From assembly GCF_001547895.1 (NCBI RefSeq), contig NZ_AP014627.1:6760001-6824000 (forward strand): 64,000 nt of DNA, read 5' to 3'. This DNA is from Pseudomonas sp. Os17 (lineage in GTDB: Bacteria > Pseudomonadota > Gammaproteobacteria > Pseudomonadales > Pseudomonadaceae). The notes under the pieces are model-generated. The model ran no database searches. It had not been told where the DNA came from and was given only the letters and a program-made list of their open reading frames with translations. Each line of letters begins with the position of its first letter. Position 1 is the first letter of the stretch. The position numbers and the translations under genes are program-made. Of the stretch, positions 1 through 64,000 are shown piece by piece.

Positions 1-20
1 CAGCAGGGCCTGCGGCCCTG

Positions 21-44
21 TCGCAGCCTACGGCAGCGGCTACA
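21..44. repeat. Half of a REP-like element (CGGCAGCGGCTACA family)
   Basis: This stretch carries the CGGCAGCGGCTACA end that recurs near 9.0, 10.0, 10.2, 35.4 and 60.1 kb. It lies just downstream of the transporter gene that ends at 57. Only one arm of the element is inside the window. Confidence 0.6.
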
Positions 45-56
45 AGCTGGCGGCGA

Positions 57-1355
57 TCAGCGGCCCTTGGCCCACAGGTACAGGCCGACCAGCAGGCCGA
101 TGCCGCAGATGATTGCAACGTAATAGGCCGGCCCCATCGGGCTTTCCTTGAGCAACCAGGTCACCACCATTGGCGTCAGGCCGCCGAAGATCGCGTAGGC
201 CAGGTTGTAGGAAAACGACAGGCCACTGAAGCGCACCACCGCCGGGAACGCCTTGACCATCACATAAGGCACCGCGCCGATGGTGCCGACAAACAGACCG
301 GTCAGGGCATACATCGGGAACAGCCACTGCGGGTTATCCAGCAAGCCGTGATAGAAGGTCCAGGAGGTGGCCAGCAGCAAGGCACTGCCGAACACGAACA
401 CCTTGCCAGCGCCGAAACGATCCGCCAGAACCCCGGAGATCACGCAGCCCAGGCTCAGGAACACAATGGCCACGCTGTTGGCTTCCAGGGCAGTGATGGC
501 CGGGAATTTATAGACCGTCTGCAGCACGGTGGGGGTCATCAGGATCACCACGATGATCCCGGCGGACAGCAGCCAGGTCAGCAGCATGGAAATCACGATG
601 GCGCCGCGGTGATCGCGCAGCACCGCGCGCAGCGGCAGCTCTTCGGCCAGGGCCTTGCGCTGTTGCAGCTCGGCGAACACCGGGGTTTCGTGCAGCAGGC
701 GGCGCAGGTACACCGAGAACAGGCCGAACACCCCGCCCAGCAGGAACGGGATCCGCCAGGCGTAGTCCGCCACTTCCACCGGGGTATAGATGCTGTTGAT
801 CGCCGTGGCCACCAGCGAGCCCAGGAGAATCCCGGCGGTCAGGCCCGACGTCAGGGTGCCGCAGGCATAGCCGATGTGCCGCTGCGGCACGTGTTCGGAA
901 ACGAAGACCCAGGCCCCGGGCACTTCGCCGCCAATGGCCGCGCCCTGGATCACCCGCATCAGCAACAGCAGGATCGGCGCCCACATGCCGATCTGCGCGT
1001 AGGTCGGCAAGAGGCCCATGATCAGGGTCGGCACCGCCATCATGAAGATGCTCAGGGTGAACATCTTCTTGCGCCCCAGCAGGTCACCGAAGTGGGCCAT
1101 GACGATCCCGCCCAGGGGGCGAGCCAGGTAGCCGGCGGCGAAGATGCCGAAGGTCTGCATCAGGCGCAGCCACTCGGGCATGTCCGCCGGGAAGAACAGC
1201 TTGCCGACCACGGTGGCGAAGAACACGAAGATGATGAAGTCGTAGAACTCCAGCGCCCCGCCCAGGGCGGACAGGGACAAGGTCTTGTAGTCACTACGGG
1301 TCAGCGGACGGGCGGGTTGCGCAGATTGCGCGGCGCTCGCGGGCACAGTGGTCAT
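57..1355 (-). CDS. MFS transporter, metabolite:H+ symporter (MHS) type
   Basis: A 432-residue inner-membrane proton symporter with about twelve hydrophobic segments. The first segment carries GALEFYDF, the MHS-family version of the G-x-LEWYDF signature, and the loop between segments 2 and 3 has GDLLGRKK, the classic major facilitator motif. Relatives move citrate, proline/betaine, shikimate or dicarboxylates; the substrate here cannot be read from sequence. I chose the ATG at 1355 because the MTTVPAS amino end is a short hydrophilic leader before SDYKTLSLSALGG. The longer frame up to 1529 would add an uncharacteristic extension. The gene is divergent from a thioesterase gene and stands alone. 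Confidence 0.88.
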   Translation of the reverse strand: MTTVPASAAQSAQPARPLTRSDYKTLSLSALGGALEFYDFIIFVFFATVVGKLFFPADMPEWLRLMQTFGIFAAGYLARPLGGIVMAHFGDLLGRKKMFTLSIFMMAVPTLIMGLLPTYAQIGMWAPILLLLMRVIQGAAIGGEVPGAWVFVSEHVPQRHIGYACGTLTSGLTAGILLGSLVATAINSIYTPVEVADYAWRIPFLLGGVFGLFSVYLRRLLHETPVFAELQQRKALAEELPLRAVLRDHRGAIVISMLLTWLLSAGIIVVILMTPTVLQTVYKFPAITALEANSVAIVFLSLGCVISGVLADRFGAGKVFVFGSALLLATSWTFYHGLLDNPQWLFPMYALTGLFVGTIGAVPYVMVKAFPAVVRFSGLSFSYNLAYAIFGGLTPMVVTWLLKESPMGPAYYVAIICGIGLLVGLYLWAKGR

Positions 1356-1748
1356 GGCAAGGGCTTCTCTTATTAGTCGGTTCTGGAAGCCGCAACAGCG
1401 CTGGTTGGGGCCTGGCAGGTTCGGCACGATAGCAAATTGTTCGAATGCGTACACAGCGGCGCACAAATGACTCACAAATTTGCGAACTGAGTGGGTCGTC
1501 GCGGAGTCTATCGACCGATATACTCGCAAACCGCGGAGCGCAAAGCCGCTCCTGGCAAGGGTTGTTGTGCGAAAACGCTGCTGCGCGCCCCAGTCCCTGG
1601 ACAGTGCCAGTCGATTTCGCAGAGTTTCCCTTTAGCACGCCTTGGAAAGAACGTGACGAACGCAGTGTGTTCGGGCTGAATCGTTTTTCCTGAAGACGGC
1701 TATTCACCTGAAGTACCCATGAAGCGTCACGGGTCAGAGGCCCCTCGC
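1356..1748. other. Divergent intergenic region, no gene seen
   Basis: This region separates two divergent genes and should hold both promoters. A TATACT hexamer at 1519-1524 could be a plus-strand -10 element, but I see no convincing -35. A short inverted repeat (GGAGCG at 1535-1540 with CGCTCC at 1547-1552) follows. Short open frames here have no start signal or family resemblance. Confidence 0.4.
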
Positions 1749-2153
1749 ATGATAGAGCTCGAACAAGAAGATCCAATCCCGCAAGGCGACCTGGCCCTGC
1801 AAATCACCGCCTTGCCCCGTGAAACCAACGGCTTTGGCGATATTTTCGGCGGCTGGCTGGTGGCGCAGATGGACCTGGCGGGCACCGCCATGGCCAGCCG
1901 CGTCGCCGGTGGCCGGGTGGCCACGGTGGCCATCGACCGCATGGCGTTCCTGGTGCCGGTGGCCGTGGGCGCGCAGCTGTCCTTCTATACCCAGACCCTG
2001 GAAATCGGCCGCAGCTCGATCCAGATGATGGTCGAAGTGTGGAGCGACGACCCGTTGTCCAGCGAATGGCGCAAGGTCACCGAGGCGGTATTCGTGTTCG
2101 TCGCCATCGACGGCAGCGGCCGCACCCGCTCGGTTCCACCCCGCGCCCGTTAA
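1749..2153 (+). CDS. Acyl-CoA thioesterase, YciA-like hotdog fold
   Basis: A 134-residue single hotdog-domain protein. NGFGDIFGGWLVAQMDLAG matches the YciA-type segment in which the Asn/Asp-x-x-Gly-x-x-x-Gly-Gly pattern holds the catalytic acidic residue and the start of the hot-dog helix. Family members hydrolyse acyl-CoA thioesters in the cytoplasm and work as multimers. I use the ATG at 1749 (MIELEQED); an in-frame ATG at 1719 would add ten residues not typical of the family. The gene is 58 bases before the mutarotase gene and may share its transcript. A second YciA-type thioesterase lies at 55431. Confidence 0.85.
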   Translation: MIELEQEDPIPQGDLALQITALPRETNGFGDIFGGWLVAQMDLAGTAMASRVAGGRVATVAIDRMAFLVPVAVGAQLSFYTQTLEIGRSSIQMMVEVWSDDPLSSEWRKVTEAVFVFVAIDGSGRTRSVPPRAR

Positions 2154-2211
2154 ACCTGGAGGCGGTCATGCGCGCCATGCCCGCCCAAACCTTGCGAACG
2201 AGAACAGCAGC

Positions 2212-3111
2212 ATGCCTACGCCCCAGGTCGAAACCGTCAAACTGGATGAACTGAACTGCTGGCGCATCCGCCACGGTGACGCCGAACTGCTGGTGGCCCA
2301 GCAAGGCGCGCACATCCTCAGTTACCAGGTGGCTGGGCAACAGCCGCTGATCTGGCTCAACGACGAGGCCGTGTTCAAAAGCGGCAAGAGCATCCGCGCC
2401 GGGGTTCCGGTGTGCTGGCCCTGGTTCGGCAACCTGGCGCGCAACCCGCAAAGCGTGCAGGCCATGCGCCAAAGCGCTGAACCGGCACCGGCCCACGGCC
2501 TGGTGCGGGCCACCGACTGGGAGCTGCTGGGCATCGAAAGCCAGGGCGACAGCCTGCTGGTGGAACTGCGCCTGCCCTGCCCCGCTGGCGGTTTTCCCGG
2601 CTGGCCCCATACAGTGGAACCGCGCCTGAGCATCCGCCTCGACCAACAACTGCACATCAGCCTCAGCAGCCACAACCTGGGTACTGAAAGCGTGAGCATC
2701 AGCCAGGCGCTGCACAGCTATTTCGCCGTCAGCGATGTGCGCAATGTGCAGGTCGAAGGCCTGGACGGGCTGAGCTACATCGAAACCCTGGAAGACTGGA
2801 CCACCAAGGTCCAGCAAGGCGCCCTGCACTTTAGCGGCGAGACTGATCGCATCTACCTGAACGTCCCGGCGCAGCTGGAGATCGTCGACCCCGAGTGGCA
2901 ACGACGGATTCGCCTGACCAGCGCAGGCTCGCGCACCGCGGTGATCTGGAACCCCTGGATCGACCGCGCCGCGCAGTTCAGCGACATGGCCGACGACGGC
3001 TGGCAGCGCATGCTGTGCATCGAGACCGCCAACGTGATGGACGACATCGTCACCCTGGCCCCCGGCGCCCGCCACACCCTGAGCGTGAGCATCGGCGCCG
3101 CCCCGCTCTGA
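2212..3111 (+). CDS. D-hexose-6-phosphate mutarotase (YeaD-like)
   Basis: A 299-residue aldose-1-epimerase-fold protein. It interconverts the alpha and beta anomers of glucose-6-phosphate and related sugar phosphates. GKSIRAGVPVCWPWFG (residues 58-73) is the strongly conserved family segment, and PAHGLVR places a conserved histidine at residue 95. Further conserved features are the LHSYFAVSD stretch and the late DDIVTLAPG region with a basic, HTL-type end. The length is normal for the family. It follows the thioesterase gene on the same strand; a REP doublet lies directly downstream, consistent with the end of the transcript. Confidence 0.9.
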   Translation: MPTPQVETVKLDELNCWRIRHGDAELLVAQQGAHILSYQVAGQQPLIWLNDEAVFKSGKSIRAGVPVCWPWFGNLARNPQSVQAMRQSAEPAPAHGLVRATDWELLGIESQGDSLLVELRLPCPAGGFPGWPHTVEPRLSIRLDQQLHISLSSHNLGTESVSISQALHSYFAVSDVRNVQVEGLDGLSYIETLEDWTTKVQQGALHFSGETDRIYLNVPAQLEIVDPEWQRRIRLTSAGSRTAVIWNPWIDRAAQFSDMADDGWQRMLCIETANVMDDIVTLAPGARHTLSVSIGAAPL

Positions 3112-3150
3112 CCCACGATTGCGCTGATGGGCCCTGTGTTCAGGCTGGGC

Positions 3151-3281
3151 GTGGCGAAGGAGCTTGCTCCCGCTGGAAGGCGCAGCCTTCCCAAGTCCTG
3201 AATCCGCGGTCTGTCAGGCAGAACGCGTACTCAGGTCTTGCGGCCGCTACGCGCCCGAGCGGGAGCAAGCTCCCTCGCCAC
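3151..3281. repeat. REP doublet (REPIN), GTGGCGA...TCGCCAC family
   Basis: Inverted REP ends GTGGCGAAGGAGCTTGCTCC at the left and its near reverse complement at the right enclose about 90 bases. The same architecture recurs at 30416-30545. It fills the space between convergent genes. Confidence 0.75.
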
Positions 3282-3327
3282 AACAGCCCTCCTGGCCCCA
3301 AATTCCTGGCTAATCCCCTCAGTCCCG

Positions 3328-3864
3328 CTACAGGTCGGATTCCTGCACCACCCGCACCTTCGCCGCATCCAGGGCGTAGGCCGCGTCAGCCAGGTCATTG
3401 CTGACCTTCTCGATCTTCAGGGTGCCGGTCACCCACAGCGGGGTGTAGATGTCATCCAGCTTCACGCCCTTGGGAAAGCGCACCAGCACCAGCTGGTTGG
3501 GCGGCGGTGGCGGCACGTGGATGCAGGCACCCGGGTACGGCACCAGGAAGAACAGCGTGCTGCGGCCCTTGGCATCGGCTTCCAGCGGCACCGGGTAGCC
3601 GCCCAGGCGGATCTGCTTGTCGTTCATCGCCGGCACGGTCTTGGTGGAGTACATCACCGCCGGCAAGCCCTTGCTCTGCTTCAGGCCACCCTTGTCGGTG
3701 AAGGTGCCGTTGGCCTCGGGGGAGTTGTGGTCGATTTCCGGCATCTGCTCCAGGGCCTTCTGGTCCGACTTGGGCATCAGCTCCAGCCAGTCGGTTTCCG
3801 GCAGTTCGCCAGCGTGGGCCAGGCCGCAGCCCAGCAGAACAAAGGTCAATAGAAGACGGCGCAT
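3328..3864 (-). CDS. DUF3299 domain secreted protein
   Basis: A 178-residue protein with a clear signal peptide (MRRLLLTFVLLGCGLAHA, cleavage likely before GELP). The mature part has the DUF3299 pattern: KQIRLGGYPVPLE, then FFLVPYPGACIHVPPPPPNQ, then the LWVTGTLKIEK segment. The invariant Cys-Ile-His and the run of prolines are hallmarks of this family, which is periplasmic or lipoprotein-like and of unknown function. Some relatives occur beside ABC transporters for metals or heme; there is no such neighbour here. It is monocistronic, downstream of the glsB-like gene on the same strand. Confidence 0.85.
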   Translation of the reverse strand: MRRLLLTFVLLGCGLAHAGELPETDWLELMPKSDQKALEQMPEIDHNSPEANGTFTDKGGLKQSKGLPAVMYSTKTVPAMNDKQIRLGGYPVPLEADAKGRSTLFFLVPYPGACIHVPPPPPNQLVLVRFPKGVKLDDIYTPLWVTGTLKIEKVSNDLADAAYALDAAKVRVVQESDL

Positions 3865-3962
3865 GAGAGGCTGGCTCGGTCAAAAAGGAAGGACGGAAAA
3901 ACCCGGGCATTCTAGTGCCCAAACCGTCGGCTGCGTTGAAGTTTCAGATGAAGAAAGGGGCT

Positions 3963-3987
3963 CCCCTCTGCCCGAGCGGCAGAGGGG
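3963..3987 (-). terminator. Possible terminator after the GlsB-like gene
   Basis: A 10-bp perfect stem (CCCCTCTGCC with GGCAGAGGGG, loop CGAGC) lies 16 bases past the stop codon of the small membrane protein. On the minus strand it is followed by a mixed C/T stretch, not a clean U run, so termination would be imperfect. Confidence 0.5.
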
Positions 3988-4002
3988 GCTTGCAGGGGGG
4001 AA

Positions 4003-4248
4003 TCAGCTTTTCTTGATAAAGCCGTAGATCACCAGCAGGACGATCGCGCCCACCAGCGCACCGATGAAACCGGCACCCTGGCCCGCATGGTAGATACCCA
4101 GCGCCTGACCGCCATAAGTGGCCGCCAGCGAACCGCCGATACCCAGCAGGATGGTCATGATCCAGCCCATGCTGTCGTCTCCCGGCTTGAGGAAACGCGC
4201 CAGCAGACCAACGATCAAGCCGATGAAAATGGTTCCGATAATGCCCAT
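4003..4248 (-). CDS. GlsB/YeaQ/YmgE family stress-response membrane protein
   Basis: An 81-residue protein made almost entirely of three hydrophobic segments: GIIGTIFIGLIVGLLA, then WIMTILLGIGGSLAAT, then FIGALVGAIVLLVIYG. Glycine-rich packing and the PGDDSMGW loop are characteristic of this small membrane family, previously called transglycosylase-associated. Members are induced by envelope or general stress, but the molecular role is not known. I start at 4248 (MGIIG); an upstream ATG at 4275 would add nine hydrophilic residues not seen in the family. Confidence 0.88.
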   Translation of the reverse strand: MGIIGTIFIGLIVGLLARFLKPGDDSMGWIMTILLGIGGSLAATYGGQALGIYHAGQGAGFIGALVGAIVLLVIYGFIKKS

Positions 4249-4318
4249 GGCTGTTCCTCTGTAAGGGGGGATCAAGCCAAAGCCTAGTCAGCGCTCTGGC
4301 CTCCCGCTATCAGAGAAC

Positions 4319-4341
4319 GGCGGGAAACGAAGGTTCCCGCC
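4319..4341 (-). terminator. Hairpin downstream of purK
   Basis: An 8-bp stem (GGCGGGAA with TTCCCGCC) begins just after the purK stop codon on the minus strand. No U tract follows, so it may stabilise the 3' end and need not terminate transcription. Confidence 0.4.
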
Positions 4342-4355
4342 AGCCGGTGGATTTG

Positions 4356-5438
4356 TTACTCGGCGATCAGCGCTTGCACCTTGAGGATCTGCGCTTGCAG
4401 GGTCGCCTGATCGGCACAACGCAGGTTGGCGTGGCCGACCTTGCGCCCGGCCTTGAAGGCCTTGCCGTAGTGATGCAGGTGGCAGTCGTCGATGGCGATG
4501 ACCTGGTCCACCGGCGGCACCTGGCCGATGAAGTTGATCATCGCGCTCTCACCGACCTTGGCCGTGGAGCCCAGGGGCAGGCCGGCCACCGCCCGCAGGT
4601 GGTTTTCGAACTGGCTGCACTCGGCGCCTTCGGTGGTCCAGTGCCCGGAGTTGTGCACCCGTGGGGCGATCTCGTTGGCCTTGAGGCCACCGTCGACTTC
4701 GAAGAACTCGAACGCCATCACGCCGACATAATCCAGCTGCTTGAGCACGCGGCTGGAGTAGTCCTCGGCCAGAGCCTGCAGCGGGTGATCGCTGCTGGCC
4801 ACCGACAGGCGCAGGATGCCGCTGTCGTGGGTGTTGTGCACCAGCGGGTAGAAACGGGTTTCCCCGTCACGGGCACGCACGGCGATCAGCGAGACTTCGC
4901 CGGTGAACGGCACGAAGCCTTCCAGCAGGCAAGGCACGCTGCCCAGTTCGGCGAAAGTGCCGGCAACGTCGGCGGCGCTGCGCAGGACCTTCTGGCCCTT
5001 GCCGTCGTAACCCAGGGTGCGGGTCTTGAGCACGGCCGGCAGGCCGATGCGCGCCACAGCGGCGTCGAGATCCGCCTGGGACTGGATGTCGGCGAACTCG
5101 GGGGTGGGAATCCCCAGGTCCTTGAACATGCTCTTCTCGAACCAGCGATCGCGGGCGATGCGCAAGGCTTCGGCGCTCGGGTAGACCGGCACGAACTGCG
5201 AAAGGAAGGCCACGGTTTCCGCCGGCACGCTCTCGAATTCGAAGGTCACCAGGTCCACTTCATCGGCCAGCTGGCGCAGGTGGTCCTGGTCGCCGTAGTC
5301 GGCCCGCAGGTGTTCGCCTAGGGCAGCGGCACAGGCGTCCGGCGCCGGGTCGAGGAAAGCGAAGTTCATTCCCAGCGGAGTCCCCGCCAGGGCCAACATG
5401 CGGCCCAACTGGCCGCCACCGATTACACCGATCTTCAT
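4356..5438 (-). CDS. purK: 5-(carboxyamino)imidazole ribonucleotide synthase
   Basis: A 360-residue ATP-grasp enzyme of de novo purine synthesis. It joins bicarbonate to AIR with ATP to give N5-CAIR. The amino end KIGVIGGGQLGRMLALAG is the PurK signature of the biotin-carboxylase-like N domain. The ATP-grasp core shows KTRTLGYDGKGQ, EGFVPFTGEVSL and, near the end, NEIAPRVHNSGHWTTEG, which supplies the metal ligands and AIR-site residues. I start at the ATG at 5438; one three codons upstream is possible. The gene sits 11 bases after purE and the two form an operon whose products act in sequence. Confidence 0.97.
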   Translation of the reverse strand: MKIGVIGGGQLGRMLALAGTPLGMNFAFLDPAPDACAAALGEHLRADYGDQDHLRQLADEVDLVTFEFESVPAETVAFLSQFVPVYPSAEALRIARDRWFEKSMFKDLGIPTPEFADIQSQADLDAAVARIGLPAVLKTRTLGYDGKGQKVLRSAADVAGTFAELGSVPCLLEGFVPFTGEVSLIAVRARDGETRFYPLVHNTHDSGILRLSVASSDHPLQALAEDYSSRVLKQLDYVGVMAFEFFEVDGGLKANEIAPRVHNSGHWTTEGAECSQFENHLRAVAGLPLGSTAKVGESAMINFIGQVPPVDQVIAIDDCHLHHYGKAFKAGRKVGHANLRCADQATLQAQILKVQALIAE

Positions 5439-5449
5439 CGTCAACAACC

Positions 5450-5941
5450 TCAGGCGACGCGCGGGTCTGGATTGTCCAGGACGCTGTCTGTCTGTTCAGC
5501 ACGGAATTTTTTCAGCACCGCATGAAACTGCGGGTGCTTGGCGCCCAGGATGCTCGCCGAGAGCAGGGCCGCGTTGATCGCGCCAGCCTTGCCGATGGCC
5601 AGGGTGGCCACGGGGATGCCGGCGGGCATCTGCACGATGGACAGCAGCGAATCCACGCCCGAGAGCATCGACGACTGCACCGGCACGCCCAGCACCGGCA
5701 GGTGGGTCTTGGCCGCACACATGCCCGGCAAGTGCGCCGCGCCGCCAGCACCGGCGATGATCACCTCGATGCCACGCGCCTCAGCCTCTTCGGCGTACTG
5801 GAACAGCAGGTCCGGGGTGCGGTGAGCGGACACCACCTTCACCTCGTAAGGGATGCCGAGCTTTTCCAGCATATCGGCGGTGTGGCTAAGGGTGGACCAA
5901 TCGGACTTGGAGCCCATGATCACGCCAACCAGTGCACTCAT
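5450..5941 (-). CDS. purE: 5-(carboxyamino)imidazole ribonucleotide mutase
   Basis: A 163-residue class I PurE that rearranges N5-CAIR, the product of PurK, to CAIR. The start [16 protein letters not shown] is the phosphate-binding signature (GSxSD), followed by SAHRTPDLL with the catalytic histidine and [15 protein letters not shown]. Length is standard for the octameric bacterial enzyme. It is the first gene of the purEK operon. Upstream on the minus strand is a leader of roughly 108 bases holding a factor-independent terminator-like hairpin (see 5989-6012), which suggests possible attenuation. Confidence 0.97.
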
Positions 5942-5988
5942 CGTCGTGCCTCTTCTCTCTGGGCGCCCGCAGGCGCGTCAAAAACAAC

Positions 5989-6012
5989 AAGCCACGCGAA
6001 AATGCGTGGCTT
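5989..6012 (-). terminator. Terminator-like hairpin in the purE leader
   Basis: A 9-bp perfect stem (AAGCCACGC with GCGTGGCTT, six-base loop) lies about 48 bases upstream of purE. Read on the minus strand it is followed by a T-rich run ending in TTTTT, as in an intrinsic terminator. It lies after the probable promoter and before the gene. Confidence 0.6.
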
Positions 6013-6027
6013 GACTGTACGAATTAT

Positions 6028-6061
6028 GGCCGGACGAACCGGCCGAAGGCCGCGCAGTATA
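6028..6061 (-). promoter_or_regulatory. purE: Probable purE promoter -10 and early leader hairpin
   Basis: On the minus strand TATACT (6056-6061) is a good -10 hexamer; the -35 is poor. Just downstream a 6-bp GGCCGG/CCGGCC hairpin (6028-6044) would form at the start of the transcript, ahead of the terminator-like stem at 5989-6012. Confidence 0.45.
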
Positions 6062-6167
6062 CCGAAAAAGCCGCGCTAAACGCACTTTCGCCGACCATCT
6101 GTCGAACAAAGTATTTCCGGCGCAAAACCCCGGTTTTATTGACTCCCAGGTCAATCCCGTACCCCTC

Positions 6168-6252
6168 GTAGGAGCTGGCTTGCCAGCGAACAGGCCAGCC
6201 CTGCTATCACCACCCTCCCGACCGACGCTTTCGCCGGCAAGCCGGCTCCTAC
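6168..6252. repeat. REP doublet copy 1 (GTAGGAGC...GCTCCTAC family)
   Basis: An 85-base element with GTAGGAGCTGGCTTGCC at the left end and GGCAAGCCGGCTCCTAC at the right. It is followed 23 bases later by an almost identical copy. This family also appears at 19282-19363 and, degenerate, at 51192-51255. Confidence 0.8.
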
Positions 6253-6275
6253 AAAAAAGCCTGCGCCCATCTCCC

Positions 6276-6360
6276 GTAGGAGCTGGCTTGCCAGCGAACA
6301 GGCCAGCCCTACGATCACCACCCTCCCGGCCGACGCTTTCGCCGGCAAGCCGGCTCCTAC
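6276..6360. repeat. REP doublet copy 2, overlapping a gene end
   Basis: A second 85-base copy in the same orientation as the one at 6168. Its right end CTCCTAC contains, on the minus strand, the TAG stop codon (6357-6359) of the LysR gene, so the element defines the 3' end of that gene. Confidence 0.8.
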
Positions 6361-7271
6361 GTGGCCGCGGCTTGTGCGGCGGCGCCTTCCAGCTTGCGCC
6401 AGAGCAAGCGCACGTTGGCCTTGCGCACCAGGGCGCAGCGGTACAGGCGGATCTCCAGCGGCACATGCCATTGCGCGCCGCCGCACACCACCAGCTCGCC
6501 CCGGGCCAGCTCGGCCCGCACGCTCAACTGCGGCACCCAGGCAATGCCCAGCCCTTCCAGGGCCATGCTTTTAAGGCTGTCGGCCATGGCAGTTTCATAG
6601 ACCGTGGTGAATCGCAGGTTGCGCTGGCGCAGCAGCAGGTTCACCGAACGCCCGAGAAAGGCCCCGGCGCTGTAGGCCAGCAGCGGCACACTGGATTCCC
6701 CTTCCAGGTCGAACAGCGGCTTGCCCTGGGGGTTGGCGGCGCACACCGGCAGCATCTCGGTGTGCCCCAGGTGCAGCGAAGGGAAGATTTCCGAGTCCAT
6801 CTGCAAGGCCGCGTCCGGGTCATAGAAGGCCAGCATCAGGTCGCAGCCGCCTTCGCGCAGGGCGTGCACCGCGTCACCGACGTTGGTGGCCACCAGCCGC
6901 GTGGCGATGTTCAGCCCTTCGTTGCGCAGTTGCGCGATCCAGCGCGGGAAGAAGCCCAGCGCCAGGGAGTGAGCCGCCGCCACCTGCATCACCTCACCCT
7001 GGCCACCTTCCAGATGATGCAGGTGACGCACCACCTCGCCGAGCTGTTCGACCACGGTGCGCGCGGTGACCAGGAACAGTTGCCCCGCCGCCGTCAGTTC
7101 CACCGGCGTGCGCGAGCGGTTGACCAGGGTCAGGCCCAGGGCTGCTTCCAGGCTGCGGATGCGCCGACTGAAGGCCGGCTGGGTCACGAAACGTCGCTCG
7201 GCAGCCTGGGAAAAGCTGCGGGTGGCGGCCAAGGCACTGAAGTCCTCGAGCCATTTGCTTTCCAGATTCAT
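6357..7271 (-). CDS. LysR family regulator divergent from aspA
   Basis: A 304-residue LysR-type regulator. Residues 1-60 form the winged helix-turn-helix: LEDFSALAATRSFSQAAERRF, then TQPAFSRRIRSLEAALG. The rest is the periplasmic-binding-protein-like effector domain. I start at 7271 (MNLESKW); upstream in-frame codons at 7295 give an atypical leader. It is divergent from aspA with a 181-base shared region, so control of aspartate ammonia-lyase is the natural inference. The same arrangement is conserved in other pseudomonads. The stop codon lies inside a REP element and the alanine-rich end (EGAAAQAAAT) may have been altered by that insertion. Confidence 0.9.
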   Translation of the reverse strand: MNLESKWLEDFSALAATRSFSQAAERRFVTQPAFSRRIRSLEAALGLTLVNRSRTPVELTAAGQLFLVTARTVVEQLGEVVRHLHHLEGGQGEVMQVAAAHSLALGFFPRWIAQLRNEGLNIATRLVATNVGDAVHALREGGCDLMLAFYDPDAALQMDSEIFPSLHLGHTEMLPVCAANPQGKPLFDLEGESSVPLLAYSAGAFLGRSVNLLLRQRNLRFTTVYETAMADSLKSMALEGLGIAWVPQLSVRAELARGELVVCGGAQWHVPLEIRLYRCALVRKANVRLLWRKLEGAAAQAAAT

Positions 7272-7452
7272 CACGTCCTCCCGGACACGCACCATTTTAG
7301 GTCACACGCTCGCCGACAAAGCGACGTCACACCGGCATTATGCCGAATATGCATAGCCCAGTGTTTAACAGCATTGGCCCAAAAATTCCCTTCGGCCTAG
7401 GATTCGCAGCGTTCCCGGCACAGACCGGGTCCCTAACGAGATGATCTCCGTC

Positions 7453-8877
7453 ATGTCCTCCGCTGCATCTTTCCGCACAGAAAAAGACCTGCTTGGCGTA
7501 CTCGAAGTACCGGCTCAAGCGTATTACGGCATCCAGACCCTGCGAGCGGTGAACAACTTCCGTCTCTCCGGCGTTCCGATTTCGCACTACCCAAAACTGG
7601 TCGTGGCCCTGGCAATGGTCAAGCAGGCAGCTGCTGACGCCAACCGCGAACTGGGTCATCTGAGCGAAGCCAAGCATGCCGCCATCAGCGAGGCCTGTGC
7701 CCGCCTGATCCGCGGCGACTTCCACGAAGAGTTCGTGGTGGACATGATTCAAGGCGGCGCTGGCACTTCGACCAACATGAATGCCAACGAAGTCATCGCC
7801 AACATCGCGCTGGAGGCCATGGGCCACAGCAAGGGCGAATACCAGTACCTGCACCCGAACAACGACGTGAACATGGCGCAGTCCACCAACGACGCCTACC
7901 CGACCGCGATCCGCCTGGGTCTGCTGCTGGGTCACGACGCCCTGCTGGCCAGCCTCGACAGCCTGATCCAGTCGTTCGCCGCCAAGGGTGACGAATTCAG
8001 CCACGTCCTGAAAATGGGCCGTACCCAGCTGCAAGACGCCGTGCCGATGACCCTCGGCCAGGAATTCAAGGCCTTCGCCACCACCCTGGGTGAAGACCTG
8101 GCTCGCCTGAAGACCCTGGCGCCGGAAGTGCTGACCGAAGTCAACCTGGGCGGCACCGCCATCGGCACCGGCATCAACGCCGACCCGCGCTACCAGGCCC
8201 TGGCCGTACAACGCCTGGCCACCATCAGCGGCCAGCCGCTGGTACCGGCGGCCGACCTGATCGAAGCCACCTCCGACATGGGCGCCTTCGTGCTGTTCTC
8301 CGGCATGCTCAAGCGCACCGCGGTCAAGCTGTCGAAGATCTGCAACGACCTGCGCCTGCTGTCCAGCGGCCCACGCACCGGCATCAACGAAATCAACCTG
8401 CCAGCGCGTCAGCCCGGCAGCTCGATCATGCCTGGCAAGGTCAACCCGGTGATCCCGGAAGCGGTCAACCAAGTGGCGTTCCAGATCATCGGCAACGACC
8501 TGGCCCTGACCATCGCGGCCGAAGGCGGCCAGCTGCAACTGAACGTGATGGAGCCGTTGATCGCCTTCAAGATCTTCGACTCGATCCGCCTGCTGCAACG
8601 CGCCATGGACATGCTGCGCGAGCACTGCATCACCGGCATCACCGCCAACGAAACCCGTTGCCGCGAACTGGTGGAGCACTCCATCGGCCTGGTCACCGCG
8701 CTGAACCCGTACATCGGCTATGAAAACGCCACCCGTATCGCCCGCATCGCCCTGGAAAGTGGCCGTGGCGTACTGGAACTGGTGCGCGAAGAAGGCCTGC
8801 TGGACGACGCCATGCTCGACGACATCCTGCGTCCGGAAAACATGATTGCCCCGCGCCTGGTTCCGCTGAAAGCGTAA
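7453..8877 (+). CDS. aspA: Aspartate ammonia-lyase
   Basis: A 474-residue enzyme of the fumarase/aspartase superfamily. It reversibly deaminates L-aspartate to fumarate and ammonia in the cytoplasm. The signature GSSIMPGKVNP contains the flexible catalytic loop with its serine; GGAGTSTNMNANEV and MAQSTNDAYPTAIR are the other two conserved active-site regions. Length fits the homotetrameric family. I prefer the start at 7453 (MSSAASFRTEKD); an ATG at 7441 is in frame four codons upstream. The coding sequence is followed 69 bases later by a strong terminator. Aspartate could also come from the asparaginase encoded at 21.2 kb. Confidence 0.96.
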   Translation: MSSAASFRTEKDLLGVLEVPAQAYYGIQTLRAVNNFRLSGVPISHYPKLVVALAMVKQAAADANRELGHLSEAKHAAISEACARLIRGDFHEEFVVDMIQGGAGTSTNMNANEVIANIALEAMGHSKGEYQYLHPNNDVNMAQSTNDAYPTAIRLGLLLGHDALLASLDSLIQSFAAKGDEFSHVLKMGRTQLQDAVPMTLGQEFKAFATTLGEDLARLKTLAPEVLTEVNLGGTAIGTGINADPRYQALAVQRLATISGQPLVPAADLIEATSDMGAFVLFSGMLKRTAVKLSKICNDLRLLSSGPRTGINEINLPARQPGSSIMPGKVNPVIPEAVNQVAFQIIGNDLALTIAAEGGQLQLNVMEPLIAFKIFDSIRLLQRAMDMLREHCITGITANETRCRELVEHSIGLVTALNPYIGYENATRIARIALESGRGVLELVREEGLLDDAMLDDILRPENMIAPRLVPLKA

Positions 8878-8945
8878 CCGCCGCGCCCCCGAAACATGCA
8901 ACACCGCTCACCAGGTTGAGGGACTAGACACCTCTCACCTTTTGA

Positions 8946-8979
8946 GGGCTTGGAGATACGTCTCCAGGCCCTTTTTTTT
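8946..8979 (+). terminator. aspA: Strong intrinsic terminator of aspA
   Basis: An 11-bp stem (8946-8956 with 8961-8971, one T-G pair) closed by a TACG loop is followed by eight T residues. It is the clearest intrinsic terminator on the plus strand in this window. Confidence 0.9.
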
Positions 8980-9030
8980 GCCTGCTGTTTTTGCCTGCCG
9001 TTGAAATCGCTGCGCCCGCTGCGCGGCCGA

Positions 9031-9116
9031 TCGCAGCCTGCGGCAGCGGCTACACCCCCAACCTGAACTGCGGCCGCCACCTCTTTGTAGCCGCTGCCGA
9101 GCCCGCGAGGCTGCGA
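9031..9116. repeat. 86-bp repeat, left copy flanking the C4-like cassette
   Basis: This block starts with a CGGCAGCGGCTAC REP arm and ends with a GTAGCCGCTGCCG arm. It differs from 10022-10107 at two positions out of 86. The two copies are in direct orientation and bracket the structured RNA and its target gene. Confidence 0.8.
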
Positions 9117-9442
9117 ACGGCACCGCAGGGGCCGCAAAACCTGCCAGCACACTCTGCCTGCCCGACCCCACTCGCACATTCAACAAAGCCCCTATCCCCC
9201 TGCCCAGCACCCGATTTGTCAGGGAATACCGTCCAGTGCCGGAGCCGTTTCGCTTTGTTTTGTAGGGCAAATCCGAGAGAATCCCCCACGCCTTTGAGCG
9301 CCTTGTACCCCTTCGAACGATCAGGCAGTCTCCCGGTGCCGCTGCCAAATCAGCGGCCCGGATGTGGAAGTCTGGGATAAAGGACGTGCAGTCGTCTCAT
9401 TCGAACACCCTTGCCGATGCGGCTTGGGTGAACTCGATCTAT

Positions 9443-9516
9443 GGCGGCTGTGCGTAGGGCACCTTCGGGTGCGCCGGTTCCTTTAGCCCGGTCTTCCACA
9501 CCTGCGCACGGCTGCC
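9443..9516 (+). ncRNA. C4-type antisense RNA, cloverleaf form
   Basis: A closing stem of 16 continuous pairs (9443-9458 with 9501-9516, including G-T pairs) encloses two hairpins. The first is GCACC-TTCG-GGTGC at 9459-9472. The second is a CCGG/CCGG stem (9474-9477 with 9488-9491) whose loop reads TTCCTTTAGC. The segment 9476-9487 is perfectly complementary over 12 bases to 9558-9569, which contains the ribosome binding site of the next gene. A second segment, 9493-9500, pairs with 9526-9533 over 8 bases. This is the architecture of phage P1/P7 C4 RNA, in which two loops pair with the translation start region of a downstream gene. The family name is assigned from memory of that architecture, not from a covariance-model search. 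Confidence 0.75.
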
Positions 9517-9525
9517 ACCCTCTCA

Positions 9526-9569
9526 TGTGGAAGTGAGATCCGGCGGTTTCTTAAATTGCTAAAGGAACC
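9526..9569 (+). promoter_or_regulatory. C4 target sites and ribosome binding site
   Basis: TGTGGAAG (9526-9533) and GCTAAAGGAACC (9558-9569) are the complements of two unpaired parts of the upstream cloverleaf RNA. The second includes the AAAGGAA Shine-Dalgarno sequence, 8 bases before the ATG at 9576. Pairing would block ribosome binding. Confidence 0.7.
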
Positions 9570-9575
9570 AGTCTC

Positions 9576-9929
9576 ATGAAAAAGCTCGTCCCCGACCCAC
9601 CTCTTCAAACCGATCATCCACGCCGCGACCCGGAGCTGGACCGCGCCAACGCCAACCTGCTGGCCGCCTTGCACGGCACCCGCCATCGCCCCTTCGGCCT
9701 GCGCGACGCCCAGGGCCACCCGCTGTTTGCCGTACAGCCCGAGGTGAATGCCGAAGACGCGCTGATGCACGTTTCCTTGCTGCTCAAATGCGCCGAAGAG
9801 GTGTCCGATGAAATCACCGAACGGGCCAGCGGCATCGAGCGCGGGCTGATCTGGTCCATGGTGCATTCCGTGGAAATGGCCCGCGCCGTGGTGGACGCCC
9901 TGCTCGACGGCGCCCGCCCCGGCCCCTGA
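9576..9929 (+). CDS. Small DUF3077/DUF6124-like protein under C4-like RNA
   Basis: A 117-residue soluble protein. The first fifty residues are polar and proline-rich (KKLVPDPPLQTD). The remainder, LFAVQPEVNAEDALMHVSLLLKCAEEVSDEI followed by an amphipathic helix ending in MARAVVDALLDG, matches small Pseudomonas proteins grouped as DUF3077 or DUF6124. No function is established. The start is firm because AAAGGAA lies 8 bases upstream. That binding site is perfectly complementary to the loop of a cloverleaf RNA only 60 bases upstream, implying translational repression. Many fluorescent pseudomonads carry several such genes, so a mobile or competitive role is possible but unproven. Confidence 0.75.
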   Translation: MKKLVPDPPLQTDHPRRDPELDRANANLLAALHGTRHRPFGLRDAQGHPLFAVQPEVNAEDALMHVSLLLKCAEEVSDEITERASGIERGLIWSMVHSVEMARAVVDALLDGARPGP

Positions 9930-9936
9930 CGCAACC

Positions 9937-10045
9937 TGTAGCCGCTGCCGAGCTCGCGAGGCTGCGACAAGGTCCGCAGGACCTTCAGCGATCTTGAGAA
10001 CCCTGCGTCCCTTCGGGCCGTTCGCAGCCTGCGGCAGCGGCTACA
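9937..10045. repeat. 109-bp REP/MITE-like element, copy A
   Basis: The ends TGTAGCCGCTGCCG and CGGCAGCGGCTACA are exact inverted repeats 14 bases long. The interior holds a second palindrome, GGTCCGCAGGACC. A near-identical copy begins exactly 140 bases later. Confidence 0.8.
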
Positions 10046-10076
10046 CCCCCAACCTGAACTGCGACCGCCACCTCTT

Positions 10077-10185
10077 TGTAGCCGCTGCCGAGCCTGCGAG
10101 GCTGCGAAAAGGTCCGCAGGACCTTCAGCGACCTTGAGACCCCTGCGTCCCTTCGGGCCGTTCGCAGCCTGCGGCAGCGGCTACA
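10077..10185. repeat. 109-bp REP/MITE-like element, copy B
   Basis: Same orientation and length as copy A, with about five differences. The spacer between the copies together with the facing arms makes the 86-bp unit 10022-10107, nearly identical to 9031-9116. No transposase is encoded nearby, so movement would need one in trans. Confidence 0.8.
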
Positions 10186-10255
10186 GGTTTTGCTCGGCAC
10201 GGTGGATAATCAGCCTCCCGCCGCCACCGGCAATGACGACCAAGGCACCCTGTCG

Positions 10256-10981
10256 ATGGACCCGACGCACACCCAAGCTCTGCAACAGCTACGCAAGCTG
10301 ATCCCCATCGGCCTGCGCCATGCCCAGGCCCTGCTCGCCCGCTGCGCCAATAATCCGCAGCAAGCCGCCGAACTGTACAAATCCGAGCTGCTGCAAGTGC
10401 TGGTAGAAAAGTCCGGCTTGCCCCAAGAGCAAGCCCGGGAACACTTGCTCGCCGCCGCTTACGACCTGAACCGCGCCCTGCACGCTATAGAAGAAGCGCG
10501 CTTCACCCTGACCCAGCGCATTCTGCGCAAGCATCACCGGGACCCGGGCCAGGCCCTGGACCTGATCGCCCAAGCCATCGAAACCGCCGAGCACCTGCCC
10601 CGCCAGTACTGGCTGGATTTCGCGCGACTGGAGGCGCTGGCCCCGGCACCGCGCTGCTTCATGATCCTGCACGAGTGGCTGGCCTTCGAGGGCTGGGAAG
10701 GTTTCGACAGCGCCCTGCACTTTCACCTGTCCCAGGCCATCGCCCAATTGCGCCACCTGCAACTGGACGACCTGGCGGACACCCTGGAGCACGCCGATCA
10801 GCGCCAGCAGCAACTAAGAGCGACCCACGCCGAGAGCGAAAGCCCCACCGAGTTGAGCATGCGCATCAACCAGGACCCGCTGTTCAACCGCTACCAGGAC
10901 CAATTCAACCAGCAGCGGCCGCAGCTGGAGCAACACCTGTATCAATGGGTGGAGCGATACATCGAACAGTTCCCAACCTGA
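10256..10981 (+). CDS. Uncharacterised helical protein with UBA/TS-N-like N-terminus
   Basis: A 241-residue soluble, helix-rich protein that I do not recognise. Residues 1-80 (LRKLIPIGLRHAQALLARCANNP, later YDLNRALHAIEEARF) resemble two consecutive UBA/TS-N-like three-helix bundles, a fold often used for protein binding. The C-terminal part is Gln- and His-rich and ends with LYQWVERYIEQFP. I start at ATG 10256; a longer frame from 10190 would begin inside the repeat element and is unlikely. It is followed 98 bases later by the YcxB-like gene and, further on, by the biosynthetic operon; a link to that operon is not evident. Confidence 0.6.
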   Translation: MDPTHTQALQQLRKLIPIGLRHAQALLARCANNPQQAAELYKSELLQVLVEKSGLPQEQAREHLLAAAYDLNRALHAIEEARFTLTQRILRKHHRDPGQALDLIAQAIETAEHLPRQYWLDFARLEALAPAPRCFMILHEWLAFEGWEGFDSALHFHLSQAIAQLRHLQLDDLADTLEHADQRQQQLRATHAESESPTELSMRINQDPLFNRYQDQFNQQRPQLEQHLYQWVERYIEQFPT

Positions 10982-11079
10982 GCAGCGAACGGGTGCTGGC
11001 GCACACGTCGCAGATACCCGCCCCCGAGAAATCGGTAAACTGCCGCCCTCACCGAACACGGACCTCGGATTCAGCCGCC

Positions 11080-11724
11080 ATGGAATTGCAGTACCGCCTC
11101 ACCCCGGCCCACACCGAAGCCCGGCTTGCCGAAAAACTGCCCCAGGCGCTGCTTGAGCATGACCAGTTAGAGACGCGGATCTCCAGCGCCACCTCGCGCT
11201 GGCAGGGGCGCCTGCTCGGCCCGCTGATCCTGCTGCTGTGCCTGATCGCCGCGCCCCTGGCGCTGTATTTCCCCGAGCGGCGCTTTACCCCGGAAAAGAT
11301 CATCGCCCTGGTGCTCTGCGCGCTGGTCTTCATCCCGCTCTGGTGGCGCTTTTCCGGGCGCCTGATCCAGCGCCTACAGGCCCGCACCCGGCACCGGACA
11401 CCGCTGCGCGGCCTGAACCACCGCCTGATCGAGGCCCGCCTGCGGGCGCCCTTGAAGGCTGTCAAGGGCACTTACCACCTGAGCTTCGACGACCAGGGTT
11501 TCACCCTGAACAAACCTCCCAGAGCCAAGAGCAGCATGACCTGGGAGCAGGTCGTGTACCTGCGTGAAGCGGCCAATTTCTATGACGTGGCCAGCGCCGA
11601 AATGCAGCGCAAAGACCAGGCCTGCCGCATCGCCAAACACAGCGAACTGATGGACGCCGAGGAGTATCAGCAAGGGCTGCAAGCCTTTCTGAGCCAATGC
11701 CCAGTCCCGCCGTCCGCCACCTGA
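11080..11724 (+). CDS. YcxB-like membrane protein
   Basis: A 214-residue protein with two adjacent transmembrane segments in its first half, separated by a short loop: GPLILLLCLIAAPLALYF, then IIALVLCALVFIPLWWRF. They are followed by a cytoplasmic beta-rich domain (YHLSFDDQGFTLNKPPRAKSSMTWEQV). Two membrane helices ahead of a PH-like domain containing an S-x-x-x-W-E-Q-V pattern are typical of the YcxB family, whose function is unknown. The start at 11080 puts a charged amphipathic region first. The stop lies 36 bases before the ketosynthase gene on the same strand, so the two could be co-transcribed, but the sequence ties it weakly to that pathway. Confidence 0.65.
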   Translation: MELQYRLTPAHTEARLAEKLPQALLEHDQLETRISSATSRWQGRLLGPLILLLCLIAAPLALYFPERRFTPEKIIALVLCALVFIPLWWRFSGRLIQRLQARTRHRTPLRGLNHRLIEARLRAPLKAVKGTYHLSFDDQGFTLNKPPRAKSSMTWEQVVYLREAANFYDVASAEMQRKDQACRIAKHSELMDAEEYQQGLQAFLSQCPVPPSAT

Positions 11725-11760
11725 CCAAGCCTCCCCCGACGCCCCACACACGGAATTTGC

Positions 11761-12780
11761 ATGCACACATCAGCGTCCTCCCCCCGCCCGGCCCGCGCCC
11801 TGGCCATCCTCGGCACCGGCCACGCCCTGCCGCAGCGGGTGGTCAGCAGTGCCGAGCTGGACCGCCAGCTCGGCCTGGAAGCCGGTAGCGTGGCGCGCAT
11901 CAGCGGGGTGCAGCAGCGCCACGTCGCCGATCCTGCGGACACCGCCGCCAGCCTCGGCGCCCGTGCCGCGCGCCAGGCCCTGCAGGCGGCCGGCCTGGAG
12001 CTTGGCCAGCTGGACCTGATCGTCTGCGCCAGCGGCACTCAGGACCAGGGCATGCCCTGCAACGCCGCGCTGCTGCAACGGGAGCTGGGCCTGGGGCAGT
12101 CGGGCATTCCGGCCATGGACATCAACGCCAGCTGCCTGGGCTTTATCGCCGCCCTGGATACCTTGTCCTGGCCGATCCAGGCCGGGCATTACCGGCGCGT
12201 GCTGCTGGTGTGCGCCGATATCGCTTCCTGCGGCCTGGACTGGCAGCAGGTGGAAGTCTGCGGCATCTTCGGCGACGGCGCGGCGGCGGTGGTGCTGGGC
12301 CCGGGCCATGGCGGGCAGAAGCTCCTCGCCTCGCGCCTGAAGACCTACGCCGAAGGCGCGGCGCTGTGCCAGATCCCCGCCGGCGGTTCGCGCTTTCATC
12401 CGCGGCGCATCGACGTGCCGTTCGAGCCCCTGACCAGCTTCGCCATGCAGGGCAAGGGCGTGTTCCGCCTGGCGGCCAAGCACCTGCCCGAGCTGCTGGA
12501 CGACTTGCTGCAGCAAGCCGCGCTGCCCCTGGCACGGATCGACTGGGTGATCCCTCATCAAGCCAGCCAGCAGGCCATGCAACACGCGGCCAAGCGCCTG
12601 AGCCTGGGGCCGGACAAGGTCATCGATATCTTTGCCCAGCACGGCAATCAGGTGGCGGCCTCGCTGCCCACCGCCCTGGACATCGCGGTGCGCGACGGGC
12701 GCATTCAACGCGGACACACCCTGCTGCTGATCGGCACCGGCGCGGGCCTGTCCCTCGGCGGCATGATCCTGGAGTTCTGA
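11761..12780 (+). CDS. Beta-ketoacyl-ACP synthase III-like enzyme, first gene of a biosynthetic operon
   Basis: A 339-residue thiolase-fold ketosynthase III. The catalytic triad is intact: Cys125 in NASCLGF, His266 in PHQAS and Asn296 in HGNQVAAS. The family condenses an acyl thioester with malonyl-ACP or another acyl thioester, or transfers an acyl group. Its place at the head of a seven-gene operon and its divergence from housekeeping FabH (for example HQAS and HGNQVAAS, where FabH has HQAN and GNTSAAS) point to specialised metabolism. Its stop overlaps the next start by one base (TGATG), so translation is coupled. The acyl substrate cannot be read from the sequence. No acyl carrier protein is encoded nearby, so it probably draws on primary fatty-acid ACP or CoA thioesters. 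Confidence 0.88.
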   Translation: MHTSASSPRPARALAILGTGHALPQRVVSSAELDRQLGLEAGSVARISGVQQRHVADPADTAASLGARAARQALQAAGLELGQLDLIVCASGTQDQGMPCNAALLQRELGLGQSGIPAMDINASCLGFIAALDTLSWPIQAGHYRRVLLVCADIASCGLDWQQVEVCGIFGDGAAAVVLGPGHGGQKLLASRLKTYAEGAALCQIPAGGSRFHPRRIDVPFEPLTSFAMQGKGVFRLAAKHLPELLDDLLQQAALPLARIDWVIPHQASQQAMQHAAKRLSLGPDKVIDIFAQHGNQVAASLPTALDIAVRDGRIQRGHTLLLIGTGAGLSLGGMILEF

Positions 12781-13787
12781 TGAAGATCCTGGTCACCGGC
12801 GGCACCGGTTTTATCGGTCGGCATCTGGTCTGGAAGCTGGCCGCCGAAGGCTGTGAGGTGCAGTTCAGCGGGCGCAACCCCGAGGCGGCGGCCGAGGTGA
12901 TTGCCCACAGCCCGGCGCCGGTGCGCTGGCTGCCCCTGGAGCACGGCAGCCCGTTGGCCAAGCGCCTGCTGGCCGACGCCAGCCGCGAGCATGACGCCAT
13001 CGTGCATTGCGCCGCCCTGTCTTCACCCTGGGGGTCGCCCCAGGCGTTTGCCCGGGCCAACCTCGACTCCACCGCCGAGGTGATCCACGCCTGCGGCAAG
13101 AACCGCATCCCGCGGCTGGTGCATATCTCCACCCCGAGCCTGTACTTCGACTTCAGCGACCGCCTGGGCATCCGCGAAGACCAGCCGCTGCCAAACCCGG
13201 TGAACGACTACGCCCGCAGCAAGGCCCAGGCCGAAACCCTGCTGGCAGACGCCAAGCTGCCCGAGTGCGTGATCCTGCGCCCCCGGGCGGTGTTCGGCCC
13301 CTGGGACGCAACCCTGATGCCGCGCCTGCTGCGGGTGATGCAGCGCGGGGCGATTCCGCTGATGCGCGGCGGCCAGGCCCAGCTGGACCTGACCTGCGTC
13401 GACAATCTGGTGCACGCGGTGTGGCTGGCCCTGACCCGGCCCCTGCCGCGCCCGCTGTGCGTCTACAACCTGAGCAACGCCACACCCCTGGCCTTCAAGG
13501 ACCTGCTGCAACAGATGGCCGAGCACTTCCAGCTGCCGCTGCGCACCCGCCGCCTGCCCTGGCCCCTGGTGCACGGCGTGGCGCACCTGCTGGAGCTCAA
13601 GGCGCGCCTGGGCAACGGCGCCGAACCCTTGATCACCCGCTACGGCGCCGGCGTCCTGGCCTTCAGTCAGACCCTGGACATCAGCGCCATCCAGCGCGAG
13701 CTGGGCTATCGCCCGGTGATCAGCCAGGACCAGGGCATCGCCCAGCACGCCCAATGGTGGCTGGCACAGCAGAGACAACGAGCATGA
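12780..13787 (+). CDS. Extended SDR, NAD(P)-dependent epimerase/dehydratase family
   Basis: A 335-residue extended short-chain dehydrogenase. GGTGFIG (residues 7-13) is the nucleotide-binding glycine motif and Tyr144/Lys148 in NDYARSK are the catalytic pair, preceded by a HISTPSLYF segment supplying the serine. The closest architecture is the 3-beta-hydroxysteroid dehydrogenase/epimerase branch, which also includes OleD, the ketone reductase of bacterial head-to-head acyl condensation. Acting after a ketosynthase III, reduction of a beta-keto acyl product is a reasonable inference. The start overlaps the upstream stop by one base, and the stop overlaps the next start by four (ATGA). Confidence 0.88.
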   Translation: MKILVTGGTGFIGRHLVWKLAAEGCEVQFSGRNPEAAAEVIAHSPAPVRWLPLEHGSPLAKRLLADASREHDAIVHCAALSSPWGSPQAFARANLDSTAEVIHACGKNRIPRLVHISTPSLYFDFSDRLGIREDQPLPNPVNDYARSKAQAETLLADAKLPECVILRPRAVFGPWDATLMPRLLRVMQRGAIPLMRGGQAQLDLTCVDNLVHAVWLALTRPLPRPLCVYNLSNATPLAFKDLLQQMAEHFQLPLRTRRLPWPLVHGVAHLLELKARLGNGAEPLITRYGAGVLAFSQTLDISAIQRELGYRPVISQDQGIAQHAQWWLAQQRQRA

Positions 13788-14638
13788 GCCGCAGCGTGAG
13801 TTTGAAGATCCTCCGGGCCGGCTGGTGCCAGCACCTGGAATGCATGGCCGACCGTGGCGGGCGCCTGGCGCCGGTGCAGTTTCCGGCCCTGTGCGGGCTG
13901 ATCCAGCACCCGGAGCACGGCTGGATTTTGTACGACACCGGCTACGCCGAGCACTTCTTCCAGGCCACCCGCGCCCTGCCCGAGCGCCTGTACCGCAGTG
14001 CGGTGCCGGTGCAGTTGCCGGTGGTCGAACAATTGGGCGCGCAGTTGCATGAGCTGGGCATCGGCCCGGGGGATATCCGCCATGTGATCATTTCCCACTT
14101 TCACGCCGACCATGTCGCCGGGCTGCGGGACTTTGCCAACGCGCGTTTCATCGCCCTGGAAGCCGATTATCGGCATATCGACAGCCTGCGCGGCCAGCGT
14201 TGGCGCGCCACCCTCGGCGGCCATCTGCCGGGCTTGCTGCCGGACGACTTCGGCGCCCGCCTGCGCCTGGCCGAAGCCAGCCCCAGCTGTGCGCTGCCAA
14301 GCTGGATGGCGCCCTTCGAGCAGGGCCTGGACCTGTTCGGTGATGGCAGCCTGATCGGCGTGCCGTTGCCCGGGCACAGCGAAGGCCAGCTGGGCCTGTT
14401 CATCCCCGATGCCCAGGGCCGGCCGGTGTTCCTGGTGGCCGACGCCTGCTGGTCGGTGCCGGCCTGCCGCGCCGAACGCCTGCCCGCTGCACCTGCACTG
14501 TGGTTTGCCAGCGCCGACCGTCAGCAGTACGTGCGCACCTACAGCGGCCTGGGCCAGTTGATCCGCCGCGAACCGGCGGTGGCGGTGCTGCCGTCCCATT
14601 GCACCCAGGCCTGGGAGGCGTTCGCCCATGAACAGTGA
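13784..14638 (+). CDS. Metallo-beta-lactamase fold hydrolase, lactonase-like
   Basis: A 284-residue MBL-fold hydrolase with a complete dinuclear metal site: His105, His107, Asp109 and His110 in HFHADH, His198 in PGHSEGQLG, and Asp220 in VADACW. The layout, with an early LIQHPEHGWILYDTGY segment, resembles N-acyl-homoserine lactonases and related ring-opening hydrolases. In this operon it may hydrolyse a thioester or lactone intermediate; quorum-signal degradation is an alternative. Start ATG overlaps the upstream TGA by four bases. Its 3' end overlaps the next gene by 11 bases. Confidence 0.87.
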   Translation: MSRSVSLKILRAGWCQHLECMADRGGRLAPVQFPALCGLIQHPEHGWILYDTGYAEHFFQATRALPERLYRSAVPVQLPVVEQLGAQLHELGIGPGDIRHVIISHFHADHVAGLRDFANARFIALEADYRHIDSLRGQRWRATLGGHLPGLLPDDFGARLRLAEASPSCALPSWMAPFEQGLDLFGDGSLIGVPLPGHSEGQLGLFIPDAQGRPVFLVADACWSVPACRAERLPAAPALWFASADRQQYVRTYSGLGQLIRREPAVAVLPSHCTQAWEAFAHEQ

Positions 14639-15986
14639 ACGCCTGCTGGGCACCCTGCGCAGCATCGGCGCCTTCGTGTTCAGCCGCTATGCCCTGCGCT
14701 TTCGTCGCCGCGAGCGCCTGGAAGCCTGGCAGGCCCGACGCCTCAAGCACTTCATGGCGCGGGTCATGCCCCGTGGCCAGCGCTTCAACGGGCTGACCCA
14801 CGATGGCCTGCACAGCTTGCCGATCATGGACAAGGCCAGCCTGATGAGCGATTTCGCCGCCTTCAACACCCGCGCCCTGAGCCTGGAACAAGTGTTGCCG
14901 GTGGCCCTGCAGGCCGAGCGTTCCCGGGACTTCAGCCCGACCCTGGGGGACATCACCGTGGGCCTGTCCAGCGGCACCTCGGGGGCCCAGGGGGTGTTCC
15001 TGGTCAGCAGCGCGGAGCGCCAGCGCTGGGCCGGCATCCTGCTGGCACGGACCCTGCCCCGGACCCTGCTGCCCCGGCTGCTGTGCCCCTGGCTGGCGCC
15101 GCTGCGCATCGCCTTCTTCCTGCGAGCCAACAGCCGCCTGTACACCACCCTGGCCAACCGCCGCATCGACTTCGCCTTTCATGACCTGACCCTGGGCCTG
15201 ACCGCCTCCCTGGAGCGCCTGAACCAGCAGAACCCGGACGTGCTGGTGGCCCCGGCCACGGTGCTGCGCGGGTTGGCCCAGGCGGCCCTGGCCGGGCAGC
15301 TGACGATCCGCCCCCGGCACATTCTGTCGGTGGCCGAAGTGCTGGAAAGCACCGACGCCGAAGTGGTGCAGCAGGCCTTCGGGCTCAAGCCCCGGCAGAT
15401 CTATCAGGCCAGCGAAGGCTTCCTCGGCTACACCTGCGAGGCCGGCACCCTGCACCTGAATGAAAGCCACCTGCACATCGAACCGCAGTGGCTGGACCCT
15501 GAGCGCACGCGCTTTCAGCCGATCATCACCGACTTTTCCCGGCGTACGCAGCTGATCGTGCGTTATCGCCTCAACGACATCCTGCGAGTGGCCGAAGCGC
15601 CCTGCCCCTGTGGCCGCGCGGAACGGGCCATCGCCGCCGTGGAAGGCCGCGCCGACGAGATCCTCTGGCTGCCGCGGCTCGACGGCCAGCAGCTGGCACC
15701 GCTCTACCCCGACGTATTGCGCCGCGCCTTGCTGATGCTGGGGGCGACGCTTGAGGAATATGAAATCCACCAGCGCGGGCTGCTCTGGCAGGTCAACCTG
15801 CGCACCTCGGGCGACTACCACGGGCTGTGCCAACGCTTGAGCGAGGCCCTCGCCGAGCTCTGCGCGCAACAGGGGCTGCAGGCGCCACAGCTGAGCTTCG
15901 GCCACTGGCAGGCGCCGCCGCCACAGACGAAAAGACGCCGCCTGCTGATGCTGCAACTGCCCGAGGGACTGCCATGCGTGTATTGA
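14628..15986 (+). CDS. Adenylate-forming enzyme, PaaK/CapK (F390 synthetase-related) family
   Basis: A 452-residue member of the phenylacetate-CoA ligase branch of AMP-forming enzymes. The phosphate-binding loop is GLSSGTSGAQG (residues 112-122). YQASEGFLG is the adenine/substrate motif, RYRLNDILR holds the ribose-binding aspartate, and CPCGRAERAIAAVEGRADEI is the PaaK-type hinge with its CxCGR element. Such enzymes activate a carboxylate as acyl-AMP and pass it to CoA, an amine or a hydroxyl. It resembles the group annotated as F390 synthetase-related or putative adenylate-forming enzyme, for which no reaction is firmly known. It overlaps both neighbours (11 and 13 bases). Confidence 0.85.
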   Translation: MNSERLLGTLRSIGAFVFSRYALRFRRRERLEAWQARRLKHFMARVMPRGQRFNGLTHDGLHSLPIMDKASLMSDFAAFNTRALSLEQVLPVALQAERSRDFSPTLGDITVGLSSGTSGAQGVFLVSSAERQRWAGILLARTLPRTLLPRLLCPWLAPLRIAFFLRANSRLYTTLANRRIDFAFHDLTLGLTASLERLNQQNPDVLVAPATVLRGLAQAALAGQLTIRPRHILSVAEVLESTDAEVVQQAFGLKPRQIYQASEGFLGYTCEAGTLHLNESHLHIEPQWLDPERTRFQPIITDFSRRTQLIVRYRLNDILRVAEAPCPCGRAERAIAAVEGRADEILWLPRLDGQQLAPLYPDVLRRALLMLGATLEEYEIHQRGLLWQVNLRTSGDYHGLCQRLSEALAELCAQQGLQAPQLSFGHWQAPPPQTKRRRLLMLQLPEGLPCVY

Positions 15987-17128
15987 TTCTCGGCGCCCGG
16001 GCCCCGGCCTGCCTGGAGTGGGCCCGGGCCTTCAGCCAAGCCGGCTGGACGGTGACCGTGGCCGATTCCCTGGCCCAGCCCCTGAGCCGCTTCAGCCGCG
16101 CCGCCGAGCACTTCGTGCGCCTGCCGGAGCCGCGCCACGACCCGGATGCCTGGATCGAAGCCCTGGCCGGGGTCATCCGCCAACAGGCCATCGACCTGCT
16201 GCTGCCCACCTGCGAAGAGGTGTTCTACCTGGCCCACGGCCTGGAGCGTCTGCGCCCGCTGTGCCGGGTGTTCACCAGCGATTTCGAGCTGCTGCACCGC
16301 CTGCACCACAAGGGCGATTTCGCCGCCATGACCCAAGGTTGGGATGTGGCCGCGCCGCCGACCCGAGTGCTGCATGACCCGGCCGCGTTGCAGGCACTGG
16401 CCGCCGAGCACGATGCCCTGGTGTTCAAGCCGGCCTATTCGCGCTTCGCCTCCCAGACCCTGATCCGCCCGAGCCCGACGCAGTTGGCCAAGGTCCGGCC
16501 CAGCAGCGAGGCGCCCTGGGTGGCCCAGCAGTTTGTCCCCGGCCAGGAATACTGCAGCTTCAGCGTGCTGGTGGACGGCCAATTGCGCGCCCACAGCAGC
16601 TACCAGCCGCGCTACCGGGTCGGACGTGGCTCGGGAGTCTACTTTCACAGCTGCGCCCCGGCGCCGATCCGCGCCTTCCTGGAGCAGTTCGGCCGGGCCA
16701 CCGGCTACACCGGGCAGGTGGGTTTTGACTTCATCGAGGACCCGCACGGCCGCTTCCACGTGCTGGAGTGCAACCCCAGGGCCACCAGCGGCGTGCACCT
16801 GTTCGACGACCAGCGCGTGCCGTTGGTAGCGGCGCTGGGCAGCGAAGCCGGCACTGCGCTGGAGGCGACCCTGGAACCCAGGATGATCGCCCTGGCCATG
16901 CTGCTTCTGGCCGCGCCGCAACGGGCCTTGAGCAGGGCGTTCTGGCACGACTACCGGCAAGCCCGGGACGTGATCGTCCAGGACGGTGACCGTGGCCCGC
17001 TGACCGCCCAGTTGCTGAGCCTGAGCGAGATCATCGGCCGCGCCCTGACCCGCCGCTGCGGGCTGCTGGCCGCCTCTACTGCCGATATCGAATGGAACGG
17101 CCAACCCCTGGGGGCAACGCGCCGATGA
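15974..17128 (+). CDS. ATP-grasp ligase
   Basis: A 384-residue ATP-grasp protein. The N domain begins MRVLILGARAPACLEWARAF, as in carbamoyl-phosphate-synthase-like members. Lys152 in FKPAYSRF is a nucleotide-binding lysine. Glu265, Asn267 and Arg269 in ECNPRATSG form the metal/phosphate site. These ligases use ATP to make an acyl-phosphate that is attacked by an amine, thiol or hydroxyl. This gives the operon a second carboxylate-activating enzyme beside the AMP-forming one, and suggests amide or ester formation. The true substrates are unknown. The start was set by the ATG at 15974 inside the previous gene; its stop overlaps the next start by four bases. Confidence 0.85.
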   Translation: MRVLILGARAPACLEWARAFSQAGWTVTVADSLAQPLSRFSRAAEHFVRLPEPRHDPDAWIEALAGVIRQQAIDLLLPTCEEVFYLAHGLERLRPLCRVFTSDFELLHRLHHKGDFAAMTQGWDVAAPPTRVLHDPAALQALAAEHDALVFKPAYSRFASQTLIRPSPTQLAKVRPSSEAPWVAQQFVPGQEYCSFSVLVDGQLRAHSSYQPRYRVGRGSGVYFHSCAPAPIRAFLEQFGRATGYTGQVGFDFIEDPHGRFHVLECNPRATSGVHLFDDQRVPLVAALGSEAGTALEATLEPRMIALAMLLLAAPQRALSRAFWHDYRQARDVIVQDGDRGPLTAQLLSLSEIIGRALTRRCGLLAASTADIEWNGQPLGATRR

Positions 17129-18264
17129 AGCTGTGGATGCCCGAGCAACTGGCCCTTGAGCCCCCGAGCGCCGGCGACAGCCACGCCCGGCAGTACGTGC
17201 GCACCTGCGCCGGCGGCGCCCTGATCGGCAACGTCAGCACCGCCCTGGCCCTGCTGGACACCGGCCATCATCAGTTCCCGGTGAGCATCAACCACGGCCA
17301 CGACCCTGTGGATAACTGCTACGTGGTGTCGCCGCAAACCGCCTACAGCGGCTACGCCCGGGAAGAACTGCAGCGCCTGAAACGGCCCTGGCTGGCCCGG
17401 CCGCTGAGGCTGCTGACCCAGGGCGTGGACCGGCTGCTGAGCGCGGCCAAGGTCGACCGGCTGGTGCAGGTCAACAACTGGCTGCTGTCCACCAACCTGT
17501 ACCCGGCCGACTGGGACGGCGCGGACTTGCCGGCGATCACCGAGCTGCTGCGCCGGGCGTTTCCCGACCACGGCTTTGGCTTTCGCTCGCTCAACGACTT
17601 CAGCAACCGCGCCCTGCGCAAGCGCCTGCAAGCCCTGGGCTACCTGGCGATTCCCAGCCGCCAGGTGTACCTGTTCGACGGCCGCCAGGGCGAAAATTCA
17701 GCCTTCCTGCGCCACCACAACACCCGCCTGGATGCCACCCTGCTGCGTCGCAGCCCCTATACGGTGGTGCCCGGCAGCCAGCTGAACGAAGCCGACTTCC
17801 AGCGCATCGAGCAGCTGTACAACCTGCTGTACCTGGATAAATACAGCCGCCTCAACCCCCACTACAGCGCCCAATGGCTGCAACGCGGGCAGGCCGAAGG
17901 CTGGCTGGACGTGCGCGCTCTGCGCAACGCCGAAGGCCGCATCGACGGCGCCCTGGGCTGGTTCGCCAACAGCGCGCTGATCAGCACGCCCATCGTTGGC
18001 TACGACACCGCCCAGCCCCAGCGCGCCGGGCTGTACCGGCAACTGACCAGGCTGTGCCTGCAAGAGGCGGTGAACCGCCGTCAGGTGCTCAACTTCAGCT
18101 CCGGCGCCGCCGCCTTCAAGCGCTTGCGTGGCGGCCAGCCCGAAATCGAATACAGCCTGATCCACGTCGCCCACCTGCCCTGGCCGCGCAGGCTGGTGTG
18201 GCAACTGATGGGGATGCTGCTGCAACGGATCGGCGTACCGCTGATGAGGAAGCTCAAACTGTGA
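17125..18264 (+). CDS. Probable GNAT/FemAB-like acyltransferase of the operon
   Basis: A 379-residue protein of no firmly recognised family. The N-terminal third includes VRTCAGGALIGNVSTALALL and a region with SINHGHDPVDNCYVVSPQTAY. The C-terminal half (ALGWFANSALISTPIVGYD, then AGLYRQLTRLCLQEAV, then LNFSSGAAAFKRLRGGQP) has the strand-helix layout of GNAT-fold acyltransferases of the FemAB/peptidoglycan-interpeptide or GNAT_6 type. In this context it would transfer an acyl group to an amine or be transferred upon. Confidence in the fold is moderate and in the reaction low. Start ATG and stop both overlap their neighbours by four bases. Confidence 0.6.
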   Translation: MKLWMPEQLALEPPSAGDSHARQYVRTCAGGALIGNVSTALALLDTGHHQFPVSINHGHDPVDNCYVVSPQTAYSGYAREELQRLKRPWLARPLRLLTQGVDRLLSAAKVDRLVQVNNWLLSTNLYPADWDGADLPAITELLRRAFPDHGFGFRSLNDFSNRALRKRLQALGYLAIPSRQVYLFDGRQGENSAFLRHHNTRLDATLLRRSPYTVVPGSQLNEADFQRIEQLYNLLYLDKYSRLNPHYSAQWLQRGQAEGWLDVRALRNAEGRIDGALGWFANSALISTPIVGYDTAQPQRAGLYRQLTRLCLQEAVNRRQVLNFSSGAAAFKRLRGGQPEIEYSLIHVAHLPWPRRLVWQLMGMLLQRIGVPLMRKLKL

Positions 18265-19277
18265 ACAGTCACTCGGGCTGGTGGCCCGTCGCCCTCAGCC
18301 GGCAGCTGCACAAGCAGCCCCTGGCCTGCACCCTGCACGGCGTGCCGCTGGTGCTGTTTCGCGACGCCGAGGGCGCCCCTGCCGTATTACCGGACCGCTG
18401 CCCCCATCGCTTTGCGCCGCTGAGCGCCGGCCGGGCGCGCGACGGGCAGATCCAGTGCCCCTACCACGGCTGGCGCTTCGATCCCCAGGGCCGTTGTACT
18501 CAACTGCCCGGGCTGGAGCAGCAGCGTTGCAGCCAGCCCTTGCTGCAGCCGCTGCACAGCTGCGAAGCCCAGGGGCTGGTGTGGGCCAGCCTTGCCAGCG
18601 AGCGGCCGCATGCGCCACCAGTGGCCGCCGCCGAACAGGCCCAGGCCCTGGATGTGTTCTGGATCAGCGACCGGGTGCAGTGCAGCTTGCAGGACGCCGC
18701 GGAGAACTTCCTCGACGGTTTCCACACCCACTTCGTGCACGCCGGCTGGATTCGCCACGATCGCCAGCGCCAGCGCATTAGCGCCTGGGTGCATCGGCTG
18801 GAAGACGGGGTTGAAGCGCAGTACAGCGAAGAAGGCACCCAATCCGGGCTGATTTCCCGGCTGTTCGAAGGCGAACGCGGCCTGAGCATGGGGCGCTTTC
18901 GCCTGCCGGGGCTGGCGGAAATCGAATACCGCGACCGCCAGGGCCGGCTCAACCTGCTGGTCAGCGCCTGGCTGAGCCCCGCCGCCGAGGGCCAGTTGCG
19001 GCTGTTCGCGCGCATCGCCACGGCCCGCGGCCGCCTGCCGGGCTGGATCAAACGCGGCGTGCTGCAGCCGCTGTTCAAGGTGATCCTCAAGCAGGACCGG
19101 CAGATCCTGGAGAACGTCAGCGCCAACCAGCAACGCTTTGCCCGGGTGCCGCTGCGCTGGCAGCGGCCCACGCCTCTGGACAGCTCGCTGGATCTGCTGG
19201 GGCCGTGGATTCGCCAGTTGCTGGAGCAGGGTGAACTGAAGGACTTCCAAGAACGCCGGGAGCAATTCTGGCTGTAA
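18261..19277 (+). CDS. Rieske non-heme iron oxygenase, last gene of the operon
   Basis: A 338-residue oxygenase alpha-subunit-like protein starting at GTG 18261 (GTGA overlap with the previous stop). Cys47/His49 and Cys66/His69 (CPHR and CPYHGW) ligate the [2Fe-2S] cluster. Asp152, His155 and His160 in ENFLDGFHTHFVH supply the mononuclear iron site and the bridging aspartate. Enzymes of this form hydroxylate, desaturate or demethylate small hydrophobic molecules. No ferredoxin or reductase is encoded in the cluster, so electrons must come from elsewhere in the cell. It is probably a late tailoring step. A REP doublet follows directly after the stop. Confidence 0.87.
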   Translation: MNSHSGWWPVALSRQLHKQPLACTLHGVPLVLFRDAEGAPAVLPDRCPHRFAPLSAGRARDGQIQCPYHGWRFDPQGRCTQLPGLEQQRCSQPLLQPLHSCEAQGLVWASLASERPHAPPVAAAEQAQALDVFWISDRVQCSLQDAAENFLDGFHTHFVHAGWIRHDRQRQRISAWVHRLEDGVEAQYSEEGTQSGLISRLFEGERGLSMGRFRLPGLAEIEYRDRQGRLNLLVSAWLSPAAEGQLRLFARIATARGRLPGWIKRGVLQPLFKVILKQDRQILENVSANQQRFARVPLRWQRPTPLDSSLDLLGPWIRQLLEQGELKDFQERREQFWL

Positions 19278-19281
19278 TCCC

Positions 19282-19363
19282 GTAGGAGCCGGCTTGCCGG
19301 CGAACACGCCCTCAAGACAGGCACCGCTCAAACGGGCCCCTTCGCTGGCCAGCCAGCTCCTAC
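19282..19363. repeat. REP doublet (GTAGGAGC...GCTCCTAC family)
   Basis: An element of 82 bases, its ends matching the pair at 6168-6360. It begins four bases after the Rieske gene stop codon and may protect or end that transcript. Confidence 0.75.
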
Positions 19364-19707
19364 GGTTGGCAACGGTGATGCGGGCCCCTTGGAGCCTCTG
19401 TTCGCGGGATTTTCCGGGCAAGACAAGAACCGTTTCAGCCCACCGCCGGCACTGCCGTTCCTCGGCTCGACACGCAACATGCAGACGGCGAGCCCGCGCA
19501 CCGGTATAGTGCGCCCCCTCTTCACGTGGACAGCCGTCGGTAACGAGGCTCAACCCCACGGGAAACCCGAACTAATAACAACCCGCGAAATATAGAACCG
19601 GGACGAACGCTCGCCCCACCGCATTGCCGTGCGTGCAATCAGCGGTGTAACTGAATGTTTCCGTCCGTTCTGCTTTTGCCTACACAAAAAACAGCGAGGA
19701 ATAATCC
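19364..19707. other. Leader region of the symporter gene
   Basis: This gene-free stretch precedes the AGCS symporter. TATAGT at 19505-19510 is a possible -10 element with a weak -35, implying a leader of about 190 bases. I looked for the tandem-aptamer pattern of a glycine riboswitch, often found before such transporters, and did not see it. Confidence 0.35.
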
Positions 19708-21147
19708 ATGCTCGAAGTCATCAACGACTTCCTCTCAGGGAAAGTGCTGATCGTGCTCATTGTCGGGCTCGGCAGCTACTTCACGATCCGCTCGCGTTTC
19801 GTTCAATTGCGCCACTTCCTCCATATGTTCGCGGTGTTCCGCGACAGCCTGAAAAGCAGCGGCGGCCAGCTCAGCTCGTTCCAGGCGCTGATGCTCAGCC
19901 TTGCTGGCCGGGTGGGCGCGGGCAACATCGCCGGCGTCGGCATCGCCGTGACCCTGGGCGGCCCTGGCGCGGTGTTCTGGATGTGGGTGACCGCACTGGT
20001 CGGCATGTCCAGCAGCTTCTTCGAGTGCACCCTGGCCCAGGTCTACAAGCGCGCCGACGGCGACGGCCTGTACCGCGGCGGCCCGGCCTACTACATCCAG
20101 CACGGCCTGAAGCTCAAGGGCATGGCGGTGGTGTTCTCGATCCTGCTGCTGGTCACCTACGGCTTCGCCTTCATCGGCCTGCAGTCCTACACCGTGACGC
20201 ACTCGCTGCAGGACGCCTTTGCCTTTGACCCACGCCACACCGGCATCGTCCTGGCGGTGCTGCTGGCCATCACCTTCATCGGCGGCATCAAGCGCATCGC
20301 CGCGGTGTCCGACCTGCTGGTTCCGATCAAGACCCTGGCCTACATCGCCGTGACCCTGTACGTGATCGGCACCCAGATCGAACACGTGCCGGCCATGCTG
20401 GAAACCATCATCAAGAGCGCCTTCGGCCTCGATCCGGCCTTCGGCGGCCTGCTGGGCAGCGCCATCGTCATGGGCGTGAAGCGTGGCGTGTTCGCCAACG
20501 AAGCCGGCCTGGGCAGTGCGCCGAACGTCGCCGCCGTGGCCGCCGTGAAGCACCCGGGCGCCCAGGGCGTGGTCCAGGCCTTCAGCGTGTTCCTCGACAC
20601 CTTCGTGATCTGCACCTGCACCGCGCTGCTGATCCTGCTGTCGGGCTTCTACACTCCTGGCTTCGAAGGCGATGGCATCGTCCTGACCCAGAACTCGCTG
20701 GCCGCCGTGGTCGGTGACTGGGGCCGCCTGTTCGTCAGCGTCGCGCTGTCGCTGTTCGTCTTCACCTGCATCCTCTACAACTACTACCTGGGCGAAAACA
20801 GCCTGCAGTTCCTCAGCCGCAACCGCGCCGTGCTGATGCTGTTCCGCGGCCTGGTGCTGGCGCTGGTGGTCTGGGGTTCGATGCAGGACCTTTCGACCGT
20901 GTTCGCCTTCGCCGACATCACCATGACCTGCCTGGCCTTCGTCAACCTGGTGGCCCTGGCCATGCTGTTCAAGGTCGGCCTGCGGGTGATGCGCGACTAC
21001 GACGAGCAGCGCCGCGCCGGCGTCGACCAGCCGGTGTTCGACTCGCGCAAGTTCGCCGATCTGGACCTGGACCTGAAGGCCTGGCCTGCCGAACCTTCGG
21101 CCGCCACCCAGGCCGAGCCGCAAGGCGTACCCGCAGCGCAACGCTGA
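19708..21147 (+). CDS. Sodium:alanine/glycine symporter (AGCS family)
   Basis: A 479-residue inner-membrane transporter that couples uptake of alanine or glycine to sodium or protons. Family marks include GRVGAGNIAGVGIAVTLGGPGAVFWMW in the first helices, followed by GLYRGGPAYYIQHGL and FANEAGLGSAPNVAAVA. The last is the AGCS signature with its NEAGLGSAP core. Around ten hydrophobic segments are visible and the C-terminal tail is cytoplasmic. The SD GAGGAA lies 9 bases before the ATG. It is followed by an asparaginase gene with a single REP hairpin in between, so both may serve amino-acid use. Confidence 0.94.
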   Translation: MLEVINDFLSGKVLIVLIVGLGSYFTIRSRFVQLRHFLHMFAVFRDSLKSSGGQLSSFQALMLSLAGRVGAGNIAGVGIAVTLGGPGAVFWMWVTALVGMSSSFFECTLAQVYKRADGDGLYRGGPAYYIQHGLKLKGMAVVFSILLLVTYGFAFIGLQSYTVTHSLQDAFAFDPRHTGIVLAVLLAITFIGGIKRIAAVSDLLVPIKTLAYIAVTLYVIGTQIEHVPAMLETIIKSAFGLDPAFGGLLGSAIVMGVKRGVFANEAGLGSAPNVAAVAAVKHPGAQGVVQAFSVFLDTFVICTCTALLILLSGFYTPGFEGDGIVLTQNSLAAVVGDWGRLFVSVALSLFVFTCILYNYYLGENSLQFLSRNRAVLMLFRGLVLALVVWGSMQDLSTVFAFADITMTCLAFVNLVALAMLFKVGLRVMRDYDEQRRAGVDQPVFDSRKFADLDLDLKAWPAEPSAATQAEPQGVPAAQR

Positions 21148-21202
21148 CGGGTGAACGACGGGGGCATCCTCTGCACCCGTCGGTTACAGTTCGATAAATG
21201 TG

Positions 21203-21222
21203 CGAGCGGGCTTGCCCGCTCC
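21203..21222. repeat. Single REP hairpin between symporter and asparaginase
   Basis: GAGCGGG and CCCGCTC (21204-21210 with 21215-21221) form a 7-bp stem with a CTTG loop, a single REP unit. It could reduce read-through into the asparaginase gene. Confidence 0.6.
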
Positions 21223-21251
21223 CACAGGAACTCACCGTTTCGGAGAATCCC

Positions 21252-22253
21252 ATGAACCCTTCGACCTACCCTGTCGCCCAGCACGTCATGGTGCTCTACA
21301 CCGGTGGCACCATCGGCATGCAGGCCAGCGCCGACGGCCTGGCCCCGGCGTCCGGTTTCGACGTGCGCATGCGCGCCTACCTCGACAGCCAGCCCGAACT
21401 GGTGGTGCCGGCCTGGCGCTTTCGCGAGATGGCGCCGCTGATCGACAGCGCCAACATGACCCCCGACTACTGGCAGCGCCTGCGTGAAGCGGTGGTCGAG
21501 GCCGTGGACCAAGGCTGCGACAGCGTGCTGATCCTGCACGGCACCGACACCCTGGCCTACAGCGCCGCCGCCATGAGCTTCCAGTTGCTGGGCCTGCCGG
21601 CGCCCGTGGTGTTCACCGGCTCGATGCTGCCGGCCGGCGTGCCCGACAGCGACGCCTGGGAAAACCTCAGTGGCGCCCTCTTGGCCCTGGGCCAGGGCCT
21701 GGCACCGGGGGTGCACCTGTACTTCCACGGCGAGCTGCTGGCGCCGACCCGCTGCGCGAAAATCCGCAGTTTCGGCCGTCACCCGTTCGCCGCCCTGCAA
21801 CGCAATGGCGGCGGCGCCAAGGCCGAAGCGCTTCCTGCGGCGCTGGACTACCGCCAGGCCAAGCAACTGGCCAAGGTCGGCGTGTTGCCGCTGTTCCCCG
21901 GCATCGGCGCCGAGCTGCTGGACGGCGTGCTCGACAGCGGCATCCAGGCCCTGGTGCTGGAGTGCTTCGGCAGCGGCACCGGGCCTAGCGACAACCCGGC
22001 GTTCCTGGCCAGTCTCAAGCGCGCACAGGAGCAAGGCATCGTGGTGGTGGCGGTGACCCAGTGCCATGAAGGCGGTGTGGAGCTGGACATCTACGAAGCC
22101 GGCAGCCGCCTGCGCGGCGTGGGCGTGCTGTCCGGTGGCGGCATGACTCGCGAAGCGGCGTTCGGCAAGCTCAATGCGCTGCTCGGTGCCGGGCTGGAAA
22201 GCGCCGAAGTGCGGCGCCTGGTCGAACTCGATCTGTGTGGCGAGTTGAGCTGA
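21252..22253 (+). CDS. ansA: Asparaginase, type I (cytoplasmic)
   Basis: A 333-residue L-asparaginase that hydrolyses asparagine to aspartate and ammonia. VLYTGGTIGM holds the nucleophilic threonine (Thr17) and LHGTDTLAY the second catalytic threonine-aspartate pair; both are intact. No signal peptide is present, which favours the cytoplasmic type over the periplasmic one. CGGAG lies 7 bases before the ATG at 21252. Aspartate so formed could feed the ammonia-lyase encoded at 7.4 kb. It is convergent with the small secreted protein at 22326. Confidence 0.92.
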   Translation: MNPSTYPVAQHVMVLYTGGTIGMQASADGLAPASGFDVRMRAYLDSQPELVVPAWRFREMAPLIDSANMTPDYWQRLREAVVEAVDQGCDSVLILHGTDTLAYSAAAMSFQLLGLPAPVVFTGSMLPAGVPDSDAWENLSGALLALGQGLAPGVHLYFHGELLAPTRCAKIRSFGRHPFAALQRNGGGAKAEALPAALDYRQAKQLAKVGVLPLFPGIGAELLDGVLDSGIQALVLECFGSGTGPSDNPAFLASLKRAQEQGIVVVAVTQCHEGGVELDIYEAGSRLRGVGVLSGGGMTREAAFGKLNALLGAGLESAEVRRLVELDLCGELS

Positions 22254-22325
22254 AGCTCGCGCTCGGGAGCCGGTGGCTACTGCGGTAGCTGCTGGCTCGA
22301 CGACGAGCAGAGGGTGGCTGTCGGG

Positions 22326-22871
22326 TTACTTTTTGACCGTGTAATCCTGGCCCCAGACCCGCACCGAACTCGAGCTCTCGATCGGCCCTTCAAACACGAA
22401 CTTCTGCCGCACTGCCGCCTTGGCCGGGATGGTGACTTCGTCCGGGTTGTCGAGGCTGACAGTCAGATTGTTGGCGTAACCGTCCTGGTCGATCGCCAGC
22501 AGGGCGCCGGTCTGCTTGAGGTTGATCAGTCGCAACTGGCTGTCGCTGCTGTTCTTGAAGCCCAGGGTAACGTTGAAGCTGTCGCCGACGGCTTCAGTTT
22601 TCAATACCTGGACATCGACGCGGCCTTTCATTTGCTCGCGAGAGGAAATGATCGAGGCACCGTCGACGCCTTGCGCCGATTGGCGACCGTCGAGCACACC
22701 TTCGCTGACGCCGCCCAAGAGGTTCTTGCCTGCCGAAATGGCTGATGAGACGGCTGACTTGGCAGAGTCCTTGATGGTGCTTTCGCTGCCTGGCTCAGCC
22801 TCGGCCAGGCACAGCGAACTCAGGAGCAAGCCGGAGACCAGAAGCAGGGAACGCGCAGGGATGAGGGTCAT
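22326..22871 (-). CDS. Secreted protein of unknown function
   Basis: A 181-residue protein beginning with a signal peptide (TLIPARSLLLVSGLLLSSLCLAEA). The mature part has a helical, Ala/Ser-rich stretch (SAVSSAISAGKNLLGGVSEG) and then a beta-rich domain with NVTLGFKNSSDSQLRLINL and FVFEGPIESSSSVRVWGQDYTVKK, which looks like an immunoglobulin-like or DUF4352-type fold. I do not recognise a family with certainty. I start at 22871 because the signal peptide begins there; the frame is open much further upstream without a plausible start. It is divergent from the AraC gene. Confidence 0.65.
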   Translation of the reverse strand: MTLIPARSLLLVSGLLLSSLCLAEAEPGSESTIKDSAKSAVSSAISAGKNLLGGVSEGVLDGRQSAQGVDGASIISSREQMKGRVDVQVLKTEAVGDSFNVTLGFKNSSDSQLRLINLKQTGALLAIDQDGYANNLTVSLDNPDEVTIPAKAAVRQKFVFEGPIESSSSVRVWGQDYTVKK

Positions 22872-23069
22872 ACATAGTCCTTTATCGAGGTTGCTGCACC
22901 GCCACTTCAGGCGATGAATGGCAGGCAGGTTGCACCAATCAAAGCGCCAAGTCACTAGCCACACAACGCTCGCAATGCCCCATGCAGCGGGCCGGCAAAC
23001 CGCAGGTCTGATCGCGGGCGGCATGCAACTTGCTCCGGTTAAGGGTCTTCCCCTGGCTGGAATCTGCGC

Positions 23070-24062
23070 ATGCTGCACTCGCACCTCACCACCCTCAACG
23101 CCGTTTCCCTGGTGCTCAACACCTTCAAGGAACAGGGCCAGGACAGTGAAGCCCTGTTGGCCGGCAGCGGGATAAACCCCGCCGACCTGAGCCGCGCCGA
23201 TACCCGCATCACCACCAATCAAGAGATGCTGGTGTGCGCCAATGCCGTGGCCCTGCAACGGGACATCGGCCTGGAACTGGGCCGGCGCATGCACGTTTCC
23301 TCCTACGGCATGCTCGGCTATGCCCTGCTCACCAGTGCCACCTTAGGTGACGCTTTGCGCCTGGCCATGCGCTATCCGGCGCTGTTGGGAACACTTTTCG
23401 AACTGAGCCTGGAAGCCGACGGCCCGCGCATCTGGTTCACCGCCGCCGGCTACCGCGAAAGCCCGGCCCTGGCGGCGTTCAATACCGAGTTCTGCCTGGT
23501 GTCGCTGAAGGTCATCTGCGACGACTTGCTCGGCCACCCGCTGCCGCTGCTGGGGGCGCGCTTCGACTACCCGGCGCCGGACTATCAACAGCGCTACCGC
23601 GAGCCCTTCGACTGCCCGCTGCAGTTCAATGCCCGCAGCAACGCCTTCGCCTTCGACCAGCAATGGCTCGAACACCCCCTGCCCCTGGCGGATGCCATCA
23701 CTCACCAGGCCATGGCCGAGCGCTGCCGCAAGCAGAACACCGAGTTCACCGGACGCCAGGCCTGGCTCGGGCGCATCCGCCAGCTGCTGGCGGCGCAACT
23801 GGACGCCGCGCCGGGGCTGGAGGGGCTGGCGGAACAGATGAACTGCTCGGCCCGGACCCTGCGCCGCCACCTGCGCGACCTGGGCTGCAGCTATCAGGAG
23901 CTGCTGGACGAGCTGCGCTTCGAGCGGGCCAAGCAGATGCTCTGCGAAGACCAGATGCCCATCTACCGCATCGCCGAGGCCCTGGGCTTCAGCGAGACCG
24001 CGAGCTTTCGCCATGCCTTCATCCGCTGGAGCGGCGTGGCGCCGAGCCAGTTCCGGCCCTGA
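23070..24062 (+). CDS. AraC family regulator (arabinose-binding-like N domain, OruR/PA type)
   Basis: A 330-residue regulator. The N-terminal 200 residues match the AraC_arabinose-binding_2 type (MLHSHLTTLNAVSLVLNTF, later GRRMHVSSYGMLGYALLTSATLGDAL). The C-terminal hundred contain the double helix-turn-helix with LAEQMNCSARTLRRHL followed by IYRIAEALGFSETASFRHAF, the standard second-helix signature. It is divergent from the secreted-protein gene and lies just upstream of the ankyrin pair; which of these it controls is not evident. Confidence 0.9.
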   Translation: MLHSHLTTLNAVSLVLNTFKEQGQDSEALLAGSGINPADLSRADTRITTNQEMLVCANAVALQRDIGLELGRRMHVSSYGMLGYALLTSATLGDALRLAMRYPALLGTLFELSLEADGPRIWFTAAGYRESPALAAFNTEFCLVSLKVICDDLLGHPLPLLGARFDYPAPDYQQRYREPFDCPLQFNARSNAFAFDQQWLEHPLPLADAITHQAMAERCRKQNTEFTGRQAWLGRIRQLLAAQLDAAPGLEGLAEQMNCSARTLRRHLRDLGCSYQELLDELRFERAKQMLCEDQMPIYRIAEALGFSETASFRHAFIRWSGVAPSQFRP

Positions 24063-24068
24063 GACAAA

Positions 24069-24136
24069 CCCCGGCATAAAGACGCCGATTGCATTACATT
24101 GCCGAGCTTTGAAACCGGCAAGGGACTGCAAGCTTG
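24069..24136 (+). promoter_or_regulatory. Conserved leader shared by both ankyrin genes, copy 1
   Basis: The segment ahead of the first ankyrin gene matches the one ahead of the second (26085-26154). A run of about 20 identical bases centred on GATTGCATTACATTGCC and the AAGGGACTGCAA ribosome-binding block are shared. The TTG start is common to both. Confidence 0.6.
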
Positions 24137-26056
24137 AACCCAATCACAGGCGCCATCGCCCGGCGCATCGGTATTCGCGGGCTGTGTCTGGCACTGGCGC
24201 TGCTGGCGGGCGGCCCCGTTGCCCAGGCCTTCGACCTGTCGAAGATCCGCTGGTGGGAGATGCAGGGCGACATCCTGCTGGACGACCCGGAAACCGCCAC
24301 GCTGCAACTCGAACCCTTTCCCCTGCCCGGGCTGGCCCAGCCACCGGCCCGGCTGATCCTCAGCCAATACCAAGGGCTGTTCTACCTCAACGGCTATGGG
24401 GATGGGCAGTTCCGGCAGCGGGTCTACAAGTCACCGCCCTTGCCGCTGTTCGATGCCCAGGCGCTCCAGGACTGCACGCCCGAGCAGCGCCCCGCAGAGG
24501 CCACCGACAACTGGCCGCCGAGCAAGCAGCTGGAAGCCGCCCTGAGCCTGATCAAACTGAGTTTCGACTGCCAGAGCCCGGGCTGGGAGTTGAGCAATCG
24601 CTATCTGCTGGTGGACAGCCGCGATCCCCAGCGGCCGTTGCTGGCCATCGGTCAGCGCCAGGGCGAGGCACGGATCGACTTCACCCCGCAGCAACCAATC
24701 ACCCCCGAACTGCAGCAGCAATGGCTGCAAGCCCTGCACAAATACCCGAAGCTGCTGGAACCCTTTGACGCCAGCAGCGGCCAGCTGAGCGTCAAGCCCT
24801 ATGCGCCGCCGCCCGGCGCGGATCAGGTCTGGGCGGAGTTCCGCCAGTTGCACGCGCAACTACGCGACGCCAAGGACAAGGCCCCGGGCATCGCCCGGGC
24901 GGAAGCCTTCTTCACCCGCCATGACTTTCGCGCCATCGCCCCCGAGCGCAGTACCTACCCGGGCCTGCTCAACGACATCGCCTATTGGGCCACCGAGGCC
25001 GGCCAGTTGCAGAGCGCCCGGCCCTGGCTGGCCTACGTGCTGCGTCGCGACCCGGGGCGCATGCCGACCTACCTCAACCTGGCGGACCTGGATTGGCGCC
25101 TGTACGAGCAGCAGCCCGCAGACACCCGGCACCGGGGCCGGGCCATGGAGAACTATCGGCTGTACTGCGGGCTGCGCCTGCAACGCCAGCTTGGGGTCCC
25201 CGCCAGGGTCACCCAGCGCCTGGGCCTTGAGGCCCCCAGCGAACAGGCGTGCCAGAGCGCCTGGCCGCTGGTGACAGCGGTGGACCAGGGTGACGCGGGC
25301 GAAGTTCGGCGCCTGCTGCAAAGCGGCCTGCGCGGCGACGTGATCGCCGCCGACGGACGCCCGGCGCTGTTGCACGCCCTGGACAAGCCCGACCTGGACA
25401 TCGCTCGGCTGTTGCTGGCCCATGGCGCCCGCCCACAAGGTCAATACAACGGCCGCACCCAGGTGTTCCTGGCCATGCGCCGCGACCTCAAGGACAACCC
25501 GGACCTGAGCCAGGCCAAACGCCTCAACTTCCTGCTGCAGGCCGGCGCCGCCATCGATGAACAGGATGCCCAGGGCGGCACCGTGCTGCAGGCAATGGCC
25601 AAGGAGCGCGACGACATCGAGCGCTTCAATTGGCTGTTGCAACACCCGCAGGACCTCGACAAACGCAGCGGGCCAGACGGCGAAACCGCGCTGTTCCTGG
25701 CGCTCAAGGGCGGCAACTACGCCGCCGCCAGAGAACTGATAAAGGCCGGTGCCAACCTCAACCTGAGCTACGGCCGCAATGCTTGCGCAGGGCAGCCGAT
25801 TCGCGAAAGCCTGCTGATGATCGTCGCCGAACAGGGCTCGCCCGAGGTCATCAATCCCTGGGTCAGCCAGCAACAGAGCCTGGACATGTTCACCCTGCTG
25901 CTGGAAAAAGGCGCCGACCCCAACCTCGGCCGCTACTGCAAGAACAACGGCTACACCTGGCTGCTGGAGATCATGGCCCGGCGCAAGCGCGACGACATGC
26001 TCAAGGTGCTGCAAGGCTTTGCGCCACCACCGCCGGCGACGGCGTTTCGTCTTTGA
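24134..26056 (+). CDS. Secreted ankyrin-repeat protein, copy 1
   Basis: A 640-residue protein starting at TTG 24134, supported by AAGGGA upstream and by the signal peptide that begins there (MNPITGAIARRIGIRGLCLA, cut likely after VAQA). The first 380 residues are unrecognised, rich in Trp and Pro. From about residue 385 come ankyrin-like units such as DAGEVRRLLQSGLRGDVIAA and DIARLLLAHGARPQGQ, with another at DGETALFLALKGGNYAAARE, and the array continues to near the end. Ankyrin proteins mediate protein contacts; export to the periplasm is inferred. It is tandem with a paralogue at 26152, sharing the start codon and leader. Confidence 0.85.
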   Translation: MNPITGAIARRIGIRGLCLALALLAGGPVAQAFDLSKIRWWEMQGDILLDDPETATLQLEPFPLPGLAQPPARLILSQYQGLFYLNGYGDGQFRQRVYKSPPLPLFDAQALQDCTPEQRPAEATDNWPPSKQLEAALSLIKLSFDCQSPGWELSNRYLLVDSRDPQRPLLAIGQRQGEARIDFTPQQPITPELQQQWLQALHKYPKLLEPFDASSGQLSVKPYAPPPGADQVWAEFRQLHAQLRDAKDKAPGIARAEAFFTRHDFRAIAPERSTYPGLLNDIAYWATEAGQLQSARPWLAYVLRRDPGRMPTYLNLADLDWRLYEQQPADTRHRGRAMENYRLYCGLRLQRQLGVPARVTQRLGLEAPSEQACQSAWPLVTAVDQGDAGEVRRLLQSGLRGDVIAADGRPALLHALDKPDLDIARLLLAHGARPQGQYNGRTQVFLAMRRDLKDNPDLSQAKRLNFLLQAGAAIDEQDAQGGTVLQAMAKERDDIERFNWLLQHPQDLDKRSGPDGETALFLALKGGNYAAARELIKAGANLNLSYGRNACAGQPIRESLLMIVAEQGSPEVINPWVSQQQSLDMFTLLLEKGADPNLGRYCKNNGYTWLLEIMARRKRDDMLKVLQGFAPPPPATAFRL

Positions 26057-26084
26057 CGCGTGGCGCCCGCTGCGCCCCTGAAAC

Positions 26085-26151
26085 AAAGCCCGGCACAACG
26101 GCGCCGATTGCATTACATTGCCGGGCTTTCTACCGGCAAGGGACTGCAACG
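26085..26151 (+). promoter_or_regulatory. Conserved leader shared by both ankyrin genes, copy 2
   Basis: A 10-bp perfect inverted repeat (AAAGCCCGGC at 26085-26094, GCCGGGCTTT at 26120-26129) encloses the GATTGCATTACATT block. Copy 1 retains the layout with two mismatches. It could be a terminator of copy 1, a promoter element or a regulator site. Confidence 0.5.
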
Positions 26152-28077
26152 TTGAAGCTACTCTCAGGCGCCATCGCCCGGCGCATCGGCATTCGCGGGC
26201 TTGGCCTGGCGCTGGCACTGCTGACGGCCGCCCCCGTGGCCCAGGCCTTCGACCTGGACCTGGCCTGGTTCAAATGGTCGGGAATGCGCCGCAACTTCGT
26301 CCTCGACTCCCCGGAAACCGCCACCCTGGAGCTCAAGCCGTTCCCCCTGCCGGGCCTGGAGCGGGTGCCGCTGCGGATTGTCCTGAGCCAGTACCGCGGG
26401 CTGTTCTACTTCAATGCCTACCAGGACCTGAAGTACCGGGAACGGATCTACAAGTCGCCGCCGGTGGCCCTGTTCAGCCCCAAAGAGCTGCGGGCCTGTG
26501 TAGCCCCGGGCGATGACATCCCGGTCAGTGACATCTGGCCCACGAGCAACACCCTGGTCCCCGGCATCAGCCTGACGCCCCTGAGCTTCCAGTGTAAGGA
26601 GCCATCCGAGTGGCAACTTAGCGGGCGCTACCTGCTGGTCGACCAGCGCGATCCGCAGCACCCGCTGCTGGCCATCAGTCACCGCCGGGACCTGAGCCAG
26701 ATGGAATTCACCCCCCTGCAACCCATCAGCGAGGAAACCGGGCAGCAATGGTTGCAGGCCCTGGAGACATTCCCGCGGTGGTTCCGCCCCTTCACCCAAG
26801 GCCGCGGGCCGATCACCATCAACGCCTATGTGCCAGCGCCAGCCTCGAACCCGGACAGTCTCTGGAAAGAGTTCCGCGCGCTGCACGAACAACTGCGCAC
26901 GGCCAAGGACAAACTGCCGGGCATCCGCGCAGTGGAAGACTTCTTCGTCGTCCATGACTTTCGCAGCATCGCCAGCGATCGCCGCGAATACCCCGGCCTG
27001 CTGAATGACATCGCCTTCTGGGCCAGCCAGGCCGGTCAGCTGCAAACTGCCCGCCCCTGGCTCCAGGAAGTGCTGCGCCGCGACCCTGGACGCATGCCGA
27101 CCTACCTCAACCTGGCGGACCTGGACTGGGCGCTGTTCGAACAGCGGCCATTGGACAACGCCCATCAGGGCCGGGCCATCGAGGGCTATCGGGTGTATTG
27201 CGGCCTGCGCCTGCGACGCCAGATGAGCATCCCGCCCCGGGTCCTGCAGCGCCTGGGCCTGAGCGCCGCCAACCCACAGGCGTGCCAGGGCTTCTGGCCG
27301 CTGGTGGACGCGGTGGATGCCGGCGACCTGACCCAAGTGCAGCGCCTGCTGGCCAGCGGCATCAGCGGCGAGGTCATGGCCGACGATGGCCGCAGCGCCC
27401 TGTTGCACGCCCTGGACGCGCCGCACCTGGACATCGCCAGGCTGCTCCTGGAGCACGGCGCCCACACCAGCGGCCTGTACAACTGGACCACCCTGGCGAC
27501 CCTGGCCATGCGCCGCGATCTGGGCGACAGCCCCGACCTGAGCCAGGGCGGACGCCTGAAGTTCCTCATCAAGGCCGGTGTCGCCCTCGACGAACCCGAC
27601 AGCCAGGGCGTGACGCCCCTGATGCAGATGGCCGAGAACAAGCGCAGCCTGCAAGGCTTCACTTGGCTGCTGCAACACCCGCAAAACCTCGACCGGCGCA
27701 CAACCGACAATGGTGAAACCGCGCTGTATCGGGCGTTTTCGGGCAACAACCAGGTGGCCATGAGGCAGCTGATAGAGGCCGGTGCCAACCTCAACCTGAG
27801 CTACGGCCGCGGCACCTGCTACAACCAGCCCGTCGGCGAAAGCCTGCTGACCCTGGTGGCCGACAAGACCTCCGCCGACGCCCAGTCGCCCTCCGTCAGC
27901 CAGCAGGACACCCTGGAGCTGTTCGCCCTGCTGCTGGAGAAAGGCGCCGACCCGACTGTCGGCCAGCACTGCGAGAAAAAGGGCTACACCCTGTTGCTGG
28001 AAGCCATCGCCCGGAACAAACGCGAGGACATGCTCAAGGTGCTGCAGCGCTACGTTCCCGCCCCACCTGCCGGCTGA
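26152..28077 (+). CDS. Secreted ankyrin-repeat protein, copy 2
   Basis: A 641-residue paralogue of the gene before it, with the same TTG start, signal peptide (KLLSGAIARRIGIRGLGLAL, then APVAQAF), unknown N-terminal region and ankyrin units (DLTQVQRLLASGISGEVMAD, then DIARLLLEHGAHTSG, then NNQVAMRQLIEAGANLNLSY). The two are alike over their full length but have diverged in many positions, so the duplication is not recent. The frame stays open far upstream into the first gene, but the TTG with its AAGGGA binding site matches copy 1 precisely. A GC-rich hairpin follows the stop. Confidence 0.85.
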   Translation: MKLLSGAIARRIGIRGLGLALALLTAAPVAQAFDLDLAWFKWSGMRRNFVLDSPETATLELKPFPLPGLERVPLRIVLSQYRGLFYFNAYQDLKYRERIYKSPPVALFSPKELRACVAPGDDIPVSDIWPTSNTLVPGISLTPLSFQCKEPSEWQLSGRYLLVDQRDPQHPLLAISHRRDLSQMEFTPLQPISEETGQQWLQALETFPRWFRPFTQGRGPITINAYVPAPASNPDSLWKEFRALHEQLRTAKDKLPGIRAVEDFFVVHDFRSIASDRREYPGLLNDIAFWASQAGQLQTARPWLQEVLRRDPGRMPTYLNLADLDWALFEQRPLDNAHQGRAIEGYRVYCGLRLRRQMSIPPRVLQRLGLSAANPQACQGFWPLVDAVDAGDLTQVQRLLASGISGEVMADDGRSALLHALDAPHLDIARLLLEHGAHTSGLYNWTTLATLAMRRDLGDSPDLSQGGRLKFLIKAGVALDEPDSQGVTPLMQMAENKRSLQGFTWLLQHPQNLDRRTTDNGETALYRAFSGNNQVAMRQLIEAGANLNLSYGRGTCYNQPVGESLLTLVADKTSADAQSPSVSQQDTLELFALLLEKGADPTVGQHCEKKGYTLLLEAIARNKREDMLKVLQRYVPAPPAG

Positions 28078-28084
28078 GATCCGT

Positions 28085-28105
28085 GGCGCCCCGCAATGGG
28101 GCGCC
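28085..28105 (+). terminator. Possible terminator after the ankyrin pair
   Basis: An 8-bp perfect stem (GGCGCCCC with GGGGCGCC, loop GCAAT) lies eight bases after the stop. Only CTCTTT follows downstream, so it is a weak terminator at best. Confidence 0.5.
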
Positions 28106-28240
28106 GCGCCTCTTTAAGGGGCGAATTTCGGTCAAACACTTTGGCCAGATCGATCCCCTTTTGGCCGCTCCTGCCGTTCTCCGAAACCCCGCGCCCCGCA
28201 AGACTGTGAGCCACCGAATCAGCCTGCGGAGAACAAGAAA

Positions 28241-29272
28241 ATGCTGACGATCTACTCGGACGATCACCACCTGCACCACGGCCGTTGTGAACTCATCGAC
28301 GGGCAACTGATGCCCTGTTTCGAAATGCCTTCCCGGGCCGACCACGTGCTGGACCGGGTGCAACAGCGCAACCTCGGTCCGGTCGAGGCACCCAGGGACT
28401 TCGGCCTGGAGCCTATCGAGCGCATCCACAGCCGGGCCTACCTGGACTTCTTCAAGGGCGCCTGGGAACGCTGGGCGGCACAGGGCATCGACGGCGACCT
28501 GCTGCCCTACACCTGGCCGGCGCGCACCCTGCGCAGCGTGATTCCCACCAGCCTCCACGGCCAGTTGGGCTACTACAGCTTCGACGGCGGCGCGCCGATC
28601 ACCGCCGGCACCTGGCAGGCGGCCTACAGCGCAGCACAGGTGGCGCTGACCGCCCAGGCCCATATCCAGAACGGCGCCCACAGCGCCTTCGCCCTGTGCC
28701 GGCCACCGGGACACCACGCCGCCAGCGACCTGATGGGCGGTTACTGCTACCTGAACAACGCTGCCATCGCCGCCCAGGCGTTCCTCGACCAGGGCCACCG
28801 GAAAGTCGCGATCCTCGATGTCGACTACCACCACGGCAACGGCACCCAGTCGATTTTCTATGAGCGCAGCGACGTGCTCTTCACCTCGATCCACGGCCAC
28901 CCGGAAGCCGAGTTCCCGTTCTTCCTGGGCTATGCCGACGAATGCGGCGAAGGCGCCGGGGAAGGTTTCAACTTCAACTACCCACTGGCCGCCGGCAGCG
29001 GCTGGGACCTGTGGAGCGCGGCCCTGGAGCAGGCCTGCGACGAGATCCAGCGCTTTGGCGCCGACATCATCGTGGTGTCCCTGGGCGTGGACACCTTCAA
29101 GGACGACCCGATCTCGCAATTCAAACTCGACAGCCCGGATTACCTGGCCATGGGCAAGCGCATCGCCGCCCTCGGCAAGCCGACGCTGTTCGTCATGGAA
29201 GGCGGTTACGCGGTAGCAGAAATCGGCATCAACGCCGTGAACGTTCTCGAAGGTTTTCAAAGCGCCCAGTGA
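28241..29272 (+). CDS. Acetylpolyamine amidohydrolase (histone deacetylase family)
   Basis: A 343-residue zinc hydrolase of the arginase/deacetylase fold. Asp195 and His197 (in ILDVDYHHGNG) together with Asp284 (in SLGVDTF) are the zinc ligands, and His158/His159 in RPPGHHA the catalytic pair. These positions equal those of the characterised acetylpolyamine deacetylases. The enzyme removes acetyl from acetylputrescine, acetylcadaverine or acetylspermidine so the amines can be catabolised. It lies 12 bases before a polyamine-binding protein gene with which it forms an operon. CGGAGAAC precedes the ATG. Confidence 0.92.
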   Translation: MLTIYSDDHHLHHGRCELIDGQLMPCFEMPSRADHVLDRVQQRNLGPVEAPRDFGLEPIERIHSRAYLDFFKGAWERWAAQGIDGDLLPYTWPARTLRSVIPTSLHGQLGYYSFDGGAPITAGTWQAAYSAAQVALTAQAHIQNGAHSAFALCRPPGHHAASDLMGGYCYLNNAAIAAQAFLDQGHRKVAILDVDYHHGNGTQSIFYERSDVLFTSIHGHPEAEFPFFLGYADECGEGAGEGFNFNYPLAAGSGWDLWSAALEQACDEIQRFGADIIVVSLGVDTFKDDPISQFKLDSPDYLAMGKRIAALGKPTLFVMEGGYAVAEIGINAVNVLEGFQSAQ

Positions 29273-29284
29273 GGGATTCGCATC

Positions 29285-30385
29285 ATGCAAAGACTCAAAC
29301 GCTTAGTGATTCCCGCCCTGTGCGCCAGCCTGCTGGGCACCGCCGCCCACGCCGAAGAGCGCACGCTGCGGGTGTACAACTGGTTCGACTACATCACCCC
29401 CAAGGCCCTGGAGGATTTCAAGGCGCAGAACAGCCAGGTGAAGCTGGTCTACGACATCTTCGACACCAACGAAGCCCTGGAGGCCAAGCTGCTGACCGGC
29501 AACTCCGGGTATGACGTGGTGGTGCCGTCCAACGTGTTCCTGGCCAAGCAGATCGAGGCCGGGGTGTTCCAGCCCCTGGACCGCAGCAAGCTGCCCAACT
29601 GGAACCACCTGGACCCCAAGCTGATGAAGCTGATCGAGGCCAACGACCCGGGCAACCAATTCGCCGTGCCCTACATGTACGGCACCATCCTGATCGGCTT
29701 CAACCCGGACAAGGTCAAGGCCGCCCTGGGCGACCAGGCGCCGGTGGACAGCTGGGACCTGATCTTCAAGGAAGAGAACATCAGCAAGCTCAAGCAGTGC
29801 GGCGTGGCCCTGCTGGATTCGCCGTCGGAAATCCTGCCCCTGGCCCTGCAGCACCTGGGCCTGGACCCCAACAGCAAGAAGCCGGCGGACTACGAGAAAG
29901 CTGAAGCGCTGCTGATGAAGATTCGCCCGTACATCACCTACTTCCATTCGTCCAAGTACATGGCCGACATCGCCAACGGCGACATCTGCGTGGCCGTGGG
30001 TTATTCGGGGAGCTTCTCCCAGGCCGCCAACCGCGCCAAGGAGGCCAAGAACGGCGTGACCGTGGACATGCGCCTGCCCAAGGAAGGCGCGCCGATCTGG
30101 TTCGACATGCTGGCGATCCCCAAGGGCGCCAAGGATCCGCAAGACGCCTACACTTTCATCAACTACCTGCTGCAACCCCAGGTGATCGCCCCGGTCAGCG
30201 ACTTTGTCGGTTACCCGAACCCGAACAAGGACGCCACGGAGCTGGTGGACCCTTCGATCCGCAACAACCCCAACCTGTATCCGACAGCAGCGGCGATGAA
30301 CACCCTGTATACCCTGCAGCCGCTGCCCCGTGATGCGGAGCGGGCGCGGACCCGGGCCTGGACCAAGATCAAGTCCGGCACCTGA
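29285..30385 (+). CDS. Polyamine ABC transporter substrate-binding protein (PotF/SpuD-like)
   Basis: A 366-residue periplasmic binding protein with a signal peptide (LVIPALCASLLGTAAHA, mature start EERTLRVYNW). RVYNWFDYITPKALEDF is the PotF/PotD/SpuD signature with the tryptophan that stacks on the polyamine; GYDVVVPSNVFLAKQI and NDPGNQFAVPYMYGT are the other ligand-wall segments. Putrescine or a related (acetyl)amine is the likely ligand, given the deacetylase gene directly before. No permease or ATPase gene adjoins it, so it must use components encoded elsewhere. A REP doublet follows. Confidence 0.92.
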   Translation: MQRLKRLVIPALCASLLGTAAHAEERTLRVYNWFDYITPKALEDFKAQNSQVKLVYDIFDTNEALEAKLLTGNSGYDVVVPSNVFLAKQIEAGVFQPLDRSKLPNWNHLDPKLMKLIEANDPGNQFAVPYMYGTILIGFNPDKVKAALGDQAPVDSWDLIFKEENISKLKQCGVALLDSPSEILPLALQHLGLDPNSKKPADYEKAEALLMKIRPYITYFHSSKYMADIANGDICVAVGYSGSFSQAANRAKEAKNGVTVDMRLPKEGAPIWFDMLAIPKGAKDPQDAYTFINYLLQPQVIAPVSDFVGYPNPNKDATELVDPSIRNNPNLYPTAAAMNTLYTLQPLPRDAERARTRAWTKIKSGT

Positions 30386-30415
30386 CCCTCATCCAGGACG
30401 GGAACCGCGCTCCCT

Positions 30416-30545
30416 GTGGCGAGCGAGCTTGCTCGCGCTGGATGGCGCAGCAAGCCCAAGAGCGGTTTCCCGGTTCTGCCTGATACACCGCACAGCCGGC
30501 TTTACGACCGCTGCGCGGCCGAGCGGGAGCACGCTCCCTCGCCAC
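30416..30545. repeat. REP doublet (GTGGCGA...TCGCCAC family)
   Basis: 130 bases with inverted ends, the counterpart of 3151-3281. It lies between the convergent binding-protein and YeeE/YedE genes. Confidence 0.75.
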
Positions 30546-30554
30546 GAAAAGTGC

Positions 30555-31766
30555 TCAGCAGCCGCTGAGGCCTTGGGGGCTGCGCTCTGCGGCGAAGAAC
30601 CAGGGCCGCAGGCGCACGCCGACGCCGTTGCCGATAAAGGCCGCCACCAACCACAGCCAGCCATGCAGGCTGCCGGAGGCGATGCCGCTGAAGTAGGCGC
30701 CGATGTTGCAGCCATAGGCCAGGCGCGAGCCGTAGCCCAGCAGCAGCCCGCCGATCACCGCCGCCACCAGGGAACGGGCGGGGATCTTCAGGCTCGGGGC
30801 AAAACGTCCCGCCAGTCCCGCTGCCAACAAGGCCCCCAGGACGATGCCGATGTCCATGACGCTGGTGATGTCCTGCCACACCGGGGCCGCCAGGGCCTTG
30901 GCATTCGCCGCACTCTGCCAGAACACCCAACTGCCCACGTCCACGCCCAAGCCACTGGCGACTTTCGCCCCCCACAGGGCGAACGCCGAGGTGATGCCCC
31001 ACGGGCGCCCGGCCAGGGCCAGGGTGGCGAAGTTGAGCAACGCCAGGGCCACCGCGCCCCAGACCAGCGGCCAGGGGCCGCGCAGCAGGCGGCGCCAGCC
31101 CTGGTGCGGGCTGGCGACCGGGGCTTCGAGGCGGCCATGGCGGCGCTTTTCCAGGGTCTGGGTGAGCAAGGCGATCAGCGCGAACAGGCACAGGCTCAAG
31201 CCCAGGGCCGGGCCGACGCCGAAGCTCTGGACGATGGAAATCGGCGGCAGCGACGGCAGGGCGAACCACCAGTCCACATGCTGGGTGGCGAGCAGCGAAC
31301 CGCAGATGAAGAACGCCAGGGTCACCAGCATCCGCGCATTGCCGCCGCCGACGGTGAACAGGGTGCCCGACGCGCAGCCGCCACCCAGTTGCATGCCGAT
31401 ACCGAAGATAAAGGCGCCGACGATCACCGACACCCCGGCCGGCGCCACCAGCCCCACCACCGGCTGGCCGAACAGGCTGCCCGCCCCCAGCGCCGGGAAA
31501 AACAGCAACACCGCCAGGGCCAGCATGACCATCTGCGCCCGCAGGCCGGCGCCACGCCGATCACGGATAAACACCCGCCAGGCCGAGGTGAAACCAAAGG
31601 CCGCGTGATACAGGGTCAACCCCAGGGCCGCCCCCAGCAGCAACAGCAGCACCTGCCGAGCCCCGACCTGGACCTGCAGGAACAAGGCGCCAAGCACCAA
31701 CAGCAGCAAGGCGCACAGCGGGGCGCCGAACTTGCGTTCAGGCGCCAGGGAGAGGGTCTGGCTCAT
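30555..31766 (-). CDS. YeeE/YedE (TsuA-like) sulfur-compound transporter
   Basis: A 403-residue integral membrane protein with about nine or ten hydrophobic segments. Two conserved cysteine motifs are visible: GGGCASGTLFTVGGGN and YGCNIGAYFSGIASGSLHGW. In the thiosulfate transporter TsuA equivalent cysteines line the path and relay the sulfur anion, so uptake of thiosulfate or a similar compound is inferred. I start at 31766 (MSQTLSLAP); the longer frame runs back into the MocR gene. It is on the same strand as the MocR-type regulator with a 40-base gap and may be controlled by it. Confidence 0.85.
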   Translation of the reverse strand: MSQTLSLAPERKFGAPLCALLLLVLGALFLQVQVGARQVLLLLLGAALGLTLYHAAFGFTSAWRVFIRDRRGAGLRAQMVMLALAVLLFFPALGAGSLFGQPVVGLVAPAGVSVIVGAFIFGIGMQLGGGCASGTLFTVGGGNARMLVTLAFFICGSLLATQHVDWWFALPSLPPISIVQSFGVGPALGLSLCLFALIALLTQTLEKRRHGRLEAPVASPHQGWRRLLRGPWPLVWGAVALALLNFATLALAGRPWGITSAFALWGAKVASGLGVDVGSWVFWQSAANAKALAAPVWQDITSVMDIGIVLGALLAAGLAGRFAPSLKIPARSLVAAVIGGLLLGYGSRLAYGCNIGAYFSGIASGSLHGWLWLVAAFIGNGVGVRLRPWFFAAERSPQGLSGC

Positions 31767-31806
31767 GGGAATGCTCGGGCAGGAAAGGACCCGCGAGTAT
31801 ACCCGC

Positions 31807-33357
31807 TCAAACCCTCCAGGCCTGGCGCAAACGCCCCAGCGCAGCCTGGATATCGGCTTCGGGCACCGCAGCAAAACCCAGCACCAGTCCGGCCCGCCGA
31901 TCCTCGGGCAAGGCCGTTTGCGGCAACCAGTAGGTGCTCAGGCCGTTGACCTCGACATCGACACTGGCCGCCTGCTCCAGCAGTTGCTGCTCCCGGGCCA
32001 GGCTGTCCACGCGCACTGTCAGGTGCAAACCTGCGGCCACCGTGGGCAGCGGCCCGACGCCCGGGATCGCCTCGGGCCAGCCGGCGAGCAAGGTGTTGCG
32101 CCGGCTCAGGGCGGCGCGGCGCATGCGCCGGATATGCCGCTGGAAGTGCCCGGCGGCCATGAACTCGGCCATCACCGCCTGGGTGCTGACTTCGGAATGG
32201 CGCACATCCACCGCCCGGCGCCGGGCAAAGGCCTGCACCAGATGCGGCGGCAACACCAGGTAGCCCAGGCGCAGTGCCGGGAACGCGACCTTGCCGAAGG
32301 TGCCGACATAGATCACCCGTCCCTGCCGGTCCAGCGCCGCCAGCGGGGCCAGGGGCGCGCCGCTGTAGCGGTATTCGCCGTCGTAGTCGTCCTCGACGAT
32401 CCAGCCTCCACTGCGCTCGGCCCAGGCCAGCAACTCCAGGCGCCGGGCCAGGCTCATGATCACCCCGGTGGGGTACTGATGGGACGGGGTGACATAGGCC
32501 AGGCGGCAGTGCTCCAGTTGCTCCAGCTGACGGCAGTCGATGCCTTCCTGGTCCACCGCCACGCCCTGCAGTCGCGCCCCGGCCACGGCAAAGGCGTGAC
32601 CCGCCGCCCGATAGCCGGGGTTTTCCACAGCCACCACGTCACCGGGCTCCACCAGCAGCTGTGCACAAAGACTGATGCCCTGTTGCGCACCACTGGTGAT
32701 CACAATTTGTTCAGCGGTGCACTGCAGCCCTCGGGCACTGCGCAGGTAAGCGGCGATCAGGCCGCGCAGCCGCGAATCGCCGGCGGAGTCGCCGTAGCAC
32801 AGCTGGTGCAGGTTCGGCCTGCGCCAGAAAGCCGCATTCAGCTTGGCCCAGACCTCGAACGGGAACAGATCGAAAGCCGGCACGCCGACCCGAAAAGCCC
32901 GCGGCGGACCACTGGGCGGCGTACTCAGATGGTGCTCTTGCAGGCGCTGCACACCACTGCTGTGGATAACTTTACTGGATGCATCACCAGTTATTTCCGT
33001 CGATTTTGTGGATAACCCTGTGGGCAAGCCTGTTGACAACCCTGTGGATACTTTTGTGGATAGTTTTTTGATGGGTAACCGTGTTTCCGGCAATTGGGCC
33101 ACGTAGGTGCCATCGCCGACCCGCCCTTCGATAAACCCCTCGGCATACAGCTGGTCATAGGCGCGCACCACGCTGTTGCGGGAAATCCCCAGCGCCGCCG
33201 CCAGGTCGCGGCTGGCCGGCAAGCGCGTGCCGCTGGCCAGGCGCCCGTCCAGCACCCGCAGGCGCAGGGCCTGGTACAGCTGGCGGCTAAGGCCCTGGCG
33301 CCGATCCAGCTGGATCCCGGCAGGGTTGAAAGACAGCGGAGGCAAGGCACTGTTCAT
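31807..33357 (-). CDS. MocR/PdxR-type GntR regulator with aminotransferase domain
   Basis: A 516-residue regulator. Residues 16-85 are the GntR winged helix (LRVLDGRLASGTRLPASRDL, then LGISRNSVVRAYDQLYAEGF). Residues 150-516 are a fold-type I aminotransferase domain with Lys356 (in GTFGKVAFP) as the presumed PLP lysine. The linker at 99-119 is a run of Ser-Thr-x-x four-residue units (STKV, STGL, STGL, PTGL, STKS) encoded by a 12-bp tandem repeat. Relatives control pyridoxine, GABA or taurine genes. It is divergent from the PaiB gene with 103 bases between, which suggests control of that group. Confidence 0.92.
   Translation of the reverse strand: MNSALPPLSFNPAGIQLDRRQGLSRQLYQALRLRVLDGRLASGTRLPASRDLAAALGISRNSVVRAYDQLYAEGFIEGRVGDGTYVAQLPETRLPIKKLSTKVSTGLSTGLPTGLSTKSTEITGDASSKVIHSSGVQRLQEHHLSTPPSGPPRAFRVGVPAFDLFPFEVWAKLNAAFWRRPNLHQLCYGDSAGDSRLRGLIAAYLRSARGLQCTAEQIVITSGAQQGISLCAQLLVEPGDVVAVENPGYRAAGHAFAVAGARLQGVAVDQEGIDCRQLEQLEHCRLAYVTPSHQYPTGVIMSLARRLELLAWAERSGGWIVEDDYDGEYRYSGAPLAPLAALDRQGRVIYVGTFGKVAFPALRLGYLVLPPHLVQAFARRRAVDVRHSEVSTQAVMAEFMAAGHFQRHIRRMRRAALSRRNTLLAGWPEAIPGVGPLPTVAAGLHLTVRVDSLAREQQLLEQAASVDVEVNGLSTYWLPQTALPEDRRAGLVLGFAAVPEADIQAALGRLRQAWRV
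32961..32969. repeat. DnaA-box-like nonamer
   Basis: TGTGGATAA matches the reverse complement of the DnaA consensus TTATCCACA exactly. It is 38 bases from the tandem array of similar nonamers in the same gene. Confidence 0.5.
33007..33066. repeat. Five tandem 12-bp units with DnaA-box-like cores
   Basis: Units begin at 33007, 33019, 33031, 33043 and 33055. The cores are TGTGGATAA, TGTGGGCAA, TGTTGACAA, TGTGGATAC and TGTGGATAG; the first is a perfect DnaA-type nonamer and three others differ by one or two bases. The array encodes the Ser-Thr linker of the MocR regulator on the minus strand. Confidence 0.8.
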
Positions 33358-33460
33358 CGCGGGGCACCCGGGAATTGGACCTATGAAATAGACCAGAGAT
33401 GGCTCTTACAACGAACCATTAGCCTGCCTAGGATGCAGCCACTCGCCAAGGAGTTTTTCC

Positions 33461-34084
33461 ATGTACCTGCCTCGCGCTTTCGTCGATGAAGACCTTTCCC
33501 GCCTCCACGGCGTGATGCATCACAGCCGTCTGGCCACCCTGGTGACCTGGGGCGCCCTGGGCTTGCAAGCCAGCCACCTGCCGTTGCTGCTGGACCCAGG
33601 GCAAGGTGCCAGCGGCACGCTCTATGGGCACCTGGCCAAGGCCAACCCGCAATGCGCCGAGCTGGCCAGCGGTGCCGAGGCCCTGGTGATTTTCAGCGGC
33701 GAAGACGCCTACATCAGCCCGTCGTTCTATCCGGGCAAGGCCGAACACGGCAAAGTGGTGCCCACCTGGAACTACGTGGCAGTGCACGCCTATGGCCAGC
33801 CCGAAATATTCAGCGACCCGCAGCGGTTGCTGCAGGTGGTCGAGGGCCTGACCGAACGCCATGAGGCCGGCCGCCCGCAACCGTGGAAGGTGGCCGATGC
33901 TCCGGCCGACTATGTCGATGGCATGCTCAAGGCGATTGTCGGTTTCGCCCTGCCGATCCAGCGCCTGGAGGGCAAGCGCAAGCTCAGCCAGAACCGCAAT
34001 GCCGAAGACATCGCCGGGGTCCGTGAAGGCCTGGCGGCCAGCGCCGACCCGCGTGACCAGCAACTGTCGCAACTGATGGGCTGA
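33461..34084 (+). CDS. FMN-binding negative regulator, PaiB family
   Basis: A 207-residue PaiB-type split-barrel flavoprotein. YLPRAFVDEDLSRLHGVM is the family start, GTLYGHLAKANPQ the FMN-phosphate contact, and FSGEDAYISPSFYPGK plus PTWNYVAVHAYG the central signature. PaiB of Bacillus is a repressor of sporulation and protease genes, but the Pseudomonas members are usually found beside MocR regulators and may be enzymes. GAGTTTTTCC is a poor binding site. It begins a same-strand group with two acetyltransferase genes. Confidence 0.9.
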   Translation: MYLPRAFVDEDLSRLHGVMHHSRLATLVTWGALGLQASHLPLLLDPGQGASGTLYGHLAKANPQCAELASGAEALVIFSGEDAYISPSFYPGKAEHGKVVPTWNYVAVHAYGQPEIFSDPQRLLQVVEGLTERHEAGRPQPWKVADAPADYVDGMLKAIVGFALPIQRLEGKRKLSQNRNAEDIAGVREGLAASADPRDQQLSQLMG

Positions 34085-34114
34085 GTGCCCGTCCAGAACA
34101 ATAAAGGAGCTTTC

Positions 34115-34561
34115 ATGAGCCAGATCCAGATCCGCCCCGTCACCGCTGCCGACCACGCCGCCTGGCTGCCGTTGTGGCAGGCCTACCTGCGCTTCTACGA
34201 AACCGAACTGCCGGACACCGTGACCCAGAGCACCTGGCAGCGTTTTCTCGATACCCGCGAACCGACCCACGCCGCCCTGGCCTGGGACGGCGAGCGCGCC
34301 GTGGGCCTGGTGCATTTCATCTACCACCGCTCCAACTGGAGCATCGAGAATGCCTGCTACCTGCAGGACCTGCTGGTGACTCCGGACCAGCGCGGCACCG
34401 GTGTCGGCCGCCAGTTGATCGAGTTCGTCTACACCCGGGCCAAGCAGGACGGCTGTGCCAAGGTGCATTGGCTGACCCACGAAACCAATGCCACGGCCAT
34501 CCAGCTGTATGAGCGCATCGCCGAGCGTCCGGGCTTTATCCAGTTCCGCAAACCCCTCTGA
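34115..34561 (+). CDS. GNAT N-acetyltransferase
   Basis: A 148-residue GNAT-fold protein. CYLQDLLVTPDQRGTGVGRQLIEFV contains the acetyl-CoA pyrophosphate loop (Q-x-x-G-x-G); THETNATAIQLYERI is the C-terminal region of the fold. Start at 34115 is set by AAAGGAG, 6 bases before it; an in-frame ATG is absent upstream. Paired with PaiB it resembles the Bacillus pai operon, where PaiA is a polyamine N-acetyltransferase. If that held here, it would match the polyamine genes 5 kb away. Confidence 0.88.
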   Translation: MSQIQIRPVTAADHAAWLPLWQAYLRFYETELPDTVTQSTWQRFLDTREPTHAALAWDGERAVGLVHFIYHRSNWSIENACYLQDLLVTPDQRGTGVGRQLIEFVYTRAKQDGCAKVHWLTHETNATAIQLYERIAERPGFIQFRKPL

Positions 34562-34580
34562 ACCCGCAAGGAGCCACTGC

Positions 34581-35252
34581 ATGTCGATTTCTCTCGCCGA
34601 TTGGAAAGGCGTCCCCGCCCCTTCGGCCACCCTGCTTGAAGGGCGCTTCATCCGTTTGGAAAGGCTCGACCCGGCGCGCCACGGCGATCAGCTGTTCCAG
34701 GTGCTGCAAGGCCCCGGCGCCGACCCGGTGCTGTGGAACTACCTGCCTTACGGCCCCTTCCCCGAGCGCGCGGTGTTCGACGCCTGGCTCGGCAATCATG
34801 CCCTGGCCAGCGATCCGTATTTCTTCACCGTGATCGACCGCGCCAGTGGCCAGGCCCAGGGCCTGATCAGCCTGATGTCCATCGTTCCGGCCCAGGGCCG
34901 CATCGAGATCGGCCACGTCACCTTCGGCGCGCCGATGCAGCGCTCGCCCAAGAGCACCGAGGCGGTGTACCTGCTGGCCAGGGAAGCTTTCGCCCTGGGC
35001 TACCGGCGCCTGGAGTGGAAATGCAACAACGACAACGCCCGCTCGCGCTATGCCGCCGAGCGTTTGGGTTTCAGCTTCGAGGGGGTGTTTCGCCAGCACA
35101 TGGTGGCCAAGGGGCAGAACCGCGATACCGCGTGGTTCTCGATCCTGGATGGGGAATGGCCGGCGATCGCCAAGGGCTTCGAGCAATGGCTCAGCGATGA
35201 GAACCAGAGCGGCTCGGGGCAGCTCAAGTCTCTGGCGGAGTGTCGCGGGTAA
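34581..35252 (+). CDS. GNAT N-acetyltransferase, RimJ/RimL-like
   Basis: A 223-residue acetyltransferase of the ribosomal-protein/aminoglycoside GNAT_3 type. EGRFIRLERLDPARHGDQLFQVL is the family start, IEIGHVTFGAPMQRSPKSTEAVYLL covers the acetyl-CoA strand and RRLEWKCNNDNARSRYAAERLGF the acceptor-side helix. Members acetylate protein amino termini or small amines; the substrate is unknown here. It lies 19 bases after the previous GNAT gene with AAGGAG as binding site, so the three genes paiB-GNAT-GNAT are probably co-transcribed. Confidence 0.9.
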   Translation: MSISLADWKGVPAPSATLLEGRFIRLERLDPARHGDQLFQVLQGPGADPVLWNYLPYGPFPERAVFDAWLGNHALASDPYFFTVIDRASGQAQGLISLMSIVPAQGRIEIGHVTFGAPMQRSPKSTEAVYLLAREAFALGYRRLEWKCNNDNARSRYAAERLGFSFEGVFRQHMVAKGQNRDTAWFSILDGEWPAIAKGFEQWLSDENQSGSGQLKSLAECRG

Positions 35253-35315
35253 CCGGGGATTCGCCGGCAAGCCGGCGCCGAAAAGAGAGCGGTGGACCCG
35301 GCCTGGTAGAAGACC

Positions 35316-35432
35316 TGTAGCCGCTGCCGCAGGCTGCGACCAGGCTGGGCGGCACTCCGACGCAGCGGGCGCCGCCGTTGAAGGCCTCGGAAGGTCCTGC
35401 GGACCTTGGCGCAGCCTGCGGCAGCGGCTACA
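35316..35432. repeat. REP/MITE-like element (TGTAGCCGCTGCCG ends)
   Basis: A 117-base element with the same exact terminal arms as the elements at 9937 and 10077 but a different interior. It lies between convergent genes. Confidence 0.75.
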
Positions 35433-35436
35433 GGGG

Positions 35437-36336
35437 TCAGCCCAGCTTCTGCGCCAGCACCGCAATGTGCTCCGGGCCGATGCCGCAGCAACCGCCGACA
35501 TGGCTGGCACCGCGCTGGTGCCAGTCCGCTACCCATCGCAGGTAACCCGGCGGATCCAGGTCTTCGCGCAGCGGGCACAGGCCGTCGTTGGCGGTGGCAT
35601 CCTCGGGTTGCGGCGGGAAGGCGTTGGCGTACACGCCAATATGGATCTGCACCCCCAGGCGCTCGAAGGTGTCACGGGCCGCATCCACCGCCGCGCCTAT
35701 CACTTCCGGCTGGCTGCAGTTGAACAGCAGGGTCTGCACCCCCAGTTGCGCCGCCACCGCCGCCGCGTCAGCCACCGGCTCGCCGGAACGCAGGCGTGGC
35801 ACTTCATCGACGTCTTCATCCTTCAGGGTGAAGGACAGCCAGAACGGCTTGCCGTCCTTGGGCAATCCTGCGTGGATGGCTCGCGCTTCGGCGATCGAGC
35901 TTTGGGTTTCTGCGAGCCACAGGTCCACGAACGGCGCCAGTCCTTTAACCAGCGGGCTCAGCACTTCCTCGACCCGGGACGCATCGAACAGGTCCGGGCG
36001 ATAGGAGCCGAACAGCGGCGGCAACGAACCCGCCACCCGCACCGGCTTGCCGGAGGCCTCCACCGCGCGGCGCGCCAGCTCACCGGCCAGGGCCGCCAGG
36101 GCCTGGCCTTCGGCGGCAAAGCGCTCTTCACCGATGTGGAACGGCACCACGGCGTAGCTGTTGCTGGTGATGACGTTGGAACCGCTGGCGATATAGGCCG
36201 CATGCACCGCCTCCACCGCCTGGGGGTCTTCGCTCAACGCCAGGGCTGACCACTCGGGCTGCCGGAACGGCGCACCACGGCGCTGCAACTCACGACCCAT
36301 ACCGCCATCCAGAATTACCGTGCTAACTGCGCCCAT
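35437..36336 (-). CDS. Homocysteine S-methyltransferase family protein
   Basis: A 299-residue TIM-barrel methyltransferase. TVILDGGMGRELQRRG is the family start. A cysteine in LLFNCSQPE and the adjacent pair in VGGCCGIGPEH bind the catalytic zinc that activates homocysteine. Methyl donors used by relatives are S-methylmethionine, betaine or dimethylsulfoniopropionate-type compounds. I start at 36336 (MGAVSTV); ATGs at 36351 and 36372 are in frame. It is divergent from a solute-binding protein and permease, so the importer may supply the methyl donor, as in MmuP/MmuM of E. coli. Confidence 0.88.
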   Translation of the reverse strand: MGAVSTVILDGGMGRELQRRGAPFRQPEWSALALSEDPQAVEAVHAAYIASGSNVITSNSYAVVPFHIGEERFAAEGQALAALAGELARRAVEASGKPVRVAGSLPPLFGSYRPDLFDASRVEEVLSPLVKGLAPFVDLWLAETQSSIAEARAIHAGLPKDGKPFWLSFTLKDEDVDEVPRLRSGEPVADAAAVAAQLGVQTLLFNCSQPEVIGAAVDAARDTFERLGVQIHIGVYANAFPPQPEDATANDGLCPLREDLDPPGYLRWVADWHQRGASHVGGCCGIGPEHIAVLAQKLG

Positions 36337-36446
36337 ATGCTTTTTACTCATATGCTTATGAAAATAACTCACTACCGGAGTCGTTCTTATAACTATTAAA
36401 TACGCACCATTCGGTTAATAACAACTCTTTTTCAGTCAGGATTCCG

Positions 36447-37268
36447 ATGAATTTCAAACCGCTGCTGGCCCTCGGCCTGACCGTACTTGCCGCCTCCTCC
36501 CAAGCCTTCGCCGGCGCCACCTTGGAGCGTATCGAGCAGAAAAAGGAACTGGTCGGGGTGCTGATGGAAAGCTACCCGCCCTTCTCCTTCCTCAATGAGC
36601 AGAACCAGCTGGACGGTTTCGACGTCGACGTGGCCAAGGCCGTGGCCGACAAGCTCGGGGTCAAGCTGCGCCTGGAAACCCCGTCCTGGGACGTGATCGC
36701 CGCCGGACGCTGGAGCGGGCGCTATGACATCTGCATCTGCTCCATGACCCCGAGCAAGGCTCGCGCCGAGGTCTTCGACTTCCCGGTGCAGTACTACGCC
36801 TCGCCGGCGGTGATCGTGGTCAACGCCAAGGATGAGCGGATCCACGGCGCCAAGGACCTGAGCGACAAGAAGGTCGGCCTTACCGCCGCCTCCAGCTACG
36901 AGAGCTACCTGAACAAGAACCTGGTGATCGAAGGCGCGGAAGACACCCAGCTGCAATACCCCTTCGAGAACGTGCAGATCGCCCCCTACGACACCGACAA
37001 CGTGGCCTTCCAGGACCTCGGCCTGGGCCCGGGCGTGCGCCTGGATGCGATCCTCACCAACCTGGTCACCGCGCAACCGCGGCTGACCCAGGATGCGCGC
37101 TTCAAGCTGGCCGGCGAGCCGCTGTACGCCGAGCCCAATTCGGTGGCCATCGAGAAAGGCGATGCGCAGTGGAACGCCAAGGTGCGTGAAGTCTTCGCCC
37201 AACTGAAGCAGGACGGCACCCTGAGCAAGCTGTCGCAGAAATGGATCGGCGCCGACATCAGCCAATGA
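36447..37268 (+). CDS. Amino-acid-type ABC transporter substrate-binding protein
   Basis: A 273-residue periplasmic binding protein with a signal peptide (FKPLLALGLTVLAASSQAFA, mature start GATLE). ERIEQKKELVGVLMESYPPFSFLNEQNQL is the HisJ/GlnH-type opening. DGFDVDVAKAVADKLGVKL is the SBP_bac_3 signature, and SYPPFSF and RYDICICSMTPSKAR line the ligand site. A cationic or polar amino acid derivative is expected; S-methylmethionine is an inference from the divergent methyltransferase. AGTCAGGAT precedes the ATG. It overlaps the permease gene by four bases. Confidence 0.92.
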   Translation: MNFKPLLALGLTVLAASSQAFAGATLERIEQKKELVGVLMESYPPFSFLNEQNQLDGFDVDVAKAVADKLGVKLRLETPSWDVIAAGRWSGRYDICICSMTPSKARAEVFDFPVQYYASPAVIVVNAKDERIHGAKDLSDKKVGLTAASSYESYLNKNLVIEGAEDTQLQYPFENVQIAPYDTDNVAFQDLGLGPGVRLDAILTNLVTAQPRLTQDARFKLAGEPLYAEPNSVAIEKGDAQWNAKVREVFAQLKQDGTLSKLSQKWIGADISQ

Positions 37269-38101
37269 CTGCCTACACACCACCGCCGCAGCCACCACAA
37301 GCGGTGGCTGAACCGCTGCTCAAGCGCCTGCTGGGCTTTCGCAGCCGCCTGTACCTGACCTGGACGGCGCTGCTGGGGCTGTTCGCCAGCTTCTTCCTGA
37401 GCTTCGACCTGAAGTTCTCGATCATCCTCGACAAGCTGCCAAACCTGCTGGGCCTGCACCTGTCGCCCAGCGGCTTTCTCCAGGGCGCGGCGCTGACCCT
37501 GTTCCTCTGCGCCTGCTCCATCGTCGCCTCGTCGCTGCTGGGCTTTGTCACCGCCCTGGCGCGCCTGTCGTCCAGCGCCGTGGCGTTCGGCATCGCCAGC
37601 TTCTACGCCTCGTTCTTTCGCGGCACGCCGCTGCTGATCCAGATCCTGCTGATCTACCTCGGCCTGCCGCAACTGGGCGTGGTGCCGGGCGCCATCACCG
37701 CCGGGATCATCGCCCTGTCGCTGAACTACGGCGCCTACCTCAGCGAGATCTTCCGCGCCGGCCTCCTCGGCGTGCCCCACGGCCAGCGCCAGGCGGCCCT
37801 GGCCCTGGGCATGAGCGACAGCGTGATCTTCTGGCAGGTGACCCTGCCCCAGGCCATGCGCACCATCATTCCGCCGACCACCAACCAGTTCATCTCGATG
37901 CTCAAGGACTCGTCGCTGATCTCGGTGATGGGGGTCTGGGAAGTGATGTTCCTGGCCCAGTCCTATGGCCGTTCCAGCTACCGCTACATCGAGATGCTGA
38001 GCACCGCGGCGCTGATCTACTGGCTGCTGTCCATCGGCCTGGAACTGATCCAGGCGCGGATGGAAAGGCATTACGGCAAGGGTTACGCCAAGCGCGGCTG
38101 A
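37265..38101 (+). CDS. Amino-acid ABC transporter permease
   Basis: A 278-residue HisMQ-type permease. After a long, proline-rich leader it shows about six hydrophobic segments. The EAA loop, AALALGMSDSVIFWQVTLPQAMR, contacts the ATPase. SFFRGTPLLIQILLIYLG is the other family mark. It starts at an ATG overlapping the preceding stop (ATGA). No ATP-binding protein gene follows: the next gene is convergent, and nothing in the window encodes one. The transporter therefore either borrows an ATPase from another system or has lost its own. Confidence 0.9.
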   Translation: MTAYTPPPQPPQAVAEPLLKRLLGFRSRLYLTWTALLGLFASFFLSFDLKFSIILDKLPNLLGLHLSPSGFLQGAALTLFLCACSIVASSLLGFVTALARLSSSAVAFGIASFYASFFRGTPLLIQILLIYLGLPQLGVVPGAITAGIIALSLNYGAYLSEIFRAGLLGVPHGQRQAALALGMSDSVIFWQVTLPQAMRTIIPPTTNQFISMLKDSSLISVMGVWEVMFLAQSYGRSSYRYIEMLSTAALIYWLLSIGLELIQARMERHYGKGYAKRG

Positions 38102-38104
38102 GGC

Positions 38105-38455
38105 TCAGGCGAGCGCCGAAGGCCCGGGAGCACCCGGGCCCCTTTGCCCCCGCTCCGGCTCATCGAGCAGCGAACGGGCGCGGCTGGTCTTCTGCACCTT
38201 CACCACCCCCATCTGCAGGCCGAATGGCTTGAACACCGCGGTCAATGACTTGAGGGTCGGGTTGCCGTCACCGTGCTCGATGTGGATCAGGGTGCGCAGG
38301 GAGATCCGGCACATGCGGGCGAACTGGCTCTGATGCAGCCCCGTGACTTCAGTCCGCAGGCGCTTGACCGCCTCGCCAATCGGCAGGCGACCGGCCGCCA
38401 TTTCCTGCTGGATGTCGTCGATCAGGGCCCCGCGTTCTTCCAGCGTCATGTTCAT
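38105..38455 (-). CDS. HTH (XRE-type) protein, HipB-like partner of the HipA-like kinase
   Basis: A 116-residue protein with a central Cro/C1-type helix-turn-helix (HQSQFARMCRISLRTLIHIE, then GNPTLKSLTAVFKPFG). The N-terminal part is acidic and amphipathic, the C-terminal 25 residues are basic and Gly/Pro-rich and may be disordered. Its ATG overlaps the stop of the HipA-like gene by four bases, so it is the second gene of a toxin-then-antitoxin pair, the reverse of E. coli hipBA. It is expected to bind and repress the promoter at 39.8 kb and to neutralise the kinase. Confidence 0.82.
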   Translation of the reverse strand: MNMTLEERGALIDDIQQEMAAGRLPIGEAVKRLRTEVTGLHQSQFARMCRISLRTLIHIEHGDGNPTLKSLTAVFKPFGLQMGVVKVQKTSRARSLLDEPERGQRGPGAPGPSALA

Positions 38456-39777
38456 CGCAATCCCCACTCCTGCAGGCGTCGATCCAGGTGGCGCAGGTGA
38501 ATGCGCGGATGATTCAAGGTGGCTTCGGGCAGGCCGCCGGCACTCAGCAGGTCCGGCAGGGCCCGCAGTTGTTCGGCGTCTGCGCGCAGGCGCGTGAGGG
38601 CAGCCTCGGGATCGAGCAGCGGCTTGAGGCTGGCGCACACCAGGCGCCAGTCGACCTCACCGGCCACTTCCATGCGCCCGGGCCATTTGGTGGTGCGGGC
38701 AATCCCCTGGTCATCCATGACCTTGGGCGCCAGGTCATGGATCGGCGCCAGGCGCACCCCAGCCTCAGTGCGCAGCACCGACAGCGTGCGCCCATGATTG
38801 TCGGTGTTGCCGAGGATCCTGTTGAGCAGGTCGCGCCGCAGGTAGTCCGCCACCAGCTCGGGGATCGACGCCTCCTGGCCGGCGGCGCGCCACAGTTCGG
38901 CGAGGATCCCCAGGACCTCGGTATGGCGCATGCCTTGGCCATGGCCCACCAGAGCGGCCAGGGAATAGATCGACTCCACCGCCAGACGCTCAACCCCGGC
39001 GGACGTCAGCTGGCGGTCAAAACGCTGCATCCACAGGCTTGGCCGACGCCCCTCTTCCAGCGCCAGCCCAGGCGCCGGGAACGTCTCGATACCCAGCTGC
39101 TGCAGTGCCCGGTAGTAATGGAACTCGCTTCTGAGGATGTCGCAGGCATTCGGCGAAGCCGGGTTACGGGGAAACTTCACCCACCAGTGACGCGCGGCAT
39201 GGGCGTCATCGATCAGCGCATCGGGGTACAACAAGCCCTCGCGGTTTTCCGTCAGCAACAGCTTGGGCGCTTCGTCGCCGATGCTCGCCGTGCCACCAAA
39301 GGCCGCTGCCTGCTCATGGGCGTATTCCAGAAAACGGTTATCCAGGGTCACCACCTGTTCCCGGGTAAAACCCAGGGCCGGACGCCTGTGCAGCCCTGCC
39401 AGGGACTCCTTGATCCGCAGATGGCCAATGGGCGCCGCGGTGCTTCGGGCCAGGAGGAACAGCTCGCTGCCCATGCCATCGGGCCGCTCATGGCCGATCT
39501 GCCGCAGCAAAAAGCGGCGCGCCGCCGGCGTGGCGACCAGGTCATAAAGAAAGGCCGGCGCCCGCTCTTCTCGCCAGGGCTCCCAGCCCAAGGGTATCTG
39601 CGCACTGACCGAGCGGCTCAGCGGGCTGGCAACCGCGTCCAGGTTGTCCACCAGGTACTGCGGGACATAACCAAAGCTGCAAGGGCTGGCAAAGCCCGCT
39701 TCGGGGTTGTCGAAACTCAGGGTCATGGCATCGGTCCACGCCCCTGCGCCGTAGAGCTGCAACGTCAGCCGGAGCAT
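38452..39777 (-). CDS. HipA-like serine/threonine kinase toxin
   Basis: A 441-residue HipA-family kinase. Lys201 in HWWVKFPR binds ATP, Asp326 in NRILGNTDNHG is the catalytic aspartate with the family motif N-R-x-x-G-N-x-D-x-H-G, and Asp348 in PIHDLAPK ligates magnesium. These are intact, so kinase activity is likely. E. coli HipA phosphorylates glutamyl-tRNA synthetase; targets of the present subgroup are unknown. The start at 39777 (MLRLTLQLYG) agrees with GAGC-type spacing; codons upstream to 39822 are less likely. It is co-expressed with the HTH gene downstream and preceded by three TGCAT-type palindromes. Confidence 0.85.
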   Translation of the reverse strand: MLRLTLQLYGAGAWTDAMTLSFDNPEAGFASPCSFGYVPQYLVDNLDAVASPLSRSVSAQIPLGWEPWREERAPAFLYDLVATPAARRFLLRQIGHERPDGMGSELFLLARSTAAPIGHLRIKESLAGLHRRPALGFTREQVVTLDNRFLEYAHEQAAAFGGTASIGDEAPKLLLTENREGLLYPDALIDDAHAARHWWVKFPRNPASPNACDILRSEFHYYRALQQLGIETFPAPGLALEEGRRPSLWMQRFDRQLTSAGVERLAVESIYSLAALVGHGQGMRHTEVLGILAELWRAAGQEASIPELVADYLRRDLLNRILGNTDNHGRTLSVLRTEAGVRLAPIHDLAPKVMDDQGIARTTKWPGRMEVAGEVDWRLVCASLKPLLDPEAALTRLRADAEQLRALPDLLSAGGLPEATLNHPRIHLRHLDRRLQEWGLR

Positions 39778-39829
39778 TGGGTTACCTGTATTTGCTGCAC
39801 GTGTATAGAGACTCCGCCTCAATCATCCG

Positions 39830-39915
39830 TGCATTATATTGCAGTTATCCCAAGCCTCCGAGCCAATAAGTGCATCTAAATGCATTTCAATGAACTATTG
39901 GCTGCATAAAATGCA
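39830..39915 (-). promoter_or_regulatory. Three TGCAT-N(3-4)-ATGCA palindromes upstream of the HipA-like gene
   Basis: The sites are TGCAT-TATA-TTGCA at 39830-39843 (one mismatch), TGCAT-CTAA-ATGCA at 39871-39884 and TGCAT-AAA-ATGCA at 39903-39915. Spacing between centres is about 41 and 32 bases. They lie 53 to 138 bases ahead of the toxin gene and are the natural candidates for the HTH protein operator. Confidence 0.6.
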
Positions 39916-39938
39916 TTAAATGACACTTCAAAAAAGCC

Positions 39939-39964
39939 AAAAAAAAGGGGAGCCGTAGCTCCCC
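39939..39964 (-). terminator. pycB: Intrinsic terminator of the pyruvate carboxylase genes
   Basis: On the minus strand a 7-bp GC stem (GGGGAGC with GCTCCCC, TACG loop) is followed by eight T residues. It lies 33 bases past the pycB stop codon. Confidence 0.9.
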
Positions 39965-39996
39965 CGAGGTAAACCGTTGCCGATGAGGGCCTGAAC

Positions 39997-41805
39997 TCAG
40001 CCCTCGATCTCGATCAGGATTTCGCCCGGGTTGACCCGGTCGCCCTTGGCCACATGAATCGCCACCACCTTGCCGGCCACCGCGGCCTGGACTTCGGTTT
40101 CCATCTTCATGGCTTCGGTGATCAGTACCGCCTGGCCTTCCTTGACCACGTCGCCTTCCTTGACCAGCACATCGACGATGTTGCCCGGCATGGTGGTGCT
40201 GACATGGCCCGGCGCACTGGCCTGCTTGCGCTTGCTGCCACCGCCGCCGACGAATTCGTTGAGCGGCTCGAACACCACTTCTTCCGGCATGCCGTCGATG
40301 GACAGGTAGAAGTGACGCTTGCCTTCGGCCTTGACCCCGACACCGGTGATGTCGACGCGGTAGGTTTCGCCGTGGACGTCGATGACGAACTCGGTAGGCA
40401 CGCCTTCACCGCCCGGCTTGCTGACGCCACCGGCTTCGGGGATCGGCAGCAACACTTCCGGAACCAGGGTGCCGGCCTCACGCTCTTCGAGGAATTTGCG
40501 CCCGATGTCCGGGAACATGGCGTAGGTCAGCACGTCTTCCTCGGAATGGGCCAGGGCACCGATTTCGCCGCGCAGCTTGGTCATTTCCGGCTTCAACAGG
40601 TCGGCCGGACGCACGTCGATCACGTCCTCGCTGCCGATGGCCTGGCGCCGCAGGTTTTCGTCCACCTGACCCGGGGCCTTGCCGTAGCCGCCCTGCAGGT
40701 AGAGCTTCACTTCGTTGGTGATGGTCTTGTAGCGCTCGCCGGCCAGGACGTTGAAGAACGCCTGGGTGCCGACGATCTGCGAGGTCGGGGTCACCAGCGG
40801 CGGGTAGCCCAGGTCGTGACGCACCCGCGGGATCTCGGCCAGCACTTCGCCCATGCGGTTCAGCGCGCCCTGCTCTTTCAACTGGTTGGCCAGGTTGGAA
40901 ATCATCCCGCCCGGCACCTGGTTGACCTGCACCCGGGTATCGACCGCGGTGAATTCGCTTTCGAACTGGTGGTACTTCTTGCGCACGGCGTAGAAGTACA
41001 GGCCGATCTCTTGCAGCAGCTCCAGGTCCAGGCCGGTGTCGAACTCGCTGCCTTTAAGGGCCGCGACCATGGACTCGGTGCCCGGGTGGCTGGTGCCCCA
41101 GGCGAAGCTGGAGATGGCGGTGTCGATATGGTCGGCGCCGTTCTCGATGGCCTTGAGCTGGCACATGGCAGCCAGGCCGGCGGTGTCGTGGGAGTGGATG
41201 AACACCGGCAGCGACAGCTCGGCCTTCAGCGCCTTGACCAGCTCGCCGGTGGCGTAAGGGGTCAGCAGGCCGGCCATGTCCTTGATCGCGATCGAGTCGC
41301 AACCCATGGCTTCCATCTGCTTGGCCTGGGCCACGAAGGCCTCGATGGTGTGCACCGGGCTGGTGGTGTAGGCGATGGTGCCCTGGGCGTGCTTGCCGGC
41401 GGCCTTCACCGCTTCGATGGCGACCCGCAGGTTACGCACGTCGTTCATGGCGTCGAAGATGCGGAACACGTCGATGCCGTTGACCGCGGCCTTGGCCACG
41501 AAGGCCTTGACCACGTCGTCGCTGTAGTGGCGGTAGCCCAGCAGGTTCTGCCCGCGCAGGAGCATCTGCAGGCGAGTGTTGGGCAGCGCCGCGCGCAGTT
41601 TGCGCAGGCGCTCCCACGGGTCTTCCTTGAGGAAGCGCACGCAGGCGTCGAAGGTGGCGCCGCCCCAGACTTCCAGGGACCAGTAGCCGACTTTGTCGAG
41701 CTTGTCGCAGATCGGCAGCATGTCTTCGGTGCGCATGCGGGTGGCCAGCAGCGACTGGTGGGCGTCACGCAGGATGGTGTCGGTAACGAAGATCTTTTTA
41801 GTCAT
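39997..41805 (-). CDS. pycB: Pyruvate carboxylase subunit B (carboxyltransferase plus biotin carrier)
   Basis: A 602-residue protein that transfers carboxyl from carboxybiotin to pyruvate, giving oxaloacetate. FVTDTILRDAHQSLLATRMR opens the carboxyltransferase TIM barrel, followed by SLEVWGGATFDACVRFL. A biotinyl domain ends the protein with Lys567 in ITEAMKMETEV as the attachment site. Annotated relatives are often called oxaloacetate decarboxylase alpha (OadA), but the membrane beta and gamma subunits are missing here and the partner is biotin carboxylase, as in the two-subunit pseudomonad pyruvate carboxylase. GAGGAGAT lies 6 bases before the ATG. It follows pycA by 100 bases containing a palindromic repeat. 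Confidence 0.93.
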   Translation of the reverse strand: MTKKIFVTDTILRDAHQSLLATRMRTEDMLPICDKLDKVGYWSLEVWGGATFDACVRFLKEDPWERLRKLRAALPNTRLQMLLRGQNLLGYRHYSDDVVKAFVAKAAVNGIDVFRIFDAMNDVRNLRVAIEAVKAAGKHAQGTIAYTTSPVHTIEAFVAQAKQMEAMGCDSIAIKDMAGLLTPYATGELVKALKAELSLPVFIHSHDTAGLAAMCQLKAIENGADHIDTAISSFAWGTSHPGTESMVAALKGSEFDTGLDLELLQEIGLYFYAVRKKYHQFESEFTAVDTRVQVNQVPGGMISNLANQLKEQGALNRMGEVLAEIPRVRHDLGYPPLVTPTSQIVGTQAFFNVLAGERYKTITNEVKLYLQGGYGKAPGQVDENLRRQAIGSEDVIDVRPADLLKPEMTKLRGEIGALAHSEEDVLTYAMFPDIGRKFLEEREAGTLVPEVLLPIPEAGGVSKPGGEGVPTEFVIDVHGETYRVDITGVGVKAEGKRHFYLSIDGMPEEVVFEPLNEFVGGGGSKRKQASAPGHVSTTMPGNIVDVLVKEGDVVKEGQAVLITEAMKMETEVQAAVAGKVVAIHVAKGDRVNPGEILIEIEG

Positions 41806-41817
41806 TGGTATCTCCTC

Positions 41818-41905
41818 ATGGCGGCAAGCTCCAAGCTACAAGCCGCCAGTAAAAGCCGATCCGCTTCTACTTGGCGCTTGTCGCTGACAGCTTGCGGCTG
41901 CTTAT
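41818..41905. repeat. Palindromic repeat in the pycA-pycB gap
   Basis: The gap between the two subunit genes contains GGCGGCAAGC...GCTTGCGG-type arms and an AAGCTACAAGC core, a known style of interspersed repeat in Pseudomonas. It could adjust the ratio of the two subunits. Confidence 0.45.
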
Positions 41906-43321
<1,416 letters not shown>

Positions 43322-43458
43322 TTGGAGGTTCCCTTGAGCCGTTGGAACAAACGACCCGCTAGACCGAGTCGGCGCGTGACCAAATGTTTCAGGTCAGTCG
43401 CCGCGTCACACTAGCTCTGAAGAGGGATTAACAAAAATCAATAATTATTGGGTTGGGC

Positions 43459-43474
43459 ATAAGTAAAGACTTAT
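43459..43474. promoter_or_regulatory. Perfect palindrome, probable PycR binding site
   Basis: ATAAGTAAAGACTTAT has two perfect 6-base arms around a four-base centre and matches the LysR-type T-N11-A pattern. It lies 38 bases before pycR and 138 bases before pycA in the divergent region. Confidence 0.6.
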
Positions 43475-43511
43475 AGTCGTGCCACAAGCCCCAGGCGCGA
43501 GCACTCCAGAA

Positions 43512-44474
43512 ATGCGTAAGTCCTTGATGAGACTGACATTGCGTCAGTTGCAGATTTTCAATGAAGTCTGCGATCTGCGCTCCTACAGCCGCGCCGCCGA
43601 CGAAATGAATCTCACCCAGCCGGCGGTCAGCCTGCAGATCCGTCAGCTGGAGGAACTGATCGGCCAACCGCTGTTCGATTACGTCGGCAAGAAGCTCTAC
43701 ATGACCGAAGCCGCCGAAGCCCTGCAACGGGCCAGCCGGGACATCTTCGGACGCCTGGAAAACCTCGACATGCAGCTCTCGGACATGCAGGGCTCGCTGC
43801 AGGGCCAGCTCAAGCTGGCGGTGGAATCCAGCGCCAAGTACTTCGTCCCGCACCTGTTCGCCGCCTTCAAGCGCCAGCATCCGGAAGTCCACCTGCAGCT
43901 GACCGTGGTCAACCGCGCCCAGGTGATCCGCCGCCTCTCGGACAACCGTGACGACCTGGTGATCATGTCCATGGTGCCCCAGGACATGGAGCTGGAATTC
44001 CTGCCGTTTCTCAACAACCCCATCGTCGCCGTAGCGCCACCGGATCATCCCCTGAGCCACATGGGCCCGCTGCGCCTGCAGGACCTGGAGCCCTACACCC
44101 TGGTGCTGCGCGAACCGGGCTCGGGCACGCGCCTGGCCTGCGAGGAGTACTTCAAGGAGAAGCGCGTGCACTTCACCCAGGTCCTCGAAGTGTCGTCGGC
44201 CGAGGCTCAGCGCGAGTGCGTGCGTGCGGGCCTGGGCGTGGCCTTGCTGACGCGCCACGCCCTGAACCTTGAGTTGGCGACCGGCGGGTTGATCGAGTTG
44301 CCGGTCGAAGAGCTGCCATTGCTTCGCAGCTGGTGCCTGGTGCAGGCCAAAGCCAAACGCCTGTCACCGGTAGCGCATGCGTTCCTGGGATTCATCCGCA
44401 GCGAACGGGTGCAGATCAGCGGGCTGGTTGAACGCTTCGACGGGAAGCCGCGGGTGCCGCCTGCCAGTAATTGA
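43512..44474 (+). CDS. pycR: LysR family regulator PycR
   Basis: A 320-residue LysR-type regulator. RLTLRQLQIFNEVCDLRSYS then RAADEMNLTQPAVSLQIRQLEELIG is the DNA-binding domain; the effector domain follows from about residue 95. Its position divergent from pycA equals that of P. aeruginosa PA5437 (PycR), reported to affect pyruvate carboxylase expression and persistence in infection. I start at 43512 (MRKSLMRLTLRQ); another ATG five codons later is possible. Its 3' end overlaps a small convergent gene by 59 bases. Confidence 0.9.
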   Translation: MRKSLMRLTLRQLQIFNEVCDLRSYSRAADEMNLTQPAVSLQIRQLEELIGQPLFDYVGKKLYMTEAAEALQRASRDIFGRLENLDMQLSDMQGSLQGQLKLAVESSAKYFVPHLFAAFKRQHPEVHLQLTVVNRAQVIRRLSDNRDDLVIMSMVPQDMELEFLPFLNNPIVAVAPPDHPLSHMGPLRLQDLEPYTLVLREPGSGTRLACEEYFKEKRVHFTQVLEVSSAEAQRECVRAGLGVALLTRHALNLELATGGLIELPVEELPLLRSWCLVQAKAKRLSPVAHAFLGFIRSERVQISGLVERFDGKPRVPPASN

Positions 44475-44628
44475 CGGCCTCAAGCTCGGGGTAATCGTTG
44501 ATTTCCTGCTGCAACTGACGCAGCTCGAAGCGGTGTTCGATCGCACGCCGAAATTCCATGCGGCGCTGGTCTTCCTGCTGACGACGGGTCTTGACGGCGC
44601 TGTTGCTCTCTTCGTAAGGCCGGGCCAT
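44416..44628 (-). CDS. Small basic protein, PA3496-like
   Basis: A 70-residue, strongly charged protein (ARPYEESNSAVKTRRQQEDQ, then RRMEFRRAIEHRFELRQLQQ, then DYPELEAVNYWQAAP). It resembles small Pseudomonas proteins annotated as PA3496-family putative envelope integrity proteins; this is from recall, not a search. GGGAGA lies 6 bases before the ATG, which makes translation likely. It is convergent with pycR, and the two coding ends overlap by 59 bases. Confidence 0.65.
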   Translation of the reverse strand: MARPYEESNSAVKTRRQQEDQRRMEFRRAIEHRFELRQLQQEINDYPELEAVNYWQAAPAASRRSVQPAR

Positions 44629-44847
44629 TTCGAGTCTCCCAATGCGAGTACGGAAGCTTCACGATGGACGTCGGCAGTTACGGTTTGGCGGCGACTCGGT
44701 TACAGGACGATGAACATTCGCCTGCCCAACACCGCTCTGGGCACTGGCTGGCTTGCGCAAGAGCCGGCTTGGCGGCGAAAGCGTGGGTCACCCAAGCCCC
44801 TGTCCCCAGCCAGCGCAAACCCGCCCAGCCGCTCCTGACAGGCAGGC

Positions 44848-45714
44848 TCAATCGTCCAGGGCTTTGACCGACTTGGGCGACAGGCGCAGGCTGCGCAGAC
44901 TGCGCTTGACGCTCTTGAGGTGGTTGACCAGGCTCGGCCCGCGGGCCATCGCCACGCCCATGGCCAACACGTCGATCACCACCAGGTGGGCGATGCGCGA
45001 GGTCAGCGGGGTGTAGATCTCGGTGTCTTCGTGGACGTCGATGGCCAGGTTGACCGTGGACAGCTCGGCCAATGGCGTCTGGCTCGGGCACAGGGTGATC
45101 AGCGAGGCGCCGCTTTCACGCACCAGGTTGGCGGTGATCAGCAGGTCCTTGGAACGCCCGGACTGGGAAATGCAGATGGCCACGTCGGTGGGCTTAAGGG
45201 TCACCGCCGACATCGCCTGCATGTGCGGGTCGGAATAGGCCGCCGCGGTCAGCAGCAGGCGGAAGAACTTGTGCTGGGCGTCCGCCGCCACTGCGCCCGA
45301 GGCGCCAAAGCCGTAGAACTCCACGCGCTGGGCCTGGGACATGGCGGTCACCGCCTGCTGCAGGGCCACCGGATCGAGCTTCTCGCGAACCTCCATCAGG
45401 GTGTGCAGGGTGGTGTCGAAGATCTTCAGGCTGTAGTCGGCGACGGAATCGTCTTCATGGATCGCGAACTGGCCGAAACTGGCCCCGGCCGCGAGGCTCT
45501 GCGCCAGCTTGAGCTTCAGGTCCTGGAAACCGGAACAGCCGATGGCCCGGCAGAAGCGCACGATGGTCGGTTCGCTGATGCCCACGCTGTGGGCCAGGTC
45601 CGCCATGGAACTGTGCATCACCGCCGCAGGATCAAGGAGCACGTGATCGGCGACCTTGAGTTCCGATTTGCGTAACAAATGACGTGACTGGGCAATGTGC
45701 TGCAACAGGTTCAA
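44848..45714 (-). CDS. HexR-type RpiR/MurR family regulator
   Basis: A 288-residue regulator. Residues 1-78 are the RpiR helix-turn-helix (MADLAHSVGISEPTIVRFCR, then GCSGFQDLKLKLAQSL). Residues 110-280 are a SIS sugar-phosphate-binding domain with FYGFGASGAVAADA and CISQSGRSKDLL. The sequence is close to HexR, which senses 2-keto-3-deoxy-6-phosphogluconate and represses glucose catabolism, but the usual neighbours (zwf, edd, gap) are absent, so this is the second pseudomonad copy, located as PA5438 is. A HexR-type palindrome lies 47 bases upstream of the start, suggesting autoregulation. Confidence 0.88.
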   Translation of the reverse strand: MNLLQHIAQSRHLLRKSELKVADHVLLDPAAVMHSSMADLAHSVGISEPTIVRFCRAIGCSGFQDLKLKLAQSLAAGASFGQFAIHEDDSVADYSLKIFDTTLHTLMEVREKLDPVALQQAVTAMSQAQRVEFYGFGASGAVAADAQHKFFRLLLTAAAYSDPHMQAMSAVTLKPTDVAICISQSGRSKDLLITANLVRESGASLITLCPSQTPLAELSTVNLAIDVHEDTEIYTPLTSRIAHLVVIDVLAMGVAMARGPSLVNHLKSVKRSLRSLRLSPKSVKALDD

Positions 45715-45760
45715 AGGGCTGGACTCATTGTTATTGGCTGACGCCGGAGATGTAGCAAGC

Positions 45761-45776
45761 TTGTAGTTATACTACA
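45761..45776 (-). promoter_or_regulatory. HexR-type operator palindrome
   Basis: TTGTAGT-TAT-ACTACA holds perfect TGTAGT/ACTACA arms with a three-base centre, the form of HexR boxes in pseudomonads. It sits just upstream of the HexR-type gene. Confidence 0.65.
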
Positions 45777-45881
45777 GGAATCGTCTTTTTGCCTGCTCAA
45801 TGCATCACGAAGTTGCCGGCCTACCCCCCATTTTCAGCCGGGTACGACTTATGTAGCCGTTGTGGCGCACGCCGATAAAGG

Positions 45882-48746
45882 CTAGCGAGTCTGGGCCTGC
45901 AACAGCAGCGCCAGGCCCTCGGCGTTCACCGGGCGACTGATCAGATAGCCCTGCACTTCATCGCAGTGCTCGGCCCGCAGGAACGTCAGTTGACCGGGCT
46001 CTTCGACGCCCTCGGCCACCACCTTCAGCGACAGCCCGTGGGCCATGGCAATGATCGCCCGGGTGATGGCGGCGTCCTCGCCTCCGTCGGCCAGCCCACG
46101 GATAAAGGCCTGGTCGATCTTCACGTAGTCCACCGGAATCCGCTTGAGGTAACTCAGGGACGAATAACCGGTGCCGAAGTCGTCAATGGCCAGCTTCACC
46201 CCCAGGGCGCGCAGTTGCCGGAAGGTGGCGATGATGTGCTCGACGCTGTCCAGCAACTGGCTTTCGGTTAGCTCCAGCTCCAGCAGGTGCGGCTCCAGGC
46301 CGGTCTCCTCCAGCACCTGGCGCACCAGACTCACCAGCTTGCCCTGGCGCAACTGATACACCGACAGGTTGACCGACACCCGAATCGGCTCCAGGCCCTG
46401 GCGCTGCCATTCACAGGCCTGTCGGCAGGCCTGGCGCAAGACGAATTCGCCGATGGGACCGATCAGCCCGGTTTCTTCCGCCAGCCCGATAAAGTCTCCC
46501 GGCGGCACCCGGCCCATGGTCGGGTGGTCCCAGCGCACCAGGGCCTCGGCGGCATTCAGCCGGCCCGTGGCCAGGCACAGTTTGGGCTGGTAGAAGACCA
46601 TCAGCTGGTCTTCTTCGATGGCCTTGCGCAACTGGTTCTCCAGTTGCAGCCGCTCCAGGGTGCTGGCTTGCAGGCTTTCGGTATAGAACTGGAAGTTGTT
46701 GCCGCCCAGGTGCTTGGCGTGGGCCATGGCCATGTTCGCCTGGCTGACCAGGGCGGCGATCTCCCGGGCGCTGTCCGGGAGCATGCTGATGCCCATGGAG
46801 GCGCTGACCACCAGTTCGTGGCCCTCAACGGTGATCGGCAGGCGCAACTTGCTGAGCAAGCGGGTCGCCACCCGGGTCAGGCTGGACAGGCTGCCGTAGG
46901 CATCGAACAGCACGGCGAACTCGTCACCGGACAAGCGCGCGATGGTGTCGGCTTCCGGCAGCGCATTGACCAGCCGTCGCGCCATTTTCTGCAACAGCTG
47001 GTCGGCCACTTCATGGCCGAGGCTGTCATTGAGCAGCTTGAAGCGATCCAGATTGATGTGCAGCAAGGCCAGGCTGCGGCTGCCCTGGCGCACCCGCTGG
47101 TGGGCCTCGCGCAGGCGCTCGCGGAACAGCGAGCGGTTGGCCAGCCCGGTGAGCTCGTCATAGTGGGTGAGGTAGCGCATGCGCTCCTCGGATTCACGCC
47201 TAGCCGACAGATCGGCGAAGAAGCCCACGATATGCCGGACTTTTCCCCGCCTGTCGCGCACCACGTTCAGTTGCAGCCACTGCGGATAAAGCTCGCCATT
47301 CTTGCGGGTTTCCACCAGTTCGCCCTGCCAGCTGCCGTGCTGCTCCAGGGCCTGGTGAATCATCGGATAGTGACGACGGGCATCGCGGCTGCAGGACAGC
47401 TCCACCACATTGCGCCCGAGCATGTCTTCGACCTGATAGCCGGTGACCAGACTGAAGGCCTGGTTGGCGGCAATCAGGGCGTAATCGGGGTCAAGGATGA
47501 CTATCCCTTCGCTGGCCGCCTCGAACACCGTGGCGGCCAGGTCGCGCTGCACTTCCAGCTCCTTGTCGGCACTGATATCGCGCCGCGTGCCCACCATGCG
47601 CAGCACCCGTCCGTCGGGGCTGCGTTCCACCGCCCGACCACGGTCCTCGATCCACACCCAGCGGCCATCGCCATGGCGCACCCGGTATTCCACCTGATAG
47701 TCCTCGCTGCGGCCCTTGAGGTGCTCCACCAGGGCACGCTTGAGCACGGGCAGATCCTCGGGATGCAGCCGCGGCTTGAGGTGGCTGAGCATCGCCGTGA
47801 CGTCTTCCGGCTCCAGGCCGAACAGCTCCTTGAGCTGGGTGTGATGGACCTCGTCGGTCTGCAGGTTCCAGTCCCACAGTCCGAGCTCGCTGGCGTCCAG
47901 GGCCAGGGCCAGGCGTGCCTCGCTCTTGCTCAGGGCCTGGTTGGCCGCGTCCAGCTCCAGGCTGCGCTGAGCCACCCGCTGCTCCAGCCCGGCCTGGGCC
48001 TCGCGCAACTGCTCCTCGGCGCGGCGGCGCTGCTCCACTTCCCGGGCCAGCTCGCGGTTGAGCTGGTTGCTGCGGCTCTGGGCGTCCTGCAGGTGCTCGA
48101 TCAGGGCCTGATTCTGAAAGCGTCGCAGCAAGCCGCGCTGGATCAGGCGATTGACCTGCCATGCCACCACGCTCAAGGACACCAGGAGAATCAGCCCCAG
48201 CCAGCCCCAGCCCCGCTGCTGCTCGTCGCCGCCCCAGAACAGGTAGGCAATCGCCGGCAGCAGGCACGGCAAGGTGAAGGAAAGAAAGGCCTGCAGGCTG
48301 ACCGCATAGGCCACGCTGGCCGAAAGAATGGCCGCGCCGATCAGGCCGAAGACCCACGCCTGCTGGAGAAAACTGTCGGTGGGCACCAGAGCGATGCCGG
48401 CACAGGCCAGGGTCAGGCCGCTGACCGTCGAGCCCAGAAGAAACATGCGCTGCCAGACCGGCTGCGCCTGGCGGCTGGGGATGGCCGAGTCGAAGGCCGC
48501 CACCTGGATCACCCGCAAGGCCACCAGGGCCAGCAGCCAGACCATCCACACGCTGAGCAACAGATAGCGCGCCGGGCTCCAGAGCAGCCAGGTGCACACC
48601 AGACCATTGAGCAGCATGAACAGCGTCGGCAGCAGCGAGCCCTGATACAGCAGACGCGTGCGTTCCACCGCCATCTCGACGGCGTAGCGCAGAAGGATAA
48701 CCCGCGGTTCCACCAAGGGGCCGGACAGGTCGGGATTATGGGTCAT
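45882..48746 (-). CDS. Membrane PAS-PAS-GGDEF-EAL cyclic-di-GMP protein
   Basis: A 954-residue signalling protein. About six transmembrane segments lie in residues 40-225, then a coiled coil, two PAS domains (LALALDASELGLWDW; TVFEAASEGIVILD), a GGDEF domain and an EAL domain. The cyclase motif reads SGDEF in ARLSGDEFAVLF; a Ser in the first place is tolerated in several active cyclases. The phosphodiesterase has EALVRW, ELTESQLLD and DDFGTGYSSLSYLK, all intact. It could make and break c-di-GMP. I start at 48746 (MTHNPDL). Similar to P. aeruginosa PA5442 in position next to uvrD. Confidence 0.9.
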   Translation of the reverse strand: MTHNPDLSGPLVEPRVILLRYAVEMAVERTRLLYQGSLLPTLFMLLNGLVCTWLLWSPARYLLLSVWMVWLLALVALRVIQVAAFDSAIPSRQAQPVWQRMFLLGSTVSGLTLACAGIALVPTDSFLQQAWVFGLIGAAILSASVAYAVSLQAFLSFTLPCLLPAIAYLFWGGDEQQRGWGWLGLILLVSLSVVAWQVNRLIQRGLLRRFQNQALIEHLQDAQSRSNQLNRELAREVEQRRRAEEQLREAQAGLEQRVAQRSLELDAANQALSKSEARLALALDASELGLWDWNLQTDEVHHTQLKELFGLEPEDVTAMLSHLKPRLHPEDLPVLKRALVEHLKGRSEDYQVEYRVRHGDGRWVWIEDRGRAVERSPDGRVLRMVGTRRDISADKELEVQRDLAATVFEAASEGIVILDPDYALIAANQAFSLVTGYQVEDMLGRNVVELSCSRDARRHYPMIHQALEQHGSWQGELVETRKNGELYPQWLQLNVVRDRRGKVRHIVGFFADLSARRESEERMRYLTHYDELTGLANRSLFRERLREAHQRVRQGSRSLALLHINLDRFKLLNDSLGHEVADQLLQKMARRLVNALPEADTIARLSGDEFAVLFDAYGSLSSLTRVATRLLSKLRLPITVEGHELVVSASMGISMLPDSAREIAALVSQANMAMAHAKHLGGNNFQFYTESLQASTLERLQLENQLRKAIEEDQLMVFYQPKLCLATGRLNAAEALVRWDHPTMGRVPPGDFIGLAEETGLIGPIGEFVLRQACRQACEWQRQGLEPIRVSVNLSVYQLRQGKLVSLVRQVLEETGLEPHLLELELTESQLLDSVEHIIATFRQLRALGVKLAIDDFGTGYSSLSYLKRIPVDYVKIDQAFIRGLADGGEDAAITRAIIAMAHGLSLKVVAEGVEEPGQLTFLRAEHCDEVQGYLISRPVNAEGLALLLQAQTR

Positions 48747-48993
48747 AGGCAGTGTTCTTATAATGGTTGAGCCCGAAACGTCGGCGGAGCATACACAAGC
48801 AAAGGCGCGAGCCAAACTGCTCCAAGTCATAAAATCGATAAAACCGATCCCCCATCAATCCACAGCGCAACAGCCCGGACTTGAAGAGCCGAAGGCTGGG
48901 ACCTGTGACCGACCGGTCGTCACCCGCGGTTGTTTTATCGGCTAATGCAAAGCCGGGTTTGCCCGGGGTGACGCGGGCCCCTAGAATGCCCCG

Positions 48994-51177
48994 ATGCGCG
49001 ATGATCTCTCCCTCCTGTTGAACTCCCTCAACGATGCCCAACGCCAGGCCGTAGCCGCCTCCGTGGGTCGTCAGTTGGTCCTGGCCGGTGCTGGCTCCGG
49101 CAAAACCCGTGTGCTTGTGCACCGTATCGCCTGGTTGATCCAGGTCGAGAACGCCTCGCCCCACTCGATCCTGTCGGTGACCTTCACCAACAAGGCCGCC
49201 GCCGAGATGCGCCACCGCATCGAGCAATTGCTGGGCATCAACCCGGCAGGCATGTGGGTCGGCACCTTCCACGGCCTGGCGCACCGCCTGCTGCGGGCCC
49301 ACTGGCAGGAAGCCGGCCTGAGCCAGACCTTCCAGATCCTCGACAGCGACGACCAGCAACGCCTGGTCAAGCGGGTGATCCGCGAGCTGGGCCTGGACGA
49401 GCAGCGCTGGCCGGCCCGTCAGGCCCAGTGGTTCATCAACGGACAGAAGGACGAAGGCCTGCGCCCGCAACATATCCAGGCCAGTGGCGACCTGTTCCTG
49501 GCCACCATGCGCAGCATCTATGAGGCCTACGAGGCCGCCTGCCAGCGCGCCGGGGTCATCGATTTCTCCGAGCTGCTACTGCGCGCCCTGGACCTGTGGC
49601 GCGACCACCCCGGCCTGCTGGCGCACTACCAGAAGCGCTTCCGCCACGTGCTGGTGGACGAGTTCCAGGACACCAACGCCGTGCAGTACGCCTGGCTGCG
49701 ACTGCTGGCCCAGGGTGGCGACAGCCTGATGGTAGTGGGCGACGACGACCAGTCGATCTACGGCTGGCGCGGGGCGAAAATCGAGAACATTCACCAGTAT
49801 TCCGCCGACTTCCCGGACACCGAAGTGATCCGCCTGGAGCAGAACTACCGCTCCACCGCCGGCATCCTCAAGGCCGCCAACGCCCTGATCGCCAACAACA
49901 CCGGGCGCCTGGGCAAGGAACTGTGGACCGATGGCGGCGATGGCGAAGCCATCAACCTGTACGCCGCCTTCAACGAGCACGATGAAGCCCGCTATGTCGT
50001 GGAAACCATCGAGAGCGCGCTGAAAACCGGCTTGGCCCGCAGCGACATCGCCATTCTCTACCGCTCCAACGCCCAGTCCCGGGTGCTGGAAGAGGCCCTG
50101 CTGCGCGAGCGCATTCCGTACCGCATCTATGGCGGCCAGCGCTTCTTCGAGCGGGCCGAGATCAAGAACGCCATGGCTTACCTGCGCTTGCTGGAAGGCC
50201 GTGGCAACGACGCGGCCCTGGAGCGAGTGATCAACGTTCCAGCCCGGGGCATCGGCGAGAAGACCGTCGAAGCCATCCGCGAACACGCGCGCCACAGCGA
50301 CGTATCAATGTGGGAAGCCATGCGCCAGTTGGTGGCCAATAAAGGCCTGACCGGTCGCGCCGCAGGCGCCCTCGGGGCCTTTATCGAACTGATCGAGAAC
50401 CTCGCCGCCAAGACCCTGGAAATGCCCCTGCACCTGATGACCCAGACGGTGATCGAGCAGTCCGGGCTGATCGCCTACCACGAAGCGGAAAAAGGCGAGA
50501 AGGGCCAGGCCCGGGTGGAAAACCTTGAGGAACTGGTGAGCGCCGCGCGCAACTTCGAGAACAGCGAGGAAGACGAGGACCTGACGCCGCTGGCGGCCTT
50601 CCTCGGCCACGCCTCCCTGGAAGCCGGCGATACCCAGGCCGACGAGCATGAAGACAGCGTGCAACTGATGACCCTGCACAGCGCCAAGGGCCTGGAGTTC
50701 CCCTACGTGTTCCTGGTGGGCATGGAAGAAGGCCTGTTTCCGCACAAGATGAGCCTGGAAGAACCCGGCCGCCTTGAGGAAGAACGCCGTCTGGCCTATG
50801 TCGGCATCACCCGGGCGATGCAGAACCTGGTGATGACCTATGCGGAAACCCGTCGCCTGTACGGCAGCGAAACCTACAACAAGGTGTCGCGCTTCGTCCG
50901 CGAGGTGCCCAAGGGGCTGATTCAGGAAGTGCGCCTGTCCAACAGCGTCAGCCGGCCTTTCGGCGGTGGCCAGTCGCAGAGCACCAGCAGCCTGTTCGGC
51001 GGCAGCGAGATTCCGGACACCGGCTTGAGCCTGGGCCAGGCGGTGCGGCACTCGGTGTTCGGCGACGGGGTGATCCTCAACTTCGAAGGCGCCGGTGCCC
51101 AGGCCCGGGTCCAGGTCAACTTCAGCGAAGGCAGCAAATGGCTGATGCTCGGCTACGCCAAGCTGGAAGCCATCTAA
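48994..51177 (+). CDS. uvrD: DNA helicase II (UvrD)
   Basis: A 727-residue superfamily 1A helicase acting in nucleotide-excision and mismatch repair. AGAGSGKTRV (residues 31-40) is the Walker A motif, VLVDEFQDTNAVQY motif II, VVGDDDQSIYGWRGA motif III, LEQNYRSTAGIL motif IV, and YVGITRAMQNLVM motif VI. Length and order are standard. The 120-residue C-terminal tail with the Tudor-like end (GDGVILNFEGAGAQARVQVN) is typical. It is divergent from the GGDEF/EAL gene and followed by a REP doublet. Confidence 0.97.
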   Translation: MRDDLSLLLNSLNDAQRQAVAASVGRQLVLAGAGSGKTRVLVHRIAWLIQVENASPHSILSVTFTNKAAAEMRHRIEQLLGINPAGMWVGTFHGLAHRLLRAHWQEAGLSQTFQILDSDDQQRLVKRVIRELGLDEQRWPARQAQWFINGQKDEGLRPQHIQASGDLFLATMRSIYEAYEAACQRAGVIDFSELLLRALDLWRDHPGLLAHYQKRFRHVLVDEFQDTNAVQYAWLRLLAQGGDSLMVVGDDDQSIYGWRGAKIENIHQYSADFPDTEVIRLEQNYRSTAGILKAANALIANNTGRLGKELWTDGGDGEAINLYAAFNEHDEARYVVETIESALKTGLARSDIAILYRSNAQSRVLEEALLRERIPYRIYGGQRFFERAEIKNAMAYLRLLEGRGNDAALERVINVPARGIGEKTVEAIREHARHSDVSMWEAMRQLVANKGLTGRAAGALGAFIELIENLAAKTLEMPLHLMTQTVIEQSGLIAYHEAEKGEKGQARVENLEELVSAARNFENSEEDEDLTPLAAFLGHASLEAGDTQADEHEDSVQLMTLHSAKGLEFPYVFLVGMEEGLFPHKMSLEEPGRLEEERRLAYVGITRAMQNLVMTYAETRRLYGSETYNKVSRFVREVPKGLIQEVRLSNSVSRPFGGGQSQSTSSLFGGSEIPDTGLSLGQAVRHSVFGDGVILNFEGAGAQARVQVNFSEGSKWLMLGYAKLEAI

Positions 51178-51191
51178 CCCGACCCGACCCT

Positions 51192-51255
51192 AGGCGCCGG
51201 CTTGCCGGTGAAGCTCACTGGCGAACCACCTCTTCGCCAGCAAGCCGGCTCCGCC
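51192..51255. repeat. Degenerate REP doublet after uvrD
   Basis: GGCGCCGGCTTGCCGG and GCAAGCCGGCTCCGCC face one another, a shorter and diverged form of the 6168-type family. Confidence 0.6.
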
Positions 51256-51283
51256 AGGTCAGTGCAGAAAAGGCAGCGCGAAC

Positions 51284-51724
51284 ATGGGTTCAGGCTTTTT
51301 TTCCTCGTGGACATTCTGGGCGCTGCTCTCGGCAACTTTCGCCGCTTTGACGGCGATCTTCGCCAAAGTCGGGATAGAAAACGTCAATTCAGACTTCGCC
51401 ACCCTGCTGCGCACCGTGGTGGTCCTGGTCAGCCTGGCCTTGATTTTGTACGCAACGGGCCAATATCAGTCCCTGGGATCGATTTCCACCAGGAGCTATC
51501 TGTTCCTGCTGCTGTCGGGACTGGCCACCGGGGCCTCCTGGCTGTGCTATTTCCGCGCCCTGAAACTCGGCCCGGCCTCTCTGGTGGCGCCGGTGGACAA
51601 GCTCAGCGTGGTGTTGGTCGCAGTCATCGGCGTGGCCCTGCTGGGCGAGAAACTCGATCTGCGCCAGTGGGGCGGAATCGGCCTGATCACCGCCGGCGTC
51701 GTGCTCCTGGCACTGCGTCGCTGA
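51284..51724 (+). CDS. EamA-type small multidrug/metabolite transporter
   Basis: A 146-residue inner-membrane protein with five hydrophobic segments and a single EamA domain. WALLSATFAALTAIFAKVGI and SGLATGASWLCYFRALKLGP are typical segments; PVDKLSVVLVAVIGVALLGEKL is the family signature. Full DMT exporters have two such halves; single-domain ones act as dimers. The substrate is unknown. It stands between uvrD and the Tim44-domain gene. Confidence 0.88.
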   Translation: MGSGFFSSWTFWALLSATFAALTAIFAKVGIENVNSDFATLLRTVVVLVSLALILYATGQYQSLGSISTRSYLFLLLSGLATGASWLCYFRALKLGPASLVAPVDKLSVVLVAVIGVALLGEKLDLRQWGGIGLITAGVVLLALRR

Positions 51725-51905
51725 ACGGCGACGCAATTGAACCAAAGCCGCGTCCTTGAGGACAAAAAACCTATCGGCGAGCATGCCGGCGAACGGAGCT
51801 GAACCGAGCCTGTCAGGCAAAAGCCCGAAACATTATGCCGCTCGCTACTGACACTTCACCTGTGCAATATGGCGCGCGTGCCATCCACAAATGGGAACCC
51901 CCTTT

Positions 51906-52781
51906 ATGAAACGTTTTCTTAGCATCGCCATGGCGCTGTGCATCGGCCTGACGATGAGCCTCGACGCCAACGCCAAGCGCTTCGGCGGCGGCAAAAGCGC
52001 CGGCGCTGCCCCGACTCACCAGACTCGCCAGGCGGCGCCCGCCACTCCGGGCGCGCCTGCCGCTGCCGCCACCGCTGGCGCAGCCGGTGCTGCAGGTGCC
52101 GCGGCCAAGGCCGGTGGCGCTTCGCGCTGGCTCGGCCCTCTGGCAGGCATCGCGGCCGGTGGCCTGCTGGCCTCCATGTTCATGGGCGGCGGCTTCCAGG
52201 GCATGCAGATCTTCGACATCCTGATCATGGCGGTCATCGCCTTCGTGATCTTCCGCTTCATCGCCGCGCGTCGCCGCAAGCAGCAGGAGCAGTTTGCTCC
52301 CGCCGGTCACGCGCCCATGCAGCGCGAGGCGTTCGAACCGCAGCAGCCTGCCGGCGGCTCGATCTTCGGTGGCTCGGCAGCCCCTGCCGCGCGCCCGGTG
52401 ATCAACGCTCCGGCCTGGTTCAACGAAGAACGCTTCATTGAAGCGGCGCGCAACCACTTCCAGTCCCTGCAGCAACACTGGGACGCCAATGAAATGGACA
52501 AGATCGCCGAGTTCGTGACCCCGCAAATGCTGCAGTTCCTCAAGCAGGAACGTGCCGATCTGGGCGACGGCTTCCAGTCCACCTACATCGACAACCTGCA
52601 AGTGCAGCTGGAAGGCGTGGATGACCGCGCCGACAAGACCATCGCCACCCTGACCTTCAGCGGTGTGTCGAAGACCTCGCGCTTCGACCAGGGCGAAGTG
52701 TTCAGCGAAAGCTGGAACATGGAACGCGCCCAGGGCGACAACCAGCCGTGGCTGGTGGCAGGTATCCGCCAGAACGGTTGA
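51906..52781 (+). CDS. Tim44-domain membrane protein
   Basis: A 291-residue protein. A signal-like segment (KRFLSIAMALCIGLTMSLDA) is followed by an Ala/Gly-rich low-complexity stretch (residues 30-75), one or two membrane spans (GPLAGIAAGGLLASMFMGGG; IFDILIMAVIAFVIFRFI) and a C-terminal Tim44-like domain (from about residue 170, WFNEERFIEAARNHFQSLQ). In bacteria this family is widespread and of unknown function. CCTTT-type spacing makes 51906 the likely start. A strong hairpin lies 25 bases past the stop. Confidence 0.88.
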   Translation: MKRFLSIAMALCIGLTMSLDANAKRFGGGKSAGAAPTHQTRQAAPATPGAPAAAATAGAAGAAGAAAKAGGASRWLGPLAGIAAGGLLASMFMGGGFQGMQIFDILIMAVIAFVIFRFIAARRRKQQEQFAPAGHAPMQREAFEPQQPAGGSIFGGSAAPAARPVINAPAWFNEERFIEAARNHFQSLQQHWDANEMDKIAEFVTPQMLQFLKQERADLGDGFQSTYIDNLQVQLEGVDDRADKTIATLTFSGVSKTSRFDQGEVFSESWNMERAQGDNQPWLVAGIRQNG

Positions 52782-52806
52782 TTCATGCCGTTGTCACAGC
52801 AGTAAG

Positions 52807-52836
52807 GCAAAACCCCGACTCAAGTCGGGGTTTTGC
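52807..52836. terminator. Terminator after the Tim44-domain gene
   Basis: A 14-bp perfect inverted repeat (52807-52820 with 52823-52836) carries CCCCGA/TCGGGG flanked by AAAA and TTTT, so the 3' arm itself ends in TTTTGC. It works in either direction. Confidence 0.85.
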
Positions 52837-52917
52837 ATTTCACGATTGCACTTATAGCGAGCTACTGTATAAACCGCCGTCAAACAACCGCGCCATAGAG
52901 CTAAGAGGACCCAGGCC

Positions 52918-53325
52918 GTGGAAGAAGTCATCGAACAACTCCGAGAAGCCAACGAACCGGTACCCGTCCCCCTGGAACTGCCGGACGAAGACCTGCTGGT
53001 GGAAATTGAGGAACAGCTGTTCATCAATATCCCGTTCGTCTTCAAAGAGTTCCTGTTGACCGTCAGCGATGTGGTTTACGGCAGCCTGGAGCCGGTCACC
53101 GTCACCGACCCGCAATCCCACACTTACCTGCCGGAAGTGGCCGCGACCGCCTGGGACATGGGCGTGCCGCGCGAGCTGATCCCGATCTGCCAGGACGGCG
53201 ACGACTACTACTGCGTCGAAGAGGACGGCACCGTGGTGCTGTGGTCCGGCGAAGAAGAGCTGATCACCGAGGAATCCTGGGAATCGGTGTGGCACTGGGC
53301 GCGGGACGTCTGGCTGGAAAGCTGA
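52918..53325 (+). CDS. SMI1/KNR4 family protein
   Basis: A 135-residue acidic protein starting with GTG 52918. LPDEDLLVEIEEQLFINIPFVFKEFLL is the SMI1/KNR4 opening (an acid-rich helix then a P-x-x-Y/F-K-x-F-L segment), and DGDDYYCVEEDGTVVLW the central strand. In other contexts this fold serves as immunity to toxins, but here it stands alone in a conserved chromosomal position without a toxin gene. AGAGGA upstream is the binding site. A 10-bp hairpin follows. Confidence 0.85.
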   Translation: MEEVIEQLREANEPVPVPLELPDEDLLVEIEEQLFINIPFVFKEFLLTVSDVVYGSLEPVTVTDPQSHTYLPEVAATAWDMGVPRELIPICQDGDDYYCVEEDGTVVLWSGEEELITEESWESVWHWARDVWLES

Positions 53326-53346
53326 GCCGGCTAAAGGCATGAACAG

Positions 53347-53371
53347 GCTCGCCAGCGCCCTGCTGGCGAGC
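53347..53371 (+). terminator. Hairpin between convergent genes
   Basis: GCTCGCCAGC and GCTGGCGAGC form a 10-bp perfect stem with a five-base loop. It stands between the SMI1/KNR4 and antiporter genes and has no U tract on either side. Confidence 0.45.
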
Positions 53372-53378
53372 GGCAAGG

Positions 53379-55142
53379 TCAATGCCCGCCGTTGTCCTTG
53401 CTGTGATCGAAGGTTTCGATCAGCGCCACCTGCATTCGCGTGTGCACCCGGATGAACCAGCGCCACAGCACCGCGGCCACCGCCGCCGCCACCACCGCAA
53501 TCAGCACCAGCAACTCCAGCGTCGGCAGGATGCTCGACGACAGCGCCGCCAACAGCAGAAAGATCACCAGCAGCGACAGGATCGGAATCACCTCGGCGAT
53601 GACCCGCCGCACCCGCTGGGTATGGCGCCCGGCCATCTCCGCCTTGACCCCCATCTCCGCCAGCAGCATCGACAGTGCCTTGAGCTTGCGATAGGCGGCG
53701 ATCAGGAACGGCAGCGACAGCAGCAGGGCTGCGCCCCAGATCAACGCCTTCTGCCAGCTCGGATCACTGACCCAGCCCTCCAGGTAAGCGCCAATGCGCC
53801 TGGCGAAATAGCCGCCGGAAAAGAAGATCGCCACCACCAGCGCCAGATTCACTCCCACTTGCAGGAGGATCTTGCGAATCATCGACGCCAGCAGCGCGCC
53901 CTCGCCCTGAGGCTGGATGCTGCGCAGCCACTCGCCGTACATCCCCAGCACCCGGCTCAGGCGCTGGGGCACAATCCTCGCCAACTTCAGCGACAAAGGA
54001 TCGGCAGCGCGGATCAGATAGGGCGTGAGCAAAGTGGTCATGGCCGACACCGCCACCGCCACCGGGTAGAGAAAGTCGCTGGTGACCTGCAGGGTCATGC
54101 CCAAGGCGGCGATGATGAAGGAAAACTCGCCAATCTGGGACAGGCCCATCCCCACGCGCAACGAGGTTCGGCCGTCGTTGCCGGCGATAAAGGCCCCCAT
54201 ACCGCAGGAAAACAGCTTGCCCAGGACCACCGCCACGGTGATCACCGCAATGGGCCAGGCGTATTGCAGGAGAATCTGCGGATCGATCATCAGACCGATG
54301 GCCACGAAGAAGATCGCGCTGAACAGATCGCGAACCGGTTCGATCAAGCGCTCGATCTTCAGCAACTGGCGGGACTCGGCCATGATCGCGCCAATCAGGA
54401 AGGCCCCCAGGACCATGCTGTACTCCAGCTTGACCACCAGCAGGCAGAAGCCGAAACACAACCCCAGCACGGTGATCAGCAGCATCTCGTTGCTGTCGAA
54501 TCTGGCCACGTAGGCCAGCAGGCGCGGCACCAGCAGAATGCCGATCACCAGGGCCACGATCATGAACAGCGAGAGCTTGCCGACCGTGGAGAACACCTCG
54601 CCGGAACTCACCGTGCCGCTGACCGCGATGCTCGACAGCAAGGCGATGATGCCAATGCCGAGAATGTCCTCGACGATCAGCACACCGAAGATCAGCTGGG
54701 CGAAGCGCTCGTTCTTCATCTTCAGGTCATTGAGCGCCTTGACGATGATGGTGGTGGAGGAAATGGCCAGGATCGCCCCGAGGAACAGCGAGTCCATGGT
54801 GCTCCAGTCGAACCAGCGGCCAATTTCATAGCCGATCCAGATCATCAGGACGATTTCCAGGAAGGCTGCGATAAAGGCCGTGGCCCCCACCTTGAACAGC
54901 TTGCGCAGGCTGAATTCCAGCCCCAGACAGAACATCAGGAAGATCACCCCCAGCTCGGCCAGGGTCTTGATGGTCTGCTCATCGTGGATCAGGCCGAAGG
55001 GCGGCGTGTGCGGGCCGATGAGGAAACCGGCGACGATATAGCCCAGCACCACCGGTTGCTTGAGTCGATGAAAGAGAATGGTCACCACGCCTGCGACCAA
55101 CATGATCACGGCCAGGTCCTGAATGAAGCTGATGGCATGCAT
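53379..55142 (-). CDS. Cation:proton antiporter, CPA2 (KefB/YbaL-like) family
   Basis: A 587-residue membrane protein. Residues 1-385 carry the CPA2 transport core: VLGYIVAGFLIGPHTPPFG, MFCLGLEFSLRKLF and LAISSTTIIVKAL are its signatures. Related KefB and YbaL proteins end with a soluble RCK/TrkA domain. Here the last 200 residues hold three or four further hydrophobic segments (VNLALVVAIFFSGGYFARR, ALIWGAALLLSLPFLIAAY, SLLVIFLLLAALSSSIL, LVLIAVVAAAVAAVLWRW) instead. Potassium or sodium exchange is inferred. Start set at 55142 (MHAISFIQD) by the first membrane helix. Confidence 0.88.
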   Translation of the reverse strand: MHAISFIQDLAVIMLVAGVVTILFHRLKQPVVLGYIVAGFLIGPHTPPFGLIHDEQTIKTLAELGVIFLMFCLGLEFSLRKLFKVGATAFIAAFLEIVLMIWIGYEIGRWFDWSTMDSLFLGAILAISSTTIIVKALNDLKMKNERFAQLIFGVLIVEDILGIGIIALLSSIAVSGTVSSGEVFSTVGKLSLFMIVALVIGILLVPRLLAYVARFDSNEMLLITVLGLCFGFCLLVVKLEYSMVLGAFLIGAIMAESRQLLKIERLIEPVRDLFSAIFFVAIGLMIDPQILLQYAWPIAVITVAVVLGKLFSCGMGAFIAGNDGRTSLRVGMGLSQIGEFSFIIAALGMTLQVTSDFLYPVAVAVSAMTTLLTPYLIRAADPLSLKLARIVPQRLSRVLGMYGEWLRSIQPQGEGALLASMIRKILLQVGVNLALVVAIFFSGGYFARRIGAYLEGWVSDPSWQKALIWGAALLLSLPFLIAAYRKLKALSMLLAEMGVKAEMAGRHTQRVRRVIAEVIPILSLLVIFLLLAALSSSILPTLELLVLIAVVAAAVAAVLWRWFIRVHTRMQVALIETFDHSKDNGGH

Positions 55143-55430
55143 GGCCAGGGTTCTCCTTGAAAGCTGGGCGGCGCAGATCGCCACATTAGAAAGCTCTGAT
55201 CGGCAGTAGGAAAAATCCTTAAGGAGTGTCGGAAAATGCCCTGGAACGGGTGTTTTGCAGGTTAACACCGCGACTTCCGGCAGAAAGGCGGTGCAATATT
55301 AGGAAACAGATCCACCGGGGCGTGACGGCGTGGCCCGGCCCGGCGTCCCGTTATCGATGGTTTGAAAACCCTTGAACCCAGCACCCGCAGAGGTGCTCCA
55401 GCAACCCCTGCCCAGAACCGTGAGCGTGCT

Positions 55431-55916
55431 ATGGAACCCGGAAACGCCCAGCTGTCGATGACGGTATTGATGACCCCTGACATGGCCAATTTCTCTGGCA
55501 ATGTGCACGGCGGCACCCTGCTCAAGTACCTCGATGAGGTCGCCTATGCCTGCGCCAGCCGTTATGCCGGTCGCTACGTGGTGACCTTGTCGGTGGACCA
55601 GGTAATCTTCCGCGAGCCGGTGCATGTCGGCGAACTGGTGACCTTCCTGGCCTCGGTCAACTACACCGGCAACACCTCCATGGAGGTGGGCATCAAGGTG
55701 GTGACCGAGAACATTCGCGAGCGCTCGGTGCGCCACACCAACAGCTGCTTCTTCACCATGGTGGCGGTGGACGACCAGCGCAAACCGGCTCCGGTGCCGC
55801 CGCTGCAGCCGGAAACGGCCGATGGCAAGCGTCGCTATATCCAGGCCCAGCAGCGCCGGCAGATCCGCCAGGAACTGGAAAAGCGCTACCAGGAAATCAA
55901 GGCCGACGGCCCGTGA
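55431..55916 (+). CDS. Acyl-CoA thioesterase, YciA-like
   Basis: A 161-residue hotdog thioesterase. VLMTPDMANFSGNVHGGTLLKYLDEVAYACASRYAG contains the family motif N-x-x-G-x-x-H/x-G-G with the catalytic acid nearby, and VTLSVDQVIFREPVHVGE the second signature. The C-terminal tail is long, charged and likely helical (ADGKRRYIQAQQRRQIRQEL). It is close to acyl-CoA hydrolases annotated as YciA or BFIT-type. I start at 55431 (MEPGNAQ); 23 upstream codons are in frame but unlike the family. It differs clearly from the one at 1749. Confidence 0.88.
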   Translation: MEPGNAQLSMTVLMTPDMANFSGNVHGGTLLKYLDEVAYACASRYAGRYVVTLSVDQVIFREPVHVGELVTFLASVNYTGNTSMEVGIKVVTENIRERSVRHTNSCFFTMVAVDDQRKPAPVPPLQPETADGKRRYIQAQQRRQIRQELEKRYQEIKADGP

Positions 55917-56178
55917 CCCTCAGGCACACGCGCTGATTCAGCCGGACCACGGACGGTCCCATCACCACGCCCCTGCTGAGCCTCCTGCGCTCGCCCTGCT
56001 CTACCCCTGTCGCTTCAGGCAGTCTTCTGCGGTCATCCCGAATGGCCACATCCATCCCTTTTTGACCACATAGAGAGTTATGCCCCGGAGGCGCCGCTGC
56101 CAGAATCGCTGGGCAAGGCACAAGCGCACTCCCCGTTTGGGGAGCCTTCGAACCCACGAACGCGTGAGAACAATAACA

Positions 56179-57573
56179 ATGCCCAGCGCCAATACACTCT
56201 CCGACAATCCCGCCCTCGTCCCCGGCGATTTCACCCACAGTGCCCAGGGCACCTCCCTGCGCCGCATCCTCGGGCTGCCGGCCCTGGTGTTCTTCGGCCT
56301 GGTGTACATGGTCCCGCTGACCGTCTTCACCACCTACGGCGTGGTCACCCAGATCACCGGCGGCAGGACCGCCGCTGCCTATGTAGTGACTCTGCTGGCC
56401 ATGCTCTTCACCGCCCTGTCCTATAGCGTCATGGTGAAAAAATACCCGATTGCCGGCTCGGCCTATTCCTACGCCAGCCTCAGTTTCGGACCGGGCATCG
56501 GCTTTCTTGCCGGCTGGTCGCTGCTGCTGGATTACCTGTTCCTGCCGATGATCAACTACCTGGTGATCGGTCTGTTTCTCAACCTGGCCTTTCCCGCCGT
56601 GCCGGCCTGGGTCTTCGTGGTGGCGACCATCAGCCTGGTGACGCTACTGAACATTCGCGGCATCGGCTCGGTATCGAGCATGAGCAACCTGATCGTCTGT
56701 GCGCAGATGGTGTTCGTGGTGGTGTTCGTGGCCCTGGTGATTCGTCAGCTGGCCGGGGCCGATAGCCTGGACCTGAGCGCGCCCTGGGTCGGCGACGGCA
56801 GTCAGGGCGGCCTGCTGCCATTGATGGCCGGGGCGGCGGTGCTGTGCCTGTCGTTCCTCGGTTTTGACGCGGTATCGACCCTGGCCGAGGAAACCCGCGA
56901 CCCGCGCCGCGACATCCCCCGAGCCATCGTCATCACCACCCTGGGCGCGGGCCTGCTGTTCATCCTGCTGGCCATGACCAGCCAGCTGGCCTTCCCCGGC
57001 AGCAGCTTCAAGGACGCCGACTCGGCGGCCAGCGAGGTGATGCTGCACGCCGGCGGACGCTTCCTGGAGATGTTCTTCACCGCCACCTATGTCGCCGGCG
57101 CCGCCGGTTCGGCCCTGGCGTCACAGGCCTCGGTGTCGCGCATCCTGTTCAGCATGGGCCGCGACGGCATCCTGCCGCGGCGAATGTTCGGCACCTTGTC
57201 CGAGCGCTACAAGACCCCGGTGCTGGCCATTGTCCTGGTGTCGCTGGTGTCCTTGCTGGCCGTGGTCATCGACCTCACCACCCTGGCGTCGATGATCAGC
57301 TTCGGCGCACTGGTGGCGTTTTCGGTGGTCAACCTGGCGGTGATCAAGAGCCATCTGGGACAGGGTCAGCCGCGCACCGGTGCACGGCTGCTGCAATACG
57401 GCCTGCTGCCGCTGATCGGCTTTGGCCTGATCGTCTGGCTGTGGACCAGCCTTTCGGCCCTGACCCTGGGGATTGGCCTGGCCTGGTTCGCCCTGGGCGC
57501 GCTGTACCTGGCGGCGCACACCCGCGGCTTCCGACAGCCGGCGCCGACGGTGCAGTTCTCCGAGCAGGCCTGA
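56179..57573 (+). CDS. APC family amino acid/polyamine permease
   Basis: A 464-residue transporter with twelve hydrophobic segments. VFFGLVYMVPLTVFTTYGVV opens the first helix; PIAGSAYSYASLSFGPGIGFLAG carries the G-S-A-Y-x-Y element of the PuuP/putrescine-type branch; FLGFDAVSTLAEETRDPRRDIPRAI is the central APC signature. Uptake of putrescine or an amino acid is likely but not proven. I start at 56179 (MPSANTLSD), which gives the normal short N-terminal tail. It is convergent with pdxY and separated by only 21 bases. Confidence 0.9.
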   Translation: MPSANTLSDNPALVPGDFTHSAQGTSLRRILGLPALVFFGLVYMVPLTVFTTYGVVTQITGGRTAAAYVVTLLAMLFTALSYSVMVKKYPIAGSAYSYASLSFGPGIGFLAGWSLLLDYLFLPMINYLVIGLFLNLAFPAVPAWVFVVATISLVTLLNIRGIGSVSSMSNLIVCAQMVFVVVFVALVIRQLAGADSLDLSAPWVGDGSQGGLLPLMAGAAVLCLSFLGFDAVSTLAEETRDPRRDIPRAIVITTLGAGLLFILLAMTSQLAFPGSSFKDADSAASEVMLHAGGRFLEMFFTATYVAGAAGSALASQASVSRILFSMGRDGILPRRMFGTLSERYKTPVLAIVLVSLVSLLAVVIDLTTLASMISFGALVAFSVVNLAVIKSHLGQGQPRTGARLLQYGLLPLIGFGLIVWLWTSLSALTLGIGLAWFALGALYLAAHTRGFRQPAPTVQFSEQA

Positions 57574-57594
57574 CACAGCGACCCGCCGTTCAAG

Positions 57595-58467
57595 TCAGAA
57601 ACCGATCGGCGTGGCCTCGAACCGCACTCGCGGATGGGCAATGCGATCCTGGGCCCGCACCAGCTCCAACTCGTAGCTGGCGCAGGCCTGGGTTTCCAGC
57701 AGCACTTCATGCACCGCCGCGGCGGTGAATTCGAACGCCGCCACCAGGCTGTCACCCAACAGCACCCGGGCCAGGAACAGACCCGACGTCAGGTCGCCCA
57801 CCCCCACCGGCTGCCGCGGAAACGCCAGCAGCGGACGCCGCAGGTGCCAGCTGCCCTCGGCGGTCACCAGCAGCATCTCGAAGCCTTCCGCCAGCTTGCC
57901 CGGGTAGTCCAGGTGCTTGACCAGCACGGCCTTGGGGCCTTTCTCCAGCAGCGAACGGGCCATGCCCAGGCAATCGAACAGCGACTGCGGCTTGCGCCCG
58001 CAAAAGCTGTCCAGCTCCAGCTGGTTGGGGCACAGCAAGTCGGCCATGGCGACCGCCTCGTCCAGCAGGAAGTCGCTGACTTCCGCCGGTACGCTGCAAC
58101 CCTTTTCCGGATGGCCCATCACCGGGTCGCACAGGTACAGGGCCTTGGGATTGATCGCCTTGATCCGCGCCACGCCGCTGAGAATCGCCCGGCCCTGGGC
58201 CGCGCTGCCCAGGTAGCCGGAGAGGATCGCGTCACAGTTGCCCAGCTCGCCGATGGCGGCGATGCCTTCCACCAGCTCGGGAATCTGCTGGGGCGCCAGC
58301 ACTTCTCCGGCCCAGTGGCCATACTGAGTGTGGTTGGAAAACTGTACGGTATTCAGGGGCCAGACATTCACCCCGACCCGCTGCATGGGGAACACCGCAG
58401 CACTGTTACCGGCGTGGCCGAAAACCACATGGGACTGGATCGCAAGCAGGTGGGGCGTACGTTTCAT
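57595..58467 (-). CDS. pdxY: Pyridoxal kinase
   Basis: A 290-residue ribokinase-fold enzyme that phosphorylates pyridoxal to PLP in the salvage route. [25 protein letters not shown] is the family opening, [16 protein letters not shown] contains the conserved D-P-V-M-G and [15 protein letters not shown] the anion hole with the catalytic aspartate. Length is normal. It is monocistronic and located as PA5516 is in P. aeruginosa. PLP made here would serve many enzymes, including the PLP-type regulator at 31.8 kb. Confidence 0.95.
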
Positions 58468-58584
58468 GCAGGATTTTCCATAAAACCGGTGGAATTCAAG
58501 CCGCGCAGTATGCGACTAAACGCAGCCTGTACGACAGACCGGAGACGCAGTTAAGCTGATGCCACTTCGTTGGAGCAAACCTTC

Positions 58585-58977
58585 ATGCTGACCCTTGGAA
58601 ACATCTTTGTGCTGATGCTCCTGGCGACCGGCGCCGCCTGGCTGTGGCACAACCACGGCCTGCGCGAGCGGGCGCTGGAGCGGGTCAAGCAGCACTGCGC
58701 GCGGCTCGATATCGAGCTGCTGGACGGCAACGTCGCGCTCAAGCGCATCGGCCTGGTCAAGGACGCCAATGGTCGCCGGCGCCTGGCGCGAATCTACAAC
58801 TTCGAATTCACCGTGACCGGCGAAACCCGCCACGCCGGGACCATCACCCAGTTCGGCGCCCACAGCGCCCATATCGAGCTGGCGCCTTATCCGTTCGAGG
58901 CCAAGGAGCCGCTGCCCAGCGCCGAGGTGATCGAGCTGAGCCAGTGGCGCGAAGAGCATCGCAAGTTCAAACCGTGA
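58585..58977 (+). CDS. DUF3301 domain protein
   Basis: A 130-residue protein with one N-terminal membrane segment (LGNIFVLMLLATGAAWLWHN) and a cytoplasmic basic domain (RALERVKQHCARLDIELLDG, then RLARIYNFEFTVTGETRHAG). This is the DUF3301 pattern, of unknown role. CTTCATG with GGAG 10 bases upstream supports the start at 58585. It is convergent with the CobW-type gene. Confidence 0.87.
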   Translation: MLTLGNIFVLMLLATGAAWLWHNHGLRERALERVKQHCARLDIELLDGNVALKRIGLVKDANGRRRLARIYNFEFTVTGETRHAGTITQFGAHSAHIELAPYPFEAKEPLPSAEVIELSQWREEHRKFKP

Positions 58978-58984
58978 GATGCGC

Positions 58985-59947
58985 CTACAGGCGGCAGGCA
59001 GCGAGGCTGGCTTGTAGGGCCGCCATGTCCTGAGGGGTGCTGAAGATCAGCTCCAGGCGCGAATCCCGGCGCCATTCGCTGGGCAGCCAGTTCAGCGGCG
59101 AATTATCCAGCCCGTTGCCCGAGCGCCAGCCCTGGTCGCTGTGGATCACCAGCTTGGCCCGACGCCAGTCGAGGTTCTGCAACCAGTGCTCGACCCGGAC
59201 CAGATCGAAGCGCTGGCTCGGGTGCCAGCGCCAGCCAATGCTCCAGCCCTCCTGCTGAGACTGACTGAGGCAGATCGGCTGCGTCGGATCGCTCCACACC
59301 GCCGGTAACTGTGCCAGGCCCTGGGGAACATCCAGTTGCTCCAGCGCCGCCCCGGCGCTGACCTCCAGGCCCGGCAACTCGGCCAGGGGCAAGGCGGCGT
59401 GGCGAGTCCAGAACAGCGGCAGGTCCGGCAGTTGCTCCAGTACCCGCAGCCGATCGCTGTCGCTGAGCAGTTCGTCCTTGTTCAACACCAGCAAACCGGC
59501 GCTGGCCAGGGCGTCCTGTTGCGCCTGGGGCAGCGGCTTGCCGGCGGCCAGGGCCTGGGCATCCAGCACCAGCACACAGGGCTGCAGCGCCAGCACGCCT
59601 TTCCAGGGTGCAACACTCAGTTGCTTGAGCAACTGCGCCGGGTGACCAAGGCCGGAAGGCTCGATGAACAAACGGTCCGGCCGGGCCTTGCGCAACAGCC
59701 GCCCAAGCCCCACCTGAAACGGTGCGCCGTTGACGCAGCACAGGCATCCACCGGCCACTTCGCCCAGAGCGATGCCGTCTTCATCACGAGTCAGCAAGGC
59801 CGCATCCAGGCCGATCTGGCCGAACTCGTTGATCAGCACCGCCCAGCGCTCCTCGGCCGGACGCTGGCTCAGCAGGTGACGGATCAGGCTGGTCTTGCCG
59901 GCGCCCAGAGGGCCGGCGATCACATGGGTGGGAATGTTCTGCAGCAT
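58985..59947 (-). CDS. CobW/COG0523 GTPase, probable zinc metallochaperone
   Basis: A 320-residue G3E GTPase. GPLGAGKTS (residues 12-20) is the Walker A, Cys68, Cys70 and Cys71 in GGCLCC form the metal-binding CxCC motif, and NKDEL the guanine-specificity segment. Such proteins help deliver zinc (or cobalt) to apo-enzymes when the metal is scarce. A C-terminal CobW_C domain (residues 215-320) is present. It follows the DUF1826-zigA-dksA2 genes on the same strand but is separated by a REP element, so may have its own promoter. Confidence 0.9.
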   Translation of the reverse strand: MLQNIPTHVIAGPLGAGKTSLIRHLLSQRPAEERWAVLINEFGQIGLDAALLTRDEDGIALGEVAGGCLCCVNGAPFQVGLGRLLRKARPDRLFIEPSGLGHPAQLLKQLSVAPWKGVLALQPCVLVLDAQALAAGKPLPQAQQDALASAGLLVLNKDELLSDSDRLRVLEQLPDLPLFWTRHAALPLAELPGLEVSAGAALEQLDVPQGLAQLPAVWSDPTQPICLSQSQQEGWSIGWRWHPSQRFDLVRVEHWLQNLDWRRAKLVIHSDQGWRSGNGLDNSPLNWLPSEWRRDSRLELIFSTPQDMAALQASLAACRL

Positions 59948-60044
59948 GGGAAGGGGGTCCGGAAAGCCTGTGAAGTGATGCTACGCCCTTCCCGAGCAGG
60001 GCGAAAATCCGCGCGCTCAAGAACGACGCCGCAGCAGACGCCGT

Positions 60045-60107
60045 TCTTGAGCGCACTGAGGGTCCTGCGGACCTTGGCGCAGCCTCGCAGGCTCGGCAGC
60101 GGCTACA
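60045..60107. repeat. Partial REP/MITE-like element
   Basis: GGTCCTGCGGACC and the CGGCAGCGGCTACA arm recur as in the elements at 9937 and 35316. It separates the CobW gene from the DUF1826 gene. Confidence 0.6.
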
Positions 60108-60115
60108 CGCCTGGA

Positions 60116-60822
60116 TCAACCCAGCCAATCAAGGGTAAGGATCAGCCGGCGCTCCCCCGGCGCCGGTTGCGGCGAGCGGTGGATCAGGCCGAACCCTTGG
60201 TTGCCGTGCCACTTCTCGCCCTTGAACAGCGCCACCTCACCGCTGCCGATCTGCTGGATCAGCGTCGGGTCACGGGGTTCAGCACTGGCCTGTCCCAGTT
60301 GCCGACGGTCCATCGCCCCTTCGCGCAACCACTGGCTGCCAATCCCGGCGTAGGTGGTGATCAGGCGCACGGGCACATGGTCGACGTGAAAGCGCGGGCA
60401 CATGGCCTTGTCCAGAACCCGCAGGCGCAAACCCACGCGCTTGGCGCCCAACAGGCAGGCAAAGGCGCTGACCAGCCAGGAAGCGTCGGCGATAAAGCCG
60501 TCATAACCGTGCAAATCACTGAAGCCCGATGCCAGGCCCTGCAGGTTCGGCAGGGCCTCCTCGTCCGGCAGATCCAGCGCCAGCGACTCCGCCAATGGCT
60601 GGTTCAGGGACAGCAGCAACTCGCCGAAATCGGCGATATGCGCCGGCAACCGCCGCTGCCACAGGCCGAGGTTGACCTCGTCCTGCAACACCTCGGCCAG
60701 TACCGCCGGGGTGCTGCCGATGGCCTGGCGACGAGAAACCAGGGGCACCACGCCGGGCAGCAGCAGCCAACTGGCCGGCAGCGGCTTGTCCAGCGGGGTC
60801 ACCGGTGAATTCAGGGTCAGCA

Positions 60823-60823
<1 letters not shown>
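60116..60823 (-). CDS. DUF1826 protein, 2OG-Fe(II)-oxygenase-like
   Basis: A 235-residue protein of the DUF1826 family. I see FHVDHV (His146, Asp148), and GFGLIHRSPQPAPGERRLIL with His215 and a following arginine pair (225/226). This HxD...H...R order is that of 2-oxoglutarate/iron dioxygenases, so an iron-dependent oxygenase is inferred. Its ATG overlaps the zigA stop by one base (TGATG), so the two are co-translated. It therefore belongs to the zinc-starvation operon started by dksA2; the substrate is unknown. Confidence 0.75.
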
Positions 60824-62031
<1,208 letters not shown>

Positions 62032-62060
62032 GGGGGATTCCTCATCAGGTTCGCGGCGGG

Positions 62061-62465
62061 TCAAGGCGCCCGTTGGTGACGTTCGCGCAGCTCTTGGCGC
62101 TCTTTGGCTTCGATGCACAGGGTGGCGGTGGGTCGCAGCAGCAAGCGCTGCAGGCCAATGGGCTCGCCGGTGTCGGCGCACCAGCCGTATTCACCACGGG
62201 CCAGGCGCTCCAGGGCCTCGTCGATCTTGTCCAGGAGCTTCTTTTCCCGCTCCAGCAGGCGCAGTTGCCACTGGCGCTGCTCTTCGGCGCTGCCGATGTC
62301 GGCGGGGTCGCTGTGGGGTTCCTGTTCGCGCAGTTGGTCGAACTCTGCGGCGATGCGCTCCTGCAGCTCAGTGCGCTGGGCCAGCAGCCGTTCGCGGAAG
62401 AAGCCCTGTTGGGCCTCGTTCATGTAGTGCGCTTGGGGTTCGGCGAGGAGCTCTTGTTCAGTCAT
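62061..62465 (-). CDS. dksA2: Zinc-independent DksA paralogue DksA2
   Basis: A 134-residue RNA-polymerase-binding factor that acts with ppGpp. Two long helices forming a coiled coil ([38 protein letters not shown]) end at [20 protein letters not shown]. Where normal DksA has two CxxC pairs to hold zinc, this protein has C96-x-x-T99 and C117-x-x-A120, exactly the DksA2 form that folds without zinc. It replaces DksA under zinc starvation in P. aeruginosa. A perfect Zur palindrome lies 29 bases before the start. Confidence 0.96.
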
Positions 62466-62493
62466 GGCGGGTCACGGATCAGGCTTTATTTAA

Positions 62494-62508
62494 TGTTATA
62501 TTATAACA
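62494..62508. promoter_or_regulatory. Zur operator palindrome
   Basis: TGTTATATTATAACA is a perfect 7-1-7 palindrome matching the gamma-proteobacterial Zur consensus core. It lies 29 bases before dksA2 and 78 bases before the divergent secreted-protein gene and may serve both. Confidence 0.85.
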
Positions 62509-62585
62509 ACTCGAATTAGCCAACCCTCCCTTGCCGCCCACGACGAAGGGCGCGATGCTGCGCCCCTGCCGCCACGAGAATCGCC

Positions 62586-62966
62586 ATGCGCCTTGCCCTG
62601 CCGCTCCTGCTTTCCAGCCTGATCCTGACGTTTGCCGGCCAGGCCGGTGCAGCCGTGCCCAACCCCCTGGCCACTTGCACCCGCAGCGCTACCCTGCTGG
62701 CCTGCGTCGATCCGTTGGGCAATGCCTACAGCGTCGCCACGGCAGGCAGCACCACCTACTTGCGCGGGTTCGAGGTGATCGGCAAACGCTATTGGGTGCA
62801 GACCAACAGCCGCTACGGCCAACTGACCTTCTTCACCGGCCTGGCTTCCGATGGCGAAGCCTGGGTGGGCTACAGCCAGCGCGTGGGCTGGACCACTCGC
62901 AACCGTTTCTCCAGCTCCGGCGGCAGCCGCGGCCAGTTCACCTGCAGCCGTATCAGCGGGTGCTAG
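62586..62966 (+). CDS. Small secreted protein with four cysteines
   Basis: A 126-residue exported protein with a signal peptide (MRLALPLLLSSLILTFAGQA). The mature part has four cysteines (TCTRSATLLACVDPLG; FTCSRISGC), enough for two disulfides, and a beta-rich, Gly/Ser/Tyr-rich body (RYGQLTFFTGLASDGEAWVG). I do not recognise a family, but a homologue occupies the same spot in P. aeruginosa (PA5537 region). It is divergent from dksA2 across the Zur palindrome, so it may be induced by zinc starvation. Confidence 0.72.
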   Translation: MRLALPLLLSSLILTFAGQAGAAVPNPLATCTRSATLLACVDPLGNAYSVATAGSTTYLRGFEVIGKRYWVQTNSRYGQLTFFTGLASDGEAWVGYSQRVGWTTRNRFSSSGGSRGQFTCSRISGC

Positions 62967-62976
62967 CGGCCCTGAC

Positions 62977-62991
62977 CCGCCCCTTTGGCGG
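62977..62991. terminator. Possible short hairpin between convergent genes
   Basis: CCGCC and GGCGG form a 5-bp stem with a five-base CCTTT-type loop shortly after the secreted-protein gene. No U tract follows, so confidence is low. Confidence 0.3.
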
Positions 62992-63049
62992 AGCCGGCGG
63001 GCCAGCGCAGGCAAACTCGGCAACGACCCAACACGCACCGGCCTGTTCG

Positions 63050-64000
63050 CTACGCGGGGCGGGTGTTCCCGGTTTCCTGGCGCCAGGCCAGGTAGCTGTT
63101 GGCCGGCGGGTTCTTCTCGAAATAACGTTGCAGGCCGTTGAACAGGCCATCGGCAAGCGCCTGCTGGTGCCGCGCGGTGACCAGGCGCTGGCGGTCGCGG
63201 CTGTTGGAGATGAAGCCGGTTTCCACCAGGATCGACGGCACGTCCGGTGACTTGAGCACCGCAAAACCCGCCTGTTCCACACGCTTCTGGTGCAAGGTGG
63301 TGATCCCCGCCAGGCTCTCCAGCACGGTGCTGCCCAATTGCAGGCTGGCGGCGATGGTGGCGTTCATCGACATGTCCACGATCACTCCCGCCAGCATCGG
63401 GTCCTTGTCCTTGAGGTTGAGCAACGTGCTCGCCCCCAACAGATCGGCGCCGTTTTCCCGCTGGGCCATCAAACGCGCGGTGGCCGAAGTCGCACCGCCT
63501 TCGGACAGGGCGTACACCGAGGCACCGGACGCGGTCAGGCGCGGCGCCGCGTCGGCATGCACCGAGATGAACATGTCGGCCTGATGCTTGCGGGCAATCT
63601 CCACGCGCTTGCGCAACGGCACGAAGAAGTCGTCGTTGCGCACCAGCTTCACGTCGAATCCCTTCTCGCGCTTGAGCCGCTTGGCCAGCAAGCGGGCGAT
63701 GGCCAGCACCACATCCTTCTCCCGCTCGCCCTTGGCCCCGACCGCGCCGGGGTCCTTGCCGCCATGGCCGGGGTCCACCACCACGATGATGTCGCGCTTG
63801 GGATGAGGCTTGCCCGGCGCCGCCTCGGGTCTGACCACGGGCGCGCTGGCCACGACGGTCGGCAGCGCTGCCTTGCCGGGGGCGGACAGGTCCAGCACCA
63901 GCCGGTGCCCCTGCCCATCCTGGGGCGGGAGGAGAAAGCTGTTGAGCTGCAGCGGCTGAGTCAGGTCAAGGACGATCCGCGTGTCGCCCCGGCCAAAAGG
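63050..64000 (-). CDS. N-acetylmuramoyl-L-alanine amidase (AMIN plus Amidase_3), partial
   Basis: The C-terminal 316 residues of a periplasmic amidase that cuts the bond between muramic acid and the stem peptide; the 5' end is outside the window. The visible N-terminal stretch (FGRGDTRIVLDLTQPLQLNS) is the AMIN targeting domain. The catalytic domain has the zinc ligands in VVDPGHGGKDPGAVG (His), REKDVVLAIA (Glu) and FISVHADAAP (His), with ASVYALSEGGATSATARLMA in between. Such amidases act at division, and a member located next to dksA2 (AmiA type) is expected for zinc-starved cells. Confidence 0.93.
   Translation of the reverse strand, partial: PFGRGDTRIVLDLTQPLQLNSFLLPPQDGQGHRLVLDLSAPGKAALPTVVASAPVVRPEAAPGKPHPKRDIIVVVDPGHGGKDPGAVGAKGEREKDVVLAIARLLAKRLKREKGFDVKLVRNDDFFVPLRKRVEIARKHQADMFISVHADAAPRLTASGASVYALSEGGATSATARLMAQRENGADLLGASTLLNLKDKDPMLAGVIVDMSMNATIAASLQLGSTVLESLAGITTLHQKRVEQAGFAVLKSPDVPSILVETGFISNSRDRQRLVTARHQQALADGLFNGLQRYFEKNPPANSYLAWRQETGNTRPA

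Follow-up and report, generated by a model that had tools for sequence, protein, structure and literature searches.

A seven-gene operon of Pseudomonas sp. Os17 joins a widely distributed four-gene core to variable accessory genes and may produce a small acyl-derived metabolite

The window, i.e. the whole 64,000-nucleotide stretch of Pseudomonas sp. Os17 DNA analysed here, contains an operon of seven intact genes (A to G), all located on the plus strand at positions 11761-19277. The comparisons described below support a two-layered unit, in which a four-gene core (A-D) that occurs far more widely than Pseudomonas is combined with accessory genes that vary. We tentatively propose, with a probability of roughly 0.42, a role in the biosynthesis of a small acyl-derived metabolite, for which the core would act as a four-step acyl machine and the accessory enzymes would finish the product. 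The seven genes are as follows.

Gene A, 11761-12780, plus strand: ketosynthase III (KSIII) with Cys125-His266-Asn296
Gene B, 12780-13787, plus strand: extended SDR reductase (S117, Y144xxxK148, R32)
Gene C, 13784-14638, plus strand: MBL-fold hydrolase with a complete two-metal ligand set
Gene D, 14628-15986, plus strand: PaaK/F390-synthetase-like adenylate-forming enzyme
Gene E, 15974-17128, plus strand: ATP-grasp ligase, PurD/PylC-like
Gene F, 17125-18264, plus strand: tandem-GNAT transferase of the FemX/MprF/Sbb17 fold class
Gene G, 18261-19277, plus strand: Rieske non-haem iron oxygenase (terminal oxygenase) with a GTG start

The six junctions overlap by 1, 4, 11, 13, 4, and 4 bases, and both the coordinates and the overlaps given for these same-strand genes in the first-pass annotation were found to be accurate. 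The same six overlaps are present in 18 of the 24 named loci, a number that argues against a chance overlap pattern and that is biased somewhat towards agreement, because the start taken for each gene was the start codon closest to the homology-predicted, window-based one. In locus L031, which is cut by a contig end, all five measurable overlaps equal those of the window. A scan of positions 11000-19800 detected no promoter-like sites within the operon, and terminator-like sites in the scanned region were no commoner than in shuffled sequences (5 vs 4.5).

All seven genes are present, in one order, in 23 of the 24 named relatives, the remaining locus being cut at a contig end, and the operon is carried by P. 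protegens strains. The first-pass annotation had described a compact biosynthetic operon and had suggested checking whether the set fails to be conserved together; this check, together with the identical overlaps in 18 of the 24, revealed strong conservation, which supports the description and rules out a single-genome curiosity. The core (ketosynthase III, extended SDR, MBL hydrolase, and PaaK-like adenylating enzyme) was found in Pseudomonadota, Bacillota, and Fusobacteriota. Gene D is adjoined by B and C in every genome scoring above the TIGR02304 cut-off, i.e. 13/13 in the genus set (199 genomes searched) and 7/7 in the phylum set (398 genomes searched), both of which include the window's own genome. 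Among plasmid-collection records, of which 62 had a match, a single A-D run is present in 11 of the 13 examined. Mirror-tree correlations (r) of the 21 gene pairs all lay between 0.76 and 0.95, each pair being compared over 8 to 21 loci, and none of 2000 permutations gave values as high. Twelve rows were left out of this comparison, two from the broken loci L043 and L087 and ten from closely related Pseudomonas. These correlations are not taken as proof because shared species history also raises r. In an alignment of 33 loci (32 rows for gene A, in which the broken locus L043 was left out, and fewer rows for E and G as well), the family positions are conserved, in agreement with the earlier claim that the catalytic residues are intact; the catalytic roles of the positions checked are presumably those of the known families from which they were assigned.

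The GC content of the operon genes is 67-71%, that of the region directly upstream is 63-65%, and that of the downstream gene ansA is 69%. The upstream neighbour gene is rare among 57 relatives, being present in 2 of them when the window's own genome is counted. As for a phage origin, genes A, D, E, and F, the four searched, gave no hit to PHROGs at an E-value of 0.001.

A second type of operon consists of the A-D core and genes for PAP2, a fatty-acid hydroxylase (FA_hydroxylase), and a desaturase (FA_desaturase), a composition that points to a lipid-like product. The adenylating gene of this type was identified in 672 of 5426 complete E. coli genomes, and the whole operon is present in E. coli Nissle 1917 and CFT073. 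Two loci containing only A-D adjoin sulfotransferase genes, an arrangement that would be consistent with a product carrying a hydroxyl group. Frames resembling aromatic monooxygenases, as judged by eye, lie near the core in L088 and L089, two loci in which gene F was not detected. The two-layered unit and this sister operon in E. coli, together with the tandem-GNAT fold of gene F, go beyond the first-pass annotation.

Cys125, His266, and Asn296 of gene A are kept in 32/32 rows. The protein passes the cut-off of PRK09352, a beta-ketoacyl-ACP synthase 3 subfamily (260.5 bits, cut-off 249), but scores below that of TIGR00747 fabH (242.3 bits, cut-off 292.1) and narrowly below that of PRK07204 (384.6 bits, cut-off 402). 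The closest solved chains are 4ryb, 4v2p, and CorB 4yuc, with about equal scores for the best FabH (4ryb, 215.3 bits), MxnB (4v2p, 213.8 bits), and CorB (207 bits). Scores were 105.1 bits against the PQS enzyme 3h76, 50.9 bits against PqsC 6esz, and at most 69.7 bits against 3fk5, 3row, and others that we take to be OleA-type chains. The residues aligned with a Trp and an Arg of 4ryb, which presumably serve the CoA site, are rarely kept (5 and 9 of the 32 gene A rows, respectively). In a tree of 32 core rows and 10 of 12 other KSIII (seven genomes; L113 and L132 left out), in which long branches meet, the core KSIII form a separate group with support of 100/99. This grouping and the score below the fabH cut-off rule out a canonical FabH for gene A.

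Gene B belongs to PF01370 and retains Ser117, Tyr144, and Lys148 in 33/33 loci. Its best NCBIfam relative is OleD (2-alkyl-3-oxoalkanoate reductase), at 163.3 bits and thus below the cut-off of 580; OleD reduces the product of a KSIII. Gene C was assigned to PF00753 (Lactamase_B) and has the MBL fold, not that of an alpha/beta hydrolase; its metal ligands, i.e. the HxHxDH motif (H105, H107, D109, and H110), H198, D220, and H272, are invariant in 33/33 rows. The best named relatives of gene C are lactonases (AttM, 74.1 bits; 4-pyridoxolactonase, 53.9 bits; all far below the cut-offs), as are its solved relatives. Gene D passes the cut-off of TIGR02304 'F390 synthetase-related' (388.7 bits, cut-off 251.9), shows a weak match to the phenylacetate-CoA ligase 4r1l at residues 291-348, and contains an invariant Lys435 (33/33 rows), with no hit to any family, AMP-binding included, in the Pfam search. 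Enzymes of the PaaK class are usually CoA ligases.

Among the accessory enzymes, gene E passes the cut-off of the ATP-grasp family PRK06849/NF005315 (450.2 bits, cut-off 406). Its predicted fold is of the PurD/PylC/L-amino-acid-ligase type, with both the fold and the ATP/Mg residues present and K152, E265, and N267 in 24/24 rows; in the fold comparison, PurK and biotin carboxylase had Z scores similar to those of the amide ligases. Gene F had been described as a possible acyltransferase. Two close homologues and one from Paenibacillus pass the cut-off of PF13480 (Acetyltransf_6), but the gene F of the window itself matches no family in the Pfam search. In its predicted fold, both GNAT halves match the FemX/MprF/Sbb17 type, and the nearest solved folds are aminoacyl-tRNA-dependent transferases. 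The pI of gene F proteins (9.0-10.2 in 19/19) fits RNA binding, but the proteins of genes B and D are basic as well (medians of 9.3). Gene G contains PF00355 and VanA_C, with DdmC 3gb4 and SxtT 6wn3 as solved relatives, and its Rieske CxH/CxxH residues (C47, H49, C66, and H69) and 2-His-1-carboxylate residues (H155, H160, and D279) are conserved in at least 95% of 21 rows, including one fragment (L096).

The conserved seven-gene unit, the A-D core, the separate KSIII group, the relationships of B to OleD and of C to lactonases, and the predicted folds of E and F led us to read the operon as an acyl machine with finishing enzymes. The gene set, its order, the intact active-site positions, the co-occurrence, and the two predicted folds are the observed part of the scheme, from which we infer every reaction, the order of the steps, and the product. 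Gene A would catalyse a Claisen condensation of two acyl units, after which gene B would reduce the new beta-ketone to a beta-hydroxy group with NAD(P)H. The metallo-hydrolase encoded by gene C may then free the acid from its thioester, or open a lactone, and gene D would activate the acid again, as an acyl-adenylate or thioester. Gene E would link the acid, via an acyl-phosphate, to either an amine or an amino acid, gene F could add a further aminoacyl group (possibly from tRNA) or an acyl group, and gene G may carry out an O2-dependent hydroxylation of the product with electrons from host carriers. Carrier protein and acyl donors would be supplied by primary metabolism. The chemistry suggested in the first-pass annotation (acyl-derived, amide-linked, and oxidised) fits these enzyme classes.

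A rather unlikely alternative is that D acts first and activates a free carboxylic acid, which A would use as its starter and elongate with malonyl-ACP; B would then carry out the reduction, C would end the chain as a PqsE-like thioesterase, and E, F, and G would decorate the product. Such an order would resemble the alkylquinolone pathway pqsABCDE, whose logic joins a ligase, a KSIII, and an MBL thioesterase (acid activation, condensation, and thioester hydrolysis, with a later monooxygenase), and would suit both the PaaK-class assignment of D by TIGR02304 and the 242-260 bits of A with FabH models. However, the Trp and Arg aligned with the FabH CoA site are mostly lost in A, and OleD, the nearest named relative of B, works on a 2-alkyl-3-oxo acid; the pqsABCDE pathway also contains neither an extended SDR nor an ATP-grasp enzyme, and its enzymes are not close homologues of those of the operon.

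It is less probable still that the operon follows the logic of the OleABCD olefin/beta-lactone pathway, in which case A would form a 2-alkyl-3-keto acid, B would reduce it, D, like OleC, would adenylate the acid to close a beta-lactone, and C would open or decarboxylate the lactone, the product being a beta-lactone or a derivative. The two systems are alike in outline, both having a KSIII, an extended SDR, an adenylating enzyme, and a hydrolase in one cluster, and the best match of B and the lactonase relatives of C would agree with this logic. In contrast, A is far closer to FabH and MxnB than to OleA, D has no Pfam AMP-binding hit, C is an MBL enzyme whereas OleB is an alpha/beta hydrolase, and the Os17 operon has additional ligase, tandem-GNAT, and Rieske genes. 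Membership of the OleABCD family itself is ruled out on the features tested, i.e. the OleD cut-off, closeness to OleA, AMP-binding, and alpha/beta hydrolase. A catabolic role of the operon, with a lactone, an amide, or an aromatic compound of foreign origin as substrate, is very improbable: catabolism commonly involves lactonase-like MBL, PaaK-like, Rieske, and SDR enzymes, and the frames at L088 and L089 would accord with such a role, but a C-C-forming enzyme type with an intact triad is present in every whole core locus compared, neither a transporter nor a regulator is conserved with the set in the loci examined, and the accessory enzymes of the second operon type are lipid-building membrane enzymes.

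The other check suggested in the first-pass annotation, a match to a characterised cluster, turned up none among the papers listed by literature searches. The gene neighbourhoods of ATP-grasp enzymes were reportedly surveyed by Iyer and colleagues in 2009, and such operons may be included there. The Pbo cluster of P. syringae pv. phaseolicola is likewise a Pseudomonas cluster with KSIII-like and ATP-grasp genes, but its own table lists NRPS-type and carrier domains, transporters, and a 2OG dioxygenase, and the words Rieske, metallo, epimerase, and F390 are absent from the main text of the paper; as far as this table and text go, the differing gene content rules out identity with the Pbo cluster (PMC8473136).

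The proposal of an acyl machine with finishing enzymes can be extended further. It is conceivable, though doubtful, that A-D is a new carrier-protein-free acyl module, present in at least three phyla, to which exchangeable finishing modules are attached. The ATP-grasp ligase, tRNA-dependent aminoacyl transferase, and Rieske enzyme of Pseudomonas would then yield a hydroxylated aminoacyl lipid, and the phosphatase, hydroxylase, and desaturase of E. coli a modified lipid, the products being bacterial lipid mediators of a new class; if so, the makers would include E. coli Nissle 1917 and P. protegens. The genes are currently annotated one by one, as FabH-like, epimerase, MBL, and 'F390 synthetase', and the core spans distant bacteria. 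Its adenylating gene occurs in roughly one-eighth of complete E. coli genomes, and P. protegens strains carry the operon. The core looks suited to making a small fat-derived molecule, which different lineages would then decorate differently. Once the product is identified, model and probiotic strains would gain a named metabolite, and the entire gene-cluster family would gain a search handle.

The window carries a gapless, overlapping run of seven genes on the forward strand, extending from 11761 to 19277. The junction overlaps of 1, 4, 11, 13, 4, and 4 bases claimed in the first-pass annotation were found to be identical in the window. The genes are designated A–G in order; A–D are referred to as the four-gene core, and E, F, and G are the accessory genes of this operon (type 1).

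Genes of the operon at 11761–19277
Gene A, + strand: ketosynthase III
Gene B, + strand: extended SDR
Gene C, + strand: MBL-fold hydrolase
Gene D, + strand: PaaK/F390-synthetase-like adenylating enzyme (TIGR02304, above the cut-off)
Gene E, + strand: ATP-grasp protein (PRK06849, above the cut-off)
Gene F, + strand: no family of its own assigned
Gene G, + strand: Rieske oxygenase

In a residue alignment of 33 loci (32 rows for A, 24 for E, and 21 for G), the Cys-His-Asn triad of A, the Ser/Tyr/Lys residues of B, the complete two-metal ligand set of C, Lys435 of D, and the ATP-grasp residues of E are all kept, as are both iron sites of G (95% or more). Nothing in the window points to decay of the operon.

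Several other features lie nearby. A C4 antisense RNA, a type of RNA familiar from phages, is located at 9437–9522 (+; Rfam RF01695, 79.2 bits), ~2.2 kb upstream of the operon. A 195-codon reading-frame stretch (11137–11724, +) ends 36 bases 5' of gene A and has no match in Pfam or NCBIfam; relatives of it precede the operon in 12 of 24 named loci, but of 57 relative genomes sampled only 2, the window's own counted, have one. Two neighbouring ~600-codon frames at 24260–28077 (+), judged by eye to be alike near their starts, are apparently tandem paralogues.

The 24 named loci (D 55–98% identical) come from a scan for close D relatives across contigs representing one genome per species, a set from which the records nearest to the window's own genome may be missing. 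The 98% identity of D in strain FD6 suggests that the window's host is close to P. protegens. The full gene set keeps its order in 23 of these loci, among them L031, whose contig ends within the last gene. The sole exception is L043 of the insect symbiont Candidatus Dactylopiibacterium carminicum. There, A is broken and neither F nor G was detected, and the operon appears to be undergoing decay. When the start codon nearest the homologous start was chosen for each locus, the six overlap lengths were identical in 18 of the 24 loci, and those of L040–L042 deviate at one to three junctions. In Pseudomonas protegens 14B2 (L022 11347–13656), E and F form a single 769-codon frame, which could reflect either a genuine fusion or a sequencing error.

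The distribution is patchy at the genus level: 13 of 199 genomes score above the TIGR02304 cut-off; ten of these have the type 1 operon and three a sister operon (type 2), in which the core is accompanied by genes for a PAP2 phosphatase, a fatty-acid hydroxylase, and a fatty-acid desaturase. Type 2 hosts comprise Pseudomonas (3/199), other gammaproteobacteria, Burkholderia stagnalis, and Escherichia coli, and the five type 2 rows form a single clade (100/100) in a concatenated core tree of 31 loci. Gene D of this type was detected in 672 of 5,426 complete E. coli genomes (670 chromosomal and 2 plasmid locations). Among those examined, the whole operon was seen in one plasmid record and on the chromosomes of strains Nissle 1917 and CFT073 (L109 4200–11081 and L112 316–7197), where it is flanked by narI and by tRNA-Tyr genes and purU. 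Protein identities between the window and E. coli are 42% (A), 40% (B), 37% (C), and 42% (D).

The first-pass annotation had proposed an operon of unknown product. Among the matches listed in searches of openly accessible papers, none describes the gene set; single genes appear, never the set, and the names TIGR02304, PRK06849, and PRK07204 were not found. Passages from PMC5467263, PMC5501837, PMC2649909, and PMC2922099 do not describe it either. A CFT073 transposon screen gives a fitness factor of 8.47 for c1689, whose product name is 'putative 3-oxoacyl (acyl carrier protein) synthase III' (PMC3855560). Judging from this product name and from its number, which falls between narX (c1682) and rssA (c1698), c1689 would be core gene A, and this fits the CFT073 record. 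A P. syringae pv. actinidiae study tabulates a 'coenzyme F390 synthetase' transposon mutant (PMC9823363).

The pathway proposed for the operon would run in the order A to G: condensation (A), reduction (B), release (C), activation (D), amide formation (E), aminoacyl or acyl transfer (F), and hydroxylation (G). In support of this order, OleD, the closest named relative of B, acts as a reductase on the product of a ketosynthase; the Trp and Arg residues that align with the FabH CoA site are mostly missing from A, and A scores about as well with MxnB and CorB, enzymes that join two chains, as with the best FabH; and the type 2 accessories are lipid enzymes. A Pqs-like order, with D acting first to activate the starter, and an Ole-like logic, with D closing a beta-lactone, would depart from the proposed pathway chiefly in the step at which D comes in and in the product D forms. 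In a ketosynthase III tree, which carries a long-branch warning, one branch (support 100/99) separates 32 core rows from 10 other proteins of this class drawn from seven of the genomes; on these sequences, the core ketosynthases are one group. The FabH-model cut-off was passed by no gene in the window's genome or in genomes G093 and G248; gene A is the top match to that model in the window's genome.

B and C adjoin D in 13/13 genus genomes and in 7/7 phylum genomes (of 398 searched) above the TIGR02304 cut-off, the window's own genome being included in both sets. Three phylum genomes under the cut-off carry A–D followed by E and G, F being undetected in them; in one (G248), B is split into two pieces. 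E matches of at least 217 bits occur in eight phylum genomes, six of which have E beside the core; in the other two, G208 and G478, no core was found beside it within the stretch examined.

In a plasmid collection, 62 records match, and 13 drawn from the 30 matches listed were examined; at 2.1 and 3.2 Mb, two of these appear to be chromosomes. The exceptions to an A–D run, present in 11 of the 13, are two large Pseudomonas plasmids: on pBASL58 the genes are scattered across 13 kb, and pMPPla107 has just D and E. Core relatives on both are dispersed between hypothetical genes. Accessory gene content and order vary: two alphaproteobacterial plasmids have A–D without E, F, or G and with a sulfotransferase and a TetR gene alongside, and Rhizobium and Roseateles plasmids have E directly after G on the opposite strand. 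A Paraburkholderia plasmid has a Rieske-like stretch of ~170 residues after F (L096 13063–13557), with no entry there in its incomplete gene table. E is inserted between A and B in the Pontibacillus and Paenibacillus (Bacillota) records, and A is relocated to the end of the run in the Fusobacterium vincentii record. The A–D runs in these genomes and records indicate that the core is distributed across Pseudomonadota, Bacillota, and Fusobacteriota.
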